From NCBI GenBank assembly GCA_904396155.1, contig CAJFOI010000030.1, positions 1 through 64,000 of the forward strand: 64,000 nucleotides of DNA. The letters run 5' to 3'. Shown here one piece after another: positions 1 through 64,000 of the stretch (its first letter is position 1; every line of letters starts with the position of its first letter). Below the pieces are notes generated by a model. The model had not been told where the DNA came from. It saw nothing but the letters and a program-made list of their open reading frames with translations, and made no database searches. The DNA is from Candidatus Avispirillum faecium (lineage in GTDB: Bacteria > Bacillota > Clostridia > Oscillospirales > CAG-272). Position numbers and translations under genes: made by a program.

Positions 1-158
1 AAGGGAGCCTAAGGTAGATTAAAGCCTCCCCTGTGTGGGGGCTGCGCAGCAGACCCGGGGGTGGTGGCATCGTAGCTACATTAAATAAAGCCTCCCCTTC
101 CTCGTGAAGGGGAGGTGGCAGCGTAGCTGACGGAGGGGTTGTAACAATCCCCCACAAA
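1..158. repeat. Modular palindromic intergenic repeat cluster 1
   Basis: This stretch holds the tail of one module (AAGGGAGCCT), a module of the CCTCCCC...CTGCGCAGCAGACCCGGGGGTGGTGG type, and a CCTCCCC/GGGGAGG hairpin module with the inner stem CAGCGTAGCTG that ends in GGAGGGGTTGT. The modules recur at seven other places in the window. The cluster runs to about 15 bases before the proA start, so it probably lies in the proA leader or between operons. Short frames read through it are artefacts of the repeat. Confidence 0.85.
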
Positions 159-171
159 TTTACAGAAAAGT

Positions 172-1437
172 ATGGTCGAAACAATGGAAGAACTTTATGA
201 AAAGGTAAAAGACCTGTGCGCAGAGGCAAAGGCTGCCGCTCCCGCACTGGCCCGGGCCAGCGGGGAGACGCGAAACGGTGTGCTGTCCGCCTTTGCCGCC
301 CTGCTGCGAAAGGATGCGGAAAAGATCCTTTCCGCCAACGGGAAGGATATGGAAGCGGCCAGGCGCAGTGGCCTTTCTGCCGCCATGCAGGACCGGCTGC
401 TCCTTACGCCGGGCCGCCTGGAGGAGATCGCCCGCGCCATGGAGGCGCTGGTGATGCAGGACGACCCAATCGGGCTGGGGACGGTGCAGACCCGCCCCAA
501 CGGCATGGAGATCAAGCACATCCGGGTGCCCCTGGGCGTGGTGGGCGTAATCTTTGAATCCCGCCCCAATGTGAGTGCGGATATCGCCGGACTTTGCATC
601 AAGAGCGGGAACGCCGCCGTGCTTCGCGGGGGCAAGGAGGCCATCCGTTCCAACACGGCCATTGTGGAGACGGTAAGGCAGGCCCTTTCCATGTACGGAC
701 TTCCCCAGACGTGCGTGTCCCTGCTTCCCTTTACGGATCGGACGGGGGCCGCGGCGCTGATGGAAATGCGGGGCCTGATCGACGTGCTCATTCCCCGGGG
801 CGGCAAAGGGCTGATCCAAAACGTGGTGGAAAACGCAAAGGTGCCTGTCATCGAAACGGGGGCGGGCAACTGCCATTTGTATATCCATGCAGACGCGGAC
901 GCGGATATGGCGATCTCCCTCGCCGTCAACGGGAAAACCTCCCGCCCCTCCGTGTGCAATGCGATTGAAACAATTCTGATTCACCGGGAGGCGGCGCCCG
1001 CGCTGTTGCCCCGCCTGCAGGAGGAGCTGGAGCGCCGGGGCGTGGAGCTGCGCTGCTGCCCCGTCACCCTTCGGTATATTCAGGGAAAGGCCGCAGCGGA
1101 GGCGGACTGGGCCACGGAATACGACGATTTGATTGTGGCCGTGAAGGTGGTGGACTCCATCGAAGAAGCGGTGGCGCACATCAACCGCTACAGTACCGGC
1201 CACAGTGAGGCCATTGTCACAAGGGATCTTGGGGCGGCATCCTATTTCACCGAGGCGGTGGATTCTGCCTGCGTGTATGTGAACGCATCCACCCGGTTTA
1301 CAGACGGCGGCTGCTTCGGCCTGGGGGCCGAGGTGGGCATCGCCACCCAGAAGCTGCACGCAAGGGGGCCCCTGGGGGTAGGGGCACTGACTACAGAAAA
1401 GTATATCATCAGCGGCAGCGGACAAATTCGCACCTAA
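172..1437 (+). CDS. proA: Gamma-glutamyl phosphate reductase (ProA)
   Basis: This is the second enzyme of proline synthesis: it reduces gamma-glutamyl phosphate to glutamate semialdehyde with NADPH in the cytoplasm. The 421-residue product has the full family length. It shows the aldehyde-dehydrogenase-fold active-site segment RPSVCNAIET, with the catalytic Cys near residue 263, and the conserved RGGKGLIQNV segment near residue 210. The start is uncertain: neither ATG 172 nor ATG 184 has a clear Shine-Dalgarno, and a palindromic repeat ends just upstream. No proB is visible; it may lie left of the window or elsewhere. The next gene follows after 17 bases with its own strong ribosome binding site, so the two may be co-transcribed. 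Confidence 0.95.
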   Translation: MVETMEELYEKVKDLCAEAKAAAPALARASGETRNGVLSAFAALLRKDAEKILSANGKDMEAARRSGLSAAMQDRLLLTPGRLEEIARAMEALVMQDDPIGLGTVQTRPNGMEIKHIRVPLGVVGVIFESRPNVSADIAGLCIKSGNAAVLRGGKEAIRSNTAIVETVRQALSMYGLPQTCVSLLPFTDRTGAAALMEMRGLIDVLIPRGGKGLIQNVVENAKVPVIETGAGNCHLYIHADADADMAISLAVNGKTSRPSVCNAIETILIHREAAPALLPRLQEELERRGVELRCCPVTLRYIQGKAAAEADWATEYDDLIVAVKVVDSIEEAVAHINRYSTGHSEAIVTRDLGAASYFTEAVDSACVYVNASTRFTDGGCFGLGAEVGIATQKLHARGPLGVGALTTEKYIISGSGQIRT

Positions 1438-1454
1438 TATTTAAGGAGGTATAT

Positions 1455-2285
1455 ATGAAACTTGGAATTATCAACGACTGGAGTGAGGACGGCTTCCGGT
1501 ACGTAAAGGAAAAGGGGCTGGAGGCCATCGAGTTCTGCGTGAACTACTACAGCGACAGCAAGGCGTTTCTGGAAAAGGCGCCGCAGATCGCCCAGCTCAG
1601 CAAAAAGTACGGCATCCCTGTGGGTTCTACGGGACGCTGGGGCGCGACCCGTCTGGATGAAAAGGGCAATATTATTGAAAAGGCCCTCCAGGAGGACAAA
1701 GACATCATCGAAGCGGCTTCCATCATCGGCTGTCCCATCTTCAACACCGGCTGCAACTGGACAGAGGGACTGTCCTACTATGAAAACTGCCAGCGGGCCA
1801 TTGCATATTTTGAAAAGCTTCTCGACTTTGCCAGACCGAAGGGTGTGAAGATTGCCGTATACAACTGCGGCTGGAACAACTTCGTGTACGAGGACAAGGC
1901 GTGGGAGATCGTGCTGGGCGCGCTGCCGGAGCTTGGCATCAAATACGATGTGTCCCACTGTTTCGCCCACGGCGGCGACCAGAATTACCTGCGGGAGCTG
2001 CGGGACTGGGGCCATAAGGTCGTTCACTTCCACATTAAGGGATCCCTGTACATAGACGGCCAGCGGTATGACGATCCTCCGGCAGGACTGGATCAGACCA
2101 ACTGGGGCGCCGTGATGGATATGCTGTACAGCAAGGGCTATGACGGTATGCTGTCCATCGAGCCCCACTCGGAATACTGGAAGGATGCAAAGGGTGCCTG
2201 GGGCATCGACTTTACCATTCAGTATATCCGTCCCTATGTGATGCCCGACGGGTATACGTCCAGTGAAACGCCCTACTTCCCGTAA
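1455..2285 (+). CDS. Sugar phosphate isomerase/epimerase family protein (TIM barrel)
   Basis: The 276-residue protein belongs to the xylose-isomerase-like/AP endonuclease 2 TIM-barrel superfamily. Metal-binding residues are visible in family order: the Asp/His of YDVSH (near 175), the paired His of HFHIKG (near 194) and the Glu of SIEPHSE (near 235). There is no signal peptide. The start is set by AAGGAGG 1443-1449 just ahead of ATG. The real substrate cannot be read from sequence; relatives act on keto-sugars, hydroxypyruvate or inositol derivatives. It is followed by a hairpin and T-run at 2357-2390. Confidence 0.85.
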   Translation: MKLGIINDWSEDGFRYVKEKGLEAIEFCVNYYSDSKAFLEKAPQIAQLSKKYGIPVGSTGRWGATRLDEKGNIIEKALQEDKDIIEAASIIGCPIFNTGCNWTEGLSYYENCQRAIAYFEKLLDFARPKGVKIAVYNCGWNNFVYEDKAWEIVLGALPELGIKYDVSHCFAHGGDQNYLRELRDWGHKVVHFHIKGSLYIDGQRYDDPPAGLDQTNWGAVMDMLYSKGYDGMLSIEPHSEYWKDAKGAWGIDFTIQYIRPYVMPDGYTSSETPYFP

Positions 2286-2314
2286 TGGCGCGGGAAAAAT
2301 TTTGACGGATGCTC

Positions 2315-2343
2315 TTGCAATAGAGACAAAAATGTGGTATCCT
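2315..2343 (+). promoter_or_regulatory. Candidate sigma-A promoter ahead of the DUF1934 gene
   Basis: TTGCAA (2315-2320), a 17-base spacer and TATCCT (2338-2343). If used, the transcript starts near 2350, and the hairpin at 2357-2380 becomes the very start of its leader. The -10 is weak, so this is only a candidate. Confidence 0.35.
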
Positions 2344-2356
2344 ATGAAAAATGGTG

Positions 2357-2390
2357 ACAGCCGGAGACTTCTCCGGCTGTCCTGGTTTTT
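2357..2390 (+). terminator. Rho-independent terminator or leader attenuator
   Basis: Perfect 10-bp stem ACAGCCGGAG/CTCCGGCTGT (2357-2366 and 2371-2380) with the loop ACTT, followed by CCTGGTTTTT. It most simply ends the proA-epimerase transcript. It is only 20 bases before the ribosome binding site of the next gene and just downstream of a candidate promoter, so it could also act as an attenuator. Confidence 0.7.
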
Positions 2391-2416
2391 GAAACTTTTT
2401 GAAGGGAGGGGATCTC

Positions 2417-3007
2417 TTGCCCATTCGTGAATATGAAACAGAGGACCATCCCGGGGAGACGGCCGGAGAGCGGGTCATCATAGAAGTGGACAGCCTCCAG
2501 CGGGAACTGGAGGAAACCCGTTTGTTCGCGGGCCCCAGACTGCCCGCAGACGCAGAGGTGATTGTAGAGGACGGAGAGGACGGCCAGCTGCACGTGGAAA
2601 CTCCGTCCGGTACGGAAGAGACGGTGGACCGGTATGTGATTGTCAGCGTGGGCCGGCTCTCCCGGGAAGGAAATATGCTGCAGCTGGCATATACGGAAGA
2701 ACTGGGCGAAGGGGAGGGCGCGCCGGTCCAGGTGAGCCTTACCTTCCCCTCGGGAGAAAAGGGTCCCGTCTTTGTGAGCCGCACCGGCGCTATGCGCACG
2801 GCGTTCACGATCCAGGAAGGCGTGCGGCAGTACAGCGTCTACGACACGGAGCACGGAAAGATGGAGCTGTGCGTGATCGGAAGGCGGATCGAAAACAGGA
2901 TCGATACCGGCGGCGGGGTGATGCGGCTGGATTATATCGTAGAGCTGCGGGGATTGATCGCCCAGCGCACAAAAATGACCATTCGGGTGCGGCCGGAGCG
3001 TGCGTAA
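2417..3007 (+). CDS. DUF1934 (YwiB-like) beta-barrel protein
   Basis: The 196-residue protein has a C-terminal DUF1934 domain (about residues 67-190) of the small calycin-like barrel type known from B. subtilis YwiB. Recognisable segments are YVIVSVGRLSREGN, a central MRTAFTIQEG and the closing LDYIVELRG. Family function is unknown. An acidic N-terminal extension of about 65 residues precedes the domain, which is longer than the usual roughly 140-residue member. I chose the TTG start at 2417 because GGGAGGGG at 2404-2411 is correctly spaced; the in-frame TTG at 2399 lacks a site. A repeat cluster follows at 3044. Confidence 0.75.
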   Translation: MPIREYETEDHPGETAGERVIIEVDSLQRELEETRLFAGPRLPADAEVIVEDGEDGQLHVETPSGTEETVDRYVIVSVGRLSREGNMLQLAYTEELGEGEGAPVQVSLTFPSGEKGPVFVSRTGAMRTAFTIQEGVRQYSVYDTEHGKMELCVIGRRIENRIDTGGGVMRLDYIVELRGLIAQRTKMTIRVRPERA

Positions 3008-3043
3008 GGCTGACTGAATTGCAGCTTTTTGGGAGGCGACGCA

Positions 3044-3352
3044 ATATTTTATAAAAAGCCTCCCCTGTGCGGGGGCTGCACAGCAGACCCGGGGGTGGTG
3101 GCTTGCCGAAGGCAAGCCGGAAGGGTTGTAAAGGAAACAATCCCCCAGTCAGCTACGCTGACAGCCCCCTTTGCACAAGGGGGCCTTAAGAAAGAGCCTC
3201 CCCAGTGGAGGACTTACTACGCAAGTCCGGGGGTAATGGCGCAATATTTTTTATAAAAAGCCTCCCTACATGGGTGCCTAAATAAATATAAGCCTCCCCT
3301 TTTTCATAAAGGGGAGGTGGCTCGCCGTAGGCGAGACGGAGGGGTTGTCTTT
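3044..3352. repeat. Modular palindromic intergenic repeat cluster 2
   Basis: It contains a complete composite unit at about 3055-3190. The left arm starts AAGCCTCCCC and ends AGGGTTGT, with the inner stem GGCTTGCC/GGCAAGCC. The right arm starts ACAATCCCCC and ends GGGGGCCTT, with the inner stem GTCAGC/GCTGAC. Degenerate partial units (3195-3280) and a full hairpin module (3290-3350, inner stem CTCGCC/GGCGAG) follow. The cluster ends about 40 bases before the holA start. Confidence 0.85.
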
Positions 3353-3392
3353 TTCGAGCATATCATACTATACCAAAAAGGAGGCGGAGAGC

Positions 3393-4448
3393 GTGACGGA
3401 AGCGGACTTTCGGCGGGAGATGAAAACGGGCCTGGCCGGTGCGTACCTTCTGTACGGCGAAGAGGATTATCTCAAGGATTTCTATGCGGCGCGCGCCCGA
3501 AAGCTGGTCCTTTCGGGGGATGAGACCCTGGCCGCCTTCAACAGCTATGCGATGGGAGCGGACGCCCCCGACCTGGACGACTTGGAGGAGGCGGTCCTGT
3601 CCCTGCCCGCCATGGGCGGACAAGTGTTTATCCGGTACCGGGCGAATCTGAACGCGCTGGGTGCCGCCGAGCAAAAGCGGTTGCTGGAAATCTTGAAAAA
3701 TGTGGATCCCCAGGGAACCGTTTGCCTCCTGACCCCTCCCGCCGGAGGGTTCGACGCGGGCAAGCCCGGCCGGGGCAAACCCTCTTCCCTCTATAAAAAA
3801 CTGGAGACGGTGTGCACCATGGTGGACCTGGCCCCGTACGGGCCCGGGGACATGAAAAAGTGGATGGCCCGCCGCCTGGCCCGCTCCGGTGTCTCCCTGG
3901 GGGAAGGTGCTGGGGACGCGCTGCTCGGGCGCTGCGGAAAGAGCATGTATGTTTTGTCCGGTGAACTGGACAAGCTGGCGGCCTATGCCCGGGCAAACGG
4001 GCTGTCGGAAATCGGGACAAAGCAGGTGCATTCTGTGACTGCCGCCGCCGGGGAGGAGGACGCCTTTGCCCTGGCAAACGCCGTGCTGGCCGGGGACAGG
4101 AGCCGCGCACTGTCTGTGCTTGCTTATTATAAGAAACACCAGATCAGCGCCGTAGCGGCGCTGGCATCCGTGTCCCGCACCGTCTGTGATATGCTGACGG
4201 TCAGCCGCCTGGCCGCGGCGGGGTACGATCCGGCCGGCGTTGCGTCTGCGCTGAAAATGCATCCTTACCGTGCGGGGCTGTACCTGTCCGCCGTGCGGGG
4301 CATGGATCCCGCCCGGCTTGCGGCCATCGCCGCGCGGTGCCGACGGGCGGATGTGCTGCAAAAAAGCACGAAGCTGGACTACATCGCCCTGGAGCGGGTG
4401 ATTTGTACCATTCCTTCAAAAAAGGCGGGAGAGGTGCGCCGTGGATAA
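3393..4448 (+). CDS. holA: DNA polymerase III delta subunit (HolA)
   Basis: The delta subunit of the replicative clamp loader opens the sliding clamp. The 351-residue product has family length and opens with the typical AYLLYGEEDYLKD segment. A central AAA+-like part follows (KLETVCTMVDLAPYG, residues about 145-160), then a helical C-terminal domain containing LAYYKKHQISAVAALAS. The start is GTG 3393, with AAAGGAGG at 3377-3384; the ATG 48 bases upstream lies in repeat-derived sequence. It overlaps the next gene by 8 bases, indicating translational coupling. rpsT, often next to holA in Firmicutes, is not here. Confidence 0.9.
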   Translation: MTEADFRREMKTGLAGAYLLYGEEDYLKDFYAARARKLVLSGDETLAAFNSYAMGADAPDLDDLEEAVLSLPAMGGQVFIRYRANLNALGAAEQKRLLEILKNVDPQGTVCLLTPPAGGFDAGKPGRGKPSSLYKKLETVCTMVDLAPYGPGDMKKWMARRLARSGVSLGEGAGDALLGRCGKSMYVLSGELDKLAAYARANGLSEIGTKQVHSVTAAAGEEDAFALANAVLAGDRSRALSVLAYYKKHQISAVAALASVSRTVCDMLTVSRLAAAGYDPAGVASALKMHPYRAGLYLSAVRGMDPARLAAIAARCRRADVLQKSTKLDYIALERVICTIPSKKAGEVRRG

Positions 4449-5064
4449 GATTCCCATATCCCTTCCGGTGGTAGTGGAGGGAAAATACGACAAAATCAAG
4501 CTGTCCTCCGTGATCGACGCCACCATTCTCACGACGGAGGGATTCGGCATATTTAACAATCAGGAAAAGCGAGCTCTCTTGCGGGCGCTGTCGAAAAATG
4601 GAATCATTCTTTTGACGGACAGCGATGGGGCGGGCGGTGTGATTCGATCCCACCTGCAGTCTTTTCTGCCGCCGGACAAGATCTACCAGCTGTATATCCC
4701 GCAAATCGCGGGAAAGGAGAAGCGAAAAAAATCCCCCTCCAAAGCAGGGACGCTGGGGGTAGAGGGAATGGATGCGGCGGTGCTGCGGGAGCTGTTTCAA
4801 ACCTTTGCGGCCCGAAGAGAAGTCCGGCAAGCGCAAAGGGAGGCTGTTACCAAGGCGGATTTTTTCGCCGACGGGCTTACGGGAAAGCCGGGCAGCGCCG
4901 AGAGAAGGCGTGCGCTGTGTACACGTCTGTCCCTTCCGGGGGACATGACGCCCACTGCGCTGCTGGCGGCGGTGAACCTGCTGCTGGACCGGGCGGAGTA
5001 CCGGGAGGCGGTGGCGTGCCTTTTTAGGGATAAAGCAGAAGGCACGGTGCAAAATAAAGGATGA
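4441..5064 (+). CDS. Toprim/DUF4093 protein, RNase M5-like
   Basis: The 207-residue protein begins with a Toprim fold. VVVEGKYD (residues 9-16) carries the conserved Glu, and LLTDSDGAGG (about 57-66) carries the DxD metal site. The rest resembles the DUF4093 C-terminal domain that accompanies it in Clostridia. RNase M5 (RnmV) matures 5S rRNA in Firmicutes. This protein shares the N-terminal logic, but its C-terminus differs, so I call it M5-like rather than rnmV. It starts at GTG 4441 inside the end of holA. Confidence 0.8.
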   Translation: MDKIPISLPVVVEGKYDKIKLSSVIDATILTTEGFGIFNNQEKRALLRALSKNGIILLTDSDGAGGVIRSHLQSFLPPDKIYQLYIPQIAGKEKRKKSPSKAGTLGVEGMDAAVLRELFQTFAARREVRQAQREAVTKADFFADGLTGKPGSAERRRALCTRLSLPGDMTPTALLAAVNLLLDRAEYREAVACLFRDKAEGTVQNKG

Positions 5065-5101
5065 ATCTCAATACAGCTTGGAGAGAAAGGAGCAGACGGT
5101 T

Positions 5102-5536
5102 ATGATACAGCGGCTGCTGCAGAAATATCGGCATTATTTGCTGTACGCCGTTTTCGGGGTCCTGACTACGGCGGTGGACCTGGCGGTATATTATCTTCTT
5201 TATAATTTGTTTTCTGTGCACTACCTCATCGCCCAGACCATCAGCTGGATGGTGGCGGTCCTGTTCGCTTACTTTACCAACAAGCGGTATGTGTTTGTCA
5301 GTAAGTCGCGGGGAAGGGACATGGTGTCGGAACTTTTGAAGTTTGTCTCCGGGCGGCTGTTTTCTCTGGGTGTGCAGACGGTGTGCCTGGCCCTTCTTGT
5401 AGAACTGGCCCACTGGGATGAAAACATCGTCCGCCTGCCGGTGCTGGTGATCGTCACGGTGCTCAACTATATCGTCAGCCGCGTGTTCGTCTTTGCAAAA
5501 AAGAAGGATCCCGAGAAGGATGCTTCCAGGACATAA
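5102..5536 (+). CDS. GtrA family membrane protein
   Basis: The 144-residue protein has four predicted membrane segments (about 12-34, 38-60, 80-100, 112-132) and the GtrA signature region YAVFGVLTTAVDLAVYY, with TNKRYVF in the second loop. GtrA proteins are thought to help flip polyprenyl-linked sugars for cell-surface glycosylation; the substrate here is unknown. ATG 5102 is chosen because AAGGAG at 5087-5092 is well spaced. The gene runs 38 bases beyond the Toprim gene and 10 bases short of YgiQ, so it is probably in the same transcript. Confidence 0.85.
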   Translation: MIQRLLQKYRHYLLYAVFGVLTTAVDLAVYYLLYNLFSVHYLIAQTISWMVAVLFAYFTNKRYVFVSKSRGRDMVSELLKFVSGRLFSLGVQTVCLALLVELAHWDENIVRLPVLVIVTVLNYIVSRVFVFAKKKDPEKDASRT

Positions 5537-5546
5537 GGAAACGCAG

Positions 5547-7433
5547 ATGGAAGGAAAATTTTTGCCGGTCACGCCGGAAGAGGTCCGGGCCGCCGGACGG
5601 GACGTGCCGGATTTTGTATATGTGTGCGGGGATGCCTATGTGGATCACCCGTCTTTCGGCGCCGCCATCATCGGCCGCGTACTGGAGGCCGCCGGCTTTG
5701 TTGTGGCAATGCTGCCCCAGCCGGATTATAAAGGCTGCCAGGCGATGCAGACCTTCGGCCGTCCCCGGCTGGGCTTTTTGGTCTCCAGCGGGAATATCGA
5801 TTCCATGGTGTGCCATTACACTGCCGCAAAAAAGAAGCGCACCTCCGATTACTATTCCCCCGGCGGGAAGGCCGGCCTGCGTCCGGACCGGGCGGTGATC
5901 GTGTACTGCAACCGGATCCGGGAGGCGTATGGGGATGTGCCCATCATCATCGGCGGACTGGAGGCGTCCCTGCGCCGGTTTGCCCACTACGACTACTGGA
6001 ACAATCGGGTGCGCCGCAGTATTTTGGTGGACAGCCGGGCGGATATTCTCTCCTATGGGATGGGAGAAAAATCCATTCTGCGCATCGCCCAGCTGCTGGA
6101 CCGGGGCGTTCCCGTAAAGAAGATCCGGGACGTGCGGGGCACTGCGTATCTTTGCAAAAGCGGGGAGGAAATCCACTATCCCAAAGTGGAGGAGACCTAC
6201 GATTACGATCAGCTGAAAACGGACAAAGAGGCCTACGCCCGGGCCTTTGCCATCCAGTATAAAAACAACGACGCCATCAGCGGACGGGCCATCACGGAAT
6301 ACTACGGAGATCGGATGCTGGTACAGAATCCTCCTATGCCGCCTCTGGAGCGGGAGGAGCTGGATCGGGTGTATGCCCTGCCCTATATGCGGGCCGCTCA
6401 CCCCATGTACGACAAGGACGGCGGCGTCCCCGCCATATCCGAGGTGCGGTTTTCCATCACCCACAACCGGGGGTGCTTCGGCGGGTGCAATTTCTGCGCT
6501 CTGGCCTTCCATCAGGGACGGAGCGTGCGCAGCAGAAGCATCGAGAGCGTGGTCCGGGAGGCAAAGCTCATTGCCGCCATGCCGGACTTCAAGGGATATA
6601 TCCACGACGTGGGCGGTCCTACGGCGAATTTCCGCCACCCTTCCTGCCGGCAGCAGCTGGAGCGGGGCGTATGCCAGGGAAAGCGGTGCTTAGTGCCTAC
6701 GCCGTGTAAGCATTTGGACGCAGACCACAGCGAATACATAAAACTGCTCCAGGCGGTAGAAGCGGTGCCCGGCGTGAAAAAGGTGTTTATCCGCAGCGGG
6801 ATCCGGTTCGACTATATGCTCCAGGATAAAAACGACGCTTTTTTTGAAAAACTGGTGCGGGATCACGTCAGCGGGCAGCTGAAGGTGGCGCCGGAGCACT
6901 GTTCCCCCTATGTGCTGCAGTGTATGGGAAAGCCAGACATTGCGGTATACGACAAATTTAGACAAAAATTTTTCCGCCTTACGGAGAGGGTAGGGAAGGA
7001 GCAATATCTGGTGCCCTACCTTATGTCCAGCCACCCGGGGAGCCGATTGACCGATGCGGTGGAGCTGGCGCTGTACATCAAGCGCATCGGCCTGTCTCCC
7101 GAACAGGTGCAGGACTTTTATCCCACCCCGGGGACGGCCTCTACGGTGATGTATTATACGGGGGTCGATCCCCTGACGGGGAAAAAGGTATATACTGCCA
7201 CAGATTATAAGGAAAAGCAGATGCAGCGGGCACTGCTTCAGTACTGGCGACCGGAAAACCGGCGGCTGGTATTGGAGGCACTTCACCGGTGCGGCAGGGA
7301 GGACCTCATTGGTTGGGGCCCGGATTGCTTGATCCGCCCCAGCCGCAGCGCCGTCGGGAAGAAACCGGCCGGCGGAGGAACGAAGAAAGGCGCCCGCTCT
7401 GGGAACTCCCGCCGAAGGAGTCGAAGAAAATAA
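5547..7433 (+). CDS. YgiQ family radical SAM protein
   Basis: The 628-residue protein has the UPF0313/YgiQ architecture. The N-terminal domain contains FLPVTPEEVRAAG and DFVYVCGDAYVDHPSF. The radical SAM cluster motif CFGGCNFC (Cys near 310, 314, 317) binds the 4Fe-4S cluster. The C-terminus reads DFYPTPGT and ends in a basic tail rich in Lys/Arg/Gly. The molecular reaction is not established for the family. ATG 5547 with AAGGAA upstream is preferred over ATG 5520, which would add nine atypical residues. It closes the holA-Toprim-GtrA-YgiQ run. Confidence 0.9.
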   Translation: MEGKFLPVTPEEVRAAGRDVPDFVYVCGDAYVDHPSFGAAIIGRVLEAAGFVVAMLPQPDYKGCQAMQTFGRPRLGFLVSSGNIDSMVCHYTAAKKKRTSDYYSPGGKAGLRPDRAVIVYCNRIREAYGDVPIIIGGLEASLRRFAHYDYWNNRVRRSILVDSRADILSYGMGEKSILRIAQLLDRGVPVKKIRDVRGTAYLCKSGEEIHYPKVEETYDYDQLKTDKEAYARAFAIQYKNNDAISGRAITEYYGDRMLVQNPPMPPLEREELDRVYALPYMRAAHPMYDKDGGVPAISEVRFSITHNRGCFGGCNFCALAFHQGRSVRSRSIESVVREAKLIAAMPDFKGYIHDVGGPTANFRHPSCRQQLERGVCQGKRCLVPTPCKHLDADHSEYIKLLQAVEAVPGVKKVFIRSGIRFDYMLQDKNDAFFEKLVRDHVSGQLKVAPEHCSPYVLQCMGKPDIAVYDKFRQKFFRLTERVGKEQYLVPYLMSSHPGSRLTDAVELALYIKRIGLSPEQVQDFYPTPGTASTVMYYTGVDPLTGKKVYTATDYKEKQMQRALLQYWRPENRRLVLEALHRCGREDLIGWGPDCLIRPSRSAVGKKPAGGGTKKGARSGNSRRRSRRK

Positions 7434-7454
7434 GTCTGCCACGGGGGGTCTGCA

Positions 7455-7997
7455 CAAATCCAAGCCACCTCTGTATAAGGGGCCTTATTCCAATTTCTTT
7501 AGTCTCCCCTGCGTGGGGGGCTGCGCAGCAGACCCGAGGGTGGTGGCGCAGCATATTTTATAAAAAGCCTCCCCTGTGCAAGGGGAGGTGGCTCGCCGCA
7601 GGCGAGACGGAAGGGTTGTAAAGGGGACAATCCCCCACCCGCTGCGCGGGAGCCCCCTTTGCACAAGGGAGCCTAAATAAAATATAAGCCTCCCCTGTGT
7701 GGGGACTGCGAAGCAGACCCGAGGGTGGTGTCAGCAAAATTTACCACTAAACGAAGCCTCCCCTGTGCAAGGGGAGGTGTCAGCGTAGCTGACGGAGGGG
7801 TTGTTAAAGGGAACAATCCCTCACCCGCTTCGCGGGAGCTCCCTTTGCACAAGGGAGCCTAAATAAAATATAAGCCTCCCCTGGGGGGCTGCGCAGCAGA
7901 CCCGGGAGTGACGGCGCAGCGCAGTTATCATGAAATAAAGCCTCCCCTTTTTCATAAAGGGGAGGTGCCGCAACTGTGTTGTGGCGGAGGGGTTGTT
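7455..7997. repeat. Modular palindromic intergenic repeat cluster 3
   Basis: This is the densest cluster near a gene start, with at least seven modules. CTGCGCAGCAGACCC modules lie near 7502-7545, 7687-7730 and 7875-7915. GGGGAGG hairpins lie near 7565-7620, 7752-7802 and 7937-7996, with inner stems CTCGCC/GGCGAG, GTCAGC/GCTGAC and GCCGCAAC/GTTGTGGC. CCCGC/GCGGG modules ending AAGGGAGCCT lie near 7627-7674 and 7812-7862. It runs to within six bases of the sfsA ribosome binding site. Confidence 0.85.
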
Positions 7998-8018
7998 CCA
8001 TATCAGGAGGGTACTTCT

Positions 8019-8690
8019 ATGCAATATAAAGCCACCGTCCGCGGGCGCTTCATCGCCCGCCCCAATCGGTTTGTCGCCCTGGCGGAAGTAGAGGGCGCAG
8101 AACGGGTGTGCCACGTGAAAAACACAGGCCGCTGCCGGGAGCTGCTGGTCCCCGGCGCACCTGTAGTGCTGTGTGCCGCAGAAAATCCCCATCGAAAGAC
8201 AGCCTACGATCTGATTGCAGTGGAAAAAGGCGACCGGCTCATCAACATCGATTCCCAGGCCCCCAACCGGGCGGCCGCAGAGTATTTGCCGACGCTTTTC
8301 CCCGGCGGAAAAATTTTGCCGGAATATAAAATAGAAGATTCTCGTCTGGATTTTTGCATAAAGACCGCTGCGGGCCCCGTATATCTGGAAGTAAAAGGGG
8401 TCACACTGGAAGAGGACGGCATCTCCCTTTTCCCAGATGCTCCCACCCGGCGGGGTGTGAAGCATCTGCACACCCTTGCGCGCCTGGCCGGCCAGGGACA
8501 GCACGCCTGCGTTTTGTTTGTGATCCAGATGGAGGGCATCTCCTGCTTTACCCCCAACCGCAAAACCGACCCCGTCTTTGCCGACGCATTGGCAGAGGCC
8601 GCAGACGCCGGCGTATGTCTGCGCGCTGTGGACTGTGTCGTGACGGAAAACCGCATGGATATACGCAATCCGGTGGAGATTCGGCTGTAG
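8019..8690 (+). CDS. sfsA: SfsA family DNA/RNA nuclease
   Basis: The 223-residue protein has family length. It shows the SfsA landmarks HVKNTGRCRELL (residues about 31-42), INIDSQAPN (about 74-82) and LEVKGVTLEEDG (about 119-130) followed by FPDAPTRRGVKHL. E. coli SfsA was named for sugar fermentation stimulation; later work assigns nuclease activity to a PD-(D/E)xK-like fold. ATG 8019 is set by CAGGAGG at 8004-8010. The frame extends upstream through repeat sequence, which I exclude. It converges with the minus-strand gene ending at 8775. Confidence 0.9.
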   Translation: MQYKATVRGRFIARPNRFVALAEVEGAERVCHVKNTGRCRELLVPGAPVVLCAAENPHRKTAYDLIAVEKGDRLINIDSQAPNRAAAEYLPTLFPGGKILPEYKIEDSRLDFCIKTAAGPVYLEVKGVTLEEDGISLFPDAPTRRGVKHLHTLARLAGQGQHACVLFVIQMEGISCFTPNRKTDPVFADALAEAADAGVCLRAVDCVVTENRMDIRNPVEIRL

Positions 8691-8704
8691 CGTTGTATAG
8701 GATA

Positions 8705-8746
8705 ATATATTATATATGTTACATATAAGTAACATATATAATATAT
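8705..8746. terminator. AT-only perfect inverted repeat between convergent genes
   Basis: There are two 18-base arms (8705-8722 and 8729-8746) with perfect pairing and a six-base AT loop. Apart from two G/C pairs near the loop end the stem is all A/T. Its position between the 3' ends of sfsA and the minus-strand DUF6514-like gene suggests a bidirectional terminator or insulator, although a GC-poor stem is atypical. Confidence 0.55.
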
Positions 8747-8774
8747 AAAATAATACAAGCTGCACCGGATCGGG

Positions 8775-9086
8775 CTATATGGCAAACAAATCGTCAATCA
8801 CTTCGTCCAGAGTGCAAGGTGTCACCAGACCTCTGCTGATGAGATCAAAGATGCGTTCCGCCTCCGTCTGGCTTCTGGTGAGATCGGGAAGGTTGCGCAC
8901 TTCTCTGCGTGTGCCGCCTGCGTCTATCTTGGTTACGGTGAGGGAATACATGGCTGTGTGCTGGAGTGGATTTGGCGGGAGCGGCTCTTCTGTCAGACGG
9001 TAAAGGAGGATGATATCTCCCGCCGCCCGCTTGATGGACATACGAATCACTCCCTGCAGTTTGTTCTCCGAATGGTTTTGTGTCAT
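8775..9086 (-). CDS. DUF6514-like small protein
   Basis: The 103-residue cytoplasmic protein ends in LTRSQTEAERIFDLISRGLVTPCTLDEVIDDLF. The order 'short strand, then helix with regularly spaced acidic residues, then a closing DEVIDDLF' is what I associate with the DUF6514 family of Clostridia. Function is unknown. The frame stays open upstream to 9383, but the added residues look like translated AT-rich noncoding DNA. Start 9086 has GAAAGGG about nine bases upstream and a promoter behind it. Confidence 0.65.
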   Translation of the reverse strand: MTQNHSENKLQGVIRMSIKRAAGDIILLYRLTEEPLPPNPLQHTAMYSLTVTKIDAGGTRREVRNLPDLTRSQTEAERIFDLISRGLVTPCTLDEVIDDLFAI

Positions 9087-9116
9087 ACCGACCGCCCTTT
9101 CTATAAGTTTGATCCT

Positions 9117-9125
9117 ATTATAACA
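9117..9125 (-). promoter_or_regulatory. Extended -10 promoter of the DUF6514-like gene
   Basis: On the minus strand the bases read TGTTATAAT, an extended -10 element, about 31 bases before ATG 9086. The -35 position is weak, as is usual for extended -10 promoters. Confidence 0.5.
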
Positions 9126-9486
9126 GGGGTACAGGATTTGAAGATTAAGACAGGTGTGCATTTTTGGCAAAAACCGATTTTCTTTGCGCAGATTCGACAA
9201 AACGGGACACAGCGAAAACCACAGTAAAATCAGGGGTTTTCGGGATCTTTTTCTACAATTACCTATTTTCCTTATTTTTCCAAATTGATTATAAATTTTC
9301 AACATATGGTATATTGGCCGATTGGCGCGGCAGAAAAAACACATTTTATGGGAATTGGCAAAGATTTTTGCCCAAAAAGGCAAAAAAATTTTTATAAATC
9401 GTTTAATTTGGGTGAATTATTAAATTTTTCGCGATTCTTTTAATAATAAATTATTCATAAAACGATGTTATAATCGGAGGAAATCA
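9126..9486. other. AT-rich intergenic stretch, no gene seen
   Basis: Roughly 360 bases between the divergent DUF6514-like and CBS genes. It is very A/T-rich with several TTTAATAATAAATTATT-like runs near 9438-9456. I see no open reading frame with a ribosome binding site and no RNA gene. It must carry the promoter of the CBS gene, but no convincing -35/-10 pair with room for the ribosome binding site stands out. Confidence 0.5.
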
Positions 9487-10179
9487 ATGGACAACAGTGA
9501 GCATTTTTTGAACCTGTACCGGGATTTGGAAGAGGCGCTGGGTGCGAAATATCAAATGCGCACAGGGGCTGTGCAGCATTTTGCCGCCAGGGAGGGGAGC
9601 CGGTGGTCCGAGGAGCTGACCCTGTTTCGGGAAATGCGCAATCTCTTGTCCCATCATGCAAAAATCGACGCACAGCCGCCGGTACAGCCCACAAACCCGA
9701 CGATTAAGATTTTGGAAGAGATCCTGGAATATGTGCGCCATCCGCCGGTGGCGCTGTCTATCTCCACCCGGACGGATCAGCTTCACTGTGCCGATGGAAG
9801 CGAGCTGGTGACAGAATTGCTGGAGGTGATGGAGCAGCGGGGGTTTTCTCATATTCCGGTGGTGGACGGACGGCGGCACCTGACCGGGGTGTTCAGTGTG
9901 GGATCTCTGTTTGCCTTTTCCCGGGCGCGGCCGGAGCTGCCGACGGCGGGTCTGCGGGTGCGGGATATGGCGGCGGTGCTGCCGCCGGAGAAGCATGTGA
10001 TGGAAAAGTTTTATTTTGTGGATCGGGAGGCGTCCTGCTACGAGCTGCGGCGCCTGTTTCAAAAGCGGGATGCGAGCAGCCGGCGGGTCGCGGCGATTTT
10101 TGTCACGGCAGGGGGAAATGAAAAAAGTCCCCTGATGGGGATGATCACGCCCTGGGATGTGCTGCGGGCGGAGCAGTAA
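9487..10179 (+). CDS. HEPN-like domain plus CBS pair protein
   Basis: The 230-residue cytoplasmic protein has an N-terminal helical domain (about 1-80) with EMRNLLSHH, an RN-x3-H arrangement as in HEPN-type domains. Two CBS motifs follow (about 85-150 and 158-225), including GFSHIPVVDG, LTGVFSVGSLF and GMITPWDVLR. CBS pairs usually bind adenine nucleotides and gate a partner domain. The likely role is therefore a nucleotide-sensing regulator or a nucleotide-controlled RNase-like module; activity is inference. The ribosome binding site GGAGG lies at 9476-9480. The gene ends at a strong bidirectional terminator. Confidence 0.7.
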   Translation: MDNSEHFLNLYRDLEEALGAKYQMRTGAVQHFAAREGSRWSEELTLFREMRNLLSHHAKIDAQPPVQPTNPTIKILEEILEYVRHPPVALSISTRTDQLHCADGSELVTELLEVMEQRGFSHIPVVDGRRHLTGVFSVGSLFAFSRARPELPTAGLRVRDMAAVLPPEKHVMEKFYFVDREASCYELRRLFQKRDASSRRVAAIFVTAGGNEKSPLMGMITPWDVLRAEQ

Positions 10180-10189
10180 AAGAGAAAGG

Positions 10190-10225
10190 AAAAGGGAGCA
10201 GATGGCCTGCTCCCTTTTGTATTTT
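10190..10225. terminator. Bidirectional terminator between CBS and CotH genes
   Basis: Perfect 11-bp stem AAAAGGGAGCA/TGCTCCCTTTT (10190-10200, 10208-10218) with a seven-base loop, then GTATTTTT on the plus strand. The convergent CotH gene ends at 10225, so the hairpin can serve both transcripts. Confidence 0.85.
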
Positions 10226-12747
10226 TATGCTTCGCTGTTCAGGGTCGTATCGATCCAGGTCCAGCGCCGGAGAACGAAATCCCGCAGGTATTCCACCTGG
10301 GATGCGTAGGTGTTCTTGTCGTAGAGGACTTCCGGCTCCATGCCCACCCGGGTGGACACGATGTCCCACCGGTCAAAATTGTTCTCTGCGGAGGGGGCCG
10401 TACAGCGGTATCCCTCCTCGATGGCCGCGAGCGCCGTTTGCAGGAGCACATCCTTTACATCGTTCCAGCGCGCCCGCAGCTGCGTCACGAAAGTCTCGTC
10501 CTCCATCAGCCTGCACATCCAATTGTCACGGACGTATCCGTTTTCGACGCTGAGACATGCCCAGATGTCATAATCGTTCAAGTCTGCGATGTTGTTGCCG
10601 AATGCCAGATCAAAGTCCCACACCTGGGACATTTTCAGCTTTTCTCCCGGATTCTTGGTCATATAGACGCTGCGCCGGAAGCAGGAATCCGTGTTGTAGG
10701 TGAATTCCGTCAGAATAAACCAGTCGATGAGGGAGGGAATGTCGATGTAGTCTTCGTAATTTTTCAGTGCGTCGACAGCATGGTCTGCGGCGTTCAGGTA
10801 GTTTTCGAGAAACGCAAGCGTCTGCTGATCCGGGTTTTCAGGCTCCAGGACCCCGACGCTGTTTAACATATAGGAAGAGAACACCGTGTGTCCGCTCTCC
10901 GGATCTACGCCCAGCTCCAAAAGAAATCCGGTGTCCACATCGCCCGCGTCCTCCCGGAGGAACAGCCGGCCGTCTTCCACTTCCACCTGCTCTCCCAGAG
11001 AGTAGACGCCCACGTATTCTCCGTTGAGAAAAACATCCACCGGATACTGGGAGGCATAGCAGTCCATCTGGTCCAGAACCTTGGCGCACTCCAGCGCCAC
11101 TGTATTGCGCAGCAGACTCTTGTCGGCAAAATTTGCAAGAAGCACCCAGTCTGTGGCTGCTTCCATCCCCAAAACGGATACCTTTTCGGAAAATTTCAGC
11201 CGGTAGGGTTTTTTCGCCGACCAGGTCCAGGTGGAGTTTCCCCGCCCGCGGATCTGGGCCGCGCTGGATTCCAGGGAGGGCAGCCCGTCGGCAAAGTCGC
11301 TCTCGATGGAGACGGTGGCGCCGATATATTCCTCCCTGGAGGTAATGCCCCTGCCGCCCTCCGTTTCGATGCACACCACCGGCAGCCGGAGGGGACAGAT
11401 GGTTTCCATGTAATAGAGGGCTTCTTTCGATCCGTTGGACAGAGTGAAATAACAGCCCAGGGAGTTTGTCAAATCCACAGTGCCGTCCTCGTTTGCGTTT
11501 ACCTGGGCAAAGGTCACTGTATAGCCCTCCGGCGGCGTGACGGTCAGATGCGCATTTTGCAGGCAGGAGGGAGCTGCGGCGCAGTCTACCGTGGCGGAAA
11601 GGGTAAAGGGATCTTCCCCCTCCTGCCAGAATACATCCTCTGTGATGTAGCTGCCCTCCGCCGCCTGCAGGGAAATCTCCGGCGCCGCGATGTCGTCCCC
11701 GCCCGGCACATAGGCGGCGGGATCTTCGCCATTATAGGATGCAATGTCATAAAGCTGCGCCGCTCTGTGGAGCGGCGGACCGTCTTTTTCCCAGAGAAGG
11801 GAGCAGGCAGGTGCGTCCAGGCGGAGCTTTTCCGGGGGAAAAGCGCCCTCCAGACAGATCTCTCCGGATCGATCCGTCTCGATGGCGATGGATTCCTCCA
11901 GCGTGACGCCTGCGTCTATGAGCGTCACGGGATTTTCAAATACGATCGGCCGGTCCGTGGTGAACGCACCCAGGCGCACGGGGGCGTCGCCTGCCTGGAC
12001 ATACGCGGGTCCCCCCGCGAGGGTTTCCAGCTCCTCTGGGGAGGAGACCGTGACGGTCCCGTCCAGCGCCGTGCCGTTCAGGGATGCAGCTGCCACCTGA
12101 AAGGAGAGGTTTTCCGGTACGAGACTGTCGGGGATGCAGATGTGACACGCCGGGGCGCGGGCGTAAAAATCGGCGGCGGTGATGTCCCCGGAGAGGGACA
12201 GGGTGCCTTCTTGTGCACAGGCAAAGGAGAGGGTTTCAGAGACGGACAGCGTGTGCCCGTCGGCGGACAGCGTCAGGGGCGCAAGAAAGGCCAGCGAGCC
12301 CTCCAGGGAGATGTCCTGGAGCAGGAGAATGTCGGGCGCCTGAGTGTCCGCCGCGGCCGTCAGACCCGCGGCGGACAGGATATAAGCGCAGTCCGTACCG
12401 TCTTGGGAGAGTCGGACGCCGTCGTTTATAGGTGTCTTTTGTTCCAGCGTCAGGCGTTCCGTGGACCTGCCGCCCGCCGGGGCGGTCAGCGTGACGCAGC
12501 CCCCTTCTGCCGCGCTCGTGTACAGGGTGAGTGTCGCGTCTGTGTCTGTATTGTTGTAGAGGGCAAGGCGCACGCGGCCGGAGAGGACGGCCTGGCGCAG
12601 CGCCGGTCCGTCTTCCGTGGAGAAAAGCAGTGCGTGGTCTGCGTACAGCCAGAGGCCGGGGCCCTCTCCTCCGCCGCAGGATACGAGGGGGGCGATCCAA
12701 AAGAACAGCAGCAAAAAAAGGCCTGCCAGTAGGATTCTTTTTTGCAT
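10225..12747 (-). CDS. CotH-kinase domain lipoprotein
   Basis: The 840-residue exported protein starts with a lipoprotein signal (PLVSC, lipidated Cys24). A long beta-rich, repetitive region (about 30-470) follows, then a CotH-like kinase domain (about 490-800). The domain shows RGRGNSTW, KKPYRLKF, DWVLLANFADKSLLRN and the late VWDFDLAFGN carrying the metal-binding Asp pair. CotH phosphorylates spore-coat proteins in Bacillus; surface-anchored relatives in gut anaerobes have unknown targets. Start 12747 has GGAGGCG upstream. A 614-residue frame on the opposite strand is a shadow. Confidence 0.85.
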   Translation of the reverse strand: MQKRILLAGLFLLLFFWIAPLVSCGGGEGPGLWLYADHALLFSTEDGPALRQAVLSGRVRLALYNNTDTDATLTLYTSAAEGGCVTLTAPAGGRSTERLTLEQKTPINDGVRLSQDGTDCAYILSAAGLTAAADTQAPDILLLQDISLEGSLAFLAPLTLSADGHTLSVSETLSFACAQEGTLSLSGDITAADFYARAPACHICIPDSLVPENLSFQVAAASLNGTALDGTVTVSSPEELETLAGGPAYVQAGDAPVRLGAFTTDRPIVFENPVTLIDAGVTLEESIAIETDRSGEICLEGAFPPEKLRLDAPACSLLWEKDGPPLHRAAQLYDIASYNGEDPAAYVPGGDDIAAPEISLQAAEGSYITEDVFWQEGEDPFTLSATVDCAAAPSCLQNAHLTVTPPEGYTVTFAQVNANEDGTVDLTNSLGCYFTLSNGSKEALYYMETICPLRLPVVCIETEGGRGITSREEYIGATVSIESDFADGLPSLESSAAQIRGRGNSTWTWSAKKPYRLKFSEKVSVLGMEAATDWVLLANFADKSLLRNTVALECAKVLDQMDCYASQYPVDVFLNGEYVGVYSLGEQVEVEDGRLFLREDAGDVDTGFLLELGVDPESGHTVFSSYMLNSVGVLEPENPDQQTLAFLENYLNAADHAVDALKNYEDYIDIPSLIDWFILTEFTYNTDSCFRRSVYMTKNPGEKLKMSQVWDFDLAFGNNIADLNDYDIWACLSVENGYVRDNWMCRLMEDETFVTQLRARWNDVKDVLLQTALAAIEEGYRCTAPSAENNFDRWDIVSTRVGMEPEVLYDKNTYASQVEYLRDFVLRRWTWIDTTLNSEA

Positions 12748-12878
12748 ACGGCGCCTCCTTTGCCGGGCTTTTTCCTTTTTATCATTGTATCAAAAAACAA
12801 ATCTGTTTGCCACAAAAGGAGAAAAAGTTTACAGATAGATAAAAAACAAGAGATGTTCGTATAAATGGGTTTGTTTTA

Positions 12879-13157
12879 ACAACCCCTCCGTCAGCTACGC
12901 TGCCACCTCCCCTTCACGAGGAAGGGGAGGCTTTATTTAATGTAGCTACGCTGCCACCACCCCAGCATCTCCTTCGGAGTTGCACTGCAGGTGAGGCTTA
13001 AATTGAGGCAATGCTCCATATGGAGAGGCATAAAAAAAGCCCCCTTGTGGGGAGGCATAAGCAAAGAGGCTCCCCTGTGGGGATGTGGGGGCGTAAGAAA
13101 AAGCCCCCCTTGCGTAAAGGGGGGTGTCGACGCAGTCGACGGGGGGGGATTGTCGTT
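12879..13157. repeat. Modular palindromic intergenic repeat cluster 4
   Basis: In minus orientation this is an ACAACCCCTCCGTCAGCTACGCTG hairpin module ending GGGGAGGCTTTA (12879-12940). A degenerate unit follows (CACCACCCCAGCATCTCC, 12953-13005), then shortened GCCCCCTTGTGGGGAGGC pieces, and a module with the inner stem GTCGAC/GTCGAC ending GGGGGATTGTCG near 13155. It separates the divergent CotH gene and the 3' end of the ABC-F gene. Confidence 0.8.
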
Positions 13158-13167
13158 CTCTGTACCT

Positions 13168-15090
13168 TCAATTCTCCGCCTCTCCCGCTGTCGAATACGA
13201 TTCCTCTTCCTCATACAGCTGCATGAGCTGATCCTCTACGTAGATCCGCTGATCCTCCAGCTGGGCTGCCTTCACATAATCAGCGGCGTCCTCTCCGTAC
13301 AGCCGGTCGGTGATGTCCGCAAGCTCTTTCTCCAGCCGTGCGATTTCCGAAATCACCTTTTTTCGCCGCGCTTCCTTTCGCCGCAGCACGGCCTGCTCTT
13401 CCTTCTTTTTCAAATACAGTTCCTTGCCGCTGGGGGCAGGTGCCGCCTGTGGGGCCTTTTCTGCTTTCGGCGTGCCGGCCTCTGCGGCGGCCATGTATTC
13501 CTCGTAGCCCCCGCGAAAGTCCCGCACCTGTTCTCCCAGGGCGAGGATGCGCGTGGCCAGCCGCCGGATGAAGTACCGGTCGTGGGATACGGCGATCACC
13601 GTTCCCTCAAAGGCTTCCAGGGCGTTTTCCAGGGCTTCTCTGGAGGAGATGTCCAGGTGGTTGGTGGGCTCGTCCAGGATCAGCACGTTTACCTTGGACA
13701 GGATCAGCTTTGCCAGGGTCAGCCGCGCCCGCTCTCCCCCGGACAGGACGGAAACCGTTTTTTCCACGTCCTCCCCGCGGAACATAAATACGGCCAGCAC
13801 CCTGTACAGCTCCTGCCGGCCGATGGTGGGATAGGCGTCCCACAGCTCGTCCAGCACAGTCTTTGTGGGGGACAGGTTTTGATTTTCCTGGTCGTAGTAC
13901 CCCAAGCGCACATTGTAGCCGAAGGTCACGCTGCCCGCCCGGAGCGGGATCTTTCCCAAAAGGACTTTCAGCAGCGTGGATTTCCCGCAGCCGTTGGGCC
14001 CGGCGACGATCAGCCGCTCGCCCCGCTTGACGCTGAAGGACAGATCGGTAAATAGATTGCTGCCTCCAAAGCCCGCCGTCAGATTTTTTACATCCAGCAC
14101 GTCGTTTCCCGAACGGACTGCCTTGGAAAAGGCAAATTGAAGGGTGCTGGGTGCGTCCTGTGGTTTTTCCACCTTCTCCATGCGGGCAATGGCCTTTTCC
14201 CGGCTTTCCGCCGCGATGATATTTCGCTCCCGGTTCCACCGGCGCTGCTGCTCGATAAAGGCCTCCAGCCGTGCGATCTCCCGCTGCTGGAGCAGGTACT
14301 GCTTTTCCTGGGCGGCCCGGTCCGCCTCCTTTTGTTTTTTGTATTCCGTGTAGGCGCAGTTGTACAGCTTGGCCTTGTGGTGTTCGATGTCCAGAGTCTT
14401 GTTTGTGACCCGGTCCAGAAAATACCGGTCGTGGCTCACCAGCAGCAGGGTCTTTTTGTATCCGGTCAGATGTCCCTCCAGCCAGGTCATGGTGTCCAGG
14501 TCCAGATGGTTGGTGGGCTCGTCCAGTATCAAGATGTCCGGCTCCCGGAACAATAGCCGCGCCAGTGCCAGACGGGTGCGCTGCCCACCGGACAGGGTGG
14601 TGACGCTGCGGCTGTAGGTGTCCTCCCCAAAGCCCAGCTTTGTCAGCAGGCTTTTGCACCGGGATTTGTAGTGGAGTCCGCCTCCTTCGATAAAGCGGGC
14701 GTTCAGCCGCTCGTATGTATCACTGAGGGAAAGCAGCTGCTGGGGAGAGGCCGTCTGCATCTCTTCCTCCAGCTGCGCCAGCCGTGCCTCGTCCCGGCAC
14801 AGATTCGGAAAAGCGGCATACATCTGAGAGAGCACCGTGTCCTCTCCCTCCAGTACCTGAAAGGGATCGTCCTGCTGCAGCATTCCCACCGTCTTGTCTT
14901 TCGCCAGATAAACGCTGCCTTCTTCCGGCGTCTCCTTGCCGGTGATCAGCCGCAGCAGCGTGGTTTTTCCGCTGCCGTTTACCCCCACGATTCCCAGCCG
15001 GTCCCCCTCCTCTACGGAAAAGGTGATTTTCGAGAGAATGGGCCTGGTTCCCACATGGAAGGACAGGTTCCTTACACTGAGTGCGATCAT
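13168..15090 (-). CDS. ABC-F family ATP-binding protein
   Basis: The 640-residue soluble protein carries two ABC ATPase cassettes and no membrane segments. The Walker A motifs are GVNGSGKTT (residues about 36-44) and GPNGCGKST (about 355). The signatures are LSGGQRTRLALARLL and LSGGERARLTLAKLI, each followed by LILDEPTNHLD. A charged linker between the domains (about 235-300) and a coiled-coil C-terminal tail (about 555-630) match the Uup/YdiF-like ABC-F group. ABC-F proteins act on the ribosome in translation or antibiotic protection; nothing here marks it as a resistance determinant. Start 15090 has AAAGGA upstream. Confidence 0.92.
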   Translation of the reverse strand: MIALSVRNLSFHVGTRPILSKITFSVEEGDRLGIVGVNGSGKTTLLRLITGKETPEEGSVYLAKDKTVGMLQQDDPFQVLEGEDTVLSQMYAAFPNLCRDEARLAQLEEEMQTASPQQLLSLSDTYERLNARFIEGGGLHYKSRCKSLLTKLGFGEDTYSRSVTTLSGGQRTRLALARLLFREPDILILDEPTNHLDLDTMTWLEGHLTGYKKTLLLVSHDRYFLDRVTNKTLDIEHHKAKLYNCAYTEYKKQKEADRAAQEKQYLLQQREIARLEAFIEQQRRWNRERNIIAAESREKAIARMEKVEKPQDAPSTLQFAFSKAVRSGNDVLDVKNLTAGFGGSNLFTDLSFSVKRGERLIVAGPNGCGKSTLLKVLLGKIPLRAGSVTFGYNVRLGYYDQENQNLSPTKTVLDELWDAYPTIGRQELYRVLAVFMFRGEDVEKTVSVLSGGERARLTLAKLILSKVNVLILDEPTNHLDISSREALENALEAFEGTVIAVSHDRYFIRRLATRILALGEQVRDFRGGYEEYMAAAEAGTPKAEKAPQAAPAPSGKELYLKKKEEQAVLRRKEARRKKVISEIARLEKELADITDRLYGEDAADYVKAAQLEDQRIYVEDQLMQLYEEEESYSTAGEAEN

Positions 15091-15136
15091 TGTTTTTCCT
15101 TTGTTCTTTCATCCTGTAGGTTGTCTTCAGAAAACA

Positions 15137-15161
15137 GACCTGCGCCCGGGAGACGCAGGTC
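15137..15161 (-). terminator. Terminator downstream of the TPM-domain gene
   Basis: Eight-bp stem GACCTGCG/CGCAGGTC (15137-15144, 15154-15161). On the minus strand it is followed by TGTTTTCTG, consistent with termination of the envelope-stress cluster before the ABC-F gene. Confidence 0.5.
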
Positions 15162-15172
15162 CCATGAAAAGC

Positions 15173-16087
15173 TCATCTTCGGCCGCCACCGCCGCCGCGG
15201 CTGCCGCCGCCTCCAAATCCACCGCCGCGTCCGCCGCCGAATCCACCGGTCCTGCCGCCGCCGAATCCGCCCGGGCGCGGACCGGGCCGCGGACCGGGAC
15301 CTGGGCCGAAGTGGTGGTGATGGTATCCGCCCCAAAAGGGGCGACGAAAACGGGGACCGCCGTAATATCCGGGTCCGCCGCAGGCACAGCAGGAGGAGCG
15401 CAGCAGCGCAAAAATCACAATGGCGATGGCGGCAAGGGTGAGCAGCAGGCCGATGATCCCGGAGAACAGGGTGCCTACAAAGCTCGCCGCGCCGCTCGTC
15501 CCTCCGCCGCCGGAGGGTCCCGCCGCCACCTCGGCATTGCCGTAACGGTAGGTAACGCCGTCCCAGCTGTCCACATCAATGCCATAGATCTGCTCCAGCG
15601 TTTGAGTCATCTCCTCGCAGAAGATCCTGACGGCGCTGTCGTATTCGTCCCGGTCAAAGGCGGCGCTCATGCCGCTCTCAAAGATCTGGTCCAGTACGGG
15701 GGAGGTGATCTTGTCCTCCAGACCGTAGCCCGGCGTCACCCAGTATTTGTAGGTGGAGAGCTCCATCACAAGAAGCACTCCGTTGTCTTCCTCTGCATCT
15801 CCGACCCCCCAGGCGTTGAAAAGATCGACGGCATATTCGCTCAGGTCGGAATACCCTGTTTTTTCTACGACAGCCACCGCGATCTGGGCGCCGGACAAGG
15901 CGTACAGAGCACGGGAGCAGCGATCGATATATGCCTCCGTCTCTTCCCCGATCACCCCCTCCGGATCGTATACATAGGTCCCCCGCGGGGCCTGGGGCAG
16001 GTCCGCCGCAGCGATCTGTCCGCCCATGCCCAAAAGAAGAAGCAGGGAAAAAAACAGTGCGGCGGCTTTTTTTGCGGCTGCAGACAT
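15173..16087 (-). CDS. TPM domain (YgcG-like) membrane protein
   Basis: The 304-residue protein has a signal peptide (1-27) and a TPM domain (about 38-160; VYDPEGVIG, VAVVEKTGYSD, DNGVLLVMELSTYKYWV, GYGLEDKIT). A membrane segment follows (about 203-228), then a striking Gly/Arg/His/Pro-rich tail of about 75 residues with a HHHH run. TPM proteins are often paired with LemA proteins, as here, and linked to envelope homeostasis. The tail resembles the low-complexity tails of other YgcG proteins. It is the last gene of the minus-strand cluster. Confidence 0.85.
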   Translation of the reverse strand: MSAAAKKAAALFFSLLLLLGMGGQIAAADLPQAPRGTYVYDPEGVIGEETEAYIDRCSRALYALSGAQIAVAVVEKTGYSDLSEYAVDLFNAWGVGDAEEDNGVLLVMELSTYKYWVTPGYGLEDKITSPVLDQIFESGMSAAFDRDEYDSAVRIFCEEMTQTLEQIYGIDVDSWDGVTYRYGNAEVAAGPSGGGGTSGAASFVGTLFSGIIGLLLTLAAIAIVIFALLRSSCCACGGPGYYGGPRFRRPFWGGYHHHHFGPGPGPRPGPRPGGFGGGRTGGFGGGRGGGFGGGGSRGGGGGRR

Positions 16088-16110
16088 ACAAAATCCTCTT
16101 TCACATAAAG

Positions 16111-16641
16111 TCAGTCGAAAACGACTGCTGTGTCCTTTGCAAACAGGGATGCGGGAAAGTGGGCGGTCACTTCATTGTACCGGCTGGCCGCCGCATTGTA
16201 ATCGTCATACTGGCGCAGGATGGACAGATCGCTTTCCAGCGCCATGTGGGCCCAGCGTGCCTCATCCTTGTATTCGCCCGATACAAGAAGGCGACTTTGC
16301 AGCGCCTGTGCGCTGCGCTGTACGGCGGTGTATGCGCCCTCCAGGGCGATGGGATCGTCCGCTTTTTCCGTCAGTGTCTGGGCGGCACTGCGCAGCGCGG
16401 CGCTGTCTTCATCCTCTCCCAGCACCGTCTGGCAGGCGGAGACGAAGGCTTCCGTATGATAGGCCAGATCCTCCAGGGTGGAGGAGACGCTCTCCCCGAA
16501 TTCATCCTCTTTGGTAAATTCCCGTTCCACCCGTCCGGCCTGAACCGCGACGCTGCGCCACACGCCGAAGACAATGGAGAAAAGGATCACCACGGCGAGG
16601 ACGGCCCCGGCCCTGGCTCTGTTTTTCAGAAAAAATTTCAT
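16111..16641 (-). CDS. LemA-like membrane-anchored protein
   Basis: The 176-residue protein has one N-terminal membrane segment (about 9-30) and a helical body ending in YNEVTAHFPASLFAK. This corresponds to the conserved YN...FP segment of LemA proteins. It is shorter and more divergent than the usual 185-200-residue LemA. The gene is 23 bases upstream of the TPM gene and 32 bases downstream of the TelA-like gene, a LemA-TPM pairing that supports the call. Start 16641 has AAGGAA upstream. Confidence 0.65.
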   Translation of the reverse strand: MKFFLKNRARAGAVLAVVILFSIVFGVWRSVAVQAGRVEREFTKEDEFGESVSSTLEDLAYHTEAFVSACQTVLGEDEDSAALRSAAQTLTEKADDPIALEGAYTAVQRSAQALQSRLLVSGEYKDEARWAHMALESDLSILRQYDDYNAAASRYNEVTAHFPASLFAKDTAVVFD

Positions 16642-16673
16642 GGAAATGGTTCCTTAACTGTACAGTTTCCGGC

Positions 16674-17828
16674 TCATTTGCTGTTTTCCAGCAGCTTTGC
16701 CCGCAGCTCGCCTTCGATGCGCCCCAGTTCCTTTTCCGCCTGGGCGCGCTTCTCCTTGCCCTCCGCCTGAATCCGCTGCACCTCGTCCAGGGTGGCGATC
16801 AGCTGCTGGTTGGTGTGCTGGAGGGTCTCCAGCTCCACGATGCCCCGCTCCGACTCCTTGGCAATGTCCACAGAGCCCTGCTTTAAGGTCTCCGCATTGC
16901 GGCGCAGCAGCTCGTTGGTCATATCCGAGACGGCCCGCTGGGCTTCCATGGCCTGGTTGGAATGCTCGATTCCCAGGGAGAGGACCATCTGGTTCTTCCA
17001 CAGAGGGATGGTGGAGACGATCACCGATTGGATCTTTTCCGTCATCAGGGTGTCGTTGTTCTGGACCATGCGGATCTGAGGTGCCATCTGGATGCAGATG
17101 GTTCGGGTCAGCTCCAGATCGTAGAGCTTTTTCTCGAACCGGGTCAGCTGGGCCTCAAAGTCGTTCACCGCCTGGGCGTCTTCGGGAAGACCGGAAGTCT
17201 GTGCTTTTTCCCGAAGCGCCGCCAGTGTAGTGGCGCGCTCCGTCTCCAGCTTCTTCTTGCCCGCCAGGATGTACATGGTCAGCTCTTTGAAATAGGAGAG
17301 GTTCATTTCGTACATTTTGTCCAGCATGGCTACGTCCTTCATCAGGACGATCTGATGCTGCTCCAGCGATTCTACAATGTTGTTTACGCTGGCCTCCGCC
17401 GAGTCGTATTTCGCCTTGAGGGAGGCGATTTTGTTTTTCTGTTTCTTAAAAAATCCAAAGAATCCCTTTTCCTCTTCCTCGGCGGAAAATCCCTTCAGCT
17501 GTGTTACCAGCCCGGCGATCATGTCTCCCAGCTCCCCGAAGTCCTTGGTTTTCACCGATTCCAGGGCGGAATCGGAAAAAGCGGAGATCTTCTGCTGTGC
17601 CGCCGCGCCGTACTGGAGGATTGCGGTGCTGTCCGTGACGTCGATCTTCTGGGAGAATTCCTCTACTGCTTTTTTCTCCTCTTCGGAAAGGGCGCTGTCG
17701 TCCAGTCCTGCCGCCGTGTCCGCCGCCGGTACCTCTGCCGGGGCGGGAGCCGCCTGGGCTGCACCGCTGCCGAAAGGATCCAGGGTGAGAGAGGGGATCT
17801 GCTTTTCCATTTCTTCCTTGTCTTCCAT
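16674..17828 (-). CDS. Toxic anion resistance (TelA-like) protein
   Basis: The 384-residue soluble protein matches the TelA/KlaA family. It has an acidic, Ala/Pro-rich N-terminus (1-50), long helices, and the conserved MYEMNLSYFKELTMYILAGKKKL and PLWKNQMVLSLG segments (about 180-205 and 280-292). A coiled-coil end (about 335-380) follows. The name comes from tellurite resistance, but the chromosomal forms next to XpaC-like genes are probably general envelope-stress factors. It has a modest Shine-Dalgarno (TAAGGT). Confidence 0.88.
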   Translation of the reverse strand: MEDKEEMEKQIPSLTLDPFGSGAAQAAPAPAEVPAADTAAGLDDSALSEEEKKAVEEFSQKIDVTDSTAILQYGAAAQQKISAFSDSALESVKTKDFGELGDMIAGLVTQLKGFSAEEEEKGFFGFFKKQKNKIASLKAKYDSAEASVNNIVESLEQHQIVLMKDVAMLDKMYEMNLSYFKELTMYILAGKKKLETERATTLAALREKAQTSGLPEDAQAVNDFEAQLTRFEKKLYDLELTRTICIQMAPQIRMVQNNDTLMTEKIQSVIVSTIPLWKNQMVLSLGIEHSNQAMEAQRAVSDMTNELLRRNAETLKQGSVDIAKESERGIVELETLQHTNQQLIATLDEVQRIQAEGKEKRAQAEKELGRIEGELRAKLLENSK

Positions 17829-17888
17829 AACCGTGACCTTACCTTTGCTTAGATTTTGTGTGGGTTATAAATAAAATATACGCATTTC

Positions 17889-18569
17889 CTATTTTGTGTC
17901 CTTGTCGTTTTCAAAAAGTCCGTCCCGGCGAAGCATTTGATTGAGGACCTCGATGTCGGTGGCAATGTCCAGATGGTCGTTTTCGTACAGGGTGTCCAGC
18001 TGTTTTTGCAGGGCACTGTCAATGCCGGCAAAGGTGTCTTCAATTTTTTCTTCCAGCTGAGAACGGGCGGTTTTTCCTTCTGCATCCTTGCGGGACTGAC
18101 CGATGAGAAAAACATATTTGTCACACAGCTTGTGGATTTCCGGCAGATAATAGCTTGCCAGCCGCCGGCAGTCCTGCAGATCGGAAGGATCCTCCTGCAG
18201 GTTTTTTGCAATTTTTCCAAGGGTGTCGCAGATGGACCGCAGCCGTTCGGAAAAGAGCTCCCGCTCCCCGGGCAAAAGATCCGACGCAGTGCGTAAATAG
18301 GACGCTTCCGCTTCTATTTGCCGGCAAAGGGCGTCGATATCCCGGTTTCCTGTGGAGGTGCGGGGGACGGTGTAGTACTCCTTGTATTCCGGAGCGACAA
18401 GCCAGGCGATGAGCCAGGCCACCAGGCTGATCACCGCCACGATGGCGATGTCCAGGATGCGGTACATGGGGAAAAACAGCGCTGCCAGGATCCACACTCC
18501 GGCGCAGATCCAAAGGGGCAGGGCGGATTTCTTTTTCACACATATGGTTTTTTCTTCGTTGTTTTCCAT
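17889..18569 (-). CDS. XpaC-like membrane protein
   Basis: The 226-residue protein has two close membrane segments (about 18-36 and 41-59) and a helical cytoplasmic part containing YTVPRTSTGNRDIDAL and ENDHLDIATDIEVLNQML. This is the pattern of proteins named for 5-bromo-4-chloroindolyl phosphate hydrolysis (XpaC). XpaC-like and TelA-like genes are usual neighbours, as here. The real role is unknown. The ribosome binding site GGAGG lies inside the last codons of the upstream gene, indicating coupling. Confidence 0.8.
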   Translation of the reverse strand: MENNEEKTICVKKKSALPLWICAGVWILAALFFPMYRILDIAIVAVISLVAWLIAWLVAPEYKEYYTVPRTSTGNRDIDALCRQIEAEASYLRTASDLLPGERELFSERLRSICDTLGKIAKNLQEDPSDLQDCRRLASYYLPEIHKLCDKYVFLIGQSRKDAEGKTARSQLEEKIEDTFAGIDSALQKQLDTLYENDHLDIATDIEVLNQMLRRDGLFENDKDTK

Positions 18570-18575
18570 ATTATA

Positions 18576-19418
18576 TTATGCCTCCTTTTTCTCCTCTTCC
18601 GTCCACTGCGCGGCGGCGGACGCTGCGGAAAACAACTGGCACAGTGCGTAGATTGATCCCGCAAGAGAGAAGAGAATCTGCGCGGGGGAAAGGGTGTGCC
18701 CCTGTACACCGGCGACGGCGCACAGCAGGGCGCTGATGGAAACGCTCCCTGCCAGGACCGCCGCGGCAATCAGGCAAAATACATAGCGGGGGAAGATGGC
18801 GCCTCTTCCCAGCAGGATTCCGGCCTGCGCGGTAAACAAAAGCATGAAAGCGATATACATCAGCTGATAGATGACTTTTACGGGACTGTTGAGGGCCACG
18901 GTCTCGTCCAGATACAGAAGAAAGAGCTGGCCGGCGGTATAAAGGGGCGGAAAAAAGCTGCAAAATGCGGCCAGGGAGCCGCGGCGTACACGGCCCGGAC
19001 CCATATCACAACAGAGAAACAGGATAAAAAAGAGAGAAAACAGCACGCAAAGCAGCGTCAGCCCCCAGAGAGGGGCGCGGCCGCCGGCGGAAAAAAGGCT
19101 GCGAAGCGTGTCTCCCGCCTGCCACAGCAGCGCCGCGATCAGCAGCACAGAAGCGGCCCTGGTGTATAGGGGCATGGGGAGGGAAGGCTCCGTCAGGCGG
19201 CAGCGGCGCAGGCAAAACCACACGATTGCGCCCAGAAGTGTGCCGGCTGCAAGCACGATATATAAAAGGAAGGCTTTGAGACTTCCCTTGGTAAAGTATC
19301 CGAGAGCAGGCGTGAAATCGGTGGAAAGCGCCAGAAACATGACAAAGCTCCCAAGGAGCGTCAGCAGAATCGCCGCACACGCGATGTAGAGAAGAGAGGT
19401 TTTCTTTTTTGCTTCCAT
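18576..19418 (-). CDS. Eight-segment membrane protein of unknown function
   Basis: The 280-residue protein has about eight predicted membrane helices (near 9-31, 47-70, 88-109, 117-136, 149-171, 183-204, 212-236, 249-268) and a short charged C-terminus (TEEEKKEA). I do not recognise a named family. It is the first gene of the cluster with XpaC-, TelA-, LemA- and TPM-type genes, so a role in envelope stress is plausible from context only. A good promoter lies upstream. Confidence 0.7.
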   Translation of the reverse strand: MEAKKKTSLLYIACAAILLTLLGSFVMFLALSTDFTPALGYFTKGSLKAFLLYIVLAAGTLLGAIVWFCLRRCRLTEPSLPMPLYTRAASVLLIAALLWQAGDTLRSLFSAGGRAPLWGLTLLCVLFSLFFILFLCCDMGPGRVRRGSLAAFCSFFPPLYTAGQLFLLYLDETVALNSPVKVIYQLMYIAFMLLFTAQAGILLGRGAIFPRYVFCLIAAAVLAGSVSISALLCAVAGVQGHTLSPAQILFSLAGSIYALCQLFSAASAAAQWTEEEKKEA

Positions 19419-19458
19419 ATGACTGAGCCTTCCTGATTGCCGATCAAAATTTACCTAT

Positions 19459-19487
19459 CTTATATGGTAACACAAACAGGGTGGCAA
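19459..19487 (-). promoter_or_regulatory. Promoter of the membrane protein/XpaC/TelA/LemA/TPM cluster
   Basis: On the minus strand: TTGCCA (19487-19482), a 17-base spacer and TATAAG (19464-19459), about 40 bases before ATG 19418. A ribosome binding site (GGAAGG) lies between. Confidence 0.6.
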
Positions 19488-19522
19488 ATCAAGCGATTTC
19501 CCAAAAAAGGAGAGGATTTCCC

Positions 19523-19803
19523 GCCCAACCCCTCCGTCAACGAAGTTGACACCTCCCCTTCACAAGGAAGGGGAGGCTTTATATTTATTTAGGCTCCCTT
19601 GTGTAAAGGGAGCTCCCGCGCAGCGGGTGAGGGATTGTCTCTTCTACGTTATTTACAACCCCTCCGTCACGGCTACGCCGTGCCACCACCCCCGGGTCTG
19701 CTGCGCAGCCCCCGCACAGGGGAGGCTAAAATGATAAAAGGCCCCCATGTGGGGAGTTGCAAAGCAACTCCGGGGGCATCCCGCGTTAGCGGGTGGGGGA
19801 TTG
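19523..19803. repeat. Modular palindromic intergenic repeat cluster 5
   Basis: The modules are mostly in minus orientation. One hairpin has the inner stem GTCAAC/GTTGAC (19523-19580). One is AGGCTCCCTTGTGTAAAGGGAGCTCCCGCGCAGCGGG (19590-19640). One is ACAACCCCTCCGTCACGGCTACGCCGTG plus CTGCTGCGCAGCCCCCG (19658-19730). The last resembles GCCCCCATGTGGGGAGTTGCAAAGCAACTCC (19740-19775) and ends in CCCGCGTTAGCGGGTGGGGGATTGTT. It sits between two divergent transcription units. Confidence 0.85.
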
Positions 19804-19934
19804 TTTCTCCTGTATATGGTGTTTTTTTCTTTTCTTTCCACAAGATGCATATTTATTCGTTAAATTGCACAAAATATGACTGTAAATTTCTCCAAAATTT
19901 TCTCGAAAAATTTTTGGAAAATCTTCCGCATCCG

Positions 19935-19963
19935 TTGCAATGCCTTGGAAATTGTGGTAGAAT
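19935..19963 (+). promoter_or_regulatory. Promoter of the ribosomal protein superoperon
   Basis: TTGCAA (19935-19940), a 17-base spacer and TAGAAT (19958-19963). It lies in AT-rich sequence at the right distance to produce a leader of about 300 bases ahead of rpsJ. Confidence 0.75.
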
Positions 19964-19969
19964 GACAAG

Positions 19970-20274
19970 GCTTGATGTGCGATGAAGCGAAAGGTGGCCG
20001 CCCTTTTTGCTACAGGGGGCGGGGAATTTTCGTGGAGTATGTCCGTTTTGAAAACGGGCGAAGCGAACGCGAGCGCAGGCGGCGGCCGATGTGTGTAAGG
20101 CCGGCGCGGGGATCTTTTGAAAGGATCCATGTCCGGACGAAGGGCTTGGGCGGATTTGTGGTTGCACCGCCGGCAGGGCTTTTCGGTCCGGTTTCCTTCG
20201 GGAGGTCCTGGAAACGCCCGGGCGCGTGTTCGTCGCCTCGGCAAGGAAACAATTTGAATTTAGGAGGCAAACAA
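19970..20274 (+). promoter_or_regulatory. Long structured leader of the S10 superoperon
   Basis: The presumed 5' untranslated region is about 300 bases, GC-rich and hairpin-dense. It contains CCGCCC/GGGCGG (19998-20003, 20017-20022), CCGTTTT/AAAACGG near 20044-20058, an eight-pair stem around GGATCTTT/AAGGATCC near 20108-20126, and a CC(TTCG)GG tetraloop hairpin at 20195-20202. This is a likely site for feedback by a ribosomal protein. I cannot assign it to a named leader class. Confidence 0.5.
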
Positions 20275-20586
20275 GTGGCAACAAAGATCAAGGTCAGGCT
20301 CAAGAGCTATGAGCACACGCTGGCAGACAGCGCGGCGGCAAAAATTGTAGACGTTGCGAAGAGAGCGGGCGCACAGGTTTCCGGTCCCATTCCCCTTCCC
20401 ACAGAGAAGGAAGTGGTCACTATCCTGCGTGCGGTGCACAAGGACAAGGACAGCCGCGAGCAGTTTGAGCAGCGCACCCACAAGAGACTGATCGTTCTGG
20501 AAAACGCCGACGCGAAGGTAGTGGAATCCCTTCTTGGGGTGGAGCTGCCCGCAGGCGTGGAGATTGAAGCAAAGGAAGTAAAGTAA
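20275..20586 (+). CDS. rpsJ: 30S ribosomal protein S10
   Basis: The 103-residue protein has family length, with [30 protein letters not shown] and [12 protein letters not shown]10 binds 16S rRNA in the head of the small subunit and also joins NusB in antitermination. The start is GTG 20275, with TAGGAGG at 20261-20267. The open frame extending upstream is leader sequence and is excluded. It is the first gene of the superoperon. Confidence 0.97.
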
Positions 20587-20719
20587 GCCTTTGCAAACAG
20601 CCGATTTTCCCCGTACAGAGCAGGTGTGCTGCTTGATGGCGGAAAGGTCAAGTTGGCGGCTGCGGCGTGGCTTCCGCGAGAAAAAGGGCGTCAACCAATA
20701 ACCTTGTTTGGAGGAAAAA

Positions 20720-21352
20720 ATGAAAAAAGGAATCATTGGAAAGAAGCTGGGCATGACCCAGATCTTCGCAGAAAACGGCGCTGCGATCCCTGTGACGGTG
20801 ATCGATGCCGGTCCGTGCTTTGTGGTGCAGAAGAAGACACAGGCCACCGACGGTTACAGCGCAGTGCAGCTGGGTTATGAGGATATCCGGGAGAAACTGG
20901 TGACAAAACCTCTCGCCGGACACTTCAAAAAGGCAAACGTGCCGGCAAAACGGCACCTGAAGGAGTTCCGTCTGGAGAACGCCGAGGAAATGAACGTGGG
21001 CGACGTAGTGGCCGTCGATACCTTCGCCGCAGGCGAAAAGGTCGACATCACCGGCATTACGAAGGGCCACGGATATTCCGGTGCCGTGAAGAGATGGGGA
21101 CACCATATTTTGAGAATGACACACGGAACCGGACCGGTGCACCGCCAGGTGGGTTCCATGGGCGCTTGTTCCACGCCGTCCCGTGTCATGAAGAATAAAA
21201 AGATGGCGGGGCAGTACGGAAACGAGCAAGTCACCGTGCTGAACCTGGAGATTGTAAAAATTGACGCGGAAAAAGGCCTGATTGCTGTGAAAGGCGCCGT
21301 CCCCGGCGCAAAGGGCGGCATCGTGTTTATCCGCGACAGCGTGAAAGCATAA
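20720..21352 (+). CDS. rplC: 50S ribosomal protein L3
   Basis: The 210-residue protein opens with [13 protein letters not shown] and contains the conserved loop [21 protein letters not shown] that reaches the peptidyl transferase centre. The start at ATG 20720 follows GGAGG 20710-20714. The 133-base gap after rpsJ is unusually long for this operon and shows no gene. Confidence 0.97.
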
Positions 21353-21372
21353 GCGGGAAGGAGGAAAAACAA

Positions 21373-21999
21373 ATGCCAGAAATCAAAGTGGTAAATATGG
21401 CAGGTGCCGACGCGGGCACCATGCAGTTGTCTGACAAAGTATTTGGCGCCGAGGTAAACCCCAGCATCCTCCATTCTGCCGTGAGAATGTATCTGATGAA
21501 CCAGCGCCAGGGCACCCAGTCCACCCTGACCCGCACGGAGGTGTCCGGAGGCGGCAAGAAGCCCTGGAGACAGAAGGGAAGCGGCCGGGCAAGACAGGGT
21601 TCCACCCGCTCTCCCCAGTGGACACACGGCGGCGTAGCCCTGGGTCCCAAGCCCCGCTCCTATCGGGTGAGCATGAATAAAAAGGTGCGCCGTGCAGCGC
21701 TTTTCAGCGCGCTGTCTTCCAAGGTGGCGGGCAGCGAGATGATCGTAGTGGATCAGATTACCGCCGGCGAATATAAGACCAAAGTGATGGTGCAGATGCT
21801 TTCCGACATCGGTGCGGCAAAGAAAACCCTTGTGGTGCTTCCTGAGGTGGACAGCAAGGTGATCGCCAGTCTGCAAAACATCGAGGGCGTAAAGGTTTCT
21901 CAGTACAACGCCATCAACGTATACGACATACTGAACTGCGACAGCCTGGTTGTAAGCAAGGCCGCCGTGGAGAAGATCGAGGAGGTATACGAGAAATGA
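21373..21999 (+). CDS. rplD: 50S ribosomal protein L4
   Basis: The 208-residue protein has the typical exit-tunnel loop region (EVSGGGKKPWRQKGSGRARQGSTRSPQW) rich in Gly/Arg, and the closing IEEVYEK. L4 lines the nascent-chain tunnel; in some bacteria it represses the S10 operon, so it is a candidate ligand for the leader upstream. It overlaps rplW by four bases (ATGA). Confidence 0.96.
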   Translation: MPEIKVVNMAGADAGTMQLSDKVFGAEVNPSILHSAVRMYLMNQRQGTQSTLTRTEVSGGGKKPWRQKGSGRARQGSTRSPQWTHGGVALGPKPRSYRVSMNKKVRRAALFSALSSKVAGSEMIVVDQITAGEYKTKVMVQMLSDIGAAKKTLVVLPEVDSKVIASLQNIEGVKVSQYNAINVYDILNCDSLVVSKAAVEKIEEVYEK

Positions 22000-22289
22000 A
22001 GCTTGCACAGGACATTATTTTGAAGCCGATCATTACGGAAAAGGCCATGGACGGTATCTCCAGTAAGAAGTATACCTTCAAAGTGGATCCGGACGCCACA
22101 AAGCCGGAGATCGCAAAAGCGGTAGAAGAGCTTTTCGGCGTAAAGGTGAAGGCTGTAAACACGATCAATGTAAAAAGAAAACCCAAAAGACTCCGTTACA
22201 GCAGCGGCTACACCGCAGCGTGGACCAAGGCGATCGTAACGCTGACCGCCGACTCCAAGACGATCGAGTTCTTTGAGGGAATGAACTAA
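21996..22289 (+). CDS. rplW: 50S ribosomal protein L23
   Basis: The 97-residue protein has the L23 core IILKPIITEKAMD, YTFKVDPDATKPEIAKAVEELFGVKV and NVKRKPKR. L23 sits at the tunnel exit and docks SRP and trigger factor. It starts on the ATGA overlap with rplD. Confidence 0.96.
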   Translation: MKLAQDIILKPIITEKAMDGISSKKYTFKVDPDATKPEIAKAVEELFGVKVKAVNTINVKRKPKRLRYSSGYTAAWTKAIVTLTADSKTIEFFEGMN

Positions 22290-22302
22290 GGAGGAGTAGA
22301 AA

Positions 22303-23133
22303 ATGCCTACGATCAAGTATAAGCCTACCTCGCCGGCAAGAAGAAACATGTCGGTTTCCTCCTTTGCGGAAATCACAAAGAAGACGCCGGAGAAGAGTCT
22401 TCTGGATGTAAAGAAGAAGCACGCAGGCCGCAACAGCTACGGCCGCATCACGGTGCGCCACAAGGGCGGCGGAAACCGGCAGAAGTACCGTGTGATTGAC
22501 TTCAAACGGGCTTCCGAGGCGCCGGCGACGGTCGTCGGCGTGGAATACGACCCCAACCGCAGCGCGTATATCGCGCTGGTGCAGGATGACGCCGGCAAGA
22601 AAAGCTATGTGCTCTGTCCGGTGGGCGTGACCGATGGAATGGTGCTCCACAGCGGCGCCGGTGCGGACATCAAGCCGGGCAACACCCTGGCGATCGCCGA
22701 CATCCCCGTGGGTACCTTTATCCACAACATCGAGCTGTACCCCGGCAAGGGCGGCCAGCTGGTCCGCGCCGCCGGCACCCAGGCGCAGCTCATGGCAAAA
22801 GAGGGCTCCATGGCGCAGGTGCGCCTGCCTTCCGGAGAAGTGCGCTATATCCGTATGAACTGCAAGGCCACCATCGGCCAGGTGAGCAATATCGAGCACG
22901 ACACCGTGAAGATCGGTAAGGCCGGCCGCAAGCGCCACATGGGCATCCGTCCGACGGTCCGCGGTTCCGTTATGAACCCCTGCGACCACCCCCACGGCGG
23001 TGGTGAAGGACGTTCCCCCATCGGCCGTCCGGGCCCTGTTACCCCTTGGGGCAAGCCCGCGCTGGGATATAAGACCCGGAAAAAGAAGAACCCCACCGAT
23101 AAGTTCATCGTAAAACGCAGAAACAGCAAGTAA
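22303..23133 (+). CDS. rplB: 50S ribosomal protein L2
   Basis: The 276-residue protein has family length, with the start [16 protein letters not shown], the [14 protein letters not shown] segment and the C-terminal [15 protein letters not shown] carrying the conserved His of the peptidyl transferase centre. It has a strong GGAGG ribosome binding site. Confidence 0.98.
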
Positions 23134-23150
23134 GGAAGGAGTAAGGTTTT

Positions 23151-23435
23151 ATGAGCAGAAGTTTGAAGAAAGCCCCCTTCGTCGAACCCAAGCTGTACGC
23201 TCGCGTATGCGCTATGAATGAGAAGGGTGAGAAAAAGGTGCTGAAGACCTGGTCGAGAGCATCTACCATATTCCCTGAATTTGTTGGACACACCTTTGCC
23301 GTACACGACGGGAGAAAGCACATTCCCGTATATGTGACGGAGGACATGGTGGGCCATAAGCTGGGTGAGTTTGCACCCACCCGTACCTTCAAGGGACATG
23401 CCGGCTCCAAGACGTCCAACACAGGCAAGAAATAA
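23151..23435 (+). CDS. rpsS: 30S ribosomal protein S19
   Basis: The 94-residue protein begins [15 protein letters not shown] and contains [41 protein letters not shown]. It pairs with S13 in the head of the 30S subunit. Confidence 0.98.
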
Positions 23436-23454
23436 TTAGGGAGGAAATGTAGAA

Positions 23455-23802
23455 ATGGAACAGACGAAAGAAGCAAGATCTTATCTGAAGTTCGTGCGCA
23501 TCTCCCCCCGGAAGGTCAAGGTCGTTTTGGACCTGATCCGCGGCAAGGATGTAAAGGTTGCACGGGGGATTCTGAAGAATACGCCCAAGGCTGCCTGTGA
23601 GCATCTCATTAAGCTGCTGGACCGGGTCGTGGCGGACGCGGACAACAACTTCGGCATGGACACAGACAGACTGTATGTGTCCGAGTGCTTCGTCAGCCCC
23701 GGCATGACGCTGAAGAGAATGATGCCCCGGGGCAAGGGAAGTGCGGACCGGATCCTGAAAAGAACCAGTCACATCACCATCGCGGTGAAAGAAAAGGAAT
23801 GA
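23455..23802 (+). CDS. rplV: 50S ribosomal protein L22
   Basis: The 115-residue protein has the RISPRKVKVVLDLIRGKDV start and the long hairpin ending MMPRGKGSADRILKRTSHI. The hairpin projects into the exit tunnel and is the classic macrolide-resistance site; the tip here looks ordinary. Confidence 0.97.
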   Translation: MEQTKEARSYLKFVRISPRKVKVVLDLIRGKDVKVARGILKNTPKAACEHLIKLLDRVVADADNNFGMDTDRLYVSECFVSPGMTLKRMMPRGKGSADRILKRTSHITIAVKEKE

Positions 23803-23819
23803 AGGAGGGATAGAGACAA

Positions 23820-24674
23820 ATGGGTCAGAAGGTAAATCCCCACGGCTTTCGCGTGGGTGTCATTAAAAACTGGGACTCCAGATGGTACGCCAAGGACGAA
23901 GTGTTCGGCGACACTCTGGTAAACGACTACAATATCAGAAAATATCTGAAAAAACGTCTCATGAACGCCGGCATTCCGAGAATCGAGATCGAGCGGGACA
24001 ACACCGGCAAGATCCGGGTGTATATCCACTGTGCAAAGCCCGGCATGATCATCGGCAGAGACGGTGCGGAAATTGAAAAGCTGCGCGTGGATCTGGAAAA
24101 GATGACCGGCGCGGCTGTATCGGTAAACGTAATCGCTGTAAAACCGGTGGAGATGAATGCGCAGCTGGTGGCGGAAAATATCGCAAGCCAGCTGGAACGC
24201 CGGATCGGTTTCCGCCGCGCCATGAAGCAGGCCATCGGCCGCACCATGCGCATGGGCGCGAAGGGAATCAAAATCACGGTATCCGGCCGTCTGGGCGGCG
24301 CGGAGATCGCCCGCAGCGAGCACTATCATGAAGGGACCATTCCCCTGCAGACGCTCCGGGCCGATATCGATTACGGCTTCTGGGAAGCCAACACCACTTA
24401 CGGAAAGATCGGCGTAAAGGTCTGGATCTATAAGGGAGAGGTTCTCCCCGAAGTTGCCAGAGTGCAGACGGGCGCATCGGAAGAGCGCCGGCAGCAGGGC
24501 AACCGCCGGGACGGCCGCGGCCGCAGAGATAATCGTGGCCGGGGCGACCGCAGAGAAGGCCGGGGCGGACAGCGCCGGGACGGCGGCAGACAGAACTTCG
24601 GCGGCCGCAGCGGCGGTCAGGGATTCCGTCAGGGACAGGGCCCCAGAAATAACAGTGAGGGGGGCGCAAAATAA
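23820..24674 (+). CDS. rpsC: 30S ribosomal protein S3 with RGG-like tail
   Basis: The first 218 residues are a normal S3: [13 protein letters not shown], the KH-type segment [15 protein letters not shown], and [17 protein letters not shown] to GEVLPE. The protein is 284 residues against roughly 215-235 in most bacteria. The extra end (about 225-284) is almost entirely Arg, Gly, Gln, Asn and Asp with RGG/RDGG repeats, like an RNA-binding disordered tail. It ends at TAATG, overlapping rplP by one base. Confidence 0.96.
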
Positions 24675-25105
24675 TGTTGATGCCGAAAAGAGTCAAGTAC
24701 AGACGTGTACACAGAGGCCGTATGAAGGGCCGTGCCACCCGGGGCAACCGGATCACCAGCGGCACCTTCGGTCTGATCGCGCTGGAGCCCGCGTGGATCA
24801 CCAGCAACCAGATCGAGGCGGCCCGTATCGCGATGACCCGTTATACAAAACGTGGCGGTAAGGTGTGGATCAAGATTTTCCCCGACAAACCCATCACGGA
24901 GAAGCCGGCGGAAACCCGAATGGGTTCCGGTAAAGGATCTCCCGAATATTGGGTGGCCGTGGTAAAGCCGGGCCGCGTGATGTTTGAGATGGACGGCGTA
25001 TCCGAGGAGACCGCAAGAGAAGCAATGCGTCTTGCAATGCACAAGCTCCCCATCAAGTGTCGTTTTGCGACCAAGGAGCAGCTTGACATGGAACTGGAGG
25101 GATAA
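24674..25105 (+). CDS. rplP: 50S ribosomal protein L16
   Basis: The 143-residue protein starts [11 protein letters not shown]. The second Met at 24680 is a possible alternative. It contains [22 protein letters not shown] and [25 protein letters not shown]16 organises the A-site tRNA pocket. Confidence 0.97.
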
Positions 25106-25108
25106 GCT

Positions 25109-25297
25109 GTGAAAGCAACAGAACTGAGAAAAATGTCGGATGCAGATCTGGGCAACAAGCTGCTGGATCTGAAGAAGGAGTTGTTCAATCTGCGCTTCCA
25201 GCACGCAATCAATCAGCTTGACAACCCCCACAAGATTGCGGATGTAAAGAAAGATATCGCCCGGGTTATGACCGTAATCCGTGAAAAGAAAGCGTAA
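25109..25297 (+). CDS. rpmC: 50S ribosomal protein L29
   Basis: The 62-residue two-helix protein starts at GTG 25109. It contains [26 protein letters not shown] and ends [17 protein letters not shown]. It lies at the tunnel exit near L23. Confidence 0.96.
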
Positions 25298-25311
25298 GGG
25301 GGTACGGACGA

Positions 25312-25575
25312 ATGGCAGACGAAACACGCGCATTGAGAAAGACCAGAGTGGGCAAGGTGGTCAGCGACAAAATGGACAAGACCATTGTTGTGGCAATCAC
25401 CGATCACGTAAAGCATCCCACTTACGGCAAGATCATCAAAAGAACCGTGAAGCTCCACGCACACGACGAGGAAAACACCTGCGGCGTGGGGGACACTGTA
25501 AAGCTCATGGAGACGAGACCGCTGTCCAAGACCAAGAGATGGCGTCTTGTAGAAATCATCGAGAAGGCGAAGTAA
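25312..25575 (+). CDS. rpsQ: 30S ribosomal protein S17
   Basis: The 87-residue OB-fold protein has [27 protein letters not shown] and [15 protein letters not shown]. It binds 16S rRNA early in assembly. Confidence 0.97.
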
Positions 25576-25647
25576 TCTTCACCGCTCCTCAAAATCAGGC
25601 TATGTCAAAGAGCATACCGAAAAATTCAACAGGAGGACTTGCTATAA

Positions 25648-26016
25648 ATGATTCAGCAGCAGTCACTTATGAAGGTAGCTGACAACACCGGTGCCAAGGA
25701 ACTGATGTGCATCCGTGTGCTGGGCGGCTCCGGCAGACGTTACGGCAACATCGGTGATGTGGTCGTATGTGCTGTAAAGAAAGCGGCACCCGGCGGCGTC
25801 GTCAAAAAAGGCGACGTGGTCCGTGCAGTTATAGTAAGAAGCGTTAAGGGACTTCGCCGTGCCGACGGTTCTTACATTAAATTTGATGAGAACGCAGCCG
25901 TGATCATCAACGACGATAAAAACCCCAAGGGGACCCGTATCTTTGGACCGGTGGCCCGCGAACTGCGGGAGCACGAGTATACCAAGATCCTGTCTCTGGC
26001 ACCGGAAGTACTGTAA
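25648..26016 (+). CDS. rplN: 50S ribosomal protein L14
   Basis: The 122-residue protein has [27 protein letters not shown] and the closing [25 protein letters not shown]. It is the first gene of the spc part. The 72-base gap after rpsQ shows only the ribosome binding site AGGAGG. Confidence 0.98.
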
Positions 26017-26031
26017 AGGAGGCAGAGTGAA

Positions 26032-26346
26032 ATGAAAAAGGTTCATGTAAAGCGCGACGATACAGTCATCATCGTGTCCGGAGACGACAAGGGCAAGACC
26101 GGCAAGGTTTTGCAGGTATCTCCCAAAGAGGGCAAGATCATTGTCGAGGGGATCAATATCGTCAAGAAGCATGTAAAACCCCGTCCGCCCCAGGAAAACG
26201 GCGGCATCGTAGAGGCAGAGGGCGCATTTTACGCCTGCAAGGCGCAGCTGTACTGCAGCAAGTGCAAAAAGGCGACCCGTGCAAAATACAAGATCGACGG
26301 GGATCAGAAAAAGAGAGTCTGCGCGAAATGCGGCGCAGAGCTTTAA
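26032..26346 (+). CDS. rplX: 50S ribosomal protein L24 with C-terminal zinc-ribbon cysteines
   Basis: The 104-residue protein has the KOW core (VKRDDTVIIVSGDDKGKTGKV) and HVKPRPPQENGGI. The C-terminus carries CSKCKK and CAKCGAEL, two CxxC pairs about 20 residues apart, as in zinc-ribbon forms of ribosomal proteins. An extra Cys lies in YACKAQ. L24 starts assembly of the large subunit. Confidence 0.96.
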   Translation: MKKVHVKRDDTVIIVSGDDKGKTGKVLQVSPKEGKIIVEGINIVKKHVKPRPPQENGGIVEAEGAFYACKAQLYCSKCKKATRAKYKIDGDQKKRVCAKCGAEL

Positions 26347-26361
26347 GGGAGGGAAACGGAA

Positions 26362-26916
26362 ATGGCAAGAATCAAAGATCTGTATAAGTCCGACGTTGCT
26401 CCCGCCCTGATGACGAAATATCAGTACAAAAGCGTCATGGAGATTCCCAAGCTGGACAAAATCGTTGTCAACGTGGGTGCGGGCGACGCGAAGGACAATT
26501 CCAAGGTGATCGACACCATTGTCAGCGAGCTGACGGCGATCACCGGACAGAAGGCTGTCCCCACATATGCGAGAAAGTCCGTGGCAAACTTCAAGCTGCG
26601 GGAAGGCATGAAGATCGGCGCAAAAGTCACTCTGCGGGGGGAGATCATGTACGAGTTTGTAGACCGCCTCTTCAATTTTGCCCTGCCCCGGGTACGTGAC
26701 TTCAAGGGCATCAACCCCGACGCCTTCGACGGGCGCGGCAACTACGCCCTGGGTCTGAAGGAGCAGCTGATTTTCCCGGAAATCGACTACGACAAGATCG
26801 ATAAGATCCGGGGAATGGATATTGTATTTGTAACCACGGCGAAAACAGACGCGGAAGCAAGAGATTTGCTGGGCATGCTGGGCGCACCCTTTGCAAAGGA
26901 AGGAGCAGAGAAGTAA
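26362..26916 (+). CDS. rplE: 50S ribosomal protein L5
   Basis: The 184-residue protein has [31 protein letters not shown] and [29 protein letters not shown]. It binds 5S rRNA in the central protuberance. It ends two bases before the S14 start. Confidence 0.98.
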
Positions 26917-26917
26917 G

Positions 26918-27103
26918 ATGGCAAAAAAAGCAATGATTCTCAAGCAGCAGAAGAAGCAAAAGTATTCCACCAGGGAATACACGCGCTGCAAGATCTGCGG
27001 ACGGCCTCATTCTTACCTGCGCAAGTACGGGATCTGCCGTATCTGCTTCCGGGAGCTTGCCTATAAGGGCGAGATCCCTGGCGTTCGCAAGGCGAGCTGG
27101 TAA
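26918..27103 (+). CDS. rpsN: 30S ribosomal protein S14, zinc-binding type Z
   Basis: The 61-residue protein has [33 protein letters not shown], the CxxC-x12-CxxC zinc site of the short Z form. The start at ATG 26918 follows AGGAGC, which lies inside the end of rplE. The ORF upstream of this Met is not counted. Confidence 0.97.
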
Positions 27104-27216
27104 GCAGGCTCCGCCCATCCCCACAGAAAGGAATTCCCGGTGGGAATTAACCGTCTGTGTGCGGCCGCCGCTGGCGGCAGCAAGACATTATACTTGCATG
27201 ACAGGAGGAAAAAACA

Positions 27217-27615
27217 ATGCAAATGTCAGACGTAATTGCGGATATGCTGACAAGAATCCGAAACGCAAACAACGCAAAGCACGATACAGTGGACATCCCT
27301 GCTTCCAATATGAAGAAAGCGATCGCGGACATATTGCTGGCAGAGGGCTACATCAAGGGCGTCCAGATCATCGAGGACGGCAAGCAGGGCGTGATCCGCA
27401 TCTCCCTCAAATATGAGGCGGGCAAGCAGAAGGTCATCCACGGCCTGCGCAGAGTGTCCAAGCCCGGTCTGCGGATCTATTCCAACTACGAGGATATGCC
27501 CAAGGTGATGAATGGTTTGGGCATCGCCATCGTATCCACTTCCAAGGGCATCATGACGGATAAGAAGGCAAGACGGGAAAAAGTCGGCGGCGAGATCCTC
27601 GCCTTTGTATGGTAA
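27217..27615 (+). CDS. rpsH: 30S ribosomal protein S8
   Basis: The 132-residue protein has [35 protein letters not shown] and ends [13 protein letters not shown]. In E. coli S8 represses the spc operon by binding near L5. The 113-base gap upstream contains two neat hairpins (AATTCCC/GGGAATT and GCCGCC/GGCGGC at about 27133-27180), worth noting in that light. Confidence 0.98.
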
Positions 27616-27633
27616 GAGAGGGGGAGAAGAGAA

Positions 27634-28173
27634 ATGTCAAGAATCGGAAGAGAACCCATTACCATCCCTGCCGGCGTTGAAGTCACCCTGGGCGAAGGCA
27701 ACCTGGTCACTGTAAAGGGCCCGCTGGGCACTCTGAGCGAGCGGATGCACCAGAGCATGACCATCACCCGGGACGGCGATGTGCTCACCGTTACACGCCC
27801 GAACGACGAAAAGGAAATGAAAAGTCTCCACGGGCTCACCCGCGCACTGCTGTTCAACATGGTGCAGGGCGTGACCCAGGGCTATTCCAAGAAGCTGGAG
27901 ATCAACGGCGTGGGCTACCGTGCCGAGAAAACCGGCAACAAGCTGAACCTGAAGCTGGGCTTCTCCCACGACGTGATCTTTGAAGAGAAAGACAGCGTGA
28001 CTTTTGAAGTGCCGGATGCAAATACGGTGATCGTGAAGAGCCCCAGCAAGCAGAAGTGCGGGGAGATCGCAGCACAGATCCGGAAGAAGAGACCGCCGGA
28101 GCCGTACCTTGGCAAGGGCGTGAAGTATGACACCGAGCACATCCGCCGCAAGGCCGGAAAAGCCGGTAAATAA
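27634..28173 (+). CDS. rplF: 50S ribosomal protein L6
   Basis: The 179-residue two-domain protein has MSRIGREPITIPAGVEV, VTVKGPLGTLSE, the INGVGYRA repeat centre and the end RRKAGKAGK. It binds near the sarcin-ricin loop. Confidence 0.98.
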   Translation: MSRIGREPITIPAGVEVTLGEGNLVTVKGPLGTLSERMHQSMTITRDGDVLTVTRPNDEKEMKSLHGLTRALLFNMVQGVTQGYSKKLEINGVGYRAEKTGNKLNLKLGFSHDVIFEEKDSVTFEVPDANTVIVKSPSKQKCGEIAAQIRKKRPPEPYLGKGVKYDTEHIRRKAGKAGK

Positions 28174-28191
28174 GGAAAGGAGGCGGCAGGT

Positions 28192-28551
28192 ATGATAGCG
28201 AAACGGGACAGAAACCAGCAGCGGCTGAGAAGACACCGCCGGGTGCGCGGAAAGATCAGCGGCACAGCGGCACGGCCCAGGCTGTGTGTATACCGTTCCA
28301 ACAAAAACATTTACGCACAGATCATCGACGATGTGAAGGGCGTAACCTTAGTCTCCGCATCCACCTTGGAAGCAGGCTTCGAAGGAGCTACCGGCAACAA
28401 GGAAGCGGCAAAGAAGGTGGGACAGAAGCTGGCGGAAAAGGCGCTGGCGGCAGGGATCGAAACAGTTGTATTTGACCGCGGGGGATATATCTATCACGGA
28501 CGTGTATCGGAGTTGGCAGACGGGGCGAGAGAAGCAGGACTGAAGTTCTGA
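28192..28551 (+). CDS. rplR: 50S ribosomal protein L18
   Basis: The 119-residue protein has the basic start ([18 protein letters not shown]), [21 protein letters not shown] and the end [26 protein letters not shown]. It binds 5S rRNA with L5. Confidence 0.98.
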
Positions 28552-28621
28552 GGCTTTCGGCTGTACATCCGGTTTGTACACTGTTTAATGGAACAATTAA
28601 ACAAATATTAGGAGAAAAGAC

Positions 28622-29128
28622 ATGGCAAAAAATATTGACGCATCGACCATGGAGCTCCAGGAGCGTCTGGTCGCTGTAAACCGCGTGTCCAAGACGGTGA
28701 AGGGCGGACGCATCGCCCGCTTTGCAGCGCTGATGGTTGTCGGCGACGGCAACGGTCACGTAGGCTTCGGCCTGGGCAAGGCTGCGGAGGTGCCGGAGGC
28801 GATCCGCAAGGGCATTGAAGATGCGAAGAAGAACATGATCGAGGTACCGCTGAACGAGACCACCATCCCCCATGAGGTGCTGGGTGAATTCGGCGCGGGC
28901 AAGGTGCTGCTCAAGCCCGCGGCAGAAGGTACCGGGATCATTGCAGGCAAGACGGTGCGTGCCGTTGTGGAGCTGGCCGGCGTAAAGAACATCCGCGCAA
29001 AGAGCCTGCGTTCCAACAACCCCACCAATGTGATTAAGGCCACCATCGAGGGACTGAAGACCCTGCGGTCTGCGGAACAGGTGGCAAAGACCCGCGGCAT
29101 CAGCGTGCAGCAGGTCACGAAAGGCTAA
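28622..29128 (+). CDS. rpsE: 30S ribosomal protein S5
   Basis: The 168-residue protein has [36 protein letters not shown] and a standard C-terminal domain ([20 protein letters not shown]). S5 affects decoding accuracy at the mRNA entry. The 70-base gap before it has small hairpins but no gene. Confidence 0.98.
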
Positions 29129-29142
29129 GGGAGGGTGACGAT

Positions 29143-29316
29143 ATGACAAAGGTAACACTTTCCAGAAGCCTGATCGGAGCAAATCCGAAGCAAAAGGCAA
29201 CGGCTGCTTCCCTGGGACTGAAGAAGATCGGGGACAGCATCACCCATCAGGACGGACCCGTGCTGGATGGAAAGATCAAGGTGATCTCTCACCTTGTGAC
29301 CGTGGAGAAGGCGTAA
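29143..29316 (+). CDS. rpmD: 50S ribosomal protein L30
   Basis: The 57-residue protein has VTLSRSLIGANPKQKATAASLGLKKIGD and ends ISHLVTVEKA, the standard L30 pattern. It follows GGGAGGGTG. It sits in its usual place between rpsE and rplO. Confidence 0.97.
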   Translation: MTKVTLSRSLIGANPKQKATAASLGLKKIGDSITHQDGPVLDGKIKVISHLVTVEKA

Positions 29317-29363
29317 ACCACTCCAGACAAAAACGAATGATTTCAACGTAAGGAGGAAAAACC

Positions 29364-29810
29364 ATGAAGCTCCATGAACTTTCACCGGCACCAGGTTCTG
29401 CAAAGCAGGTGTGGCGCAAAGGCAGAGGCCCCGGAAGCGGAAACGGCAAAACTGCCGGCAGAGGGCACAAAGGCCAGAATGCCCGCAGCGGCGGCGGCGT
29501 GCGCCTGGGGTTTGAGGGCGGTCAGCTGCCCCTTTACAGAAAGCTTCCCAAAAGAGGCTTCAACAATATTCGCTTTGCAACGCAGTATGCAATTGTGAAT
29601 ATCGGAACGCTCAACGAAAAGTTTGCAGACGGTGATACGGTCAATCTGGAAACGCTGCTGGACAGAAAAATTGTCCGCAAGGGCCTGGATGGACTGAAAG
29701 TGCTGGGAAGCGGCGAACTCACCAAGAAATTAACTGTTGTGGCGGCTGTCTTTTCGGGTACGGCAAAGGAAAAGATCGAAGCGGCAGGTGGAAAGGCCGA
29801 GGTGAAGTAA
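29364..29810 (+). CDS. rplO: 50S ribosomal protein L15
   Basis: The 148-residue protein has [14 protein letters not shown], a Gly/Arg-rich extension ([19 protein letters not shown]), [17 protein letters not shown] and a normal C-terminal fold. It ends one base before the secY start. Confidence 0.98.
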
Positions 29811-29811
29811 G

Positions 29812-31113
29812 GTGTTCCAGACGATTAAAAACGCTTGGAAAATCGACGATCTGCGCAAGAAGATCGTATTTGCGCTGTTTATCCTGCTGCTGTACAGGAT
29901 CGGCGCACAGATCCCGGTCCCCTTTCTCACGGCGGATCTGGCAACGAGCATGAACGAACAGACGGCGGGATCCATCCTGCAGTATATGAACATTCTGTCC
30001 GGCGGCGCGTTTTCTCAAGCGACGCTGTTTGCGCTGGGAATATCGCCCTATATCACCGCATCCATCGTAATTCAGCTGCTTACAGTGGCCATCCCTCCCC
30101 TGGAGCGTCTTGCAAAAGAGGGAGAGGACGGCAAAAAGAAGCTCAATCAGATCACCCGGTATGTCACCGTGGCGTTGGCACTGCTGACGGCCGTCGGTTA
30201 CTATTTCATGCTCCGGGGATATGACTATCTGACCGACACGGGCGCGTTTGCCGCCGTGGTCATCATCGCCTGCTACTGCGCGGGCTCCTCGCTTGTCATG
30301 TGGCTGGCGGAGAAGATCAACGAAAGCGGTATCGGAAACGGCATCTCGCTGATCCTGTTTGCGAACATCGTTTCCAGAGGCCCCAGCATTGTGGCAACTC
30401 TGTGGAACTATGCTGCCGGCAACATTGAGGGCACCCCTCAGTGGCTGGGGATTATCATCGCTGTCGCTTCCGTTATCATCGGTATTCTGATGGTGATGCT
30501 CATTGTGTTTATCACCAATTCCGAACGCCGTCTGCCTGTGCAGTATGCAAAGAAGGTCGTGGGACGGAAGATGTACGGCGGACAGAATTCCACGCTGCCC
30601 ATCAAGCTGAACAATACCGGCGTTATGCCCATCATCTTTGCAAGCTCCATCGTCAGCATTCCTGCGACGATCGGTCTGTTTGTCGACTATCATGACTCTG
30701 CGTTCTGGACGGGTTTCTTCAATCTGTTTGACAGCGGCTCCGTTGTCTATGCGATTCTCACGTTCCTATTGATTATCGCATTCGCATACTTCTACATTTT
30801 GATTTCCTTCAATCCGGTAGAGGTGTCCAACAACCTGAAGAAAAACGGCGGGTCCATTCCCGGGATTCGTCCCGGAAAGCCCACTTCCGATTACATCAAG
30901 CGGGTGCTGAACCGGATCACGCTGATCGGCGCGATTTTCCTGGGCTTTATCGCCGTGTTCCCCATGGTGATCAACCTGGTGTCCGGCGGGAAAATGGCGG
31001 GACTTGCCTTCGGCGGCTCCTCCATTATCATCGTTGTCGGTGTCATCATTGAAACGGCACGGGAGATCGAAGGACAGATGACCATGCGTCATTACAAGGG
31101 CTTTTTGGAGTAA
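29812..31113 (+). CDS. secY: Protein translocase subunit SecY
   Basis: The 433-residue channel protein has ten predicted membrane segments. It has the start KIDDLRKKIVFALFILLLYRIGAQIPVP, the plug region (SGGAFSQATLFALGISPYITASI), LAKEGEDGKKKLNQITRY and the late IPGIRPGKPTSDYIKRVLNRIT cytoplasmic loop. It forms the Sec pore with SecE and SecG. It starts at GTG 29812 directly after rplO. Confidence 0.98.
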   Translation: MFQTIKNAWKIDDLRKKIVFALFILLLYRIGAQIPVPFLTADLATSMNEQTAGSILQYMNILSGGAFSQATLFALGISPYITASIVIQLLTVAIPPLERLAKEGEDGKKKLNQITRYVTVALALLTAVGYYFMLRGYDYLTDTGAFAAVVIIACYCAGSSLVMWLAEKINESGIGNGISLILFANIVSRGPSIVATLWNYAAGNIEGTPQWLGIIIAVASVIIGILMVMLIVFITNSERRLPVQYAKKVVGRKMYGGQNSTLPIKLNNTGVMPIIFASSIVSIPATIGLFVDYHDSAFWTGFFNLFDSGSVVYAILTFLLIIAFAYFYILISFNPVEVSNNLKKNGGSIPGIRPGKPTSDYIKRVLNRITLIGAIFLGFIAVFPMVINLVSGGKMAGLAFGGSSIIIVVGVIIETAREIEGQMTMRHYKGFLE

Positions 31114-31147
31114 GGCGATGCCGGACAAGGAAAGGCTTGGTTGTGAT

Positions 31148-31798
31148 ATGAGACCCATACAGCTGATTCTTCTGGGCGCGCCGGGAGCCGGAAAGGGAAC
31201 CCAGGCCAGCGTCATTTCGGAGAAGTACCACATTCCCACGATATCCACCGGCGCGCTGATCCGAGAGGCCATTGCCCGGCAGACGCCCCTGGGTATGAGC
31301 GCTAAGAAGTATATCGACGCCGGCGCGCTGGTGCCGGATCAGGTGGTGATCGACATGATCCAGGATCGGCTCTCCCAGCCGGACTGCGCCGATGGCTTTA
31401 TTTTGGACGGATTTCCCCGTACCGTGCCCCAGGCACAGGCGCTGGAGGAGATGGGAGTTTCCATTACAGATGTAATCAGCATCGAGGTGCCGGATGAGGA
31501 GATTCAAAAGCGGATGGAGGGCCGGCGCATCTGCAGTGTCTGCGGCGCCACCTTCCATGTGGAACACAATCCTTCTCCGGCAGGAGATCGGTGTCCCTGC
31601 GGCGGTATGCTCACGGTGCGCAGCGACGACGACCCTGCTGTGGTGGCAAGCCGGCTTGCCACCTATCACAGCATGACGGAGCCGCTGAAGGAGTATTATG
31701 CAAAGAAGGGTCTTTTGAAGATCGTCCAGGGACAGAAGCAAATCGCCGATACCACTGCCCACACGCTGGCTGCGCTGGCGTCTCGGGGCGGAAGGTAA
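31148..31798 (+). CDS. adk: Adenylate kinase
   Basis: The enzyme balances ATP, ADP and AMP. The 216-residue long form has the P-loop GAPGAGKGTQ (near 10-19), ISTGALIREAI, DGFPRTVPQAQAL and a LID with cysteines (ICSVC...RCPCGG), probably a zinc site. The second pair is CPC rather than the usual CxxC. ATG 31148 gives the standard N-terminus MRPIQLILLG; ATG 31118 would add ten residues but has the closer GGAG-like site, so the start is open. Confidence 0.96.
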   Translation: MRPIQLILLGAPGAGKGTQASVISEKYHIPTISTGALIREAIARQTPLGMSAKKYIDAGALVPDQVVIDMIQDRLSQPDCADGFILDGFPRTVPQAQALEEMGVSITDVISIEVPDEEIQKRMEGRRICSVCGATFHVEHNPSPAGDRCPCGGMLTVRSDDDPAVVASRLATYHSMTEPLKEYYAKKGLLKIVQGQKQIADTTAHTLAALASRGGR

Positions 31799-31810
31799 GA
31801 AGGTGCTATC

Positions 31811-32566
31811 ATGATTTTTATTAAAAATCCTGAACAAATCAAAAAGATGCACCTCGCCGGCAGGATCACCGGCGAGGCCCTGGCCCTGGCCGGGGAAGCG
31901 GTACGGGAAGGGATCACCACCGCGCAACTGGACCGGATTATCCGCGCCCATATCGAAAAGTGCGGTGCCCGTCCTTCCTTTCTGGGGTACGGCGGGTTTC
32001 CCGGCAGCGCCTGCATCAGCATCAACGATGAAGTGATCCACGGCATTCCGTCATCGAAACGGTATCTGAAAGAGGGGGACATTGTAAAGATCGACGTGGG
32101 CGCCTGTATCGGCGGCTTTCACGGAGACAGTGCAAATACCTTTCCCGTGGGGAAGGTCAGCGAGGAGGCCCAGCGCCTCATCGATGTCACAAAGGCGTCC
32201 TTCTATGAAGGGGTGCGCGCTGCAGAGAAAGAACATGCCCGCATCGGCGACATCGGCGCCGCAGTGAACGGATATGTATCCCAGTTTGGTTTTTCCGTAG
32301 TGCGCAAGTATGTGGGGCACGGTGTGGGGCGGGAGCTCCACGAGGATCCCAGCGTCCCCAATTATGGAACGACGGGCCACGGCCCCCGGATCAGCCGGGG
32401 GATGGTGATTGCCATCGAGCCCATGGTGAACGCGGGCGTCTGCGGTGTGGTTGAGCAGCCCGACGGCTGGACGGTGCGCACAGCGGACGGAAAGCTGTCC
32501 GCCCATTACGAACACACGGTGGCCATCACCGAAGAGGGAGCGCTGCTCCTGACGAAGGTGGACTGA
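31811..32566 (+). CDS. map: Methionine aminopeptidase type I
   Basis: The 251-residue enzyme removes the initiator Met. The metal ligands are visible: Asp in VKIDVGACIGGFHGDSANT (two Asp), His in GHGVGRELHEDPSVPN, Glu in MVIAIEPMV and Glu in HYEHTVAITEEG. It lacks the N-terminal zinc finger found in type Ic enzymes. It sits between adk and infA as in most Firmicutes. Confidence 0.97.
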   Translation: MIFIKNPEQIKKMHLAGRITGEALALAGEAVREGITTAQLDRIIRAHIEKCGARPSFLGYGGFPGSACISINDEVIHGIPSSKRYLKEGDIVKIDVGACIGGFHGDSANTFPVGKVSEEAQRLIDVTKASFYEGVRAAEKEHARIGDIGAAVNGYVSQFGFSVVRKYVGHGVGRELHEDPSVPNYGTTGHGPRISRGMVIAIEPMVNAGVCGVVEQPDGWTVRTADGKLSAHYEHTVAITEEGALLLTKVD

Positions 32567-32569
32567 CCG

Positions 32570-32872
32570 GTGTATATGGGGGCGGTGGTCCGAAGCAGAT
32601 CGGGCCGGGACAGATACAGACTGTATGTAGTCATCGGCGTCACAGAGGACGGCCGCGTGCTGATCGCCGACGGCAGGCTGCACCCGCTGCAGCGGCCGAA
32701 GCGGAAAAATCTGCGGCATCTGACGGTGCTGGCAGCGGGACCGGCGGCGGGGTTTTCCTGGGACACGGACGACGCAGTATATGGATATCTGCAGGATTTT
32801 GAAAAAGCGCATAAAAATCATGAAGAGACTTTGCAGGAGAAACAGGAGCAAAGAGAACGGCGGAAAGCCTGA
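32570..32872 (+). CDS. KOW-domain RNA-binding protein (L14e/L6e-like)
   Basis: The 100-residue protein starts GAVVRSRSGRDRYRLYVVIGVTEDGRVLIADGRLHP, a KOW fold often found between map and infA in Clostridia. The C-terminal 35 residues are a charged helix. It probably acts on the ribosome or rRNA. It starts at GTG 32570, or at ATG 32576 two codons later, three bases after map. Confidence 0.85.
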   Translation: MYMGAVVRSRSGRDRYRLYVVIGVTEDGRVLIADGRLHPLQRPKRKNLRHLTVLAAGPAAGFSWDTDDAVYGYLQDFEKAHKNHEETLQEKQEQRERRKA

Positions 32873-32893
32873 GAAAGGTATGGATTTCAATTT

Positions 32894-33112
32894 ATGCCAA
32901 AGGATGATGTGATCGAATTCGAGGGTGTTGTTGTGGAAGCGTTGCCCAACGCCACCTTCAAGGTAAAGCTGCCCAATGAAATGATTGTGACGGCACACAT
33001 TTCCGGGAAGCTGCGTATGAACTATATCAAGATTCTGCCTGGCGACAAGGTGACGGTAGAGGTTTCCATCTACGACCCCACAAAGGGCAGGATCACCTGG
33101 CGTACAAAATGA
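32894..33112 (+). CDS. infA: Translation initiation factor IF-1
   Basis: The 72-residue OB-fold protein has [42 protein letters not shown] and ends GRITWRTK. It blocks the A site during initiation. The length and sequence are ordinary for the family. Confidence 0.98.
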
Positions 33113-33168
33113 TACAGCACAGGCTGTAGGCAGGCAAATCGGCAAATCAAAGAAAGGCGGTTGTTACT

Positions 33169-33282
33169 GTGAAAGTAAAACCTTCTGTAAAAAAGATCTG
33201 CGAGAAGTGCAAGATTATCAAGCGGCATGGCCGGGTAATGGTCATCTGCGAGAATCCCAAGCATAAGCAGAGACAGGGCTGA
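33169..33282 (+). CDS. rpmJ: 50S ribosomal protein L36
   Basis: The 37-residue protein starts at GTG 33169. It reads [20 protein letters not shown] and then [17 protein letters not shown], with the C, C, C, H zinc ligands of the zinc-bearing form. It was too short for the usual length cut-off but is unmistakable. Confidence 0.97.
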
Positions 33283-33344
33283 GCCCGAGAGAAAGCACGC
33301 CCCCAGGGCAAAACCAACGAATCTGAAAGAGGTGAAAGAAAGCA

Positions 33345-33713
33345 ATGGCTCGTATATCCGGTGTCGATATTCCCAACCAGAAGCGCGTAGAGTATGCGCT
33401 CACATATATCTACGGAATCGGACTGAAAAGTTCCCAGGATATTCTTGCAAAAACCGGCATCAACCCCGACACGCGTGCAAAGGATCTCACCGAAGAGGAG
33501 ATTGCAAAGCTGCGTGACGAGATCGAGAACAATTACATGGTAGAGGGTGAGCTTCGCCGCGAGGTGGCAATGAACATCAAGCGTCTGGTAGAGATCAACT
33601 GCTATCGTGGTATCCGGCACAGAAAAGGTCTTCCCGTACGGGGACAGCGGACCAAGACCAACGCGAGGACCAGAAAGGGTCCGGCAAAGACCATCGCGAA
33701 CAAGAAGAAGTAA
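33345..33713 (+). CDS. rpsM: 30S ribosomal protein S13
   Basis: The 122-residue protein has [26 protein letters not shown] and the C-terminal [18 protein letters not shown] that contacts tRNA. The ribosome binding site is AGGTG. Confidence 0.98.
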
Positions 33714-33730
33714 AGGAGTGAGTTGATTTC

Positions 33731-34123
33731 ATGGCAAATGTAAAGAAAACCATTAAGAAGCGCCGCGACCGTAAAAATATTGAAAGCGGGGCCGCACACA
33801 TCCGCTCCAGCTTCAACAATACCATTATTACCATCACAGACCTGCACGGGAACGCCGTGTCCTGGGCGTCCGCGGGGGAGATGGGCTTTAAGGGTTCCAG
33901 AAAATCCACCCCTTATGCGGCCCAGACTGCTGCGGAAACCGCAGCAAAGCTGGCCATAGAGCATGGGATGAAAACGGTAGAGGTGTATGTAAAGGGTCCG
34001 GGAAGCGGACGGGAAGCAGCCATTCGTGCGCTCCAGACGGCCGGGCTGAACATCACCCTGATCAAAGACGTAACCCCCATTCCCCATAACGGTTGCCGCC
34101 CGCCCAAGCGCCGCCGTGTATAA
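33731..34123 (+). CDS. rpsK: 30S ribosomal protein S11
   Basis: The 130-residue protein has [30 protein letters not shown] and ends [16 protein letters not shown]. It lies at the platform near the mRNA exit. Confidence 0.98.
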
Positions 34124-34143
34124 CCTTTAAGGAGGAAGAATCA

Positions 34144-34770
34144 ATGGCAAGATATACAGGACCTTCCTGCAAGCTGTGCCGCAGAGAAGGAAAAAAGCTG
34201 TTTTTGAAGGGAGACCGCTGTCTCTCCGACAAATGCGCAGTATCCAGACGCGCGACGGTTCCCGGCCAGCATGGCGCAGGCCGCAAGACTGTAAAGGAAT
34301 ACGGTATGCAGCTGCGGGAGAAGCAGACTGCCCGCCGCTATTACGGTGTGCAGGAGAAGCAGTTCAAGAAATACTATGTGAAGGCGGACAAAAAGAGCGG
34401 AATCGCCGGTGAGAACCTTTTGTCCATTTTGGAGAGCCGTTACGACAATGCCGTATATCGGATGGGTCTGGCCTCCAGCCGGAAGGAAGCAAGACAGCTG
34501 GTGCGCCACGGGCACTTTACACTCAACGGGAAAAAGGCGAACATCCCTTCCATCCTTTTGAAGGTGGGCGACGTAATCGCGCTGCGGGAGAAGAGCCGTT
34601 CCAGTGAGAAGTTCAAGGAGCTCATCGAAGAGATGGCCAATGTAACGGCTCCCAAATGGCTGGATCTGAACAAGGATGCAGTGAGCGCCAAAGTGGTCGC
34701 AATGCCTGCCCGGGACGATGTGGACTTTGATTTCAACGAGCAGCTGATCATCGAGCTTTATTCCAAGTAA
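34144..34770 (+). CDS. rpsD: 30S ribosomal protein S4, zinc (C+) form
   Basis: The 208-residue protein begins [16 protein letters not shown]. The four Cys of CKLC...CLSDKC form the zinc site of the C+ type. The S4 RNA-binding domain follows ([36 protein letters not shown]). The start at ATG 34144 follows AAGGAGG. In B. subtilis rpsD is separate; here it lies in the alpha operon. Confidence 0.98.
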
Positions 34771-34774
34771 TAAC

Positions 34775-34826
34775 CTGCCTTGCTGCAACGTACAGGCGGT
34801 ACGAAAAAACGTCGGATGCAAGGCAG
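34775..34826 (+). promoter_or_regulatory. Structured interval between rpsD and rpoA
   Basis: A nine-pair stem CTGCCTTGC/GCAAGGCAG (34775-34783, 34818-34826) encloses the hairpin CGTAC/GTACG (34789-34793, 34799-34803). It is the main ordered element in the 152-base gap before rpoA. No T-run follows, so it is unlikely to be a simple terminator. Confidence 0.4.
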
Positions 34827-34922
34827 CTTCCGGCGTGCCGCATTTGGGTATTGCAGCCTCGTTCCTGCCCCTGCATGGGGCGTCAAAAGGATCTATGAAA
34901 GAAATTAGAGGAGGTTGTTACA

Positions 34923-35894
34923 ATGATCGAAATAGAAAAGCCGAATATCACGACGCTGAATGTAAGCGAGACGGGAGAATCGGGAACCTTCGTGGTAGAG
35001 CCTCTGGAAAGAGGATATGGGATCACCCTGGGCAACTCCCTGCGCCGGGTGCTGCTCAGCTCTCTGCCCGGTGTGGCCGTTACAAGCATCAAGATCGACG
35101 GCGTGCTCCACGAAATCTCCACCATCGACGGCGTGAAGGAAGACGTGACGGAGATTGTCCTGAATGTAAAAGGGATCACGGCGCGGCTGCACTCTGTAAC
35201 CACCAAAACGGTCATGCTGGATATGACCGGTCCCTGCGAAGTAACGGCGGGGGACATCCATCAGGATGCGGATATTGAGATCCTCAATCCGGAGCATCAC
35301 ATTGCGACTTTGGGGGAAAATGTGCGTCTGCATATGGAACTGAACTTTGCCAGAGGCAGAGGGTATGTCTCCCAGCAGCGGAACAAACAGGATTACCTGG
35401 ATGAGAACCAGGGGGTCAGCGCTCCGGTGGGGACCATCTTTACCGATTCCATCTTCACACCGGTGTACAATGTGAACTACAATGTGGAAAACACCCGTGT
35501 GGGGAACATCATAGACTTTGACAAGCTGACCATCGAGATATTGACCAATGGAACCATCTCGGCAAAAGAAGCGATTTCCCTGGGTGCCAAGATACTCAAC
35601 GAACATCTCAACCTGTTCGTGGATCTTTCAGACGAAGCGAAAAACGCGGAGATCATGGTGGAAAGCGTAGCGACAGTGAAGGAAAAAGTACTTGAGATGA
35701 CCATTGAGGAGCTTGACATGTCCGTTCGCAGCTTCAACTGCCTGAAGCGGGCGGGCATCGATACGGTAGAGGACCTGATCAATCGGACAGAGGACGAAAT
35801 GATCCGGGTTCGAAACCTTGGAAAGAAATCGCTGGAGGAAGTCATCGCGAAGCTGCATTCCCTCGGCCTGGAGCTGAAGAAAGAAGACGAGTGA
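34923..35894 (+). CDS. rpoA: RNA polymerase alpha subunit
   Basis: The 323-residue protein has the N-terminal dimer domain ([28 protein letters not shown]) and the C-terminal DNA/activator-binding domain ([16 protein letters not shown]-type segment [19 protein letters not shown], then [15 protein letters not shown]). The length is normal. The ribosome binding site is AGGAGG. Confidence 0.98.
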
Positions 35895-35935
35895 GACTTT
35901 CCCAAAATTAGTATTGCGAAAAGGAGGATATGAAC

Positions 35936-36292
35936 ATGCCCGGAACAAGAAAGCTTGGCAGGCCGACGGCCCACAGAAACGCCATGCTCCGCGGAATGGT
36001 AACCTACCTGCTGGAGAACGGTACAATCGAGACCACACTGACCCGTGCGAAGGAAGTCCGTTCCATGGCAGAGAAGATGATAACACTCGGCAAGAAGAAT
36101 ACCCTTGCCTCCCGCCGTGCGGCGCTTGCATATATCACAAAGGAAGACGTGGTGAAGAAGCTGTTTGATCAGATCGCACCGAAGTACGCTTCCCGCAGCG
36201 GCGGATATACACAGATTTATAAGCTCGGTCCCCGTCGGGGAGACGCGGCGGAAATGGCTATGATCAAGCTGGTGGACATAGCTGCGGAATAA
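35936..36292 (+). CDS. rplQ: 50S ribosomal protein L17
   Basis: The 118-residue protein starts [20 protein letters not shown] and has ARSMAEK-type sequence ([16 protein letters not shown]). I prefer ATG 35936 because AAGGAGG at 35921-35927 is then eight bases away; ATG 35930 is only two bases from it. It is the last gene of the superoperon and is followed by a terminator. Confidence 0.97.
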
Positions 36293-36299
36293 GGGAATC

Positions 36300-36334
36300 A
36301 AGGGAGGGCGTATGTCCTCCCTTCTTACATTTTG
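36300..36334 (+). terminator. Terminator of the ribosomal superoperon
   Basis: Perfect eight-bp stem AAGGGAGG/CCTCCCTT (36300-36307, 36316-36323), followed by CTTACATTTT. An apparent start codon inside the loop (36312) is therefore not used; the next gene starts at 36351. Confidence 0.7.
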
Positions 36335-36350
36335 GGATGTGGAGGAAAAT

Positions 36351-36755
36351 ATGGACAACGTAACGATTTCACTTAAATCTTCAATTTCCTATTCTGTGGA
36401 AGGAATTGTGGACCAGGGCGTGCCTGTTAAAATTGCGCCCGGGATGTCTGTTTCTCTAAAGCTTGCACCGGGAAAGCACACGCTGCGTGTATCGATTCCC
36501 TATCAGGGAAACGAGGTGGGCACAGTAGAGGTGGCGTTTACGGTAAAACCGGACAGACAATATGCGATTTTCTACAAATTTGTTGCATTTCAGATGCGGG
36601 GGATCCTCACAGTAAAAGAAAAGGACGGAGAGGACCAGGAGGAGGTCGCAAAGGCTTCCGGCTGTATAACCAGACAGGGAATCGGCGTGCAGATCACCTG
36701 GATCGCCGGAATTCTTTTGCTGCTTATTACCATGCTTTGGTTCCTTTTCTTTTGA
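36351..36755 (+). CDS. Small C-tail-anchored membrane protein, function unknown
   Basis: The 134-residue protein has a beta-rich soluble part (about 1-105; VPVKIAPGMSVSLKLAPGKHTLRVSIPYQG resembles a PEGA- or immunoglobulin-like strand pattern) and one C-terminal membrane helix (about 113-134). ATG 36351 is chosen over 36312 because GGAGG at 36340-36344 precedes it and the upstream codons lie in a terminator hairpin. I do not recognise a named family. Confidence 0.7.
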   Translation: MDNVTISLKSSISYSVEGIVDQGVPVKIAPGMSVSLKLAPGKHTLRVSIPYQGNEVGTVEVAFTVKPDRQYAIFYKFVAFQMRGILTVKEKDGEDQEEVAKASGCITRQGIGVQITWIAGILLLLITMLWFLFF

Positions 36756-36861
36756 TTAAAATGCAAAAAACAAGCATGTAAAATACAAAATTTTTCCCCC
36801 GTGGGCATAGGATCGCCTTTTTTGGGAAAACCTTGCCTTGGAAAAGGCAGGAGGTGCACTT

Positions 36862-37383
36862 ATGAAAAAGGCGGGGATCCGGTATGCCTGCGCGGGGATG
36901 CTGCTGATGGGTGTGATTTTGACGGGAATCGTATGCGGAGCCGACGCGGTGGAAGGGAGCCGGCAGGAAGCCGTGGCCTGTGTTGCAGGCGACGGGAGAG
37001 AGGGGGAGGAAGCCGCTGTAGCCCTTACCCCGGCGGAATGCGCGCTGTTGGCGCGGCTGGTGAGCGCAGAGTGCCAGGGTGAGCCGTATCTCTGCCGTGT
37101 GGCCGCGGCGGCGGTGGTGCTCAACCGAACCGCGGACGAGCGGTTTCCAGACTCGGTGACGGATGTGATTTTTTCCTTGGGCGCCTTTCCCAGCGTAGAA
37201 GAAGGCGTGCTGGGAAAGGAAGGATCCGATGAGGATTTGCAGGTGTCTTTGGAAGCTGTGCGGCAGGCCGCGGCGGGAGGGGATCCTACCGGGGGAGCGC
37301 TGCGCTTTGCCAGGGAAGATACCCCGCGGGCACAGACGATTCAGGTGACTTTTCGCGCTGGCGAAATGGTGTTTGGGTGGTAG
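36862..37383 (+). CDS. SleB-like cell wall hydrolase
   Basis: The 173-residue protein has an N-terminal membrane or signal segment (about 8-28) and a SleB/Hydrolase_2 domain (about 62-165). The domain shows ARLVSAECQGEPYLCRVAAAAVVLNR, with the probable catalytic Glu, and DPTGGALRFA. SleB-type enzymes are lytic transglycosylases that open spore cortex during germination; non-spore relatives trim the wall. The start at ATG 36862 follows CAGGAGG. A repeat cluster follows. Confidence 0.85.
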   Translation: MKKAGIRYACAGMLLMGVILTGIVCGADAVEGSRQEAVACVAGDGREGEEAAVALTPAECALLARLVSAECQGEPYLCRVAAAAVVLNRTADERFPDSVTDVIFSLGAFPSVEEGVLGKEGSDEDLQVSLEAVRQAAAGGDPTGGALRFAREDTPRAQTIQVTFRAGEMVFGW

Positions 37384-37404
37384 AAAGGCGGTGTTTTTTA
37401 GAGG

Positions 37405-37990
37405 GGGAACAACCCCTCCCCCGCAACAGAGTTGTGCTACCACCCCGGGTCTGCTACGCAGCCCCCGCGAAGGGGAGGCTTAAAATAGAAGTCCCCCTTG
37501 TGCAAAGGGGGAAGTCAACGAAGTTGACAGGGGGATTGTTCCGTTTTACAACCCCTCCGAGTTTTGCTTCGCAAAACCCACCTCCCCTTACACAGGGGAG
37601 GCTTTTATGAAGGTCTGCTACGCAGCCCCCGCGAAGGGGAGGCTTGGGTTTGTATAGGGCTCCCTTGTGCAAAGGGAGCTGGCTCCGCGCAAGCGGAGTC
37701 TGAGGGATTGTTCTCTTTTACGTTATTTACAACCCCTCCGAGTTTTGCTTCGCAAAACCCACCTCCCCTTACACAGGGGAGGCTTTTATAAAGGTCTGCT
37801 GTGCAGCCCCTACGAAGGGGAGGCTTAAAATAGAAGTCCCCCTTGTGCAAAGGGGGATGTCAACGAAGTTGACAGGGGGATTGTTCCGTTTTGCAACCCC
37901 TCCGACACGGCTGCGCCGTGCCACCTCCCCTTACACAGGGGAGGCTTTTATAAAGGTCTGCTGCGCAGCCCCACACAAGGGAGGCCTAAG
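37405..37990. repeat. Modular palindromic intergenic repeat cluster 6, internally duplicated
   Basis: This is the longest cluster and consists of modules in minus orientation. The segment starting CAACCCCTCCGAGTTTTGC occurs at 37549 and again at 37730, nearly identical for about 65 bases. The segment TAAAATAGAAGTCCCCCTTG occurs at 37481 and 37826. Inner stems include GTTTTGC/GCAAAAC, GTCAACG/GTTGAC and CACGGC/GCCGTG. It looks like copies added by duplication within the cluster. Confidence 0.85.
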
Positions 37991-38089
37991 TCTCTTGAGG
38001 GGAGGCTGGCGTTCATTTCGTCCTCCTATGCGCAGCATCTCCAGGGACTGGGGAATGGTTTTCCAAAAGTCGCTCACTAATATTTATAC

Positions 38090-38111
38090 AAAGCCCAAAA
38101 GGGCTTTTTTT
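38090..38111 (+). terminator. Rho-independent terminator upstream of the arginine operon
   Basis: Stem AAAGCCC/GGGCTTT (38090-38096, 38101-38107) with an AAAA loop and a T-run 38105-38111. It shields the arg promoter 48 bases downstream from read-through. The rest of 38000-38158 shows no gene. Confidence 0.85.
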
Positions 38112-38158
38112 GTTCCATTGTGCACATCACCAAATCCGAATTGTTCACAGATTTTGCC

Positions 38159-38193
38159 TTGACAAGCAGAGACATACAATGTATAATTATACA
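38159..38193 (+). promoter_or_regulatory. Consensus promoter of argC with overlapping ARG-box-like operator
   Basis: TTGACA (38159-38164), 17 bases, TATAAT (38182-38187): a perfect sigma-A promoter. The 14-base perfect palindrome TGTATAATTATACA (38180-38193) covers the -10 and fits the TGNATNNNNATNCA pattern of ArgR/AhrC operators. Arginine-dependent repression by an ArgR-type hexamer is the expected control. Confidence 0.8.
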
Positions 38194-38217
38194 AATATAA
38201 TGACTAAATAAACGACG

Positions 38218-38239
38218 CGCCTTTCCTATAGGAAAGGCG
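38218..38239 (+). promoter_or_regulatory. Leader hairpin before argC
   Basis: Perfect nine-bp stem CGCCTTTCC/GGAAAGGCG with the loop TATA in the argC leader, ending six bases before the ribosome binding site. There is no T-run. It may protect the mRNA 5' end. Confidence 0.5.
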
Positions 38240-38259
38240 GAAGCGGGAGGAAGCAATCT

Positions 38260-39201
38260 GTGACAAAGGTGTTTATCGACGGGAAAGCAGGGACTACGGG
38301 CCTGCAGATCTGGGAGCGGCTGGCGGACCGGGACGATGTGGAGTTGCTGGTGCTGCCAGAGGCGCAGCGAAAGGATCCCGCCGCCCGCAAAGAAGCGCTG
38401 AATAGCTGCGACATCGCTTTCTTTTGTCTGCCGGATGCGGCGGCGCGGGAAGCGGCGGTGATGATCGAAAATCCGGCGGTGCGGGTCATCGACGCTTCCA
38501 CCGCGCATCGGACGGTTTCGGGCTGGATCTACGGCTTTCCGGAGCTCTCCGGCGATATCCGAAAGTCCATCGCCTCCGCCGCGCGGGTGGCCAATCCCGG
38601 CTGTCATGCCAGCGGGTTCATCGCATTGGTTCGCCCTCTGGTGGACGCTGGCCTGCTGTGTCGGGAGGTGGCGCTCTCCTGTTTTTCCATCACCGGTTAC
38701 AGCGGCGGCGGCAAGGGAATGATCGCAGAATATGAAGGAGAGCAGCGCAGCGCGCTGCTGGACGCACCCCGGCAGTATGGCCTTTCCCAGGGACATAAGC
38801 ATCTGCCGGAGATGCAGACTCTGTGCGGCCTTTCCGCCGCTCCCATTTTCTGTCCCATCGTGGCGGATTATTTTTGCGGGATGGAAGTGACGGTTCCCCT
38901 GTTTGCAAATATGCTTCGCGGCAGTGTGGCAGATGTGCGCAGGATTTATGAAGCGCTGTATACGGGCCCGGTGGTCCGATACTGTCCGGACGCAGAGGAG
39001 AGCGGATTTCTTTCCGCGGGAAAGTACGCGGGCTGGGACGGGATGGAGATCTCCGTCCACGGAAATGCAAAACGGGTCCTTTTGTGCGCCCGGTATGACA
39101 ATCTGGGCAAGGGTGCCTCCGGTGCGGCGGTCCAAAGCTTCAACATCATGACCGGGCAGGAGGAGACCAGGGGGCTTCATATGGACGCCTCTCTCCTGTG
39201 A
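38260..39201 (+). CDS. argC: N-acetyl-gamma-glutamyl-phosphate reductase, type II (ArgC)
   Basis: This is the third step of arginine synthesis: NADPH reduction of acetylglutamyl phosphate. At 313 residues it is the short form II. It shows VFIDGKAGTTGLQIWERL at the N-terminus (nucleotide binding), the active-site Cys in VANPGCHASGF (near 115) and the later His region GHKHLPEM. The start is GTG 38260 with GGGAGG at 38245-38250. It is the first gene of the operon, and a second promoter lies between it and argJ. Confidence 0.95.
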   Translation: MTKVFIDGKAGTTGLQIWERLADRDDVELLVLPEAQRKDPAARKEALNSCDIAFFCLPDAAAREAAVMIENPAVRVIDASTAHRTVSGWIYGFPELSGDIRKSIASAARVANPGCHASGFIALVRPLVDAGLLCREVALSCFSITGYSGGGKGMIAEYEGEQRSALLDAPRQYGLSQGHKHLPEMQTLCGLSAAPIFCPIVADYFCGMEVTVPLFANMLRGSVADVRRIYEALYTGPVVRYCPDAEESGFLSAGKYAGWDGMEISVHGNAKRVLLCARYDNLGKGASGAAVQSFNIMTGQEETRGLHMDASLL

Positions 39202-39217
39202 GGTTTTGCGTGGGCTG

Positions 39218-39246
39218 TTGACTTATAGAGCAAGACAAAGTATAAT
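39218..39246 (+). promoter_or_regulatory. Second promoter, upstream of argJ
   Basis: TTGACT (39218-39223), 17 bases, TATAAT (39241-39246), with no palindrome over it. It would allow argJ-argB-argD-argF-carA-carB expression apart from argC and without the ARG-box. Confidence 0.65.
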
Positions 39247-39279
39247 AATGAGAAAGACATGTGGTAAATGGTGACCGGT

Positions 39280-40494
39280 ATGGAATTTGTAAAGGGCGGC
39301 GTGTGCGCCGCAAAGGGATTCAAAGCGGCAGGGATACACTGCGGGATCCGGAAAAATAAAACAAAGAAGGATCTGGCGCTGATCGTCAGTGAAAAGCGTG
39401 CGGCGGCGGCCTGCGTGTATACGAGAAATCTGGTGAAGGGCGCGCCCATAGGCGTGACAAGGGCCCATGTGGCGGACGGATATGCCCAGGCGATCGTCTG
39501 CAACAGCGGCATTGCCAACACCTGTGCCGCCGACGGCATGGAAACGGCAAACGGCATGTGTAATATCGCGGCCCAGGCGCTGGGAATTGCACAAGAGGAT
39601 ATTGTCGTGGCGTCCACTGGAGTCATCGGACCCTCCCTGCCTCTTACGCCGATCCGCGCCCATATAGGAGAACTGGCGGCCGCTCTGTCCCCATCGGGCA
39701 GCGAGGACGCGGCGGAGGCCATTATGACGACGGATACGGTAAAAAAAGAGGCGGCAGTCAGCTTTCAGGCGGACGGCGTGGAATGCAGGATCGGCGGCAT
39801 CGCCAAGGGGAGCGGGATGATCCATCCCAATATGGCCACCATGCTGGTGTTTGTCACCACGGACTGCGCTATTTCCCAGGAAATGCTGCAGCGGGCCCTG
39901 TCCAGGGATGTAGTGGATTCCTTCAATATGGTCAGTATCGACGGGGACACCTCCACCAACGATATGGTGGCGGTGCTGGCCAATGGCATGGCGGAAAACC
40001 CAAAAATCACGGAAGAAGGCCCTGCCTATACGGCCTTTTGCCAGGCGCTGGCGGCGGTGACCCGGTCTCTGTGCCGGATGCTGGCGGCCGACGGAGAGGG
40101 TGCGACCAAGCTGCTGGACTGCACCGTGTCCGGCGCGCCGGATACAGCTACAGCAAAGACAGCGGCGAAAAGCGTCATCTGTTCTTCTCTTGTGAAGACC
40201 GCCATGTTCGGCGCCGATGCAAACTGGGGCAGAGTGCTCTGCGCACTGGGCTACTGCGGCGCACCGCTGGATGTAAATAAAATTGATGTTTCCTTCAAAA
40301 GTGCGGCGGGGGAGGTCGCTGTGTGCAAAAACGGCGCCGGCATTCCCTTTGACGAGGACAGCGCAAAGAAGATCCTTTCCGAGGACGACATCCAGATTCT
40401 GATCGATCTGCATAGCGGCGACGCCGGCGCCCAGGCGTGGGGATGCGATCTGACCTATGATTATGTGAAAATAAACGGAGATTACCGGACATGA
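39280..40494 (+). CDS. argJ: Glutamate N-acetyltransferase/N-acetyltransferase (ArgJ)
   Basis: ArgJ transfers the acetyl group from acetylornithine to glutamate (and may also use acetyl-CoA), which closes the cyclic arginine pathway. The 404-residue protein has the self-cleavage and nucleophile Thr in KGSGMIHPNMATML (near 183). It ends CDLTYDYVKINGDYRT as usual. It is normally cut into alpha and beta chains before that Thr. I prefer ATG 39280 (MEFVKGGVCAAKGF) over 39268; neither has a strong ribosome binding site. It overlaps argB by four bases. Confidence 0.95.
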   Translation: MEFVKGGVCAAKGFKAAGIHCGIRKNKTKKDLALIVSEKRAAAACVYTRNLVKGAPIGVTRAHVADGYAQAIVCNSGIANTCAADGMETANGMCNIAAQALGIAQEDIVVASTGVIGPSLPLTPIRAHIGELAAALSPSGSEDAAEAIMTTDTVKKEAAVSFQADGVECRIGGIAKGSGMIHPNMATMLVFVTTDCAISQEMLQRALSRDVVDSFNMVSIDGDTSTNDMVAVLANGMAENPKITEEGPAYTAFCQALAAVTRSLCRMLAADGEGATKLLDCTVSGAPDTATAKTAAKSVICSSLVKTAMFGADANWGRVLCALGYCGAPLDVNKIDVSFKSAAGEVAVCKNGAGIPFDEDSAKKILSEDDIQILIDLHSGDAGAQAWGCDLTYDYVKINGDYRT

Positions 40495-41357
40495 GTGAAC
40501 CAAAGCTCAGCGCGGAAGTCACCTCTCAGGTGCTCATTCAGGCGCTGCCGTATATTCAGAAATATAAGGACAAAACCATCGTGATCAAATATGGCGGCAA
40601 CGCCATGATCAACGAGGAGCTGAAGGATGCGGTCATGGGAGACATCGTCCTGCTCAGCGCCATCGGAATCAAGGTGGTACTGGTCCACGGAGGTGGCCCG
40701 GAAATTACAGAGATGCTCCGCCGGGTGGGAAAGAAAAGCGAGTTTGTGGACGGCCTGCGGGTCACCGACCGGGAAACGGTGGAGATTGTGCAGATGGTGC
40801 TGGCGGGCAAGGTCAACAAAGGCCTGGTGGATCTGGTCACGCAAAAAGGCGGCAGAGCCATCGGTCTGTGCGGCATCGATGCCGGGATGATCCGTGCCCG
40901 GGCTGCGGACAGCCGGCTGGGGTATGTGGGGGAAATCACCGATGTGGATACCCGTCCCATTTCCGATATGCTGGAGCAGGGATATATCCCCATTATTTCT
41001 ACCGTAGGCACCGATGAAGGGGGAAATGTCTACAATATCAACGCGGACACGGCGGCTTCCCGGATCGCAGGAGCGCTTCAGGCAGAATCGCTCATTATCA
41101 TGACGGATGCGCCTGGGGTGCTTCGGGAGAAGACAGATCCAAAGACGCTGATTTCAAAGATTTTTGTGTCCGATATTCTCCGCCTTGCCAGAGAAGGGGT
41201 GCTGGAAGGAGGCATGATCCCCAAGGTGGAGTGCTGTAAGGACGCGATCCGCCGGGGTGTGAGCCGTGTGTTTATCATCGACGGCCGGGTCCCCCATTCC
41301 ATTTTGATTGAAATATTTACACATGCAGGGCTGGGTACCATGTTTGTAGGCGGCTGA
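40491..41357 (+). CDS. argB: Acetylglutamate kinase (ArgB)
   Basis: The 288-residue amino-acid kinase fold protein phosphorylates acetylglutamate. Visible motifs are VIKYGGNAM (near 25), VLVHGGGPEI (near 64), INADTAASRIAGAL and GGMIPKVECC. It is probably the arginine-inhibited step. It starts inside argJ (ATGA). Confidence 0.97.
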   Translation: MSEPKLSAEVTSQVLIQALPYIQKYKDKTIVIKYGGNAMINEELKDAVMGDIVLLSAIGIKVVLVHGGGPEITEMLRRVGKKSEFVDGLRVTDRETVEIVQMVLAGKVNKGLVDLVTQKGGRAIGLCGIDAGMIRARAADSRLGYVGEITDVDTRPISDMLEQGYIPIISTVGTDEGGNVYNINADTAASRIAGALQAESLIIMTDAPGVLREKTDPKTLISKIFVSDILRLAREGVLEGGMIPKVECCKDAIRRGVSRVFIIDGRVPHSILIEIFTHAGLGTMFVGG

Positions 41358-41394
41358 AGCCCTCGCAAAGACAGGAGAAAAGGATGGTGCCGAT

Positions 41395-42564
41395 ATGGAA
41401 AATATGATGGAGCTCACAAATACCTATATTGCAAAGACCTATAACCGCACCCCGGTACAGTTGGTTCGGGGAGAGGGGTCTCTGGTCTACGATACGGACG
41501 GAAAACGCTATATTGACCTTGGGACCGGCATTGCAGTCAATATCTTCGGCATCGCAGATCCTGCATGGATACAGGCGGTGACTGCACAGCTGTCCTGCCT
41601 GCAGCATACGTCCAACCTCTACTACAGCGCTCCTGCGGCGCGCCTTGCCCAGATGCTCTGCCAGCGCACGGGAATGGAGCGAGTGTTTTTTTCCAACTCC
41701 GGCGCCGAGGCAAACGAGTGTGCCATCAAAACGGCCCGCCGGCGGGCATACCTTACATACGGGGATACATCCCACAGTACGATCATCACCCTGAAGGGAT
41801 CTTTCCATGGACGGACCATCACCACCCTGTCCGCCACCGGACAGGACAGCTTCCACACGGAGTTCGGTCCCTTTACGCCCGGCTTTGTCTATGCACAGCC
41901 GGGGGATACGGAGGAGCTGCGCCGCCTGGCGGACAGCCAGGGCTGCTGCGCCGTCATGCTGGAGACCATCCAGGGAGAGGGCGGCATTCATGTGCTGGAC
42001 GGGGCGTATCTCCAGGCGGTGTGGCAGCTGTGCCGGGAGCGGGACATGCTGCTGATCGTCGACGAGGTGCAGACCGGCAACGGCCGGTGCGGCAAGCTGT
42101 ATTCCTACATGCACCATGATATTGCGCCGGACATCGTCACTACGGCAAAGGGGCTGGGTGGGGGACTGCCCATCGGCGCTACGCTGCTGGGCAGCCGATG
42201 CGCCGACGTGCTCACGCCGGGCTCTCACGGTTCCACCTTTGGCGGCAATCCGGTGGCCGCTGCCGGCGCTGTCAGTATTCTGAACCGGATCGACGATACA
42301 CTCCTTGCTGGCGTGCTCCACAGAGAGGGACTGATTCGAAAGGCGCTTGCAGATGTTCCCGGAATAGTGGAGATCACAGGCCGGGGACTGATGCTGGGGA
42401 TCCGGTGCGAAAAACCGGCGGGCGAGATTGTGGCCCGTGCGGCGCAGCAGGGCGTCCTGGCGCTGACGGCAAAGGACAAGATTCGCCTGCTGCCTGCGCT
42501 GAATATCCCGGAGGAGCTGCTTTTGGAAGCGTTGGAAATTTTGAAAAAGGAAATTGCAAAGTGA
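41395..42564 (+). CDS. argD: Acetylornithine aminotransferase (ArgD)
   Basis: The 389-residue class III PLP aminotransferase has SNSGAEANECAIKTAR, FHGRT, LIVDEVQTGNGRCGK and the PLP Lys in VTTAKGLGGGLPIGA (near 250). It makes acetylornithine and may also serve lysine synthesis as succinyl-DAP aminotransferase, which is of interest because the operon ends with a DapF domain. The stop overlaps the argF start (GTGA). Confidence 0.96.
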   Translation: MENMMELTNTYIAKTYNRTPVQLVRGEGSLVYDTDGKRYIDLGTGIAVNIFGIADPAWIQAVTAQLSCLQHTSNLYYSAPAARLAQMLCQRTGMERVFFSNSGAEANECAIKTARRRAYLTYGDTSHSTIITLKGSFHGRTITTLSATGQDSFHTEFGPFTPGFVYAQPGDTEELRRLADSQGCCAVMLETIQGEGGIHVLDGAYLQAVWQLCRERDMLLIVDEVQTGNGRCGKLYSYMHHDIAPDIVTTAKGLGGGLPIGATLLGSRCADVLTPGSHGSTFGGNPVAAAGAVSILNRIDDTLLAGVLHREGLIRKALADVPGIVEITGRGLMLGIRCEKPAGEIVARAAQQGVLALTAKDKIRLLPALNIPEELLLEALEILKKEIAK

Positions 42565-43409
42565 AACATTTTTTGACTTTGTCGGAGCTGCAGCCCAAGC
42601 AGATCCACGAGATTTTGAATCTGGCGGATCAGTTGAAATATGAAAAGCAGCATCATATTTCCCACCCGCTGCTTCAGGGCAAAACCCTGGGGATCGTGCC
42701 GGGGAGTTCCTCTTCCCGCACGCGTATCTGCCTGGAGGTGGGCATGTACGATCTGGGCGGCCGGGCGGTGTCCATGCCCGCGGACAGCCTGAAGGGGCAG
42801 GATGGGTCCCGGATCCGGGAGAGCGCCCGATGCTATTCCCGCTTCGTGGATGTCATCGCCCTGCGGGCCCTGCCACATGCGGTGCTCGCCGCCTTTGCAA
42901 GGGAGAGCGGCGTTCCGGTGCTCAACGGTGCATCGGATCTGGCGGATCCCTGCGGGGCTCTGGCGGATCTGATGACCATCCGGGAGCGATACGGCTCTTT
43001 CGAGGGTCTGCGTCTCTGCTATGCGGGGCCTGCCGGCGCTGCTGCAGACAGCCTTGTTGCCGGGGCGCTGACCATGGGAATGGAAGTCGCCGTACTGGAA
43101 CCTCCCCGTGGAGAGGCAGACGGACATCCCCTTGGGGCGGGGGGCTGGATTCAGTACGACCGGCTTTTGGACGCTGCCGCCGGCGCCGACGTTTTATACA
43201 CGGGGCCCAAGGCCCCCTGGGGAGAGATCGATGCGGCGGTCGTCGCCGCAGGCGCCGGGGACATGCTTGTGCTCCACAGGCAGCCCGCCAACCGGGGCAA
43301 GGAGCTGTCGGAGCAGGTATTTGCCGCCCACGCGGGGGAGATCTATGATCAGGTGGAAAACAAGCTTCATGTAATCAAAGCAATTCTTGTAAGGCTGCTG
43401 GGACAGTAA
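42561..43409 (+). CDS. argF: Degenerate ornithine carbamoyltransferase homologue (ArgF-like)
   Basis: The position and fold are those of ornithine carbamoyltransferase, which joins ornithine and carbamoyl phosphate to citrulline. The N-terminal pattern is kept (LTLSELQPKQIHEIL, SSSRTR near 50-55, GMYDLGGRAV), but key sites are gone. HPxQ is DPCG (129-132), the GDGNNV region is AGPAGA (155-160), the DxxxSMG ornithine loop is missing (210-221), and HCLP is HRQP (239-242). The product is 282 residues against about 305-330. The frame is intact, with GTG start 42561 overlapping argD. It is probably inactive or re-purposed. Confidence 0.85.
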   Translation: MKHFLTLSELQPKQIHEILNLADQLKYEKQHHISHPLLQGKTLGIVPGSSSSRTRICLEVGMYDLGGRAVSMPADSLKGQDGSRIRESARCYSRFVDVIALRALPHAVLAAFARESGVPVLNGASDLADPCGALADLMTIRERYGSFEGLRLCYAGPAGAAADSLVAGALTMGMEVAVLEPPRGEADGHPLGAGGWIQYDRLLDAAAGADVLYTGPKAPWGEIDAAVVAAGAGDMLVLHRQPANRGKELSEQVFAAHAGEIYDQVENKLHVIKAILVRLLGQ

Positions 43410-43457
43410 AACAGAAATCGCAGGACGGAAAAAGAGAGAAAGGTGTAATAAGGGTAT

Positions 43458-44534
43458 ATGAAAAAAGCGTATTTGATTTTGGACGGAGGACAGGTATTCG
43501 AGGGATACCGCTTCGGCGCTGAGGGGGAGGCGCTGGGCGAGCTGGTATTCACCACCGGCATGGTGGGATATATCGAAACGCTGACGGACCCCAGTTACTA
43601 CGGGCAGATTGTGCTGCAGACCTTTCCCCTGATCGGGAATTACGGCATGATCAGCGAGGATTTTGAAGGAAAGCCCGCCGCCAGAGGGTATGTGGTGCGG
43701 GAGTGGTGTGACACCCCCTCCAATTTCCGCAGCGAAGGCACAGTGGACGAATTTCTGAAAAAGGCGGGCATCCCGGGTATTTGGGGGGTGGATACCCGGC
43801 AGATTACCCGGATCATCCGGGAGCGGGGTGTGATGAACGCCATCATTGCGGACAGCGTGCCCGCAGATTTGTCCCCCCTGCATACATATACCATTACAGA
43901 TGCGGTGAAAAGCGTGTCCTGCACCGCCCCCATCGCCTATCCGGCCCAGGGGGAGGAAAAATTCCGCGTCATCCTCATCGATTACGGCTATAAAATGAAC
44001 ATTATCCGGGAACTGACAAAGCGCGGCTGCGCCGTGACGGTGGTTCCTTATGATACACCTGCGGAGGAGATCCTTGCCGCGCACCCCGACGGGGTGATGC
44101 TTTCCAACGGCCCGGGAGATCCGGAGGAAAATGTGGACAGCATTCGACAGATCCAGAAACTGCTGGGAAAAGTACCGATTTTTGGAATCTGCCTGGGCCA
44201 TCAGCTGCTGGCACTGGCAAACGGCGGGAAGACCGTGAAGCTGAAATACGGCCACCGCGGCGCCAACCAGCCGGCCAAGGAGCTGTACGGCAAACGGACA
44301 TATATCACCAGCCAGAATCACGGCTATGCGGTGGTGTCCGACAGCATCGGGGACGTGGGCCGTGTGACCATGATCAACGCAAACGACGGCACTTGCGAGG
44401 GAATCGAATATCCCGCTCTTCGTGCCTTTTCCGTTCAGTTCCACCCGGAGGCCTGCTCCGGTCCGCTGGATACCAATTATTTGTTTGACCAGTTCTTTGC
44501 ATGGATGGGAGGAAAAGAAAATGCCGCTGAATAA
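43458..44534 (+). CDS. carA: Carbamoyl-phosphate synthase small subunit (CarA)
   Basis: The glutaminase subunit feeds ammonia to CarB. The 358-residue protein has the N-terminal CPSase domain (AYLILDGGQVFEG, VFTTGMVGY) and a class I amidotransferase domain. The latter carries the catalytic Cys in FGICLGHQ (near 239) and His/Glu in VQFHPEA (near 334). All catalytic residues are present. It overlaps carB by 14 bases. Confidence 0.97.
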   Translation: MKKAYLILDGGQVFEGYRFGAEGEALGELVFTTGMVGYIETLTDPSYYGQIVLQTFPLIGNYGMISEDFEGKPAARGYVVREWCDTPSNFRSEGTVDEFLKKAGIPGIWGVDTRQITRIIRERGVMNAIIADSVPADLSPLHTYTITDAVKSVSCTAPIAYPAQGEEKFRVILIDYGYKMNIIRELTKRGCAVTVVPYDTPAEEILAAHPDGVMLSNGPGDPEENVDSIRQIQKLLGKVPIFGICLGHQLLALANGGKTVKLKYGHRGANQPAKELYGKRTYITSQNHGYAVVSDSIGDVGRVTMINANDGTCEGIEYPALRAFSVQFHPEACSGPLDTNYLFDQFFAWMGGKENAAE

Positions 44535-47500
44535 AAGCATCAAAAAAGTCCTGATGATCGGAAGCGGACCCATCGTGATCGGTCAGGCAGCAGAATTTGA
44601 CTATGCGGGCGCCCAGGCGTGCCGGGTGCTGAAAAAGGCAGGGGTCAACGTAGTGTTGGTAAACTCCAACCCGGCGACCATTATGACGGACAACGCCCTT
44701 GCGGATGAGATTTATCTGGAGCCGCTGACGCTGGAGACGGTCAAGCGGATCATTGAAAAGGAACGGCCCGACAGCCTGCTGGCAGGGCTGGGGGGACAGA
44801 CCGGCCTGACTCTGGCCATGCAGCTGTCCCGTGACGGATACCTGGAAGAGCAGGGGGTGCGCCTGCTGGGAACGGATGCCCGCGCCATCGACCGGGCGGA
44901 GGACCGGCAGATGTTCAAGGACACCATGGCAAAGATCGGCCAGCCTGTGGTTCCCTCCGATATTGCAAACACTGTGGACGGCTGCGTGGAAGTGGCCCAG
45001 CGCATCGGCGGGTATCCGGTGATCGTGCGTCCTGCCTTCACCCTCGGCGGCGGCGGCGGGGGGGTGGCTTACTCTGAGGAGGAGCTGCGGGTGATTGCCC
45101 GTACTGGACTGGATGTGTCTCCGATCACCCAGGTGCTCATCGAGCGGTATATCGCCGGCTGGAAGGAAATCGAGTTTGAAGTGATGCGGGATGCCGCCGG
45201 CAACGCCATCGCCATCTGCTCCATGGAGAATATTGACCCTGTGGGTATCCATACGGGGGATTCCATTGTAGTGGCCCCGGCGCTCACACTCGCCAATCGG
45301 GAATATCAGATGCTGCGCTCCGCGTCCCTGGATATCGTGTCGGAGCTGGGCATCGTGGGCGGCTGCAACTGCCAATTTGCCCTCAATCCGGACTCCTTTG
45401 AATATGCGGTCATTGAGGTAAACCCCCGGGTTTCCCGTTCCTCCGCCCTGGCTTCCAAGGCCACGGGTTATCCCATTGCAAAGGTGACTACCCAGCTGGC
45501 GCTGGGGTATACCCTGGATGAAATCCAAAACGAGATCACCGGGAAAACCTGTGCCTGCTTTGAGCCTACCGTGGACTACGTAGTGCTGAAGTTCCCCAAG
45601 TGGCCCTTTGACAAATTTGTCAATTCCAGCCGGAAGCTGGGTACCCAGATGAAGGCCACCGGTGAGGTCATGTCCATCGCTCCCTCCTTTGAGATGGCGG
45701 TGATGAAGGCGGTCCGGGGCGCGGAAATCTCCCAGGATACGCTGAACATGCAGCCGAAAACGGCACAGTCCCTGGAGGAGCGTCTGGCGGCCCAGGACGA
45801 CGTGCGTCTGTTCACTGTGTTTGAGGCGCTCAAGGGCGGCATGGATCTTGAGGAAATTTATCGTATTACAAAAATCGACCGCTGGTTTTTGAACAAGCTT
45901 TTGAAGCTGGCGAATTTTGAAAAGAAAATTGCCGGCGGCCTGTCGGATGAAGACTACTTTGCGGCCAAAAAGCTGGGCTATACCGATGCGGCCCTCACCG
46001 CACTCACCGGGAGGGGAGATCTTCCCGGCGCCACGGCAGTGTACAAAATGGTGGACACCTGCGGCGCGGAGTTTGCCGCACAGACTCCCTATTTCTATTC
46101 CACCTACGATACGGAATGCGAATCCCGCTCCTTTCCCAAAAGCGGCAAGCCGGTGATCATGGTGCTGGGCAGCGGCCCCATTCGGATCGGGCAGGGCATC
46201 GAGTTCGACTATTCCTCCGTCCACTGTGTGTGGACCCTCAAGGAGTTGGGCTACGATGTGGTCATCGTCAACAACAACCCGGAGACGGTTTCCACCGACT
46301 ATGACACCGCCGACCGGCTGTACTTCGAGCCCTTGTGCCCGGAGGATGTGATGAACATCATCAAGGCGGAAAACCCCATTGGCGTGGTGGTGGCCTTCGG
46401 TGGCCAGACAGCCATCAAGCTGACCAAGTTTTTGGATCAAAACGGAATCCAGATTCTGGGCACCTCCGCGGACGGCATCGACATCGCCGAGGACCGGGAG
46501 CGGTTTGACAAACTGCTGGAGGAGTTCTCCATCCGCCGGCCCAAGGGACACGGCGTCATGACCATGGACGAGGCGCTGGCCGCGGCAAACGAGCTGGGAT
46601 ATCCTGTTCTGCTGCGTCCCTCCTACGTCATCGGCGGACAGAACATGACCATCGCCTATGACGATGAAAGCGTGCGGCGGTATATGAAGATCATTCTCTC
46701 CGGAGAGATCGACAACCCGGTGCTGGTGGACAAATACATGATGGGTACGGAGCTGGAGGTGGATGTGATCTCCGACGGCAAGGACGTGCTCATCCCCGGG
46801 ATTATGGAGCATATCGAGCGGGCGGGTGTCCACTCGGGAGACTCCATCGCCGTGTACCCGCCCTATAATCTCAACGATCTGATGCTGGAAAAGGTCATCG
46901 ACTGCTCTACAAAGCTTGCCCTTTCCCTGGGTACCAAGGGGCTGGTCAACATCCAGTATCTCATCTATCACGGAGAACTGTACGTGATCGAGGTAAACCC
47001 CCGCGCATCCCGTACCGTTCCCTATATCAGCAAGGTCACCGGCGTGCCCCTGGTGGATATCGCCAGCCGGGTGATGACCGGCGCGGCTCTGGCAGATCTG
47101 GGCTACGGCACAGGCCTGTATAAGACGCCGCCGTACTTTGCGGTCAAGGTGCCCGTGTTCTCCTTTGAAAAGTTGTCCGACGTCAACTCCATCCTGGGGC
47201 CGGAGATGAAGTCCACCGGCGAGGTGCTGGGCATCGGCCGGACCATGGCGGAAGCCCTGTTCAAGGGACTTACCTCCGCGGGCTTTGATTTGAAGCTTCC
47301 CAGTCACGGAAAGATCGGCGCGCTGATCAGCGTGTGCGAGCACGACAACTTTGAAGTGGTGACGCTGGCAAAGAAATTCCACGACCTTGGCATCGAGATC
47401 TACGCCACGCCGGATACGGCGAAGGCGATCGCACAGCTGGGCATCGAGGTGCACACCGTGCGGGGCATGGACCAGGGGGACGATATGATGCAGCTGCTGG

Positions 47501-48552
47501 AATCCGGCAAGGTCAGCTATGTGATCTATACCGGGGCCGTGCACGACGACACGGTGGGCGATTACATCACCCTCCACCGCCGGGCCATCCAGCTGTCCAT
47601 CGCGTGCCTTACCTCGCTGGATACGGCAAACGCGCTGGCAGATATTTTTGCGTCCCGCTATAACCAGCAGAATACAGAGCCGGTGGATATCAACAACATG
47701 CGGACCAAGCGGCAGCGGGTGCGCTTCTCCAAAATGGAGGGCAGTGGAAACGACTATATCTTCATCGACAATTTCGACGAAAAGATCACCTGCCCCGAAT
47801 CCCTCTGTGTGACCCTGTGCGACCGCAACTACGGCATCGGCGGCACCGGGATTGTGCTCATCGAAAAATCCCACGTGGCGGACGCGAAAATGCGCATCTT
47901 CAACCGGGACGGAAGCGAGGGGAAGATGGCCGGCAACAGCATCCGCTGTGTGGCGAAATATCTGTACGACAACGGCATTACGGCGAAGAGTGTGCTGCAG
48001 ATTGAGACCGCCAGCGGCGTGCGTACCCTGCGTCTGTATACCATGAACGGAAAGGTTTCTTCCGTTTCCGTGGATATGGGGCAGGCGAGCCTGTCTCCGG
48101 CAGATATTGGAACCACACTCACAGGCGACGAAATCGTAGACCGTCCGGTAGAGATCGGCGGCGAGGAATACAAGATCACCTGTGTTTCCGTGGGAAATCC
48201 CCACTGTGTGGTGTTCTGCGGCCGGGTGGACGATGTGGACATCGAAAAGGTGGGCCCACAGTTTGAAAATGCGGAAATTTTCCCCAACCGGATCAACACG
48301 GAATTTGTTCGGGTGGTCAATGAAGCGACGCTGAAAATGCGGGTATGGGAGCGGGGCAACGGGGAGACCCTTGCCTGCGGAACCGGCGCCTGCGCGGCGG
48401 TGGTAGCTGCCACGCGATTGGGCCGTCTCAAGAAGGGCACCGATGTGACGGTGAAGCTGCCCGGCGGAGACCTGATCGTGCGGTACACGGACGAAGGCGT
48501 CACCCTTACCGGGGAAGCAAAACTGGTGTACGAGGGCGAAGTGGAGCTGTAA
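44521..48552 (+). CDS. carB: Fusion: carbamoyl-phosphate synthase large subunit (CarB) plus DapF-like epimerase domain
   Basis: The 1343-residue single frame has two parts. Residues 1-1059 are a full CarB: two ATP-grasp halves (GSGPIVIGQAAEFDY near 12, GSGPIRIGQGIEFDY near 547), the oligomerisation part and the MGS-like allosteric domain (LGIEIYATPDTAKAI). Residues 1060-1343 are a diaminopimelate epimerase fold: MRTKRQRVRFSKMEGSGNDYIF, NPHCVVF and GETLACGTGACAAV with Cys1286. The first catalytic Cys position is Ala1137 (KMAGNSIRC instead of CGNGxRC), and GIGADG reads GIGGTG. There is no stop or ribosome binding site at the junction. CarB serves arginine and pyrimidines; DapF would make meso-DAP. 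Confidence 0.93.
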   Translation: MPLNKSIKKVLMIGSGPIVIGQAAEFDYAGAQACRVLKKAGVNVVLVNSNPATIMTDNALADEIYLEPLTLETVKRIIEKERPDSLLAGLGGQTGLTLAMQLSRDGYLEEQGVRLLGTDARAIDRAEDRQMFKDTMAKIGQPVVPSDIANTVDGCVEVAQRIGGYPVIVRPAFTLGGGGGGVAYSEEELRVIARTGLDVSPITQVLIERYIAGWKEIEFEVMRDAAGNAIAICSMENIDPVGIHTGDSIVVAPALTLANREYQMLRSASLDIVSELGIVGGCNCQFALNPDSFEYAVIEVNPRVSRSSALASKATGYPIAKVTTQLALGYTLDEIQNEITGKTCACFEPTVDYVVLKFPKWPFDKFVNSSRKLGTQMKATGEVMSIAPSFEMAVMKAVRGAEISQDTLNMQPKTAQSLEERLAAQDDVRLFTVFEALKGGMDLEEIYRITKIDRWFLNKLLKLANFEKKIAGGLSDEDYFAAKKLGYTDAALTALTGRGDLPGATAVYKMVDTCGAEFAAQTPYFYSTYDTECESRSFPKSGKPVIMVLGSGPIRIGQGIEFDYSSVHCVWTLKELGYDVVIVNNNPETVSTDYDTADRLYFEPLCPEDVMNIIKAENPIGVVVAFGGQTAIKLTKFLDQNGIQILGTSADGIDIAEDRERFDKLLEEFSIRRPKGHGVMTMDEALAAANELGYPVLLRPSYVIGGQNMTIAYDDESVRRYMKIILSGEIDNPVLVDKYMMGTELEVDVISDGKDVLIPGIMEHIERAGVHSGDSIAVYPPYNLNDLMLEKVIDCSTKLALSLGTKGLVNIQYLIYHGELYVIEVNPRASRTVPYISKVTGVPLVDIASRVMTGAALADLGYGTGLYKTPPYFAVKVPVFSFEKLSDVNSILGPEMKSTGEVLGIGRTMAEALFKGLTSAGFDLKLPSHGKIGALISVCEHDNFEVVTLAKKFHDLGIEIYATPDTAKAIAQLGIEVHTVRGMDQGDDMMQLLESGKVSYVIYTGAVHDDTVGDYITLHRRAIQLSIACLTSLDTANALADIFASRYNQQNTEPVDINNMRTKRQRVRFSKMEGSGNDYIFIDNFDEKITCPESLCVTLCDRNYGIGGTGIVLIEKSHVADAKMRIFNRDGSEGKMAGNSIRCVAKYLYDNGITAKSVLQIETASGVRTLRLYTMNGKVSSVSVDMGQASLSPADIGTTLTGDEIVDRPVEIGGEEYKITCVSVGNPHCVVFCGRVDDVDIEKVGPQFENAEIFPNRINTEFVRVVNEATLKMRVWERGNGETLACGTGACAAVVAATRLGRLKKGTDVTVKLPGGDLIVRYTDEGVTLTGEAKLVYEGEVEL

Positions 48553-48637
48553 AAGAATGCATTCGCACAATATGGCATTTGTAAAGTGCATCTGCTGAAG
48601 TGGGAATGCGCTGATTTTAGAAAAAATCAAAAACTTC

Positions 48638-48666
48638 TTGATTTTTCCGCATGGATATGCTATAAT
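48638..48666 (+). promoter_or_regulatory. Promoter of tRNA-Ser
   Basis: TTGATT (48638-48643), 17 bases, and TATAAT (48661-48666) preceded by TGC. A hairpin GGCGCTC/GAGCGCC (48672-48678, 48692-48698) lies between the promoter and the tRNA and may guide 5' processing. Confidence 0.75.
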
Positions 48667-48703
48667 AACAAGGCGCTCTGAAAAGACCACGGAGCGCCGA
48701 CAC

Positions 48704-48795
48704 GGAGAAGTCGCGTAGTTGGTCGAGCGCGCGCGACTGGAAATCGCGTAACCGTTAAAAGCGGTTCGAGGGTTCGAATCCCTCCTTCTCCGCCA
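48704..48795 (+). tRNA. tRNA-Ser (anticodon GGA)
   Basis: The acceptor stem is GGAGAAG/CTTCTCC, the anticodon loop CTGGAAA lies between CGCGA and TCGCG, there is a long class II variable arm (CCGTTAAAAGCGG), the T arm is GGGTTCGAATCCC, and CCA is encoded (48793-48795). The GGA anticodon reads UCC/UCU serine codons. A terminator follows. Confidence 0.95.
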
Positions 48796-48840
48796 CATTA
48801 AGACGTCGTCTATGGATATCGCATGGCGGCGCAAAGTTAT

Positions 48841-48878
48841 GGGACACCTCTGTGAATAACAGAGGTGTCCCGCTTTTT
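48841..48878 (+). terminator. Terminator after tRNA-Ser
   Basis: Perfect 12-bp stem GGGACACCTCTG/CAGAGGTGTCCC (48841-48852, 48860-48871), followed by GCTTTTT. Confidence 0.9.
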
Positions 48879-48984
48879 GTGTTCATTTTTGATTGTTCTG
48901 GACTTTGCTCAGAGATCGAGTTGCACCATTTTTGTGAGTGGGAGAGAAAGGCCGGTTTTACTGGTGAGTCTATCGCACCACTTC

Positions 48985-49010
48985 TGACACGGATGTTTCT
49001 CTCTGCACCA
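48985..49010 (-). repeat. 26-bp inverted motif, left copy
   Basis: On the minus strand this reads TGGTGCAGAG, eight variable bases, CCGTGTCA. The same motif with the same eight-base spacer lies on the plus strand at 50965-50990. The two copies face away from each other and bracket the alkylation-repair genes. A third, partial copy of the half-motifs lies at 49006-49031. Confidence 0.7.
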
Positions 49011-49365
49011 CTTTTTCAGAACTGACACGGATAAAGTTTGGGGCAGAAAACTGCCGCTGGGACGAAGTCAACCCCGACATCCGGCCGCTGCCAGAACGGG
49101 ATTGCGGCGTAATAATAAGCAGCAAGCCGTTTCCCTTGATGCCGCAGAATACCGGAGGCACACGGGGTTCCCAAAGGTGTTGGCGATACGATAGGTCAGG
49201 CGAATGGTCAGCAACCGCAGCAATATATTGGCGCCCCCTTAATGTTCTGCCAGATGGGAGACGGCTCCATTCGCGGCGCAGCTTGACACACAAGGAGCCA
49301 GTACAGTACAATGAGCTATCATAAACCGTACAGAGAAAAAAGTTGGAAGATTAGAAGACATCATA
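48990..49365. pseudogene. Probable gene remnants, origin not recognised
   Basis: A plus-strand frame (about 49022-49205) reads KFGAENCRWDEVNPDIRPLP, then DCGVIISSKPFPLMPQNTGG. The sense then seems to move to another frame (GDTIGQANGQQPQQYIGAPL near 49182-49240), followed by MSYHKPYREKSW from 49311. This looks like a frameshifted accessory gene, but I cannot name it. The rest of 48879-49407 shows no intact gene. Confidence 0.35.
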
Positions 49366-49407
49366 GTGCGTAAAAGCAACAGGCGTGACAGAGCGGAGGG
49401 GTGGCGA

Positions 49408-50055
49408 TTGTACTTCCCTTACGGAAGAACTGAAGTGGAATATTTGAAAGGCAGGGACAAAATCTTAGCCGCGGTTATAGATAAGGTTGGCCACGTTGAC
49501 CGTGAGGTAGATACCGACCTGTTTTCTTCCGTGGTGCATCACATCATCGGCCAGCAAATATCAACAAAGGCGCAGGCAACAATCTGGGCGAGAATGAAAG
49601 CGCAGTTTGGAGAAGTGAACGCTGAGAGCGTTTCGGCAGCCGATATAGACACGCTGCAATCTTTGGGAATGACATTCCGAAAAGCTGAATACATCAAAGA
49701 TTTTGCTGTAAAAGTGAAAACCGGAGAATTTGCTTTGCAGGAAATTTCCCAATTGCCGGACAGTGAAGCAATCCAGGCGCTGGCTTCTTTGAAAGGGATC
49801 GGCGTATGGACAGCGGAAATGATTTTGCTGTTCTGTTTGCAGCGGCCTGACATATTCAGCTTTGACGATCTGGCAATCCAACGCGGACTGCGTATGGTCT
49901 ACCACCACAGAAAAATAGACCGAAAGCTGTTTGAAAAATACCGCCGGCGGTTCAGCCCCTATTGCAGCGTAGCAAGCTTGTATCTCTGGGCCGTGGCAGG
50001 CGGGGCAATCCCTGAAATGAAAGACTATGCGCCGAAAAAGAACAGGAGGAAGTAA
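49408..50055 (+). CDS. DNA-3-methyladenine glycosylase, AlkA-like (HhH-GPD)
   Basis: The enzyme cuts alkylated purines from DNA to start base excision repair. The 215-residue protein has SSVVHHIIGQQISTKAQATIW, the helix-hairpin-helix LASLKGIGVWTAEMILLF and the catalytic Asp in FSFDDLAIQRG (near 155). TTG 49408 is chosen because GGAGGGG at 49395-49401 precedes it and the usual N-terminus (YFPYGRTEVEYLK) begins there; GTG 49366 would add 14 atypical residues. It ends two bases before the next gene. Confidence 0.88.
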   Translation: MYFPYGRTEVEYLKGRDKILAAVIDKVGHVDREVDTDLFSSVVHHIIGQQISTKAQATIWARMKAQFGEVNAESVSAADIDTLQSLGMTFRKAEYIKDFAVKVKTGEFALQEISQLPDSEAIQALASLKGIGVWTAEMILLFCLQRPDIFSFDDLAIQRGLRMVYHHRKIDRKLFEKYRRRFSPYCSVASLYLWAVAGGAIPEMKDYAPKKNRRK

Positions 50056-50057
50056 GC

Positions 50058-50417
50058 ATGGCGAATATCATTGTTTTGTTTGAAGTGAAGCCTACAAAGG
50101 CTGGAAGGAAGAAATACCTTGACCTTGCGGCCATGCTGAAGCCCATGCTTGCCGGATTTGAAGGCTTTATCCGGGCAGAGCGGTTTTCCAGCCTGAACGA
50201 GGACGGCAAGCTGCTGTCCATGAATGTGTGGACGGACGAAGCAGCCGTGGAGCGCTGGCGGAATGTCATGCAGCACCGCATGAGCCAGAAAGAGGGGCGG
50301 GAGAAACTGTTTGAAAGCTATAAAATTACAGTCTGCTCGGAAATCCGTTCCTACACGGACACAGACCGGGCGCAGGCTCCGCAGGACTCTAACAGATACT
50401 TCGGTACGGAGGAATGA
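50058..50417 (+). CDS. Antibiotic biosynthesis monooxygenase (ABM) domain protein
   Basis: The 119-residue dimeric ferredoxin-like fold protein has IIVLFEVKPTKAGRKKYLDLAAML, GFIRAERFSSLNEDGKLLSMNVW and AVERWRNVMQHR. Such proteins are small oxygenases or heme/quinone-related enzymes; the name reflects the fold only. Its place between two alkylation-repair genes suggests co-expression. Confidence 0.8.
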   Translation: MANIIVLFEVKPTKAGRKKYLDLAAMLKPMLAGFEGFIRAERFSSLNEDGKLLSMNVWTDEAAVERWRNVMQHRMSQKEGREKLFESYKITVCSEIRSYTDTDRAQAPQDSNRYFGTEE

Positions 50418-50418
50418 T

Positions 50419-50958
50419 ATGCAGTACATCAGTCATTACCGCTCACCGATCGGGAATATATTATTGGCTGCCGATGAGATTGGCTTGACCGGTCTCTGGT
50501 TTGAGGGACAAAAATATTTTGCACTCCATTTAGACAAAGAGCTTGAGGAACGAGAAATTCCCATTTTTGATCAAGTAAAAGAGTGGCTTACTATTTACTT
50601 TTCGGGGAAAGAACCGGATTTTTCTGTTCCCCTCCATTTTACCGGCACGGACTTTCAAAATGAGGTATGGAAGATCCTCTGTACCATTCCATACGGACAG
50701 ACGATGACATACGGTGAAATTGCAAAGCAGATCGCCGCCAAGAAGGGATTGCCGCGTATGTCAGCGCAGGCCGTAGGCGGCGCGGTAGGTCACAATGAAA
50801 TCTCCATCATTGTGCCTTGCCACCGTGTCGTGGGAGCAAATGGCAGTCTGACCGGTTATGCCGGTGGGATTGATAAGAAAATAAAGCTATTGCAGTTGGA
50901 AAAGGTGGATATGAAACCCCTTTTTGCGCCAAAGAAAAGAAAGGCTGCCCATAATTGA
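50419..50958 (+). CDS. ogt: Methylated-DNA-protein cysteine methyltransferase
   Basis: This protein repairs O6-methylguanine by moving the methyl group to its own Cys. The 179-residue protein has the N-terminal domain (SPIGNILLAADEIGLTGLWF), the helix-turn-helix FQNEVWKILCTIPYGQTMTYGEIA and the acceptor motif VPCHRVVG (near 135). The start at ATG 50419 follows ACGGAGG. It forms a repair unit with the AlkA-like gene. Confidence 0.92.
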   Translation: MQYISHYRSPIGNILLAADEIGLTGLWFEGQKYFALHLDKELEEREIPIFDQVKEWLTIYFSGKEPDFSVPLHFTGTDFQNEVWKILCTIPYGQTMTYGEIAKQIAAKKGLPRMSAQAVGGAVGHNEISIIVPCHRVVGANGSLTGYAGGIDKKIKLLQLEKVDMKPLFAPKKRKAAHN

Positions 50959-50964
50959 GAAAAC

Positions 50965-50990
50965 TGGTGCAGAGCCGATTAACCGTGTCA
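50965..50990 (+). repeat. 26-bp inverted motif, right copy
   Basis: TGGTGCAGAG, eight bases, CCGTGTCA. It is inverted relative to the copy at 48985-49010. It lies seven bases after the ogt stop. Confidence 0.7.
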
Positions 50991-51049
50991 AAGTATGATA
51001 TAGTGTAACAGCAAAACCAGCGATATCCATTGTTGACGTCCCAACACAG

Positions 51050-51104
51050 AAAAGCACAACATTGTGGAGCCAAACTCTCGTGTTGTGCTTTTATTATTTT
51101 TTTA
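51050..51104 (+). terminator. Terminator after the alkylation-repair genes
   Basis: Perfect 12-bp stem AAAAGCACAACA/TGTTGTGCTTTT (51050-51061, 51081-51092) with a 19-base loop, then ATTATTTTTTT. Confidence 0.85.
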
Positions 51105-51189
51105 TTTTGTATGAATTTGTGGTTAACCAATACCGTCTATCGGATACTATATAGTCGAAAGCTTTCAATAAAGAACCGGAGGTGAGATT

Positions 51190-52758
51190 TTGGAGCGGGA
51201 AAAGGCGGCACAGTTGTTATCTGATAACTTAAAGAATATTTTTGCTTTTTCCCTGTCGCGGCTGTACGATCGGTCAAAAGCGGAGGATTTGACAAACGAT
51301 ATTGTCTGCGAGGTGTTAAAGTGCGCGCATCGATTAAAAAATGACGACGCCTTTTACGGTTTCATGTGGCGGATTGCGGAAAACACTTTCAAGAAACGAA
51401 TCCGTAAAAACAACTTTCAAACGACAGCGTTTGACGAGGACTTCGTGGGAACATATTGGGTAACACCTGAAGATGAATATCTGAAAGCGGAAGAACTCCA
51501 TCTTTTGCGCCGCGAGTTGTCCCTGCTTTCAAAGCAGTATCGTGAAACCACGGTCGCGTATTATATTGCCGGCAAGAGCTGTTCCGAAATTTCGGCCGAT
51601 TTCGGTATCAGTACGGAAATGGTAAAATATTTTCTGTTCAAAGCAAGAAAAATTCTGAAAGAAGGTATTGGTATGATCAGAGAATTCGGAGAAAAGAGTT
51701 ATCATCCCGGAACATTCCGCATGGACTATTGGGGCAGCGGAGACAATTCCTGTTACTGGCAGCTGTTTTTGAGAAAGCTTCCCGGAAACATTCTCCTCAG
51801 CGCTTACTATACCCCTGTAACCATGCAGGAGCTGTCAGTGGAACTTGGCGTTGCCGTGGTGTATCTGGAAGATGAAATTGCATTGCTCATGAAACATGAT
51901 ATCATTCGGAAAATCGGCGATAAATATCAGACAAACATCGTCATTTTTACGGATGATTATGAGAAAGAATTGGCGGAGAAAATCAAACCTGTTTGTCAAA
52001 AAGCAGCAGAACAGTTCAACGAAAAGCTGTCAGAAGTTCTTCCCACCCTAAAAGCATTGGATTTCAAAGGAAATGATTATAGCCAGAATCGGCTGAAATG
52101 GACCTTTGCAAATCTGGCGATGGTGTTTGCCCTGAACCTTTCCGATAGTATAGGGCGAAAGCGGTTTGGAGATTATCCTCTCCTTTCAAACGGCAGCTAT
52201 GGATTTGTGTTTGGGTATGACAACGACTATCAAAACCATCATTTTCACGGACTCTATGGCCATTGTGAGAATAGCGATCACACCGCATATTTTTCAGCGG
52301 AAAACTATCGCATCCTTGGAGAAAGTCAGTTTTGGGAGCCTGTAAACTGGAATGAATCTGTGGAAGCGATGTGTGACGCCATTCTTGAAAAGTCGCCAGA
52401 CCCCGATAGTGATATGCTGATAAAACAAATCCGTGACGGGTTTATTGCAAGCCGCGATGGGAAGTTATCAGCGGAATTTCCTGTATTTTCGTCTGATATG
52501 CTGGACGGCACCATCTGGCCGATATTAAAACCGTTGGCAGAAGATGTTTGCGGGTGCATGATTCAAGTGTGTGACCTTGCTGCGCAGACGTTGCGGGATT
52601 TTATCCCCAAAGCTTTGGTGGAGCAAGGAGAACAGCTTGCATTGATCCATCATCAGGCGGACGTTATGGCCTTGATCGTGGAGACGATGGTCGAGAGGAA
52701 TTGGCTTGCCATGCCGAAAGGAAATGAAAAACCTTGCGTTTTCGGCGTAAAACGATAA
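51190..52758 (+). CDS. Sigma-70 family (ECF-type) factor with a 350-residue C-terminal extension
   Basis: The 522-residue protein begins as an ECF sigma factor. Region 2 spans about 15-75 (LYDRSKAEDLTNDIVCEVLK, FMWRIAENTFKKRIRKN). Region 4 spans about 112-160 (YRETTVAYYIAGKSCSEISADFGISTEMVKYFLFKARKIL). Normal ECF factors stop near residue 170. Here a second helix-turn-helix-like part (about 195-250) and a long domain of unknown type follow, ending in VMALIVETMVERNWLA. The start is TTG 51190 after CGGAGGTGA. No anti-sigma gene is next to it, so the extension may do the sensing. Confidence 0.75.
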   Translation: MEREKAAQLLSDNLKNIFAFSLSRLYDRSKAEDLTNDIVCEVLKCAHRLKNDDAFYGFMWRIAENTFKKRIRKNNFQTTAFDEDFVGTYWVTPEDEYLKAEELHLLRRELSLLSKQYRETTVAYYIAGKSCSEISADFGISTEMVKYFLFKARKILKEGIGMIREFGEKSYHPGTFRMDYWGSGDNSCYWQLFLRKLPGNILLSAYYTPVTMQELSVELGVAVVYLEDEIALLMKHDIIRKIGDKYQTNIVIFTDDYEKELAEKIKPVCQKAAEQFNEKLSEVLPTLKALDFKGNDYSQNRLKWTFANLAMVFALNLSDSIGRKRFGDYPLLSNGSYGFVFGYDNDYQNHHFHGLYGHCENSDHTAYFSAENYRILGESQFWEPVNWNESVEAMCDAILEKSPDPDSDMLIKQIRDGFIASRDGKLSAEFPVFSSDMLDGTIWPILKPLAEDVCGCMIQVCDLAAQTLRDFIPKALVEQGEQLALIHHQADVMALIVETMVERNWLAMPKGNEKPCVFGVKR

Positions 52759-52790
52759 TACTGCGCGGCATCAAAGCACAGCCATTGGAC

Positions 52791-52823
52791 AACAACAGCC
52801 TTCCATTTTGGAAGGCTGTTGTT
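52791..52823. terminator. Strong hairpin after the sigma gene
   Basis: Perfect 15-bp stem AACAACAGCCTTCCA/TGGAAGGCTGTTGTT with a three-base loop. It has no T-run, so it may be a transcript-end stabiliser rather than a classical terminator. Confidence 0.5.
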
Positions 52824-52990
52824 GCGTCCATGCCAGGCAGCCATGGATTCAAACAGCCGCAGAAAAATCTTAGATCATTCCGGTTTCTTTGCCTGCGTCC
52901 CTGATAAATGATTTGACGATATATATTGAAAAATGTAACGAATTATGATTTAATGTAAGAAAGTAATGTGACAATATAGGTGGGTTGGAA

Positions 52991-55429
52991 ATGTTTTGTA
53001 AAAAATGCGGTGCACAAATAGACGAAGATTCTGTTTTTTGCCCTACATGCGGTGCAAATCAAACTGGCATTTCGACAGCAAAAGAAACAGATGAAAAAAT
53101 GAATGGAAAACAAGAAAACAGTCAAGCCGTTTACAGTGAACAACGAAAAGCACAAGACAAAAAGCAAAAAAAGAAACGCAAGATAATTTTTATCCCGGCA
53201 ATTGCGATTATGCTTGTGGCCGCTTTTGCAATCGTTGGATATGCGACTTCTTTCTTCGGGCTGTTTCCCGCCCTTCATGCAAAAGCGCCGATCGGGTTGA
53301 TCTTGAAGTCTTTTTACGCCATGAAAGATTTATCCGGTGCCGAATTTGATTTGTCTGTGGGAAGCAGAGAGGCATCCGGGTATTTTGTATTGGGAGAAGA
53401 TTTGAAAGATTCCGTGCTGGACCTTCATATAACGGAGAACGATCGCTCTGCAGGAGTTGCTGTAAATCAGGGAAATTATGGTGTTCGTTCTTTGGACAAT
53501 GATGCGTATGGGTATGAAAGCGGAATAGATGAATATATAGTTATACTTTTTCCGGACAAAGCATTTTTGCCGGAAGGATATGAGAATCCTCTTTTATCAG
53601 AGGATTATGAAAAACTCTTAAGATACGGAAAGTCACGGATCGACAATGCTGAAAACGCCAATGAAAAGAGGAATGATCAATTCGAGTTAGATACATGGAA
53701 GGCAAATGCTGTCGTTATAAACGATTTGGTGAAAAACAATGCGTTGAATACCCCCCAGATTCAAAAAATCATAGAAAAAATTTTTGAAGAAGAAACCGAT
53801 CACGCTCTGAAAATATCTGACCAGGCGAAAAAAGAGGCAGGGAAATTCATAACCGAGTTTGTTTTTACGGAATGTGAGCGGGAATCGGTTTACAGCAAAT
53901 TTATATATGATTTTAACAGATCCAAAAGCGGAAAATTGAACAGATACTCCTTCAGCTTGGATATCTCGAATTTTACGGTTGCTTTTTTAGAATATTTTCG
54001 TGACCGCCTTATTGATTTTCCGGCGTTGGAAAAATCTTTAGACAATTACATAAAGTCCGTAAATTCAGATAACTTCTTTAATACAAAAGGGTTTATTGAC
54101 TACACGCTGAGAGAAATACGAAACCATTTAGAAGAAGCTCCCAAAATAAACGATATGTATGTTTCGATGGAAATGGATAAAAGGAACTTCTTCCATTCTT
54201 TTGAAATGCGTTGGGTTGATCAAAACTACGGGATGCATTTCTCAATGGGATTGCAAATGAAAAATCACAATAAGGTCAAACCGGATACAGACAGTATCGA
54301 TGCATTTCTTGATGAAGCCGAAAAATATGTGGAAACGCAGTCTGCGTACAATCAATACTTGGAAAGCAAAGTTGAAAAAATAAATCATCAGCCAGATCAA
54401 ACAGATTGCAAAACAACGGAAAAGAAATTCTTTGATTTTGACAGCGACGGAGTCCTTGACCTATATTACCAAATTCAATATGAAGAGAAAACAATGGGCC
54501 TTACCTGCATGAGAGAAGGTCTTTGCACAATCGCAGACGGCAAAGTTGTGGAATTGTTTGCAGAGGACGAAGGCGGATACAGCGGATACGGCGGGGACGC
54601 ATGTATCTCAACAGCCTACAGCAGGGATTTGTCAAAGCACGTTCTTTGCGTTGCAGGGCATGCGTATGAGGGGGCGAAGGTACTGTACCATAATTATTAT
54701 TCAATGGAAAACGGGAATTTGACACCGCTTGACAAGCTGTTATACTATGAAAGTCCGGAAGATGCATATGTTAAAGTGGATGGCAAAAAAGTTGACGAAG
54801 AAACGTTTTTCAAGACTGCCGATAAATACGCCGAACCAACTGACCGTACGTACATATTTACAGAACATCGTTGGAAACCCTTGCGTACCGAGATGGAAGA
54901 AAACGGATTTCAATTGGGTATTTCAAGGACTGCCGATTCAAATGTTCTTTCGACAAGCGATGCGGCAGATCCCGGCGCAGCTGCAGTCAATATAGATGAT
55001 TACGCTGGACAGTGGCATATCGATGGGCAGCAGTATGACAGGGATTATCATGCGTACGAAAAAAACTTATCCATCGTTCGTTACGGTGAAAATTCCCTCT
55101 TTTTTCAACTGTTTTATTTCCGTTCGGGCTCCATATCTTCAGCAGTGGCGCTTGACGGAAACAAGGCCGATTTCACATACGAAGACGGGCAATATACCGT
55201 CATCGGAACATTGACTTTTCACGAAGACTCCATTACAGTTGAGATCAAAAACTCCAATGCTTCGTATATGCCGCTTGAAACCATGACCTTTGACAGCAGA
55301 GAAGCGTATGATGACGGATTTTGCCCTCGCTGTGGCAGAGAAATCATGTATGGGAACGCGTGCGACTGTACTTGGTGCGATAAATGTAAAGCCTGGATGG
55401 GCAGCCATGGGCATGAGGAAGGGGAATAG
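52991..55429 (+). CDS. Membrane protein with zinc ribbons at both ends
   Basis: The 812-residue protein starts with a zinc ribbon (FCKKCGAQ...FCPTCGA, 2-22). A charged linker and one membrane helix (about 57-80) follow, then a long extracytoplasmic part with a calcium-loop-like DFDSDGVLDLYY (about 482-493). A second cysteine-rich end has CPRCGR...CDCTWCDKCKAW (about 777-800). N-terminal zinc-ribbon-plus-TM proteins are common in Clostridia, but a second ribbon on the other side of the membrane is unusual. I cannot name the middle domain. ATG 52991 follows GGTGGG. Confidence 0.7.
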   Translation: MFCKKCGAQIDEDSVFCPTCGANQTGISTAKETDEKMNGKQENSQAVYSEQRKAQDKKQKKKRKIIFIPAIAIMLVAAFAIVGYATSFFGLFPALHAKAPIGLILKSFYAMKDLSGAEFDLSVGSREASGYFVLGEDLKDSVLDLHITENDRSAGVAVNQGNYGVRSLDNDAYGYESGIDEYIVILFPDKAFLPEGYENPLLSEDYEKLLRYGKSRIDNAENANEKRNDQFELDTWKANAVVINDLVKNNALNTPQIQKIIEKIFEEETDHALKISDQAKKEAGKFITEFVFTECERESVYSKFIYDFNRSKSGKLNRYSFSLDISNFTVAFLEYFRDRLIDFPALEKSLDNYIKSVNSDNFFNTKGFIDYTLREIRNHLEEAPKINDMYVSMEMDKRNFFHSFEMRWVDQNYGMHFSMGLQMKNHNKVKPDTDSIDAFLDEAEKYVETQSAYNQYLESKVEKINHQPDQTDCKTTEKKFFDFDSDGVLDLYYQIQYEEKTMGLTCMREGLCTIADGKVVELFAEDEGGYSGYGGDACISTAYSRDLSKHVLCVAGHAYEGAKVLYHNYYSMENGNLTPLDKLLYYESPEDAYVKVDGKKVDEETFFKTADKYAEPTDRTYIFTEHRWKPLRTEMEENGFQLGISRTADSNVLSTSDAADPGAAAVNIDDYAGQWHIDGQQYDRDYHAYEKNLSIVRYGENSLFFQLFYFRSGSISSAVALDGNKADFTYEDGQYTVIGTLTFHEDSITVEIKNSNASYMPLETMTFDSREAYDDGFCPRCGREIMYGNACDCTWCDKCKAWMGSHGHEEGE

Positions 55430-55576
55430 GAGGAACGGATAGTACCAAATGCGTTAAACAGGAACGAAAGGAAGACCAACTTCGATTCAAAATTATTACG
55501 GGTGCGTCATTTCTCTGGTGCAACTTTCACCCGCCAGAATCTCCAAAAGATCTTTTTTAGCTTCCTTTTATACGAG

Positions 55577-55621
55577 ATACCATTGTATCGACCCCCGAGG
55601 GTTGGATGCAATGGTATTTTT
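55577..55621 (+). terminator. Terminator after the zinc-ribbon protein gene
   Basis: Nine-bp stem ATACCATTG/CAATGGTAT (55577-55585, 55609-55617) with a GC-rich loop, followed by TTTTA. Confidence 0.65.
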
Positions 55622-55699
55622 ACGTTTTGCGGCAGCAAAGCAAAAGTTTTTTGTGTCATCCAGGGGGCGGCGAAAAAACGCGAAAATCCAAAAAACATA

Positions 55700-55728
55700 T
55701 TGAATAGTATAGAAAAATATGCTAATAT
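55700..55728 (+). promoter_or_regulatory. Promoter of the ABC exporter
   Basis: TTGAAT (55700-55705), 17 bases, TAATAT (55723-55728), about 75 bases before ATG 55803. Confidence 0.5.
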
Positions 55729-55802
55729 ATTATAAATAAAACTTGCAAAATTGTAAAAAACAGACAAATTTCAAGTTTGCGGCATCCCCAAAGGAGCATC
55801 GT

Positions 55803-57587
55803 ATGAAGAAACTCAAAAACAACTGGTACATGATTCGCTTTGTTTTGCGGTATGCCCCCGGCATGTTTATCCTGAAAATCATAAGCACGCTTACCTCCCT
55901 TGCAGTCAATATAGGATGCAATGTCTTTTTCTTAAAAACGGTTGTGGATGCTATGGAATACGGCGGAGATTTCCAAAAGATTTTGCTTTTTATTGCAGCC
56001 ATCGGCGCACTCATTATATTTGATGGCATTTTGACAAGTATATACCAGGAAAGAATCAGCCCCAAGGGCACGCTGAAAATACATAAGGGGATGCACAATC
56101 AAATATTTGATAAAATCAAACATGTAGAGCTGGAAAACTTTGACGATTCCGACTTCTATAACAGCTATATTCTGGCGATCAACGAGGCGGACAACTGTGC
56201 GCTGCGCTCCTTCAATGTCGTTACTTCCCTTATATCCAACATACTTGCCGCGCTGTCCTTTTCCAGCATTGCCATATTTTACGATCCCATGCTGCTGGTA
56301 TTTTCCATTGTGCCGGTCGTTGCAACGACTTTTTTCGGGATTTGGCAAAGCCATATTTCTGTAGCCAAAAGAGAAGAAAGCATTTACCCCGAAAGAAAGG
56401 GCGACTATTCGAAGCGGGTGTTCTATCTGCAGCAGTATGCAAAGGAGCTGCGCCTCTATCCTTCCATGAACAAAAAGGTTGTGGACGAATTCAATGATTC
56501 TGTCCAGGACAGGGCCCATATCATCGATAAATACAGCTTCAAAATGACGGTGATCAGTTTTTTATGCAGTCATTTTCAGGTCATCTTCTGTGTCTTATGT
56601 ATGTCCATATACATTTCCTGGCGTGTGATCGTGCAGGGATCCCTTTCCGCCGGCGTCTTTGTGGCGATGTTTACAGCCGTAAACAACTTCACCTATTCCG
56701 TCGGCGCTATATTTAATTCCATCCCCCAGATAACGGAAAATGGGCTGTACGCGGAAAGGGTACGGAAGATTCTGGATTACCGGAGCAAAATGGAAAATCC
56801 CGATGCAGTGCCTGTGGAACCGGAAGCGTTTTTAGCGTCCTTCCGTGAAATCGAGCTGAGAAATGTCAGCTTCAGGTATCCAGGCAGCGATACATTCGTG
56901 CTCCGGAATATCAATCTGAAAATCCATGACGGAGAGCGGATCGCACTGGTAGGATTTAACGGAGCGGGCAAGTCCACCCTGGTCAAGCTGATCATGCGGC
57001 TGTACGACCCCACGGAGGGGGAGATCCGGATCAACGGAGTCAATATAAAGGAAATCGATGTAAAAACCTATCGGAAGCTGTTCCAGGTGGTGTTTCAGGA
57101 CTTCCAGCTTTACGCCTTCTCGCTGGGGTCCAACATCATGATGCGGGATCCGGTGCCCGGCGACGATCGTGTCATCGACGATGCGCTGGACAAAAGTCAT
57201 CTGTCGGATTTCAAAGACCTGAAAGAAAAAAACCTCACCCGAGAATTCGATAAGGACGGGCTGATCCCCTCCGGCGGGCAGTCCCAGAAAATCGCCATTG
57301 CCAGGGCCCTGGCCGCAAACAACGGACGGCTGGTGGTGATGGACGAGGCCTCCAGCGCCCTGGACCCGGTTTCGGAGTACAATATCAACAAGTCCATTTT
57401 CGACAACACGGCAGGCAAGAGCATGATCATCATCTCCCACAGGCTGTCAACGGTTCAATATGCCGATAAAATTTACTATTTGAACGAGGGCAGGATCACA
57501 GAATCCGGCACCCATGGGGAGCTGATCGGACAGCGGGGGGACTACTGCGCCATGTACGAAAAGCAGGCGGAAAGCTATCGGTTGTAA
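55803..57587 (+). CDS. ABC transporter, fused permease and ATP-binding protein (exporter type)
   Basis: The 594-residue half-transporter has about six membrane helices in residues 10-310 and an ATPase domain (about 340-575). The domain has Walker A GFNGAGKST (near 383), the signature PSGGQSQKIAIARAL (a changed LSGGQ), Walker B RLVVMDEASSALDP and the switch His in IISHRLSTV. It probably works as a homodimer; the cargo is unknown. ATG 55803 follows AAAGGAG. The upstream open frame is AT-rich noncoding DNA. Confidence 0.9.
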   Translation: MKKLKNNWYMIRFVLRYAPGMFILKIISTLTSLAVNIGCNVFFLKTVVDAMEYGGDFQKILLFIAAIGALIIFDGILTSIYQERISPKGTLKIHKGMHNQIFDKIKHVELENFDDSDFYNSYILAINEADNCALRSFNVVTSLISNILAALSFSSIAIFYDPMLLVFSIVPVVATTFFGIWQSHISVAKREESIYPERKGDYSKRVFYLQQYAKELRLYPSMNKKVVDEFNDSVQDRAHIIDKYSFKMTVISFLCSHFQVIFCVLCMSIYISWRVIVQGSLSAGVFVAMFTAVNNFTYSVGAIFNSIPQITENGLYAERVRKILDYRSKMENPDAVPVEPEAFLASFREIELRNVSFRYPGSDTFVLRNINLKIHDGERIALVGFNGAGKSTLVKLIMRLYDPTEGEIRINGVNIKEIDVKTYRKLFQVVFQDFQLYAFSLGSNIMMRDPVPGDDRVIDDALDKSHLSDFKDLKEKNLTREFDKDGLIPSGGQSQKIAIARALAANNGRLVVMDEASSALDPVSEYNINKSIFDNTAGKSMIIISHRLSTVQYADKIYYLNEGRITESGTHGELIGQRGDYCAMYEKQAESYRL

Positions 57588-57937
57588 GTGACAATCCCCC
57601 TGTCGACTGCGTCGACACCCCCCTTTGCACAAGGGGGGGCAATCTAATATAAGCTTCCCCTTCGTGGGGGCTGCGCAGCAGACCCGGGGGTGGTGGCGCA
57701 ATATCTTTATAAAAGCCTCCCCTGTGTAAGGGGAGGTGGCGGCTTTGCCGCCGGAGGGGTTGTAAAGGGAGAACAATCCCCCTGTCAACTTCGTTGACAT
57801 CCCCCTTTGCACAAGGGGGACTTCTAAATTTTGACCTCCCCACAAGGGAGCCTCTAACACCAAGCCTCCCCAGTACGGGGGCTGCGCAGCAGACCCGGGG
57901 GTGGTGGCACGGCGTAGCCGTGACGGTGGGGTTGTTA
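57588..57937. repeat. Modular palindromic intergenic repeat cluster 7
   Basis: It starts on the exporter stop codon: ACAATCCCCCTGTCGACTGCGTCGAC...AAGGGGGG. A CTGCGCAGCAGACCC module (57654-57700), a GGGGAGG hairpin with inner GGCGGCTTTGCCGCC (57713-57765), another GTCAAC/GTTGAC module (57773-57825) and a further CTGCGCAGCAGACCC module ending with CACGGCGTAGCCGTG (57863-57937) follow. Confidence 0.85.
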
Positions 57938-58008
57938 CATCCCATTTTCCTATTTTCCCAAAAGCAAGCTAAAATAAGACATGTTTTGCATATATAGGAG
58001 GGAAATCT

Positions 58009-58797
58009 ATGAAAAAACACGGCGCTGTTTTTGTCCTGGCGGCGATGCTTTTCTTTCTCTTTGGATGCAGCGCGACCACCATCACGGAACGGGAAGGCAA
58101 CTATTTGTATGGGGTGGGCGAGGACATCCATGTGATCGATATCGACACCAGAGAACACATCGGCACGCTGAAAGTGACCGAGGTCGTACTGCTGTCTGAC
58201 ACCCCCTTTACGGTGACGGAAAGAACCGGCACGGACGAAAACGGCAGCGACATATATGAAACCGTTTCCTGCGCGCAGCTGGTGCAGATCTTTTATCAAT
58301 ACGACGACCGGGGAAACGGAAAGGATATTTCCGCGGCAAACTTTACCGCTTACGACGCCGCAGGGAAAAGGGGCGAAATCGATCCGGCGGGATATACCGG
58401 GGAGAGCAGGGAGGACAGCGACTTTTTTCTTGTAGCATTGGAAAACAAAAGCGCTGCGATCCGGCTGGATTTTCAGTACAATGTCCTGCAGACCACCGCC
58501 ACGGCAAAAATGCAGCTGCCCCTGTCTCAGGCGGGGGCTGACAGCACCGCCCAGAGTGCGCCCCCGGAAACGGGTGAGCCCCTGACTGCGCCGGAAACGG
58601 ACAGTGAGACCAGCGAGGTCCCAACAGAGCGGGAAACGAGCGGGGCAACTACAGAACCGGAAACCAGCGAAGCTTTGGAAAATGCAGGGACAGAAGGGGA
58701 GGGCGACTCTGCGCAGGTTGCCGTTTTATATGTGATCATCGGCGTCCTGGCCGCTGCTGTGGTTTTGCTTTTGATCGTTCTGTTTGTCCGCCTGTAA
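58009..58797 (+). CDS. Lipoprotein with a second, C-terminal membrane anchor
   Basis: The 262-residue protein has a lipoprotein signal (FLFGC, lipidated Cys20) and a beta-rich domain (about 25-165). A linker rich in Glu, Thr, Ser and Pro (about 172-225) is followed by a hydrophobic helix (about 235-260) ending in RL. Two anchors at opposite ends would tether it as a loop on the outer face. I do not recognise the family. The ribosome binding site is TAGGAGGG. Confidence 0.7.
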   Translation: MKKHGAVFVLAAMLFFLFGCSATTITEREGNYLYGVGEDIHVIDIDTREHIGTLKVTEVVLLSDTPFTVTERTGTDENGSDIYETVSCAQLVQIFYQYDDRGNGKDISAANFTAYDAAGKRGEIDPAGYTGESREDSDFFLVALENKSAAIRLDFQYNVLQTTATAKMQLPLSQAGADSTAQSAPPETGEPLTAPETDSETSEVPTERETSGATTEPETSEALENAGTEGEGDSAQVAVLYVIIGVLAAAVVLLLIVLFVRL

Positions 58798-58836
58798 AAA
58801 ACAAGTGCCGGCTCCAATTTTTGGAGCCGGCACTTG
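58796..58836 (-). terminator. Hairpin with T-run on the minus strand
   Basis: Perfect 16-bp stem CAAGTGCCGGCTCCAA/TTGGAGCCGGCACTTG (58802-58817, 58821-58836). Only the minus strand carries a T-run after it (bases 58801-58796). Both neighbouring genes are on the plus strand, so the orientation is unexpected; it may also stabilise the 3' end of the lipoprotein mRNA. Confidence 0.6.
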
Positions 58837-58876
58837 CCGCAAAAGGAAGGATTTTGTCCTTTGCACTGCAAACGCC

Positions 58877-58904
58877 TTGACAAGTGCACCGGTTGTGGTA
58901 AAAT
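58877..58904 (+). promoter_or_regulatory. Promoter of the GH109-like gene
   Basis: TTGACA (58877-58882), 16 bases, TAAAAT (58899-58904), 35 bases before ATG 58939. Confidence 0.65.
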
Positions 58905-58938
58905 GTGGAGGAAATCACTCTTGCAGAAGGAGAAAGCT

Positions 58939-60159
58939 ATGAAAGAAGCATTGAAAGTGGGCGTTATCGGTCTGGGAGAGCGGGGATACAGCACACTCAC
59001 GGGGCTCCTTTGCGATATGGAGTCTATTCGCATCACCTATGTGTGCGACGCCTATGAAGACCGGGCGCTGCGGGGACAGCAGGGCGTTTTGGAGAAAAAG
59101 GGGTATGCGCCCAGGCATACGACGGACTGGCGGGCGCTCATCGAGGATCCGGATGTGGAGGTGGTGGTGATCGCATCCGCCTGGGAGAACCACATCCCGG
59201 CGGCGGTGGCGGCCATGCGCGCCGGAAAGTATGTGGGCTGCGAGGTAGGCGGCGCCTATTCCATTGACGACTGCTGGGAGCTGGTCCGCGCCTATGAAGA
59301 GACAGGCAGACACTGCATGATGTTGGAGAACTGCTGCTTCGGCCGGGAGGAGCTGATGGTGCTGCGCATGGTCCGCGAAGGTCTGTTTGGGAAAATCGTG
59401 GCCTGTGAGGGTGGATACCAGCACGATTTGCGCCGGGAGATTGTATATGGAAAAGAGAACCGGCACTATCGCCTGCGCAACTACAAAAGCCGCAACTGCG
59501 AAAATTATCCCACCCATGAGCTGGGGCCCATTGCAAAAGTATTGCGTATCGGCCGAGGAAACCGGATGCTGACCTTGTCCTCCATGGCTTCCGGCGCCTG
59601 GGGGCTGAACGAATATGCCAGAGGGCAGGAGGGGGCGGATCCCGCCCTGCAAACAGCCCGCTTTGCCCAGGGGGATATTGTAAAGACCAATATTTTGTGT
59701 GCGGGGGGAGAACTGATCACTCTCACTCTGGATACCACGCTCCCCCGACACTACAGCCGGGGCTTTACGGTGCGGGGGACAAAGGGGAGCTATACCGATC
59801 TGACCAAGGCGGTGTTTTTGGACAGCCTGGGAGAGAGCGGCAACGGACTGTACGAAAATCTGGACCAGTATCGGGAAAAATGGGAGCATCCCATCTGGCA
59901 GCGGTATCTCAAGGAGGGGGTAAAGGGCGGCCACGACGGAATGGACTGGCTGGTATACTCCGCCTTTTTTGAGGGGATTCTAAGCGGGCATCAGCCGGTG
60001 ATCGATACATACGATATGGCGTCCTGGATGGCCATCACGCCCCTGTCGGAGGCCTCCATCGCCGGCGGCGGCCGGCCGGTGGAGGTCCCGGACTTCACCC
60101 GGGGACAGTGGCTGTGCCGCGAGGACAAAAACGACGGGGAATACTCTTTGGATGTGTAA
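58939..60159 (+). CDS. Gfo/Idh/MocA family protein, GH109-like
   Basis: The 406-residue protein has an N-terminal Rossmann NAD site (VGVIGLGERGYS) and a dehydrogenase-like C-terminal domain. The segment NYPTHELGPIAKVLRIGRGNRMLTLSSM and the later TTLPRHYSRGFTVRGTKG follow the pattern I know from GH109 alpha-N-acetylgalactosaminidases, which use NAD in a redox-assisted glycosidase mechanism. A plain oxidoreductase is the alternative. It has no signal peptide, so it would act on internal sugars. ATG 58939 follows AGAAGGAG. Confidence 0.82.
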   Translation: MKEALKVGVIGLGERGYSTLTGLLCDMESIRITYVCDAYEDRALRGQQGVLEKKGYAPRHTTDWRALIEDPDVEVVVIASAWENHIPAAVAAMRAGKYVGCEVGGAYSIDDCWELVRAYEETGRHCMMLENCCFGREELMVLRMVREGLFGKIVACEGGYQHDLRREIVYGKENRHYRLRNYKSRNCENYPTHELGPIAKVLRIGRGNRMLTLSSMASGAWGLNEYARGQEGADPALQTARFAQGDIVKTNILCAGGELITLTLDTTLPRHYSRGFTVRGTKGSYTDLTKAVFLDSLGESGNGLYENLDQYREKWEHPIWQRYLKEGVKGGHDGMDWLVYSAFFEGILSGHQPVIDTYDMASWMAITPLSEASIAGGGRPVEVPDFTRGQWLCREDKNDGEYSLDV

Positions 60160-60168
60160 TATTTAGTA

Positions 60169-60642
60169 GACAATCCCCCTGTCAACTACGCTGACAATCC
60201 CGCGGAGTTGCTTGGCAACTCCCCACAAGGGGTCTTTCTATCATTTTAGCCTCCCCTGTGTAAGGGGAGGTGTCAGCGAAGCTGACGAAGGGGTTGTAAT
60301 CAGTTAAACAATTCCCCAGCCGGCAAAGCCGGCAGCCCCCTTTACACAAGGGGGCCTAGGCAACCCCAGCCTCCCCTGTGCGGGGGCTGCGCAGCAGACC
60401 CTGGGGTGATGGCGCAATTTTTTATAAAAGCCTCCCCTTCCTCGTGAAGGGGAGGTGGGTTTTGCGAAGCAAAACTCGGAAGGGTTGTAAAAAGACAATC
60501 CCTCACCCGCTGCGCGGGAGCTCCCTTAGCGGCTCTGCAAGAGACGCCCACATGGGAGCCTTTTATCTTACGCCTCCCCTTCGTAGGGGCTGCGCAGCAG
60601 ACCCTGGGGTGGTGTCGGCGAAGCTGACGGAGGGGTTGTAAA
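60169..60642. repeat. Modular palindromic intergenic repeat cluster 8
   Basis: The modules are ACAATCCCCCTGTCAACTACGCTGAC (60169-60240, partly degenerate with GGAGTTGCTTGGCAACTCC), a GGGGAGG hairpin with GTCAGC/GCTGAC (60245-60297), an AATTCCCCAGCCGGCAAAGCCGGC module (60308-60357), a CTGCGCAGCAGACCC module (60368-60415), a hairpin with GTTTTGC/GCAAAAC (60428-60490), a CCCGC/GCGGG module (60497-60560) and a final CTGCGCAGCAGACCC module ending in GGAGGGGTTGT (60572-60642). Confidence 0.85.
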
Positions 60643-60704
60643 ATACTGCCCCTAACTTTTCAAAATAGTATGTTTTTCATTAACAGACCAAATTTTTACT
60701 TTTC

Positions 60705-60733
60705 TGTAACATCGTGACAGCTCTGGTGACTAA
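60705..60733 (+). promoter_or_regulatory. Candidate ECF-type autoregulated promoter
   Basis: TGTAAC (60705-60710), then 17 bases, then GACTAA (60728-60733), followed by TAGAGTGAAAGGAG. ECF sigma factors usually read an AAC-containing -35 such as TGTAAC, so self-activation of the sigma gene is likely. Confidence 0.45.
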
Positions 60734-60754
60734 TAGAGTGAAAGGAGATTTTGG

Positions 60755-61258
60755 ATGAAAGAAATAGAAGCCTTGTACAGCGCCTATAAAGATGACGTTT
60801 TTCGGTATCTTTATTCTTTGACCCGTGATACATCCCTTTCAGAAGATTTGATGCAGGATACTTTTGTAAAAGCAATCCTTTCCATCCACAGGTTTAGAAG
60901 GGACTGTACAGTCAAAACATGGCTGCTGTCCATTGCAAGAAAACTGTGGATGCAGAATTTACGATGGAAAAAGGCCCATAGGGAAGTGTCAGCCATGTTG
61001 ATTGTTCCCACGCTGACAGATTCTGTGGAAACATTTCTGGATACGCAGATGGAACAAAAAATCATAGACCGAGTACATGCGTTGCTTTTGGAGCGGGACG
61101 ATATGACCCGAAAAGTAATGCACATGCGATTTGAAGGATGCAGCTATGGCGAAATTGGTCAGGGCTTGGGTATTTCGGAATCCTCTGCAAGGGTAATTTT
61201 CTTTCGTACAAAAGGGTGGCTAAAGGTCAAGTTAAAGGAGGAAAAGTTGCTTGAATAA
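60755..61258 (+). CDS. ECF sigma factor
   Basis: The 167-residue factor has region 2 (LTRDTSLSEDLMQDTFVKAILSIHRFRRDCTVKTWLLSIARKLW, about 22-66) and region 4 (DDMTRKVMHMRFEGCSYGEIGQGLGISESSARVIFFRTKGWLK, about 112-155). The length is normal. It overlaps the next gene (anti-sigma) by eight bases, a classic sigma/anti-sigma unit. The ribosome binding site is AAAGGAG. Confidence 0.93.
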   Translation: MKEIEALYSAYKDDVFRYLYSLTRDTSLSEDLMQDTFVKAILSIHRFRRDCTVKTWLLSIARKLWMQNLRWKKAHREVSAMLIVPTLTDSVETFLDTQMEQKIIDRVHALLLERDDMTRKVMHMRFEGCSYGEIGQGLGISESSARVIFFRTKGWLKVKLKEEKLLE

Positions 61259-61769
61259 CCAATGTGATATTGTCCAGGACTTGATCCCGCTTGTGCAGGA
61301 TGATGCGGCCAGTGCCGAGAGCCGGAAATTTGTAGAAACCCACATTGCTGAGTGTGAAGCTTGCCTGGCTGTTTTTGAAGCTGCCAGGAAAGAGGATTCT
61401 CCTGTGAGTACAGACGACCGCAAAAATCTCCGGCAGATCAAGAAAAAATTGTATATTGGATTTGCCTGTATATTTCTTATATGCCTTGGGGTATGTTCGT
61501 TTCTCCCTTTTGACAACAGCAGCGGCGCCTTTTTTTACAACCTCTATTTTATGCCTCTGCTGGGAGCTGCAGGCGCGGTGATTTTCCGCAGAAGATGGTA
61601 CATTACGCCTGTGCTCGTATATGTATTTTCTGGTGCTGCGTTTTGGATTCGGGAAGGGGATTTGTGGATTTCCCTGCAAATGGGACTTCTTTGTGCCATT
61701 GCATCCTTGAGCGGCTGTCTGATTGCAGTTTTGCTGCGGTTTGCCATTAAAGGAAGGAGGTGGAAGTAA
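61251..61769 (+). CDS. Anti-sigma factor with zf-HC2 domain and membrane segments
   Basis: The 172-residue protein has an N-terminal zinc anti-sigma motif (Cys5, then HIAECEAC near 31-38) and about four membrane helices (near 68-86, 95-110, 117-132, 143-165). It would hold the ECF factor at the membrane until a signal arrives. It starts at TTG 61251 with AAAGGAGG at 61234-61241, inside the end of the sigma gene. Confidence 0.88.
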   Translation: MNNQCDIVQDLIPLVQDDAASAESRKFVETHIAECEACLAVFEAARKEDSPVSTDDRKNLRQIKKKLYIGFACIFLICLGVCSFLPFDNSSGAFFYNLYFMPLLGAAGAVIFRRRWYITPVLVYVFSGAAFWIREGDLWISLQMGLLCAIASLSGCLIAVLLRFAIKGRRWK

Positions 61770-61770
61770 G

Positions 61771-62499
61771 ATGACGAATCTTCGAAAGGCAGGGCTTACT
61801 GCCTTGCGCATCGCTGCAGCTGTAGCAGCCCTTGCACTGATCGGATTGGTACTGGCCTTTGCCAATGCGGTAGCGGGGAACCCCATTTCCAAAGCGATTG
61901 CGAGAAATCGGGCAGAAGTGTATTTGAAAGAGGTTTACCCAGAAAGCACGATAGATGCGGTTTCCTATAATTTAATAGACGAATCCTATGGAGTAAAATA
62001 TACGATAGACGGCGAACAGAGAACCATCAACTGCAAAGGAAAAAGAATTACGGATTACAATGCTGCGGCATATTATAAAGAAAAATTTGAAAGGGATTTT
62101 CAAGAGGTAAAAGAAGAGATAGAAACAGATGTTCTGTCGTTGCATGCATCTGCGGAAATGGATATCATTGCAGATGGGGCGTACAGTACAGATTTTGACA
62201 AATTAACTCTGGGTATCCGCCTACTTCTTACCATAGAAAATACAGATGCTGACATTTCCAAGAAGGACAGCGGGCAGATGGCGGCAAAAGTAACCAGACA
62301 GGTTTTGGATGTTTTGGAAAGTATGTATCACATAGACGGAATAGATGTGGTATATCTAGATGCATTCGGTCGATACGATATTTGGCTCCAGTCTGGCACG
62401 TTTTCCCTGGAACAGCTTCAGCAGAATACAAAGAGAGCGGAGCCGGCGGGAGAATATGAGGAGTCTTTTGTTTCCGGTTTAACTAAAACCACATCTTGA
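61771..62499 (+). CDS. Membrane-anchored extracellular protein, possibly YfjL-like
   Basis: The 242-residue protein has one N-terminal membrane helix (about 11-33) and an outside domain with AIARNRAEVYLKEVYPESTIDAVSYNLID and GVKYTIDG. The short 'residues-EKY-YP' opening resembles YfjL-like proteins, but this is a weak match. It follows the anti-sigma gene by one base, with AAGGAGG ahead, so it is the third gene of the sigma operon and may be its sensor or target. Confidence 0.65.
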   Translation: MTNLRKAGLTALRIAAAVAALALIGLVLAFANAVAGNPISKAIARNRAEVYLKEVYPESTIDAVSYNLIDESYGVKYTIDGEQRTINCKGKRITDYNAAAYYKEKFERDFQEVKEEIETDVLSLHASAEMDIIADGAYSTDFDKLTLGIRLLLTIENTDADISKKDSGQMAAKVTRQVLDVLESMYHIDGIDVVYLDAFGRYDIWLQSGTFSLEQLQQNTKRAEPAGEYEESFVSGLTKTTS

Positions 62500-62541
62500 A
62501 AAAGGGGCAAAAGCAGGAGAAGTAACGCGATTATATGAATA

Positions 62542-62578
62542 AATAAACAGACGGCATGTTAATTGCCGTCTGTTTATT
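62542..62578. terminator. Bidirectional terminator between convergent genes
   Basis: Perfect 15-bp stem AATAAACAGACGGCA/TGCCGTCTGTTTATT (62542-62556, 62564-62578) with a seven-base loop. It lies between the sigma operon (ends 62499) and the minus-strand gene ending at 62582. Confidence 0.85.
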
Positions 62579-62581
62579 ACG

Positions 62582-63217
62582 TTATTTGTAAGAACCCATA
62601 GGACGACTGGAGAGTATGAGAGTCATATAATTTGATGCTTGTGATTTTGGAGTGATATTAAAGTAACTATGATGTTTCCAAATTTCTTCATCTCCCCAGC
62701 TAATATTCCATAAATTATTTTCAATGCTTCCATATACCCGGATGTCGTTCCACTCATATGCATACTCAACTAAGCCATCACAGCGCATACTTGTTATTTC
62801 GTATGTACGAACCCACTTTCCGTAGCGATCAGAAGAATAATTAAGTTGATATCTTACATCGTAGGGTATATTTTCAGATGCCAATGCTCTTCCAGTAGTT
62901 AGAGCATATCCTCTTTGTACGTTTGATAATCCAGCTTTGGGTTTATACACACCCTTGAAACCATTTGATCCCACAAAATCCAACCAAGTACCATATTTAG
63001 TATTATGTCCATCAGTATGAATTATTGTATTATTTTCGTAAGTAGAGGAAGGTTGATTCATCAAACCGGCATGCCATTCAATTCCAAAAGCTACACCGTC
63101 TCTATAAATAGCATAGCCTTCATATCCGGATGTAACTGCAACCGCATCGATTGAAAGAATTGAAATTGAAAATATGCTGACGGTGATAATCAATATATAA
63201 ATCAACTTTTTCATCAT
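62582..63217 (-). CDS. Secreted protein with permuted-papain-like motif order
   Basis: The 211-residue protein has a signal peptide (1-26). Near the start it has GIEWHAGLMNQ (His near 49), and late it has MRCDGLVEYAYEW (Cys near 145). His first and Cys-xG-LV-Y-AY later is the order of circularly permuted NlpC/P60-like enzymes such as YiiX, which act on peptides or acyl groups. A peptidoglycan or peptide role is inference. Start 63217 has GAGGTG upstream. The stop of the preceding gene is one base away. Confidence 0.6.
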   Translation of the reverse strand: MMKKLIYILIITVSIFSISILSIDAVAVTSGYEGYAIYRDGVAFGIEWHAGLMNQPSSTYENNTIIHTDGHNTKYGTWLDFVGSNGFKGVYKPKAGLSNVQRGYALTTGRALASENIPYDVRYQLNYSSDRYGKWVRTYEITSMRCDGLVEYAYEWNDIRVYGSIENNLWNISWGDEEIWKHHSYFNITPKSQASNYMTLILSSRPMGSYK

Positions 63218-63218
63218 T

Positions 63219-64000
63219 TTAATTCACCTCGTTATAAAATTGAGCCCATCTTGGATTTGCATTGGTTCCTGTCAACGCAATGCGGGATGCAGCTGCATTT
63301 GCTTTCTTGACGGTTTTTTCAGAGACAGCATTTTCGCTTCTGGTCATTGGCGTAACTTGACAAGCGGATAAAGGTTCACTCAGCTCCTTTAAGGGGTTGA
63401 TTTCCATGGCCTTACATACTATGTCGATCGCTTCTTCCGACCCAGATTCTGCCATTGCTGTTAAGGTAAGATAGTTTTGGTCTATGGCGTATACCTTAAA
63501 GGAATTATCAATGTTGGGATTTTCCACAATTGTGGTGATCGCCTGGGCGTCTGTCATATCAGATAATGCTAGAATAGCACAGTCCTGTAATTTGTCACCT
63601 GCCTCAAAAGTATTGATGATATTACTGCAAAGATCAATAAACGCAGCCTTTTCTAATTCGAGTCGTTTTGTAAAAGCTTTTTGAATGCGGGCTTCTCTGT
63701 ATACCTCTGACATGACCTTTAGTGCGGCATTTACCTTTTCTGGCGTCTGCGTTTTATAGGTTTCCAGTATATTTTTGGAAATATCTATTGCGCTTTCGCT
63801 GTCAAATTTGTTTAGCTTTTTAATTGCCTGAAAGGCCAGCATATCATCTTTCTCGCAGGCAATTGATTGAAGCATTTGCTTGCCTGCTGTATCTGTAAAG
63901 TCCAAAAGGATGATAATATTTTCTTTGAGAATGGTCTCGACAGAACTGTCCAAAAGTAGATTTCGGATGGTTTCATTCCCTTGTGCAGTCCGGCCTGTAA
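63219..64000 (-). CDS. Helical (HEAT-like) protein, N-terminus outside the window
   Basis: Only the C-terminal part (at least 260 residues) is seen. The frame stays open to base 64000 (…GNETIRNLLLDSSVETIL…), so the TTG at 63953 is not the true start. The visible part is almost all amphipathic helices with repeating leucine-rich units (MLAFQAIKKLNKFDSESAIDIS, AILALSDMTDAQAITTIV), as in HEAT or armadillo repeats. I do not recognise a family. It is coupled to the secreted protein downstream (one-base gap), which suggests a shared role. Confidence 0.65.
   Translation of the reverse strand, partial: TGRTAQGNETIRNLLLDSSVETILKENIIILLDFTDTAGKQMLQSIACEKDDMLAFQAIKKLNKFDSESAIDISKNILETYKTQTPEKVNAALKVMSEVYREARIQKAFTKRLELEKAAFIDLCSNIINTFEAGDKLQDCAILALSDMTDAQAITTIVENPNIDNSFKVYAIDQNYLTLTAMAESGSEEAIDIVCKAMEINPLKELSEPLSACQVTPMTRSENAVSEKTVKKANAAASRIALTGTNANPRWAQFYNEVN

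Follow-up and report, generated by a model that had tools for sequence, protein, structure and literature searches.

Intergenic repeats of Candidatus Avispirillum faecium resemble bacterial intrastrand-triplex repeats with a covarying hairpin in place of loop 2

In the 64,000 nt of Candidatus Avispirillum faecium DNA analysed here (contig CAJFOI010000030.1, referred to as the window), the region 7455-7997 carries hairpin-forming repeats between two genes which we take, from their sequence, to be a radical-SAM gene and sfsA. The inner stems of these repeats differ between copies and still pair, and the locus raises the question of which form of the repeats is maintained in this way and whether such a family has been described before. 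According to the original prediction the folded form, be it RNA or single-stranded DNA, is selected or copied.

The repeats occupy positions 7501-7996 and comprise five complete units (7566-7996), which alternate in orientation, and three truncated units. A complete unit consists of hairpin 1, formed by a pyrimidine (Y) arm and a purine (R) arm, an inner stem (stem 2) and a purine tail ending in TTGT, which is termed the third strand in the following. Unit 1 (type A, 7566-7619, plus strand) has its Y arm at 7568-7575, a loop at 7576-7580 and its R arm at 7581-7588, followed by the inner stem CTCGCC/GGCGAG (7592-7597/7601-7606, loop GCA) and the third strand with TTGT at 7609-7619 (DNA fold z -4.1). 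The spacer AAAGGGG (7620-7626) separates it head-to-head from Unit 2 (7627-7675, minus strand), with the third strand at 7627-7637, the inner stem CCCGC/GCGGG at 7638-7650 and hairpin 1 at 7652-7672. Unit 3 (type A, 7754-7804, plus strand) is the textbook example. Its Y arm (7757-7764), loop (7765-7769) and R arm (7770-7777) precede the inner stem GTCAGC/GCTGAC (7779-7784/7788-7793, loop GTA) and the third strand with TTGT (7794-7804; DNA fold z -5.1). The head-to-head spacer TAAAGGGA (7805-7812) leads to Unit 4 (type C, 7813-7861, minus strand) with the third strand GAGGGATTGT, the inner stem CCCGC/GCGGG with loop GAA and hairpin 1 GCTCCCTT/AAGGGAGC (DNA fold z -4.6). Unit 5 (type A, 7940-7996, plus strand) exhibits a longer hairpin-1 apex, TTTTTCATAAA, the inner stem CCGCAAC/GTTGTGG and the third strand GGAGGGGTTGT (DNA fold z -5.7).

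The three truncated units (7501-7552, 7686-7735 and 7872-7920, all plus strand) lack the tail. The first of them stops after the 5' half of stem 2 and carries the additional hairpin GGGGGGCTGCGCAGCAGACCCG at the apex of hairpin 1; the apex hairpin GGGGGCTGCGCAGCAGACCCG and its relatives represent the extra insert of all three. Several alternative apex modules of hairpin 1 recur across the genome, as if they were swapped as cassettes. Judged by eye and without counts, the arrays appear nested, with intact dimers flanked by units that are truncated inside stem 2. A repeat search revealed seven additional clusters of units in the window, located at 22-155, 3031-3348, 12878-13153, 19526-19804, 37406-37990, 57586-57935 and 60165-60639. 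Directly adjoining one repeat cluster is an S10-Clostridia ribosomal protein leader (Rfam RF03136, 19973-20061). A long A/T-rich palindrome, ATATATTATATATGTTAC...GTAACATATATAATATAT, which is found right after the sfsA stop codon (8698-8755), is unrelated to the repeats.

To assess the pairing, units were picked by their outer blocks alone, so that pairing of the inner stretch was not required, and a score of at least 5 was taken as a stem. Within ~370 kb of the own genome 90% of the 87 distinct inner stretches form a stem, compared to a mean of 38% and a maximum of 51% when the halves were re-dealt among units. In an independent set drawn from other genomes the corresponding values are 88% and 33%. 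In the well-populated inner lengths of the own genome and of other genomes the proportion of paired cells reaches 92-96% as against 72-82% after re-dealing; due to the common ancestry of the units these cells are not independent, but the combinations of arm letters are nonetheless reshuffled among types. Two-sided changes at these lengths amount to 18 and 65, which is above all 300 re-deals (6 and 18). The window alone provides samples of 6 and 6 distinct stretches, which are too small and merely equal the re-dealt maximum, hence the proof of covariation rests on the genome and not on the window. In a curated alignment of 24 sequences, which had been pre-filtered for pairing, 8 of 14 pairs show changes on both sides and none shows a one-sided change. 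The inner stems thus differ and pair, as had been predicted. The outer blocks, which were thought to be almost fixed, turned out to change as well. They fall into at least eight types in which both arms change together, including A (CCTCCCCT/AGGGGAGG), B (TCCCCCTT/AAGGGGGA) and C (GCTCCCTT/AAGGGAGC).

A feature that had been overlooked at first is the purine tail 3' of the inner stem, which repeats the purine arm of hairpin 1 in mirror image. The tails GGAGGGGTTGT, GAGGGATTGT and GGGGGATTGT mirror the purine arms AGGGGAGG, AAGGGAGC and AAGGGGGA, respectively. For an evaluation that does not presuppose a tail, all sites of two adjoining perfect hairpins were collected and the sequence following them was examined. 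The mirror match is 5.38 of 8 positions compared to 4.49 when tails were re-dealt between distinct types (sd 0.07, z ~13; no shuffle above 4.66). Moreover, the tail follows A/G switches of the arm at two variable positions, at one of them in 146/146 and 29/39 cases (Fisher 1e-25) and at the other in 178/185 (Fisher 1e-40). The remaining 10 of the 39 cases at the former position have an A opposite G in the third strand, counter to the mirror rule. The rule holds in at least eight arm types, among them AAAGGAGG/GGAGGAAT and GGGAGAGC/TGAGAGGG, and is also obeyed by the rare type GAGGGAGC with the tail TGAGGGAG.

In a table of the resulting triplets, the third strand has G at 2050 of 2134 positions with a G in the arm (96%), A or T at 973 of 996 with an A (98%) and T at 185 of 197 with a C (94%). 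These percentages are somewhat inflated as the best offset per unit was used and only units with at least 5 of 8 matches were included; the re-dealt comparison serves as the control. Triplets of the purine motif are G.G-C, A.A-T and T.A-T, with the third strand running antiparallel to the purine strand. The observed reading of bases is this code, and the strand direction fits its requirement. When the window was scanned with 7-bp stems and no mismatch, 20 perfect class II motifs with a loop 2 of 12-30 nt were found and none in shuffled sequences, whereas class II motifs with a loop 2 of 1-6 nt do not occur. Pairing of the tail and the pyrimidine arm by Watson-Crick rules was rejected as a cause, since its excess (3.91 versus 3.39 re-dealt, sd 0.09) is smaller than the mirror excess and since the offset it needs is not the same in types A, B and C. 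A G-quadruplex was discarded likewise: it does not require the matching of A/G switches, and in types with two G runs there are not enough tracts for one.

The original prediction that no family of this design is described is not supported. Intrastrand triplex repeats have been known in bacteria since 2000, and the architecture is that of the class II repeats BoxC/PIT/TM (Hoyne and Maher 2000; Holder et al. 2015, PMC4666352), with loop 2 swapped for a covarying hairpin. Both have a Y arm, a short loop, an R arm, a further loop and a mirror R third strand on a single strand, use the code G.G-C, A.A-T, T.A-T (PMC4666352) and occur as intergenic, multi-copy elements, often as head-to-head pairs of two different types. 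Read directly, one E. coli pair has the unit CCCTCTCCC TGTG GGGAGAGGG CCG GGGTGAGGG, with the G run shared with the loop and the first unit facing a second one of the other type. Oligonucleotides of E. coli BoxC/PIT fold into a triplex in vitro according to NMR and CD, while footprinting in vivo in E. coli did not show a stable triplex (PMC4666352). The units described here form a hairpin of Y and R arm of at least 6 bp with a short loop and carry a 3' third strand in mirror register according to the purine-motif code. They differ from BoxC/PIT in that loop 2 is a covarying hairpin of 13-24 nt instead of 3 nt (TTA or CCG) as in E. coli, in the TTGT at the end of the tail and in their hosts, Clostridia and Sphingomonas, which are absent from the main text of PMC4666352. 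Published searches limited loop 2 to 1-6 nt (ITxF) or 0-10 nt (Hoyne; PMC4666352). The loop 2 of our units lies beyond both limits, and because it is a hairpin these searches could not see the family. By the published loop criterion the units are therefore outside class II, yet judging from their sequence they would work like members. Apparently they represent an undescribed variant of the bacterial intrastrand-triplex repeats. A literature search by unit sequence strings yielded no paper on such repeats among the matches listed, a search on REPs in gut Firmicutes nothing relevant, and the accessible literature on intrastrand triplex repeats no evidence of a third strand conserved as structure.

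Other palindromic repeats share part of these features. Like REPINs (Bertels and Rainey 2011, PMC3116915), the units are intergenic, vary in copy number between relatives and form inverted doublets with a conserved spacer, which appear to be the replicating unit. Unlike REPINs they have a third strand and a mosaic nesting of truncated units, and their high-copy genomes lack a RAYT. A conserved GTAG flank, the tag beside the palindrome of REPs, is not present in the unit sequences examined. CGTC-tagged REPs (Di Nocera et al. 2013, PMC3733652) are reminiscent of the opposite strand of type A units, where CGTC adjoins the palindrome, and they too have no dedicated transposase and occur mostly as head-head dimers. 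Those REPs, common in Alphaproteobacteria and not reported from Firmicutes (PMC3733652), are however defined by an unpaired CGTC and a stem of 8-9 bp starting with A-T pairs. In our units the GAC of the motif lies within the stem and an A-T start is not seen, which places them outside that group.

With a structural model, the repeats were detected in 81 of the 118 genomes from the taxonomic family of the host and in one other family of the order, with only weak matches elsewhere in a 299-genome sample of the phylum. The same architecture was detected by sequence search in Sphingomonas plasmids, in Vescimonas fastidiosa (Oscillospiraceae) and in phage contigs of the human gut, and by pattern searches in viral contigs. 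A pattern scan of named genome contigs hit five contigs, all of them Clostridia MAGs, but says little about the range as its inner gaps were one base too long per side.

Counting copies per genome, as had been proposed, gives 88 BLAST matches and, with structural model R1, at least 150 copies in the own genome (1.95 Mb, 85% complete). Within the genus, G008 (97% complete) has no copy and G426 (61% complete) has 1, and four genomes reach at least 150. The gap between the radical-SAM gene and sfsA is short and without repeats in G008 and contains a different, decayed array in G076. In the same manner the gap of the cluster at 19526-19804 is shorter and free of units in G008, and that of 37406-37990 measures 701 nt here versus 91 nt in G008. 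Altogether there are dozens of orthologous gaps that contain units and span 300-400 nt in one genome, while the counterpart in another genome is free of units and measures 10-60 nt. The phage contig pairs L077/L099 and L103/L124 also provide filled and empty versions, too diverged for exact ends. Units form inverted, head-to-head heterodimers with a conserved spacer, whose length peaks at 8 nt in G000 and at 44-45 nt in G427, G428 and G429. Spacer length is thus specific to the lineage, which would fit copying of the entire dimer. Spacers of ~16 nt with TCGA at their centre separate head-to-head units in L074 and L075 (Sphingomonas) and in L101 (viral). The viral contig L134 (IMGVR 3300032167_004945) contains near-identical unit pairs in tandem every ~208 nt (7210-7920); further units lie between its phage structural genes at 1.5-3 kb and in a single orientation.

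With respect to RNA or DNA, the original prediction of a conserved or copied fold is supported, and between the two nucleic acids the evidence favours folded DNA on account of scarce G-T pairs, loops of DNA type and the covarying purine-motif third strand. G-T pairs contribute 4% of the inner-stem pairs in the own genome and 0.4% in others, compared to 14% and 7% in re-dealt halves. The closing pair is C-G in 181 of 200 distinct inner stems. Loops of three nt mostly read GNA (89 of 138) and those of four nt GNNA or GNAB (46 of 56); GNYA (23) is more frequent than the RNA-type GNRA (14), and UNCG does not occur at all. In DNA, exceptional stability is a property of the loops C(GNA)G, C(GNNA)G and C(GNAB)G, and papers mention the GCGAAGC mini-hairpin together with the term 'extraordinarily stable'.

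It is highly improbable, then, that the units are RNA elements, i.e. 3'-UTR structures, terminators or small RNAs under selection for secondary structure. They are indeed intergenic with stable predicted folds (computed as DNA, although pairing in RNA would be alike), and Di Nocera et al. took G-T pairs in other REPs to indicate an RNA function (PMC3733652). Here, however, G-U pairs are very few and the loops obey stability rules of DNA and not of RNA, while RNA reportedly does not form triplexes of the purine motif (PMC4666352). Furthermore, the hairpins have no T-run 3' of them, convergent-gene gaps harbour 27% of the units and make up 27% of all gaps, and orientation is balanced since the units face each other. 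An Rfam search of the window gave no match for the repeats, the only matches being one tRNA and the S10 leader. An intrinsic terminator or other RNA element is hence unsupported by Rfam, loop types and gap orientation. A further objection is that pairing of the inner stem by itself does not prove selection, because quasi-palindrome template switching at replication forks, which copies one hairpin arm into the other, could also maintain it, and the fold would then have no function. The near absence of one-sided intermediates in the curated alignment and the rare G-T pairs are expected if both arms change in one step, and the stems end in very stable hairpins. Watson-Crick copying gives inverted or direct repeats but never mirror repeats, and for that reason template switching cannot make the third strand, whose tail covaries with about equal strength. 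As it also leaves the spread and the head-to-head dimers unexplained, we regard purely mutational covariation as unlikely.

Two further proposals concern the way in which the units move. Classical DDE-type MITEs would insert the arrays as elements of ~300 bp with terminal inverted repeats and target duplications. One array in G428 (L167, 18420-18562, compared with L171 and L079) fits this well: it is flanked twice by the 9-bp sequence AAAAAATGA, which is single copy in G427 and G008, and its ends, GGGGTAGCAGA ... TGTGCTATCCC, form a short inverted repeat. This is the sole clear target duplication seen. Direct repeats at the edges of 133-137 arrays are no more common than in re-dealt flanks, and other pairs with an empty site lack a duplication, though they are too diverged to exclude one. 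MITEs of this kind are a quite unlikely source. The other proposal, according to which the units are ordinary REPs or REPINs that a RAYT (Y1 transposase) moves in trans, recognising the inner stem as its hairpin while the third strand plays no part, matches the intergenic, high-copy, head-to-head doublets with conserved spacer (PMC3116915), and RAYT-like genes of ~170 aa do exist elsewhere in the family. The original prediction had suggested searching for such a RAYT/IS200-like mobiliser, and none was found in the own genome or in any high-copy genome of the genus. Pfam Y1_Tnp was applied to the own genome and the 118 family genomes, and then a RAYT-specific profile to 17 genomes of the genus. 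Y1_Tnp is missing in G000, G008 and G076, and across the 118 genomes the presence of Y1 and of repeats is not associated (Fisher p 0.3 for any and 1.0 for strong Y1). The RAYT profile matches 7 of the 17 genomes, all of low copy number (1-29 units), and 0 of the 6 with at least 110 copies. With a completeness of 64-95% in these six, it is unlikely that incompleteness explains a shared absence of the gene. Units lie near only one of the 20 RAYT loci inspected. The RAYT-like genes (L161-L166, genomes G417-G423) are thus confined to low-copy members of the genus, the opposite of what is expected for mobilisation by RAYT. Since the mirror tail is left unexplained as well, a RAYT-mobilised REP is very unlikely, and for this genus the idea is largely refuted.

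Taken together, we consider it probable that the units are class II (Y-R-R') intrastrand-triplex repeats of ~50 nt which spread mainly as head-to-head heterodimers by an agent other than a RAYT or IS200 transposase. On single-stranded DNA the pyrimidine arm would pair with the purine arm to give hairpin 1. The chain would then turn via the second, sequence-variable hairpin, and the purine tail, with TTGT at its end, would return antiparallel along the purine arm to form a reverse-Hoogsteen third strand. The triplex may form in the cell, and the folded DNA may be the form that is recognised or copied, probably when single strands are exposed during replication or transfer. Part of the perfection of the inner stems could be due to hairpin-templated correction. 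Units would spread within the genome and into phages mainly as REPIN-like head-to-head heterodimers, nested and truncated in intergenic arrays. A farther-reaching reading holds that single-stranded DNA folded into hairpin and triplex is the very form that replicates and is recognised in a mobile family of Clostridia, Alphaproteobacteria and phages, a family which moves as head-to-head dimers by host or phage machinery other than RAYT/IS200. This we put forward tentatively, as possible but doubtful.

If true, it would be a mobile DNA whose substrate is an intramolecular triplex. A third strand that changes in step with its duplex in at least eight sequence types is the result we expect to surprise a specialist. 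That Sphingomonas and gut phages share the design suggests a class that is widespread and unnamed, with which horizontal spread and convergence are both compatible. Several genomes with at least 150 copies next to one with none in the same genus constitute a natural system for finding the copying agent.
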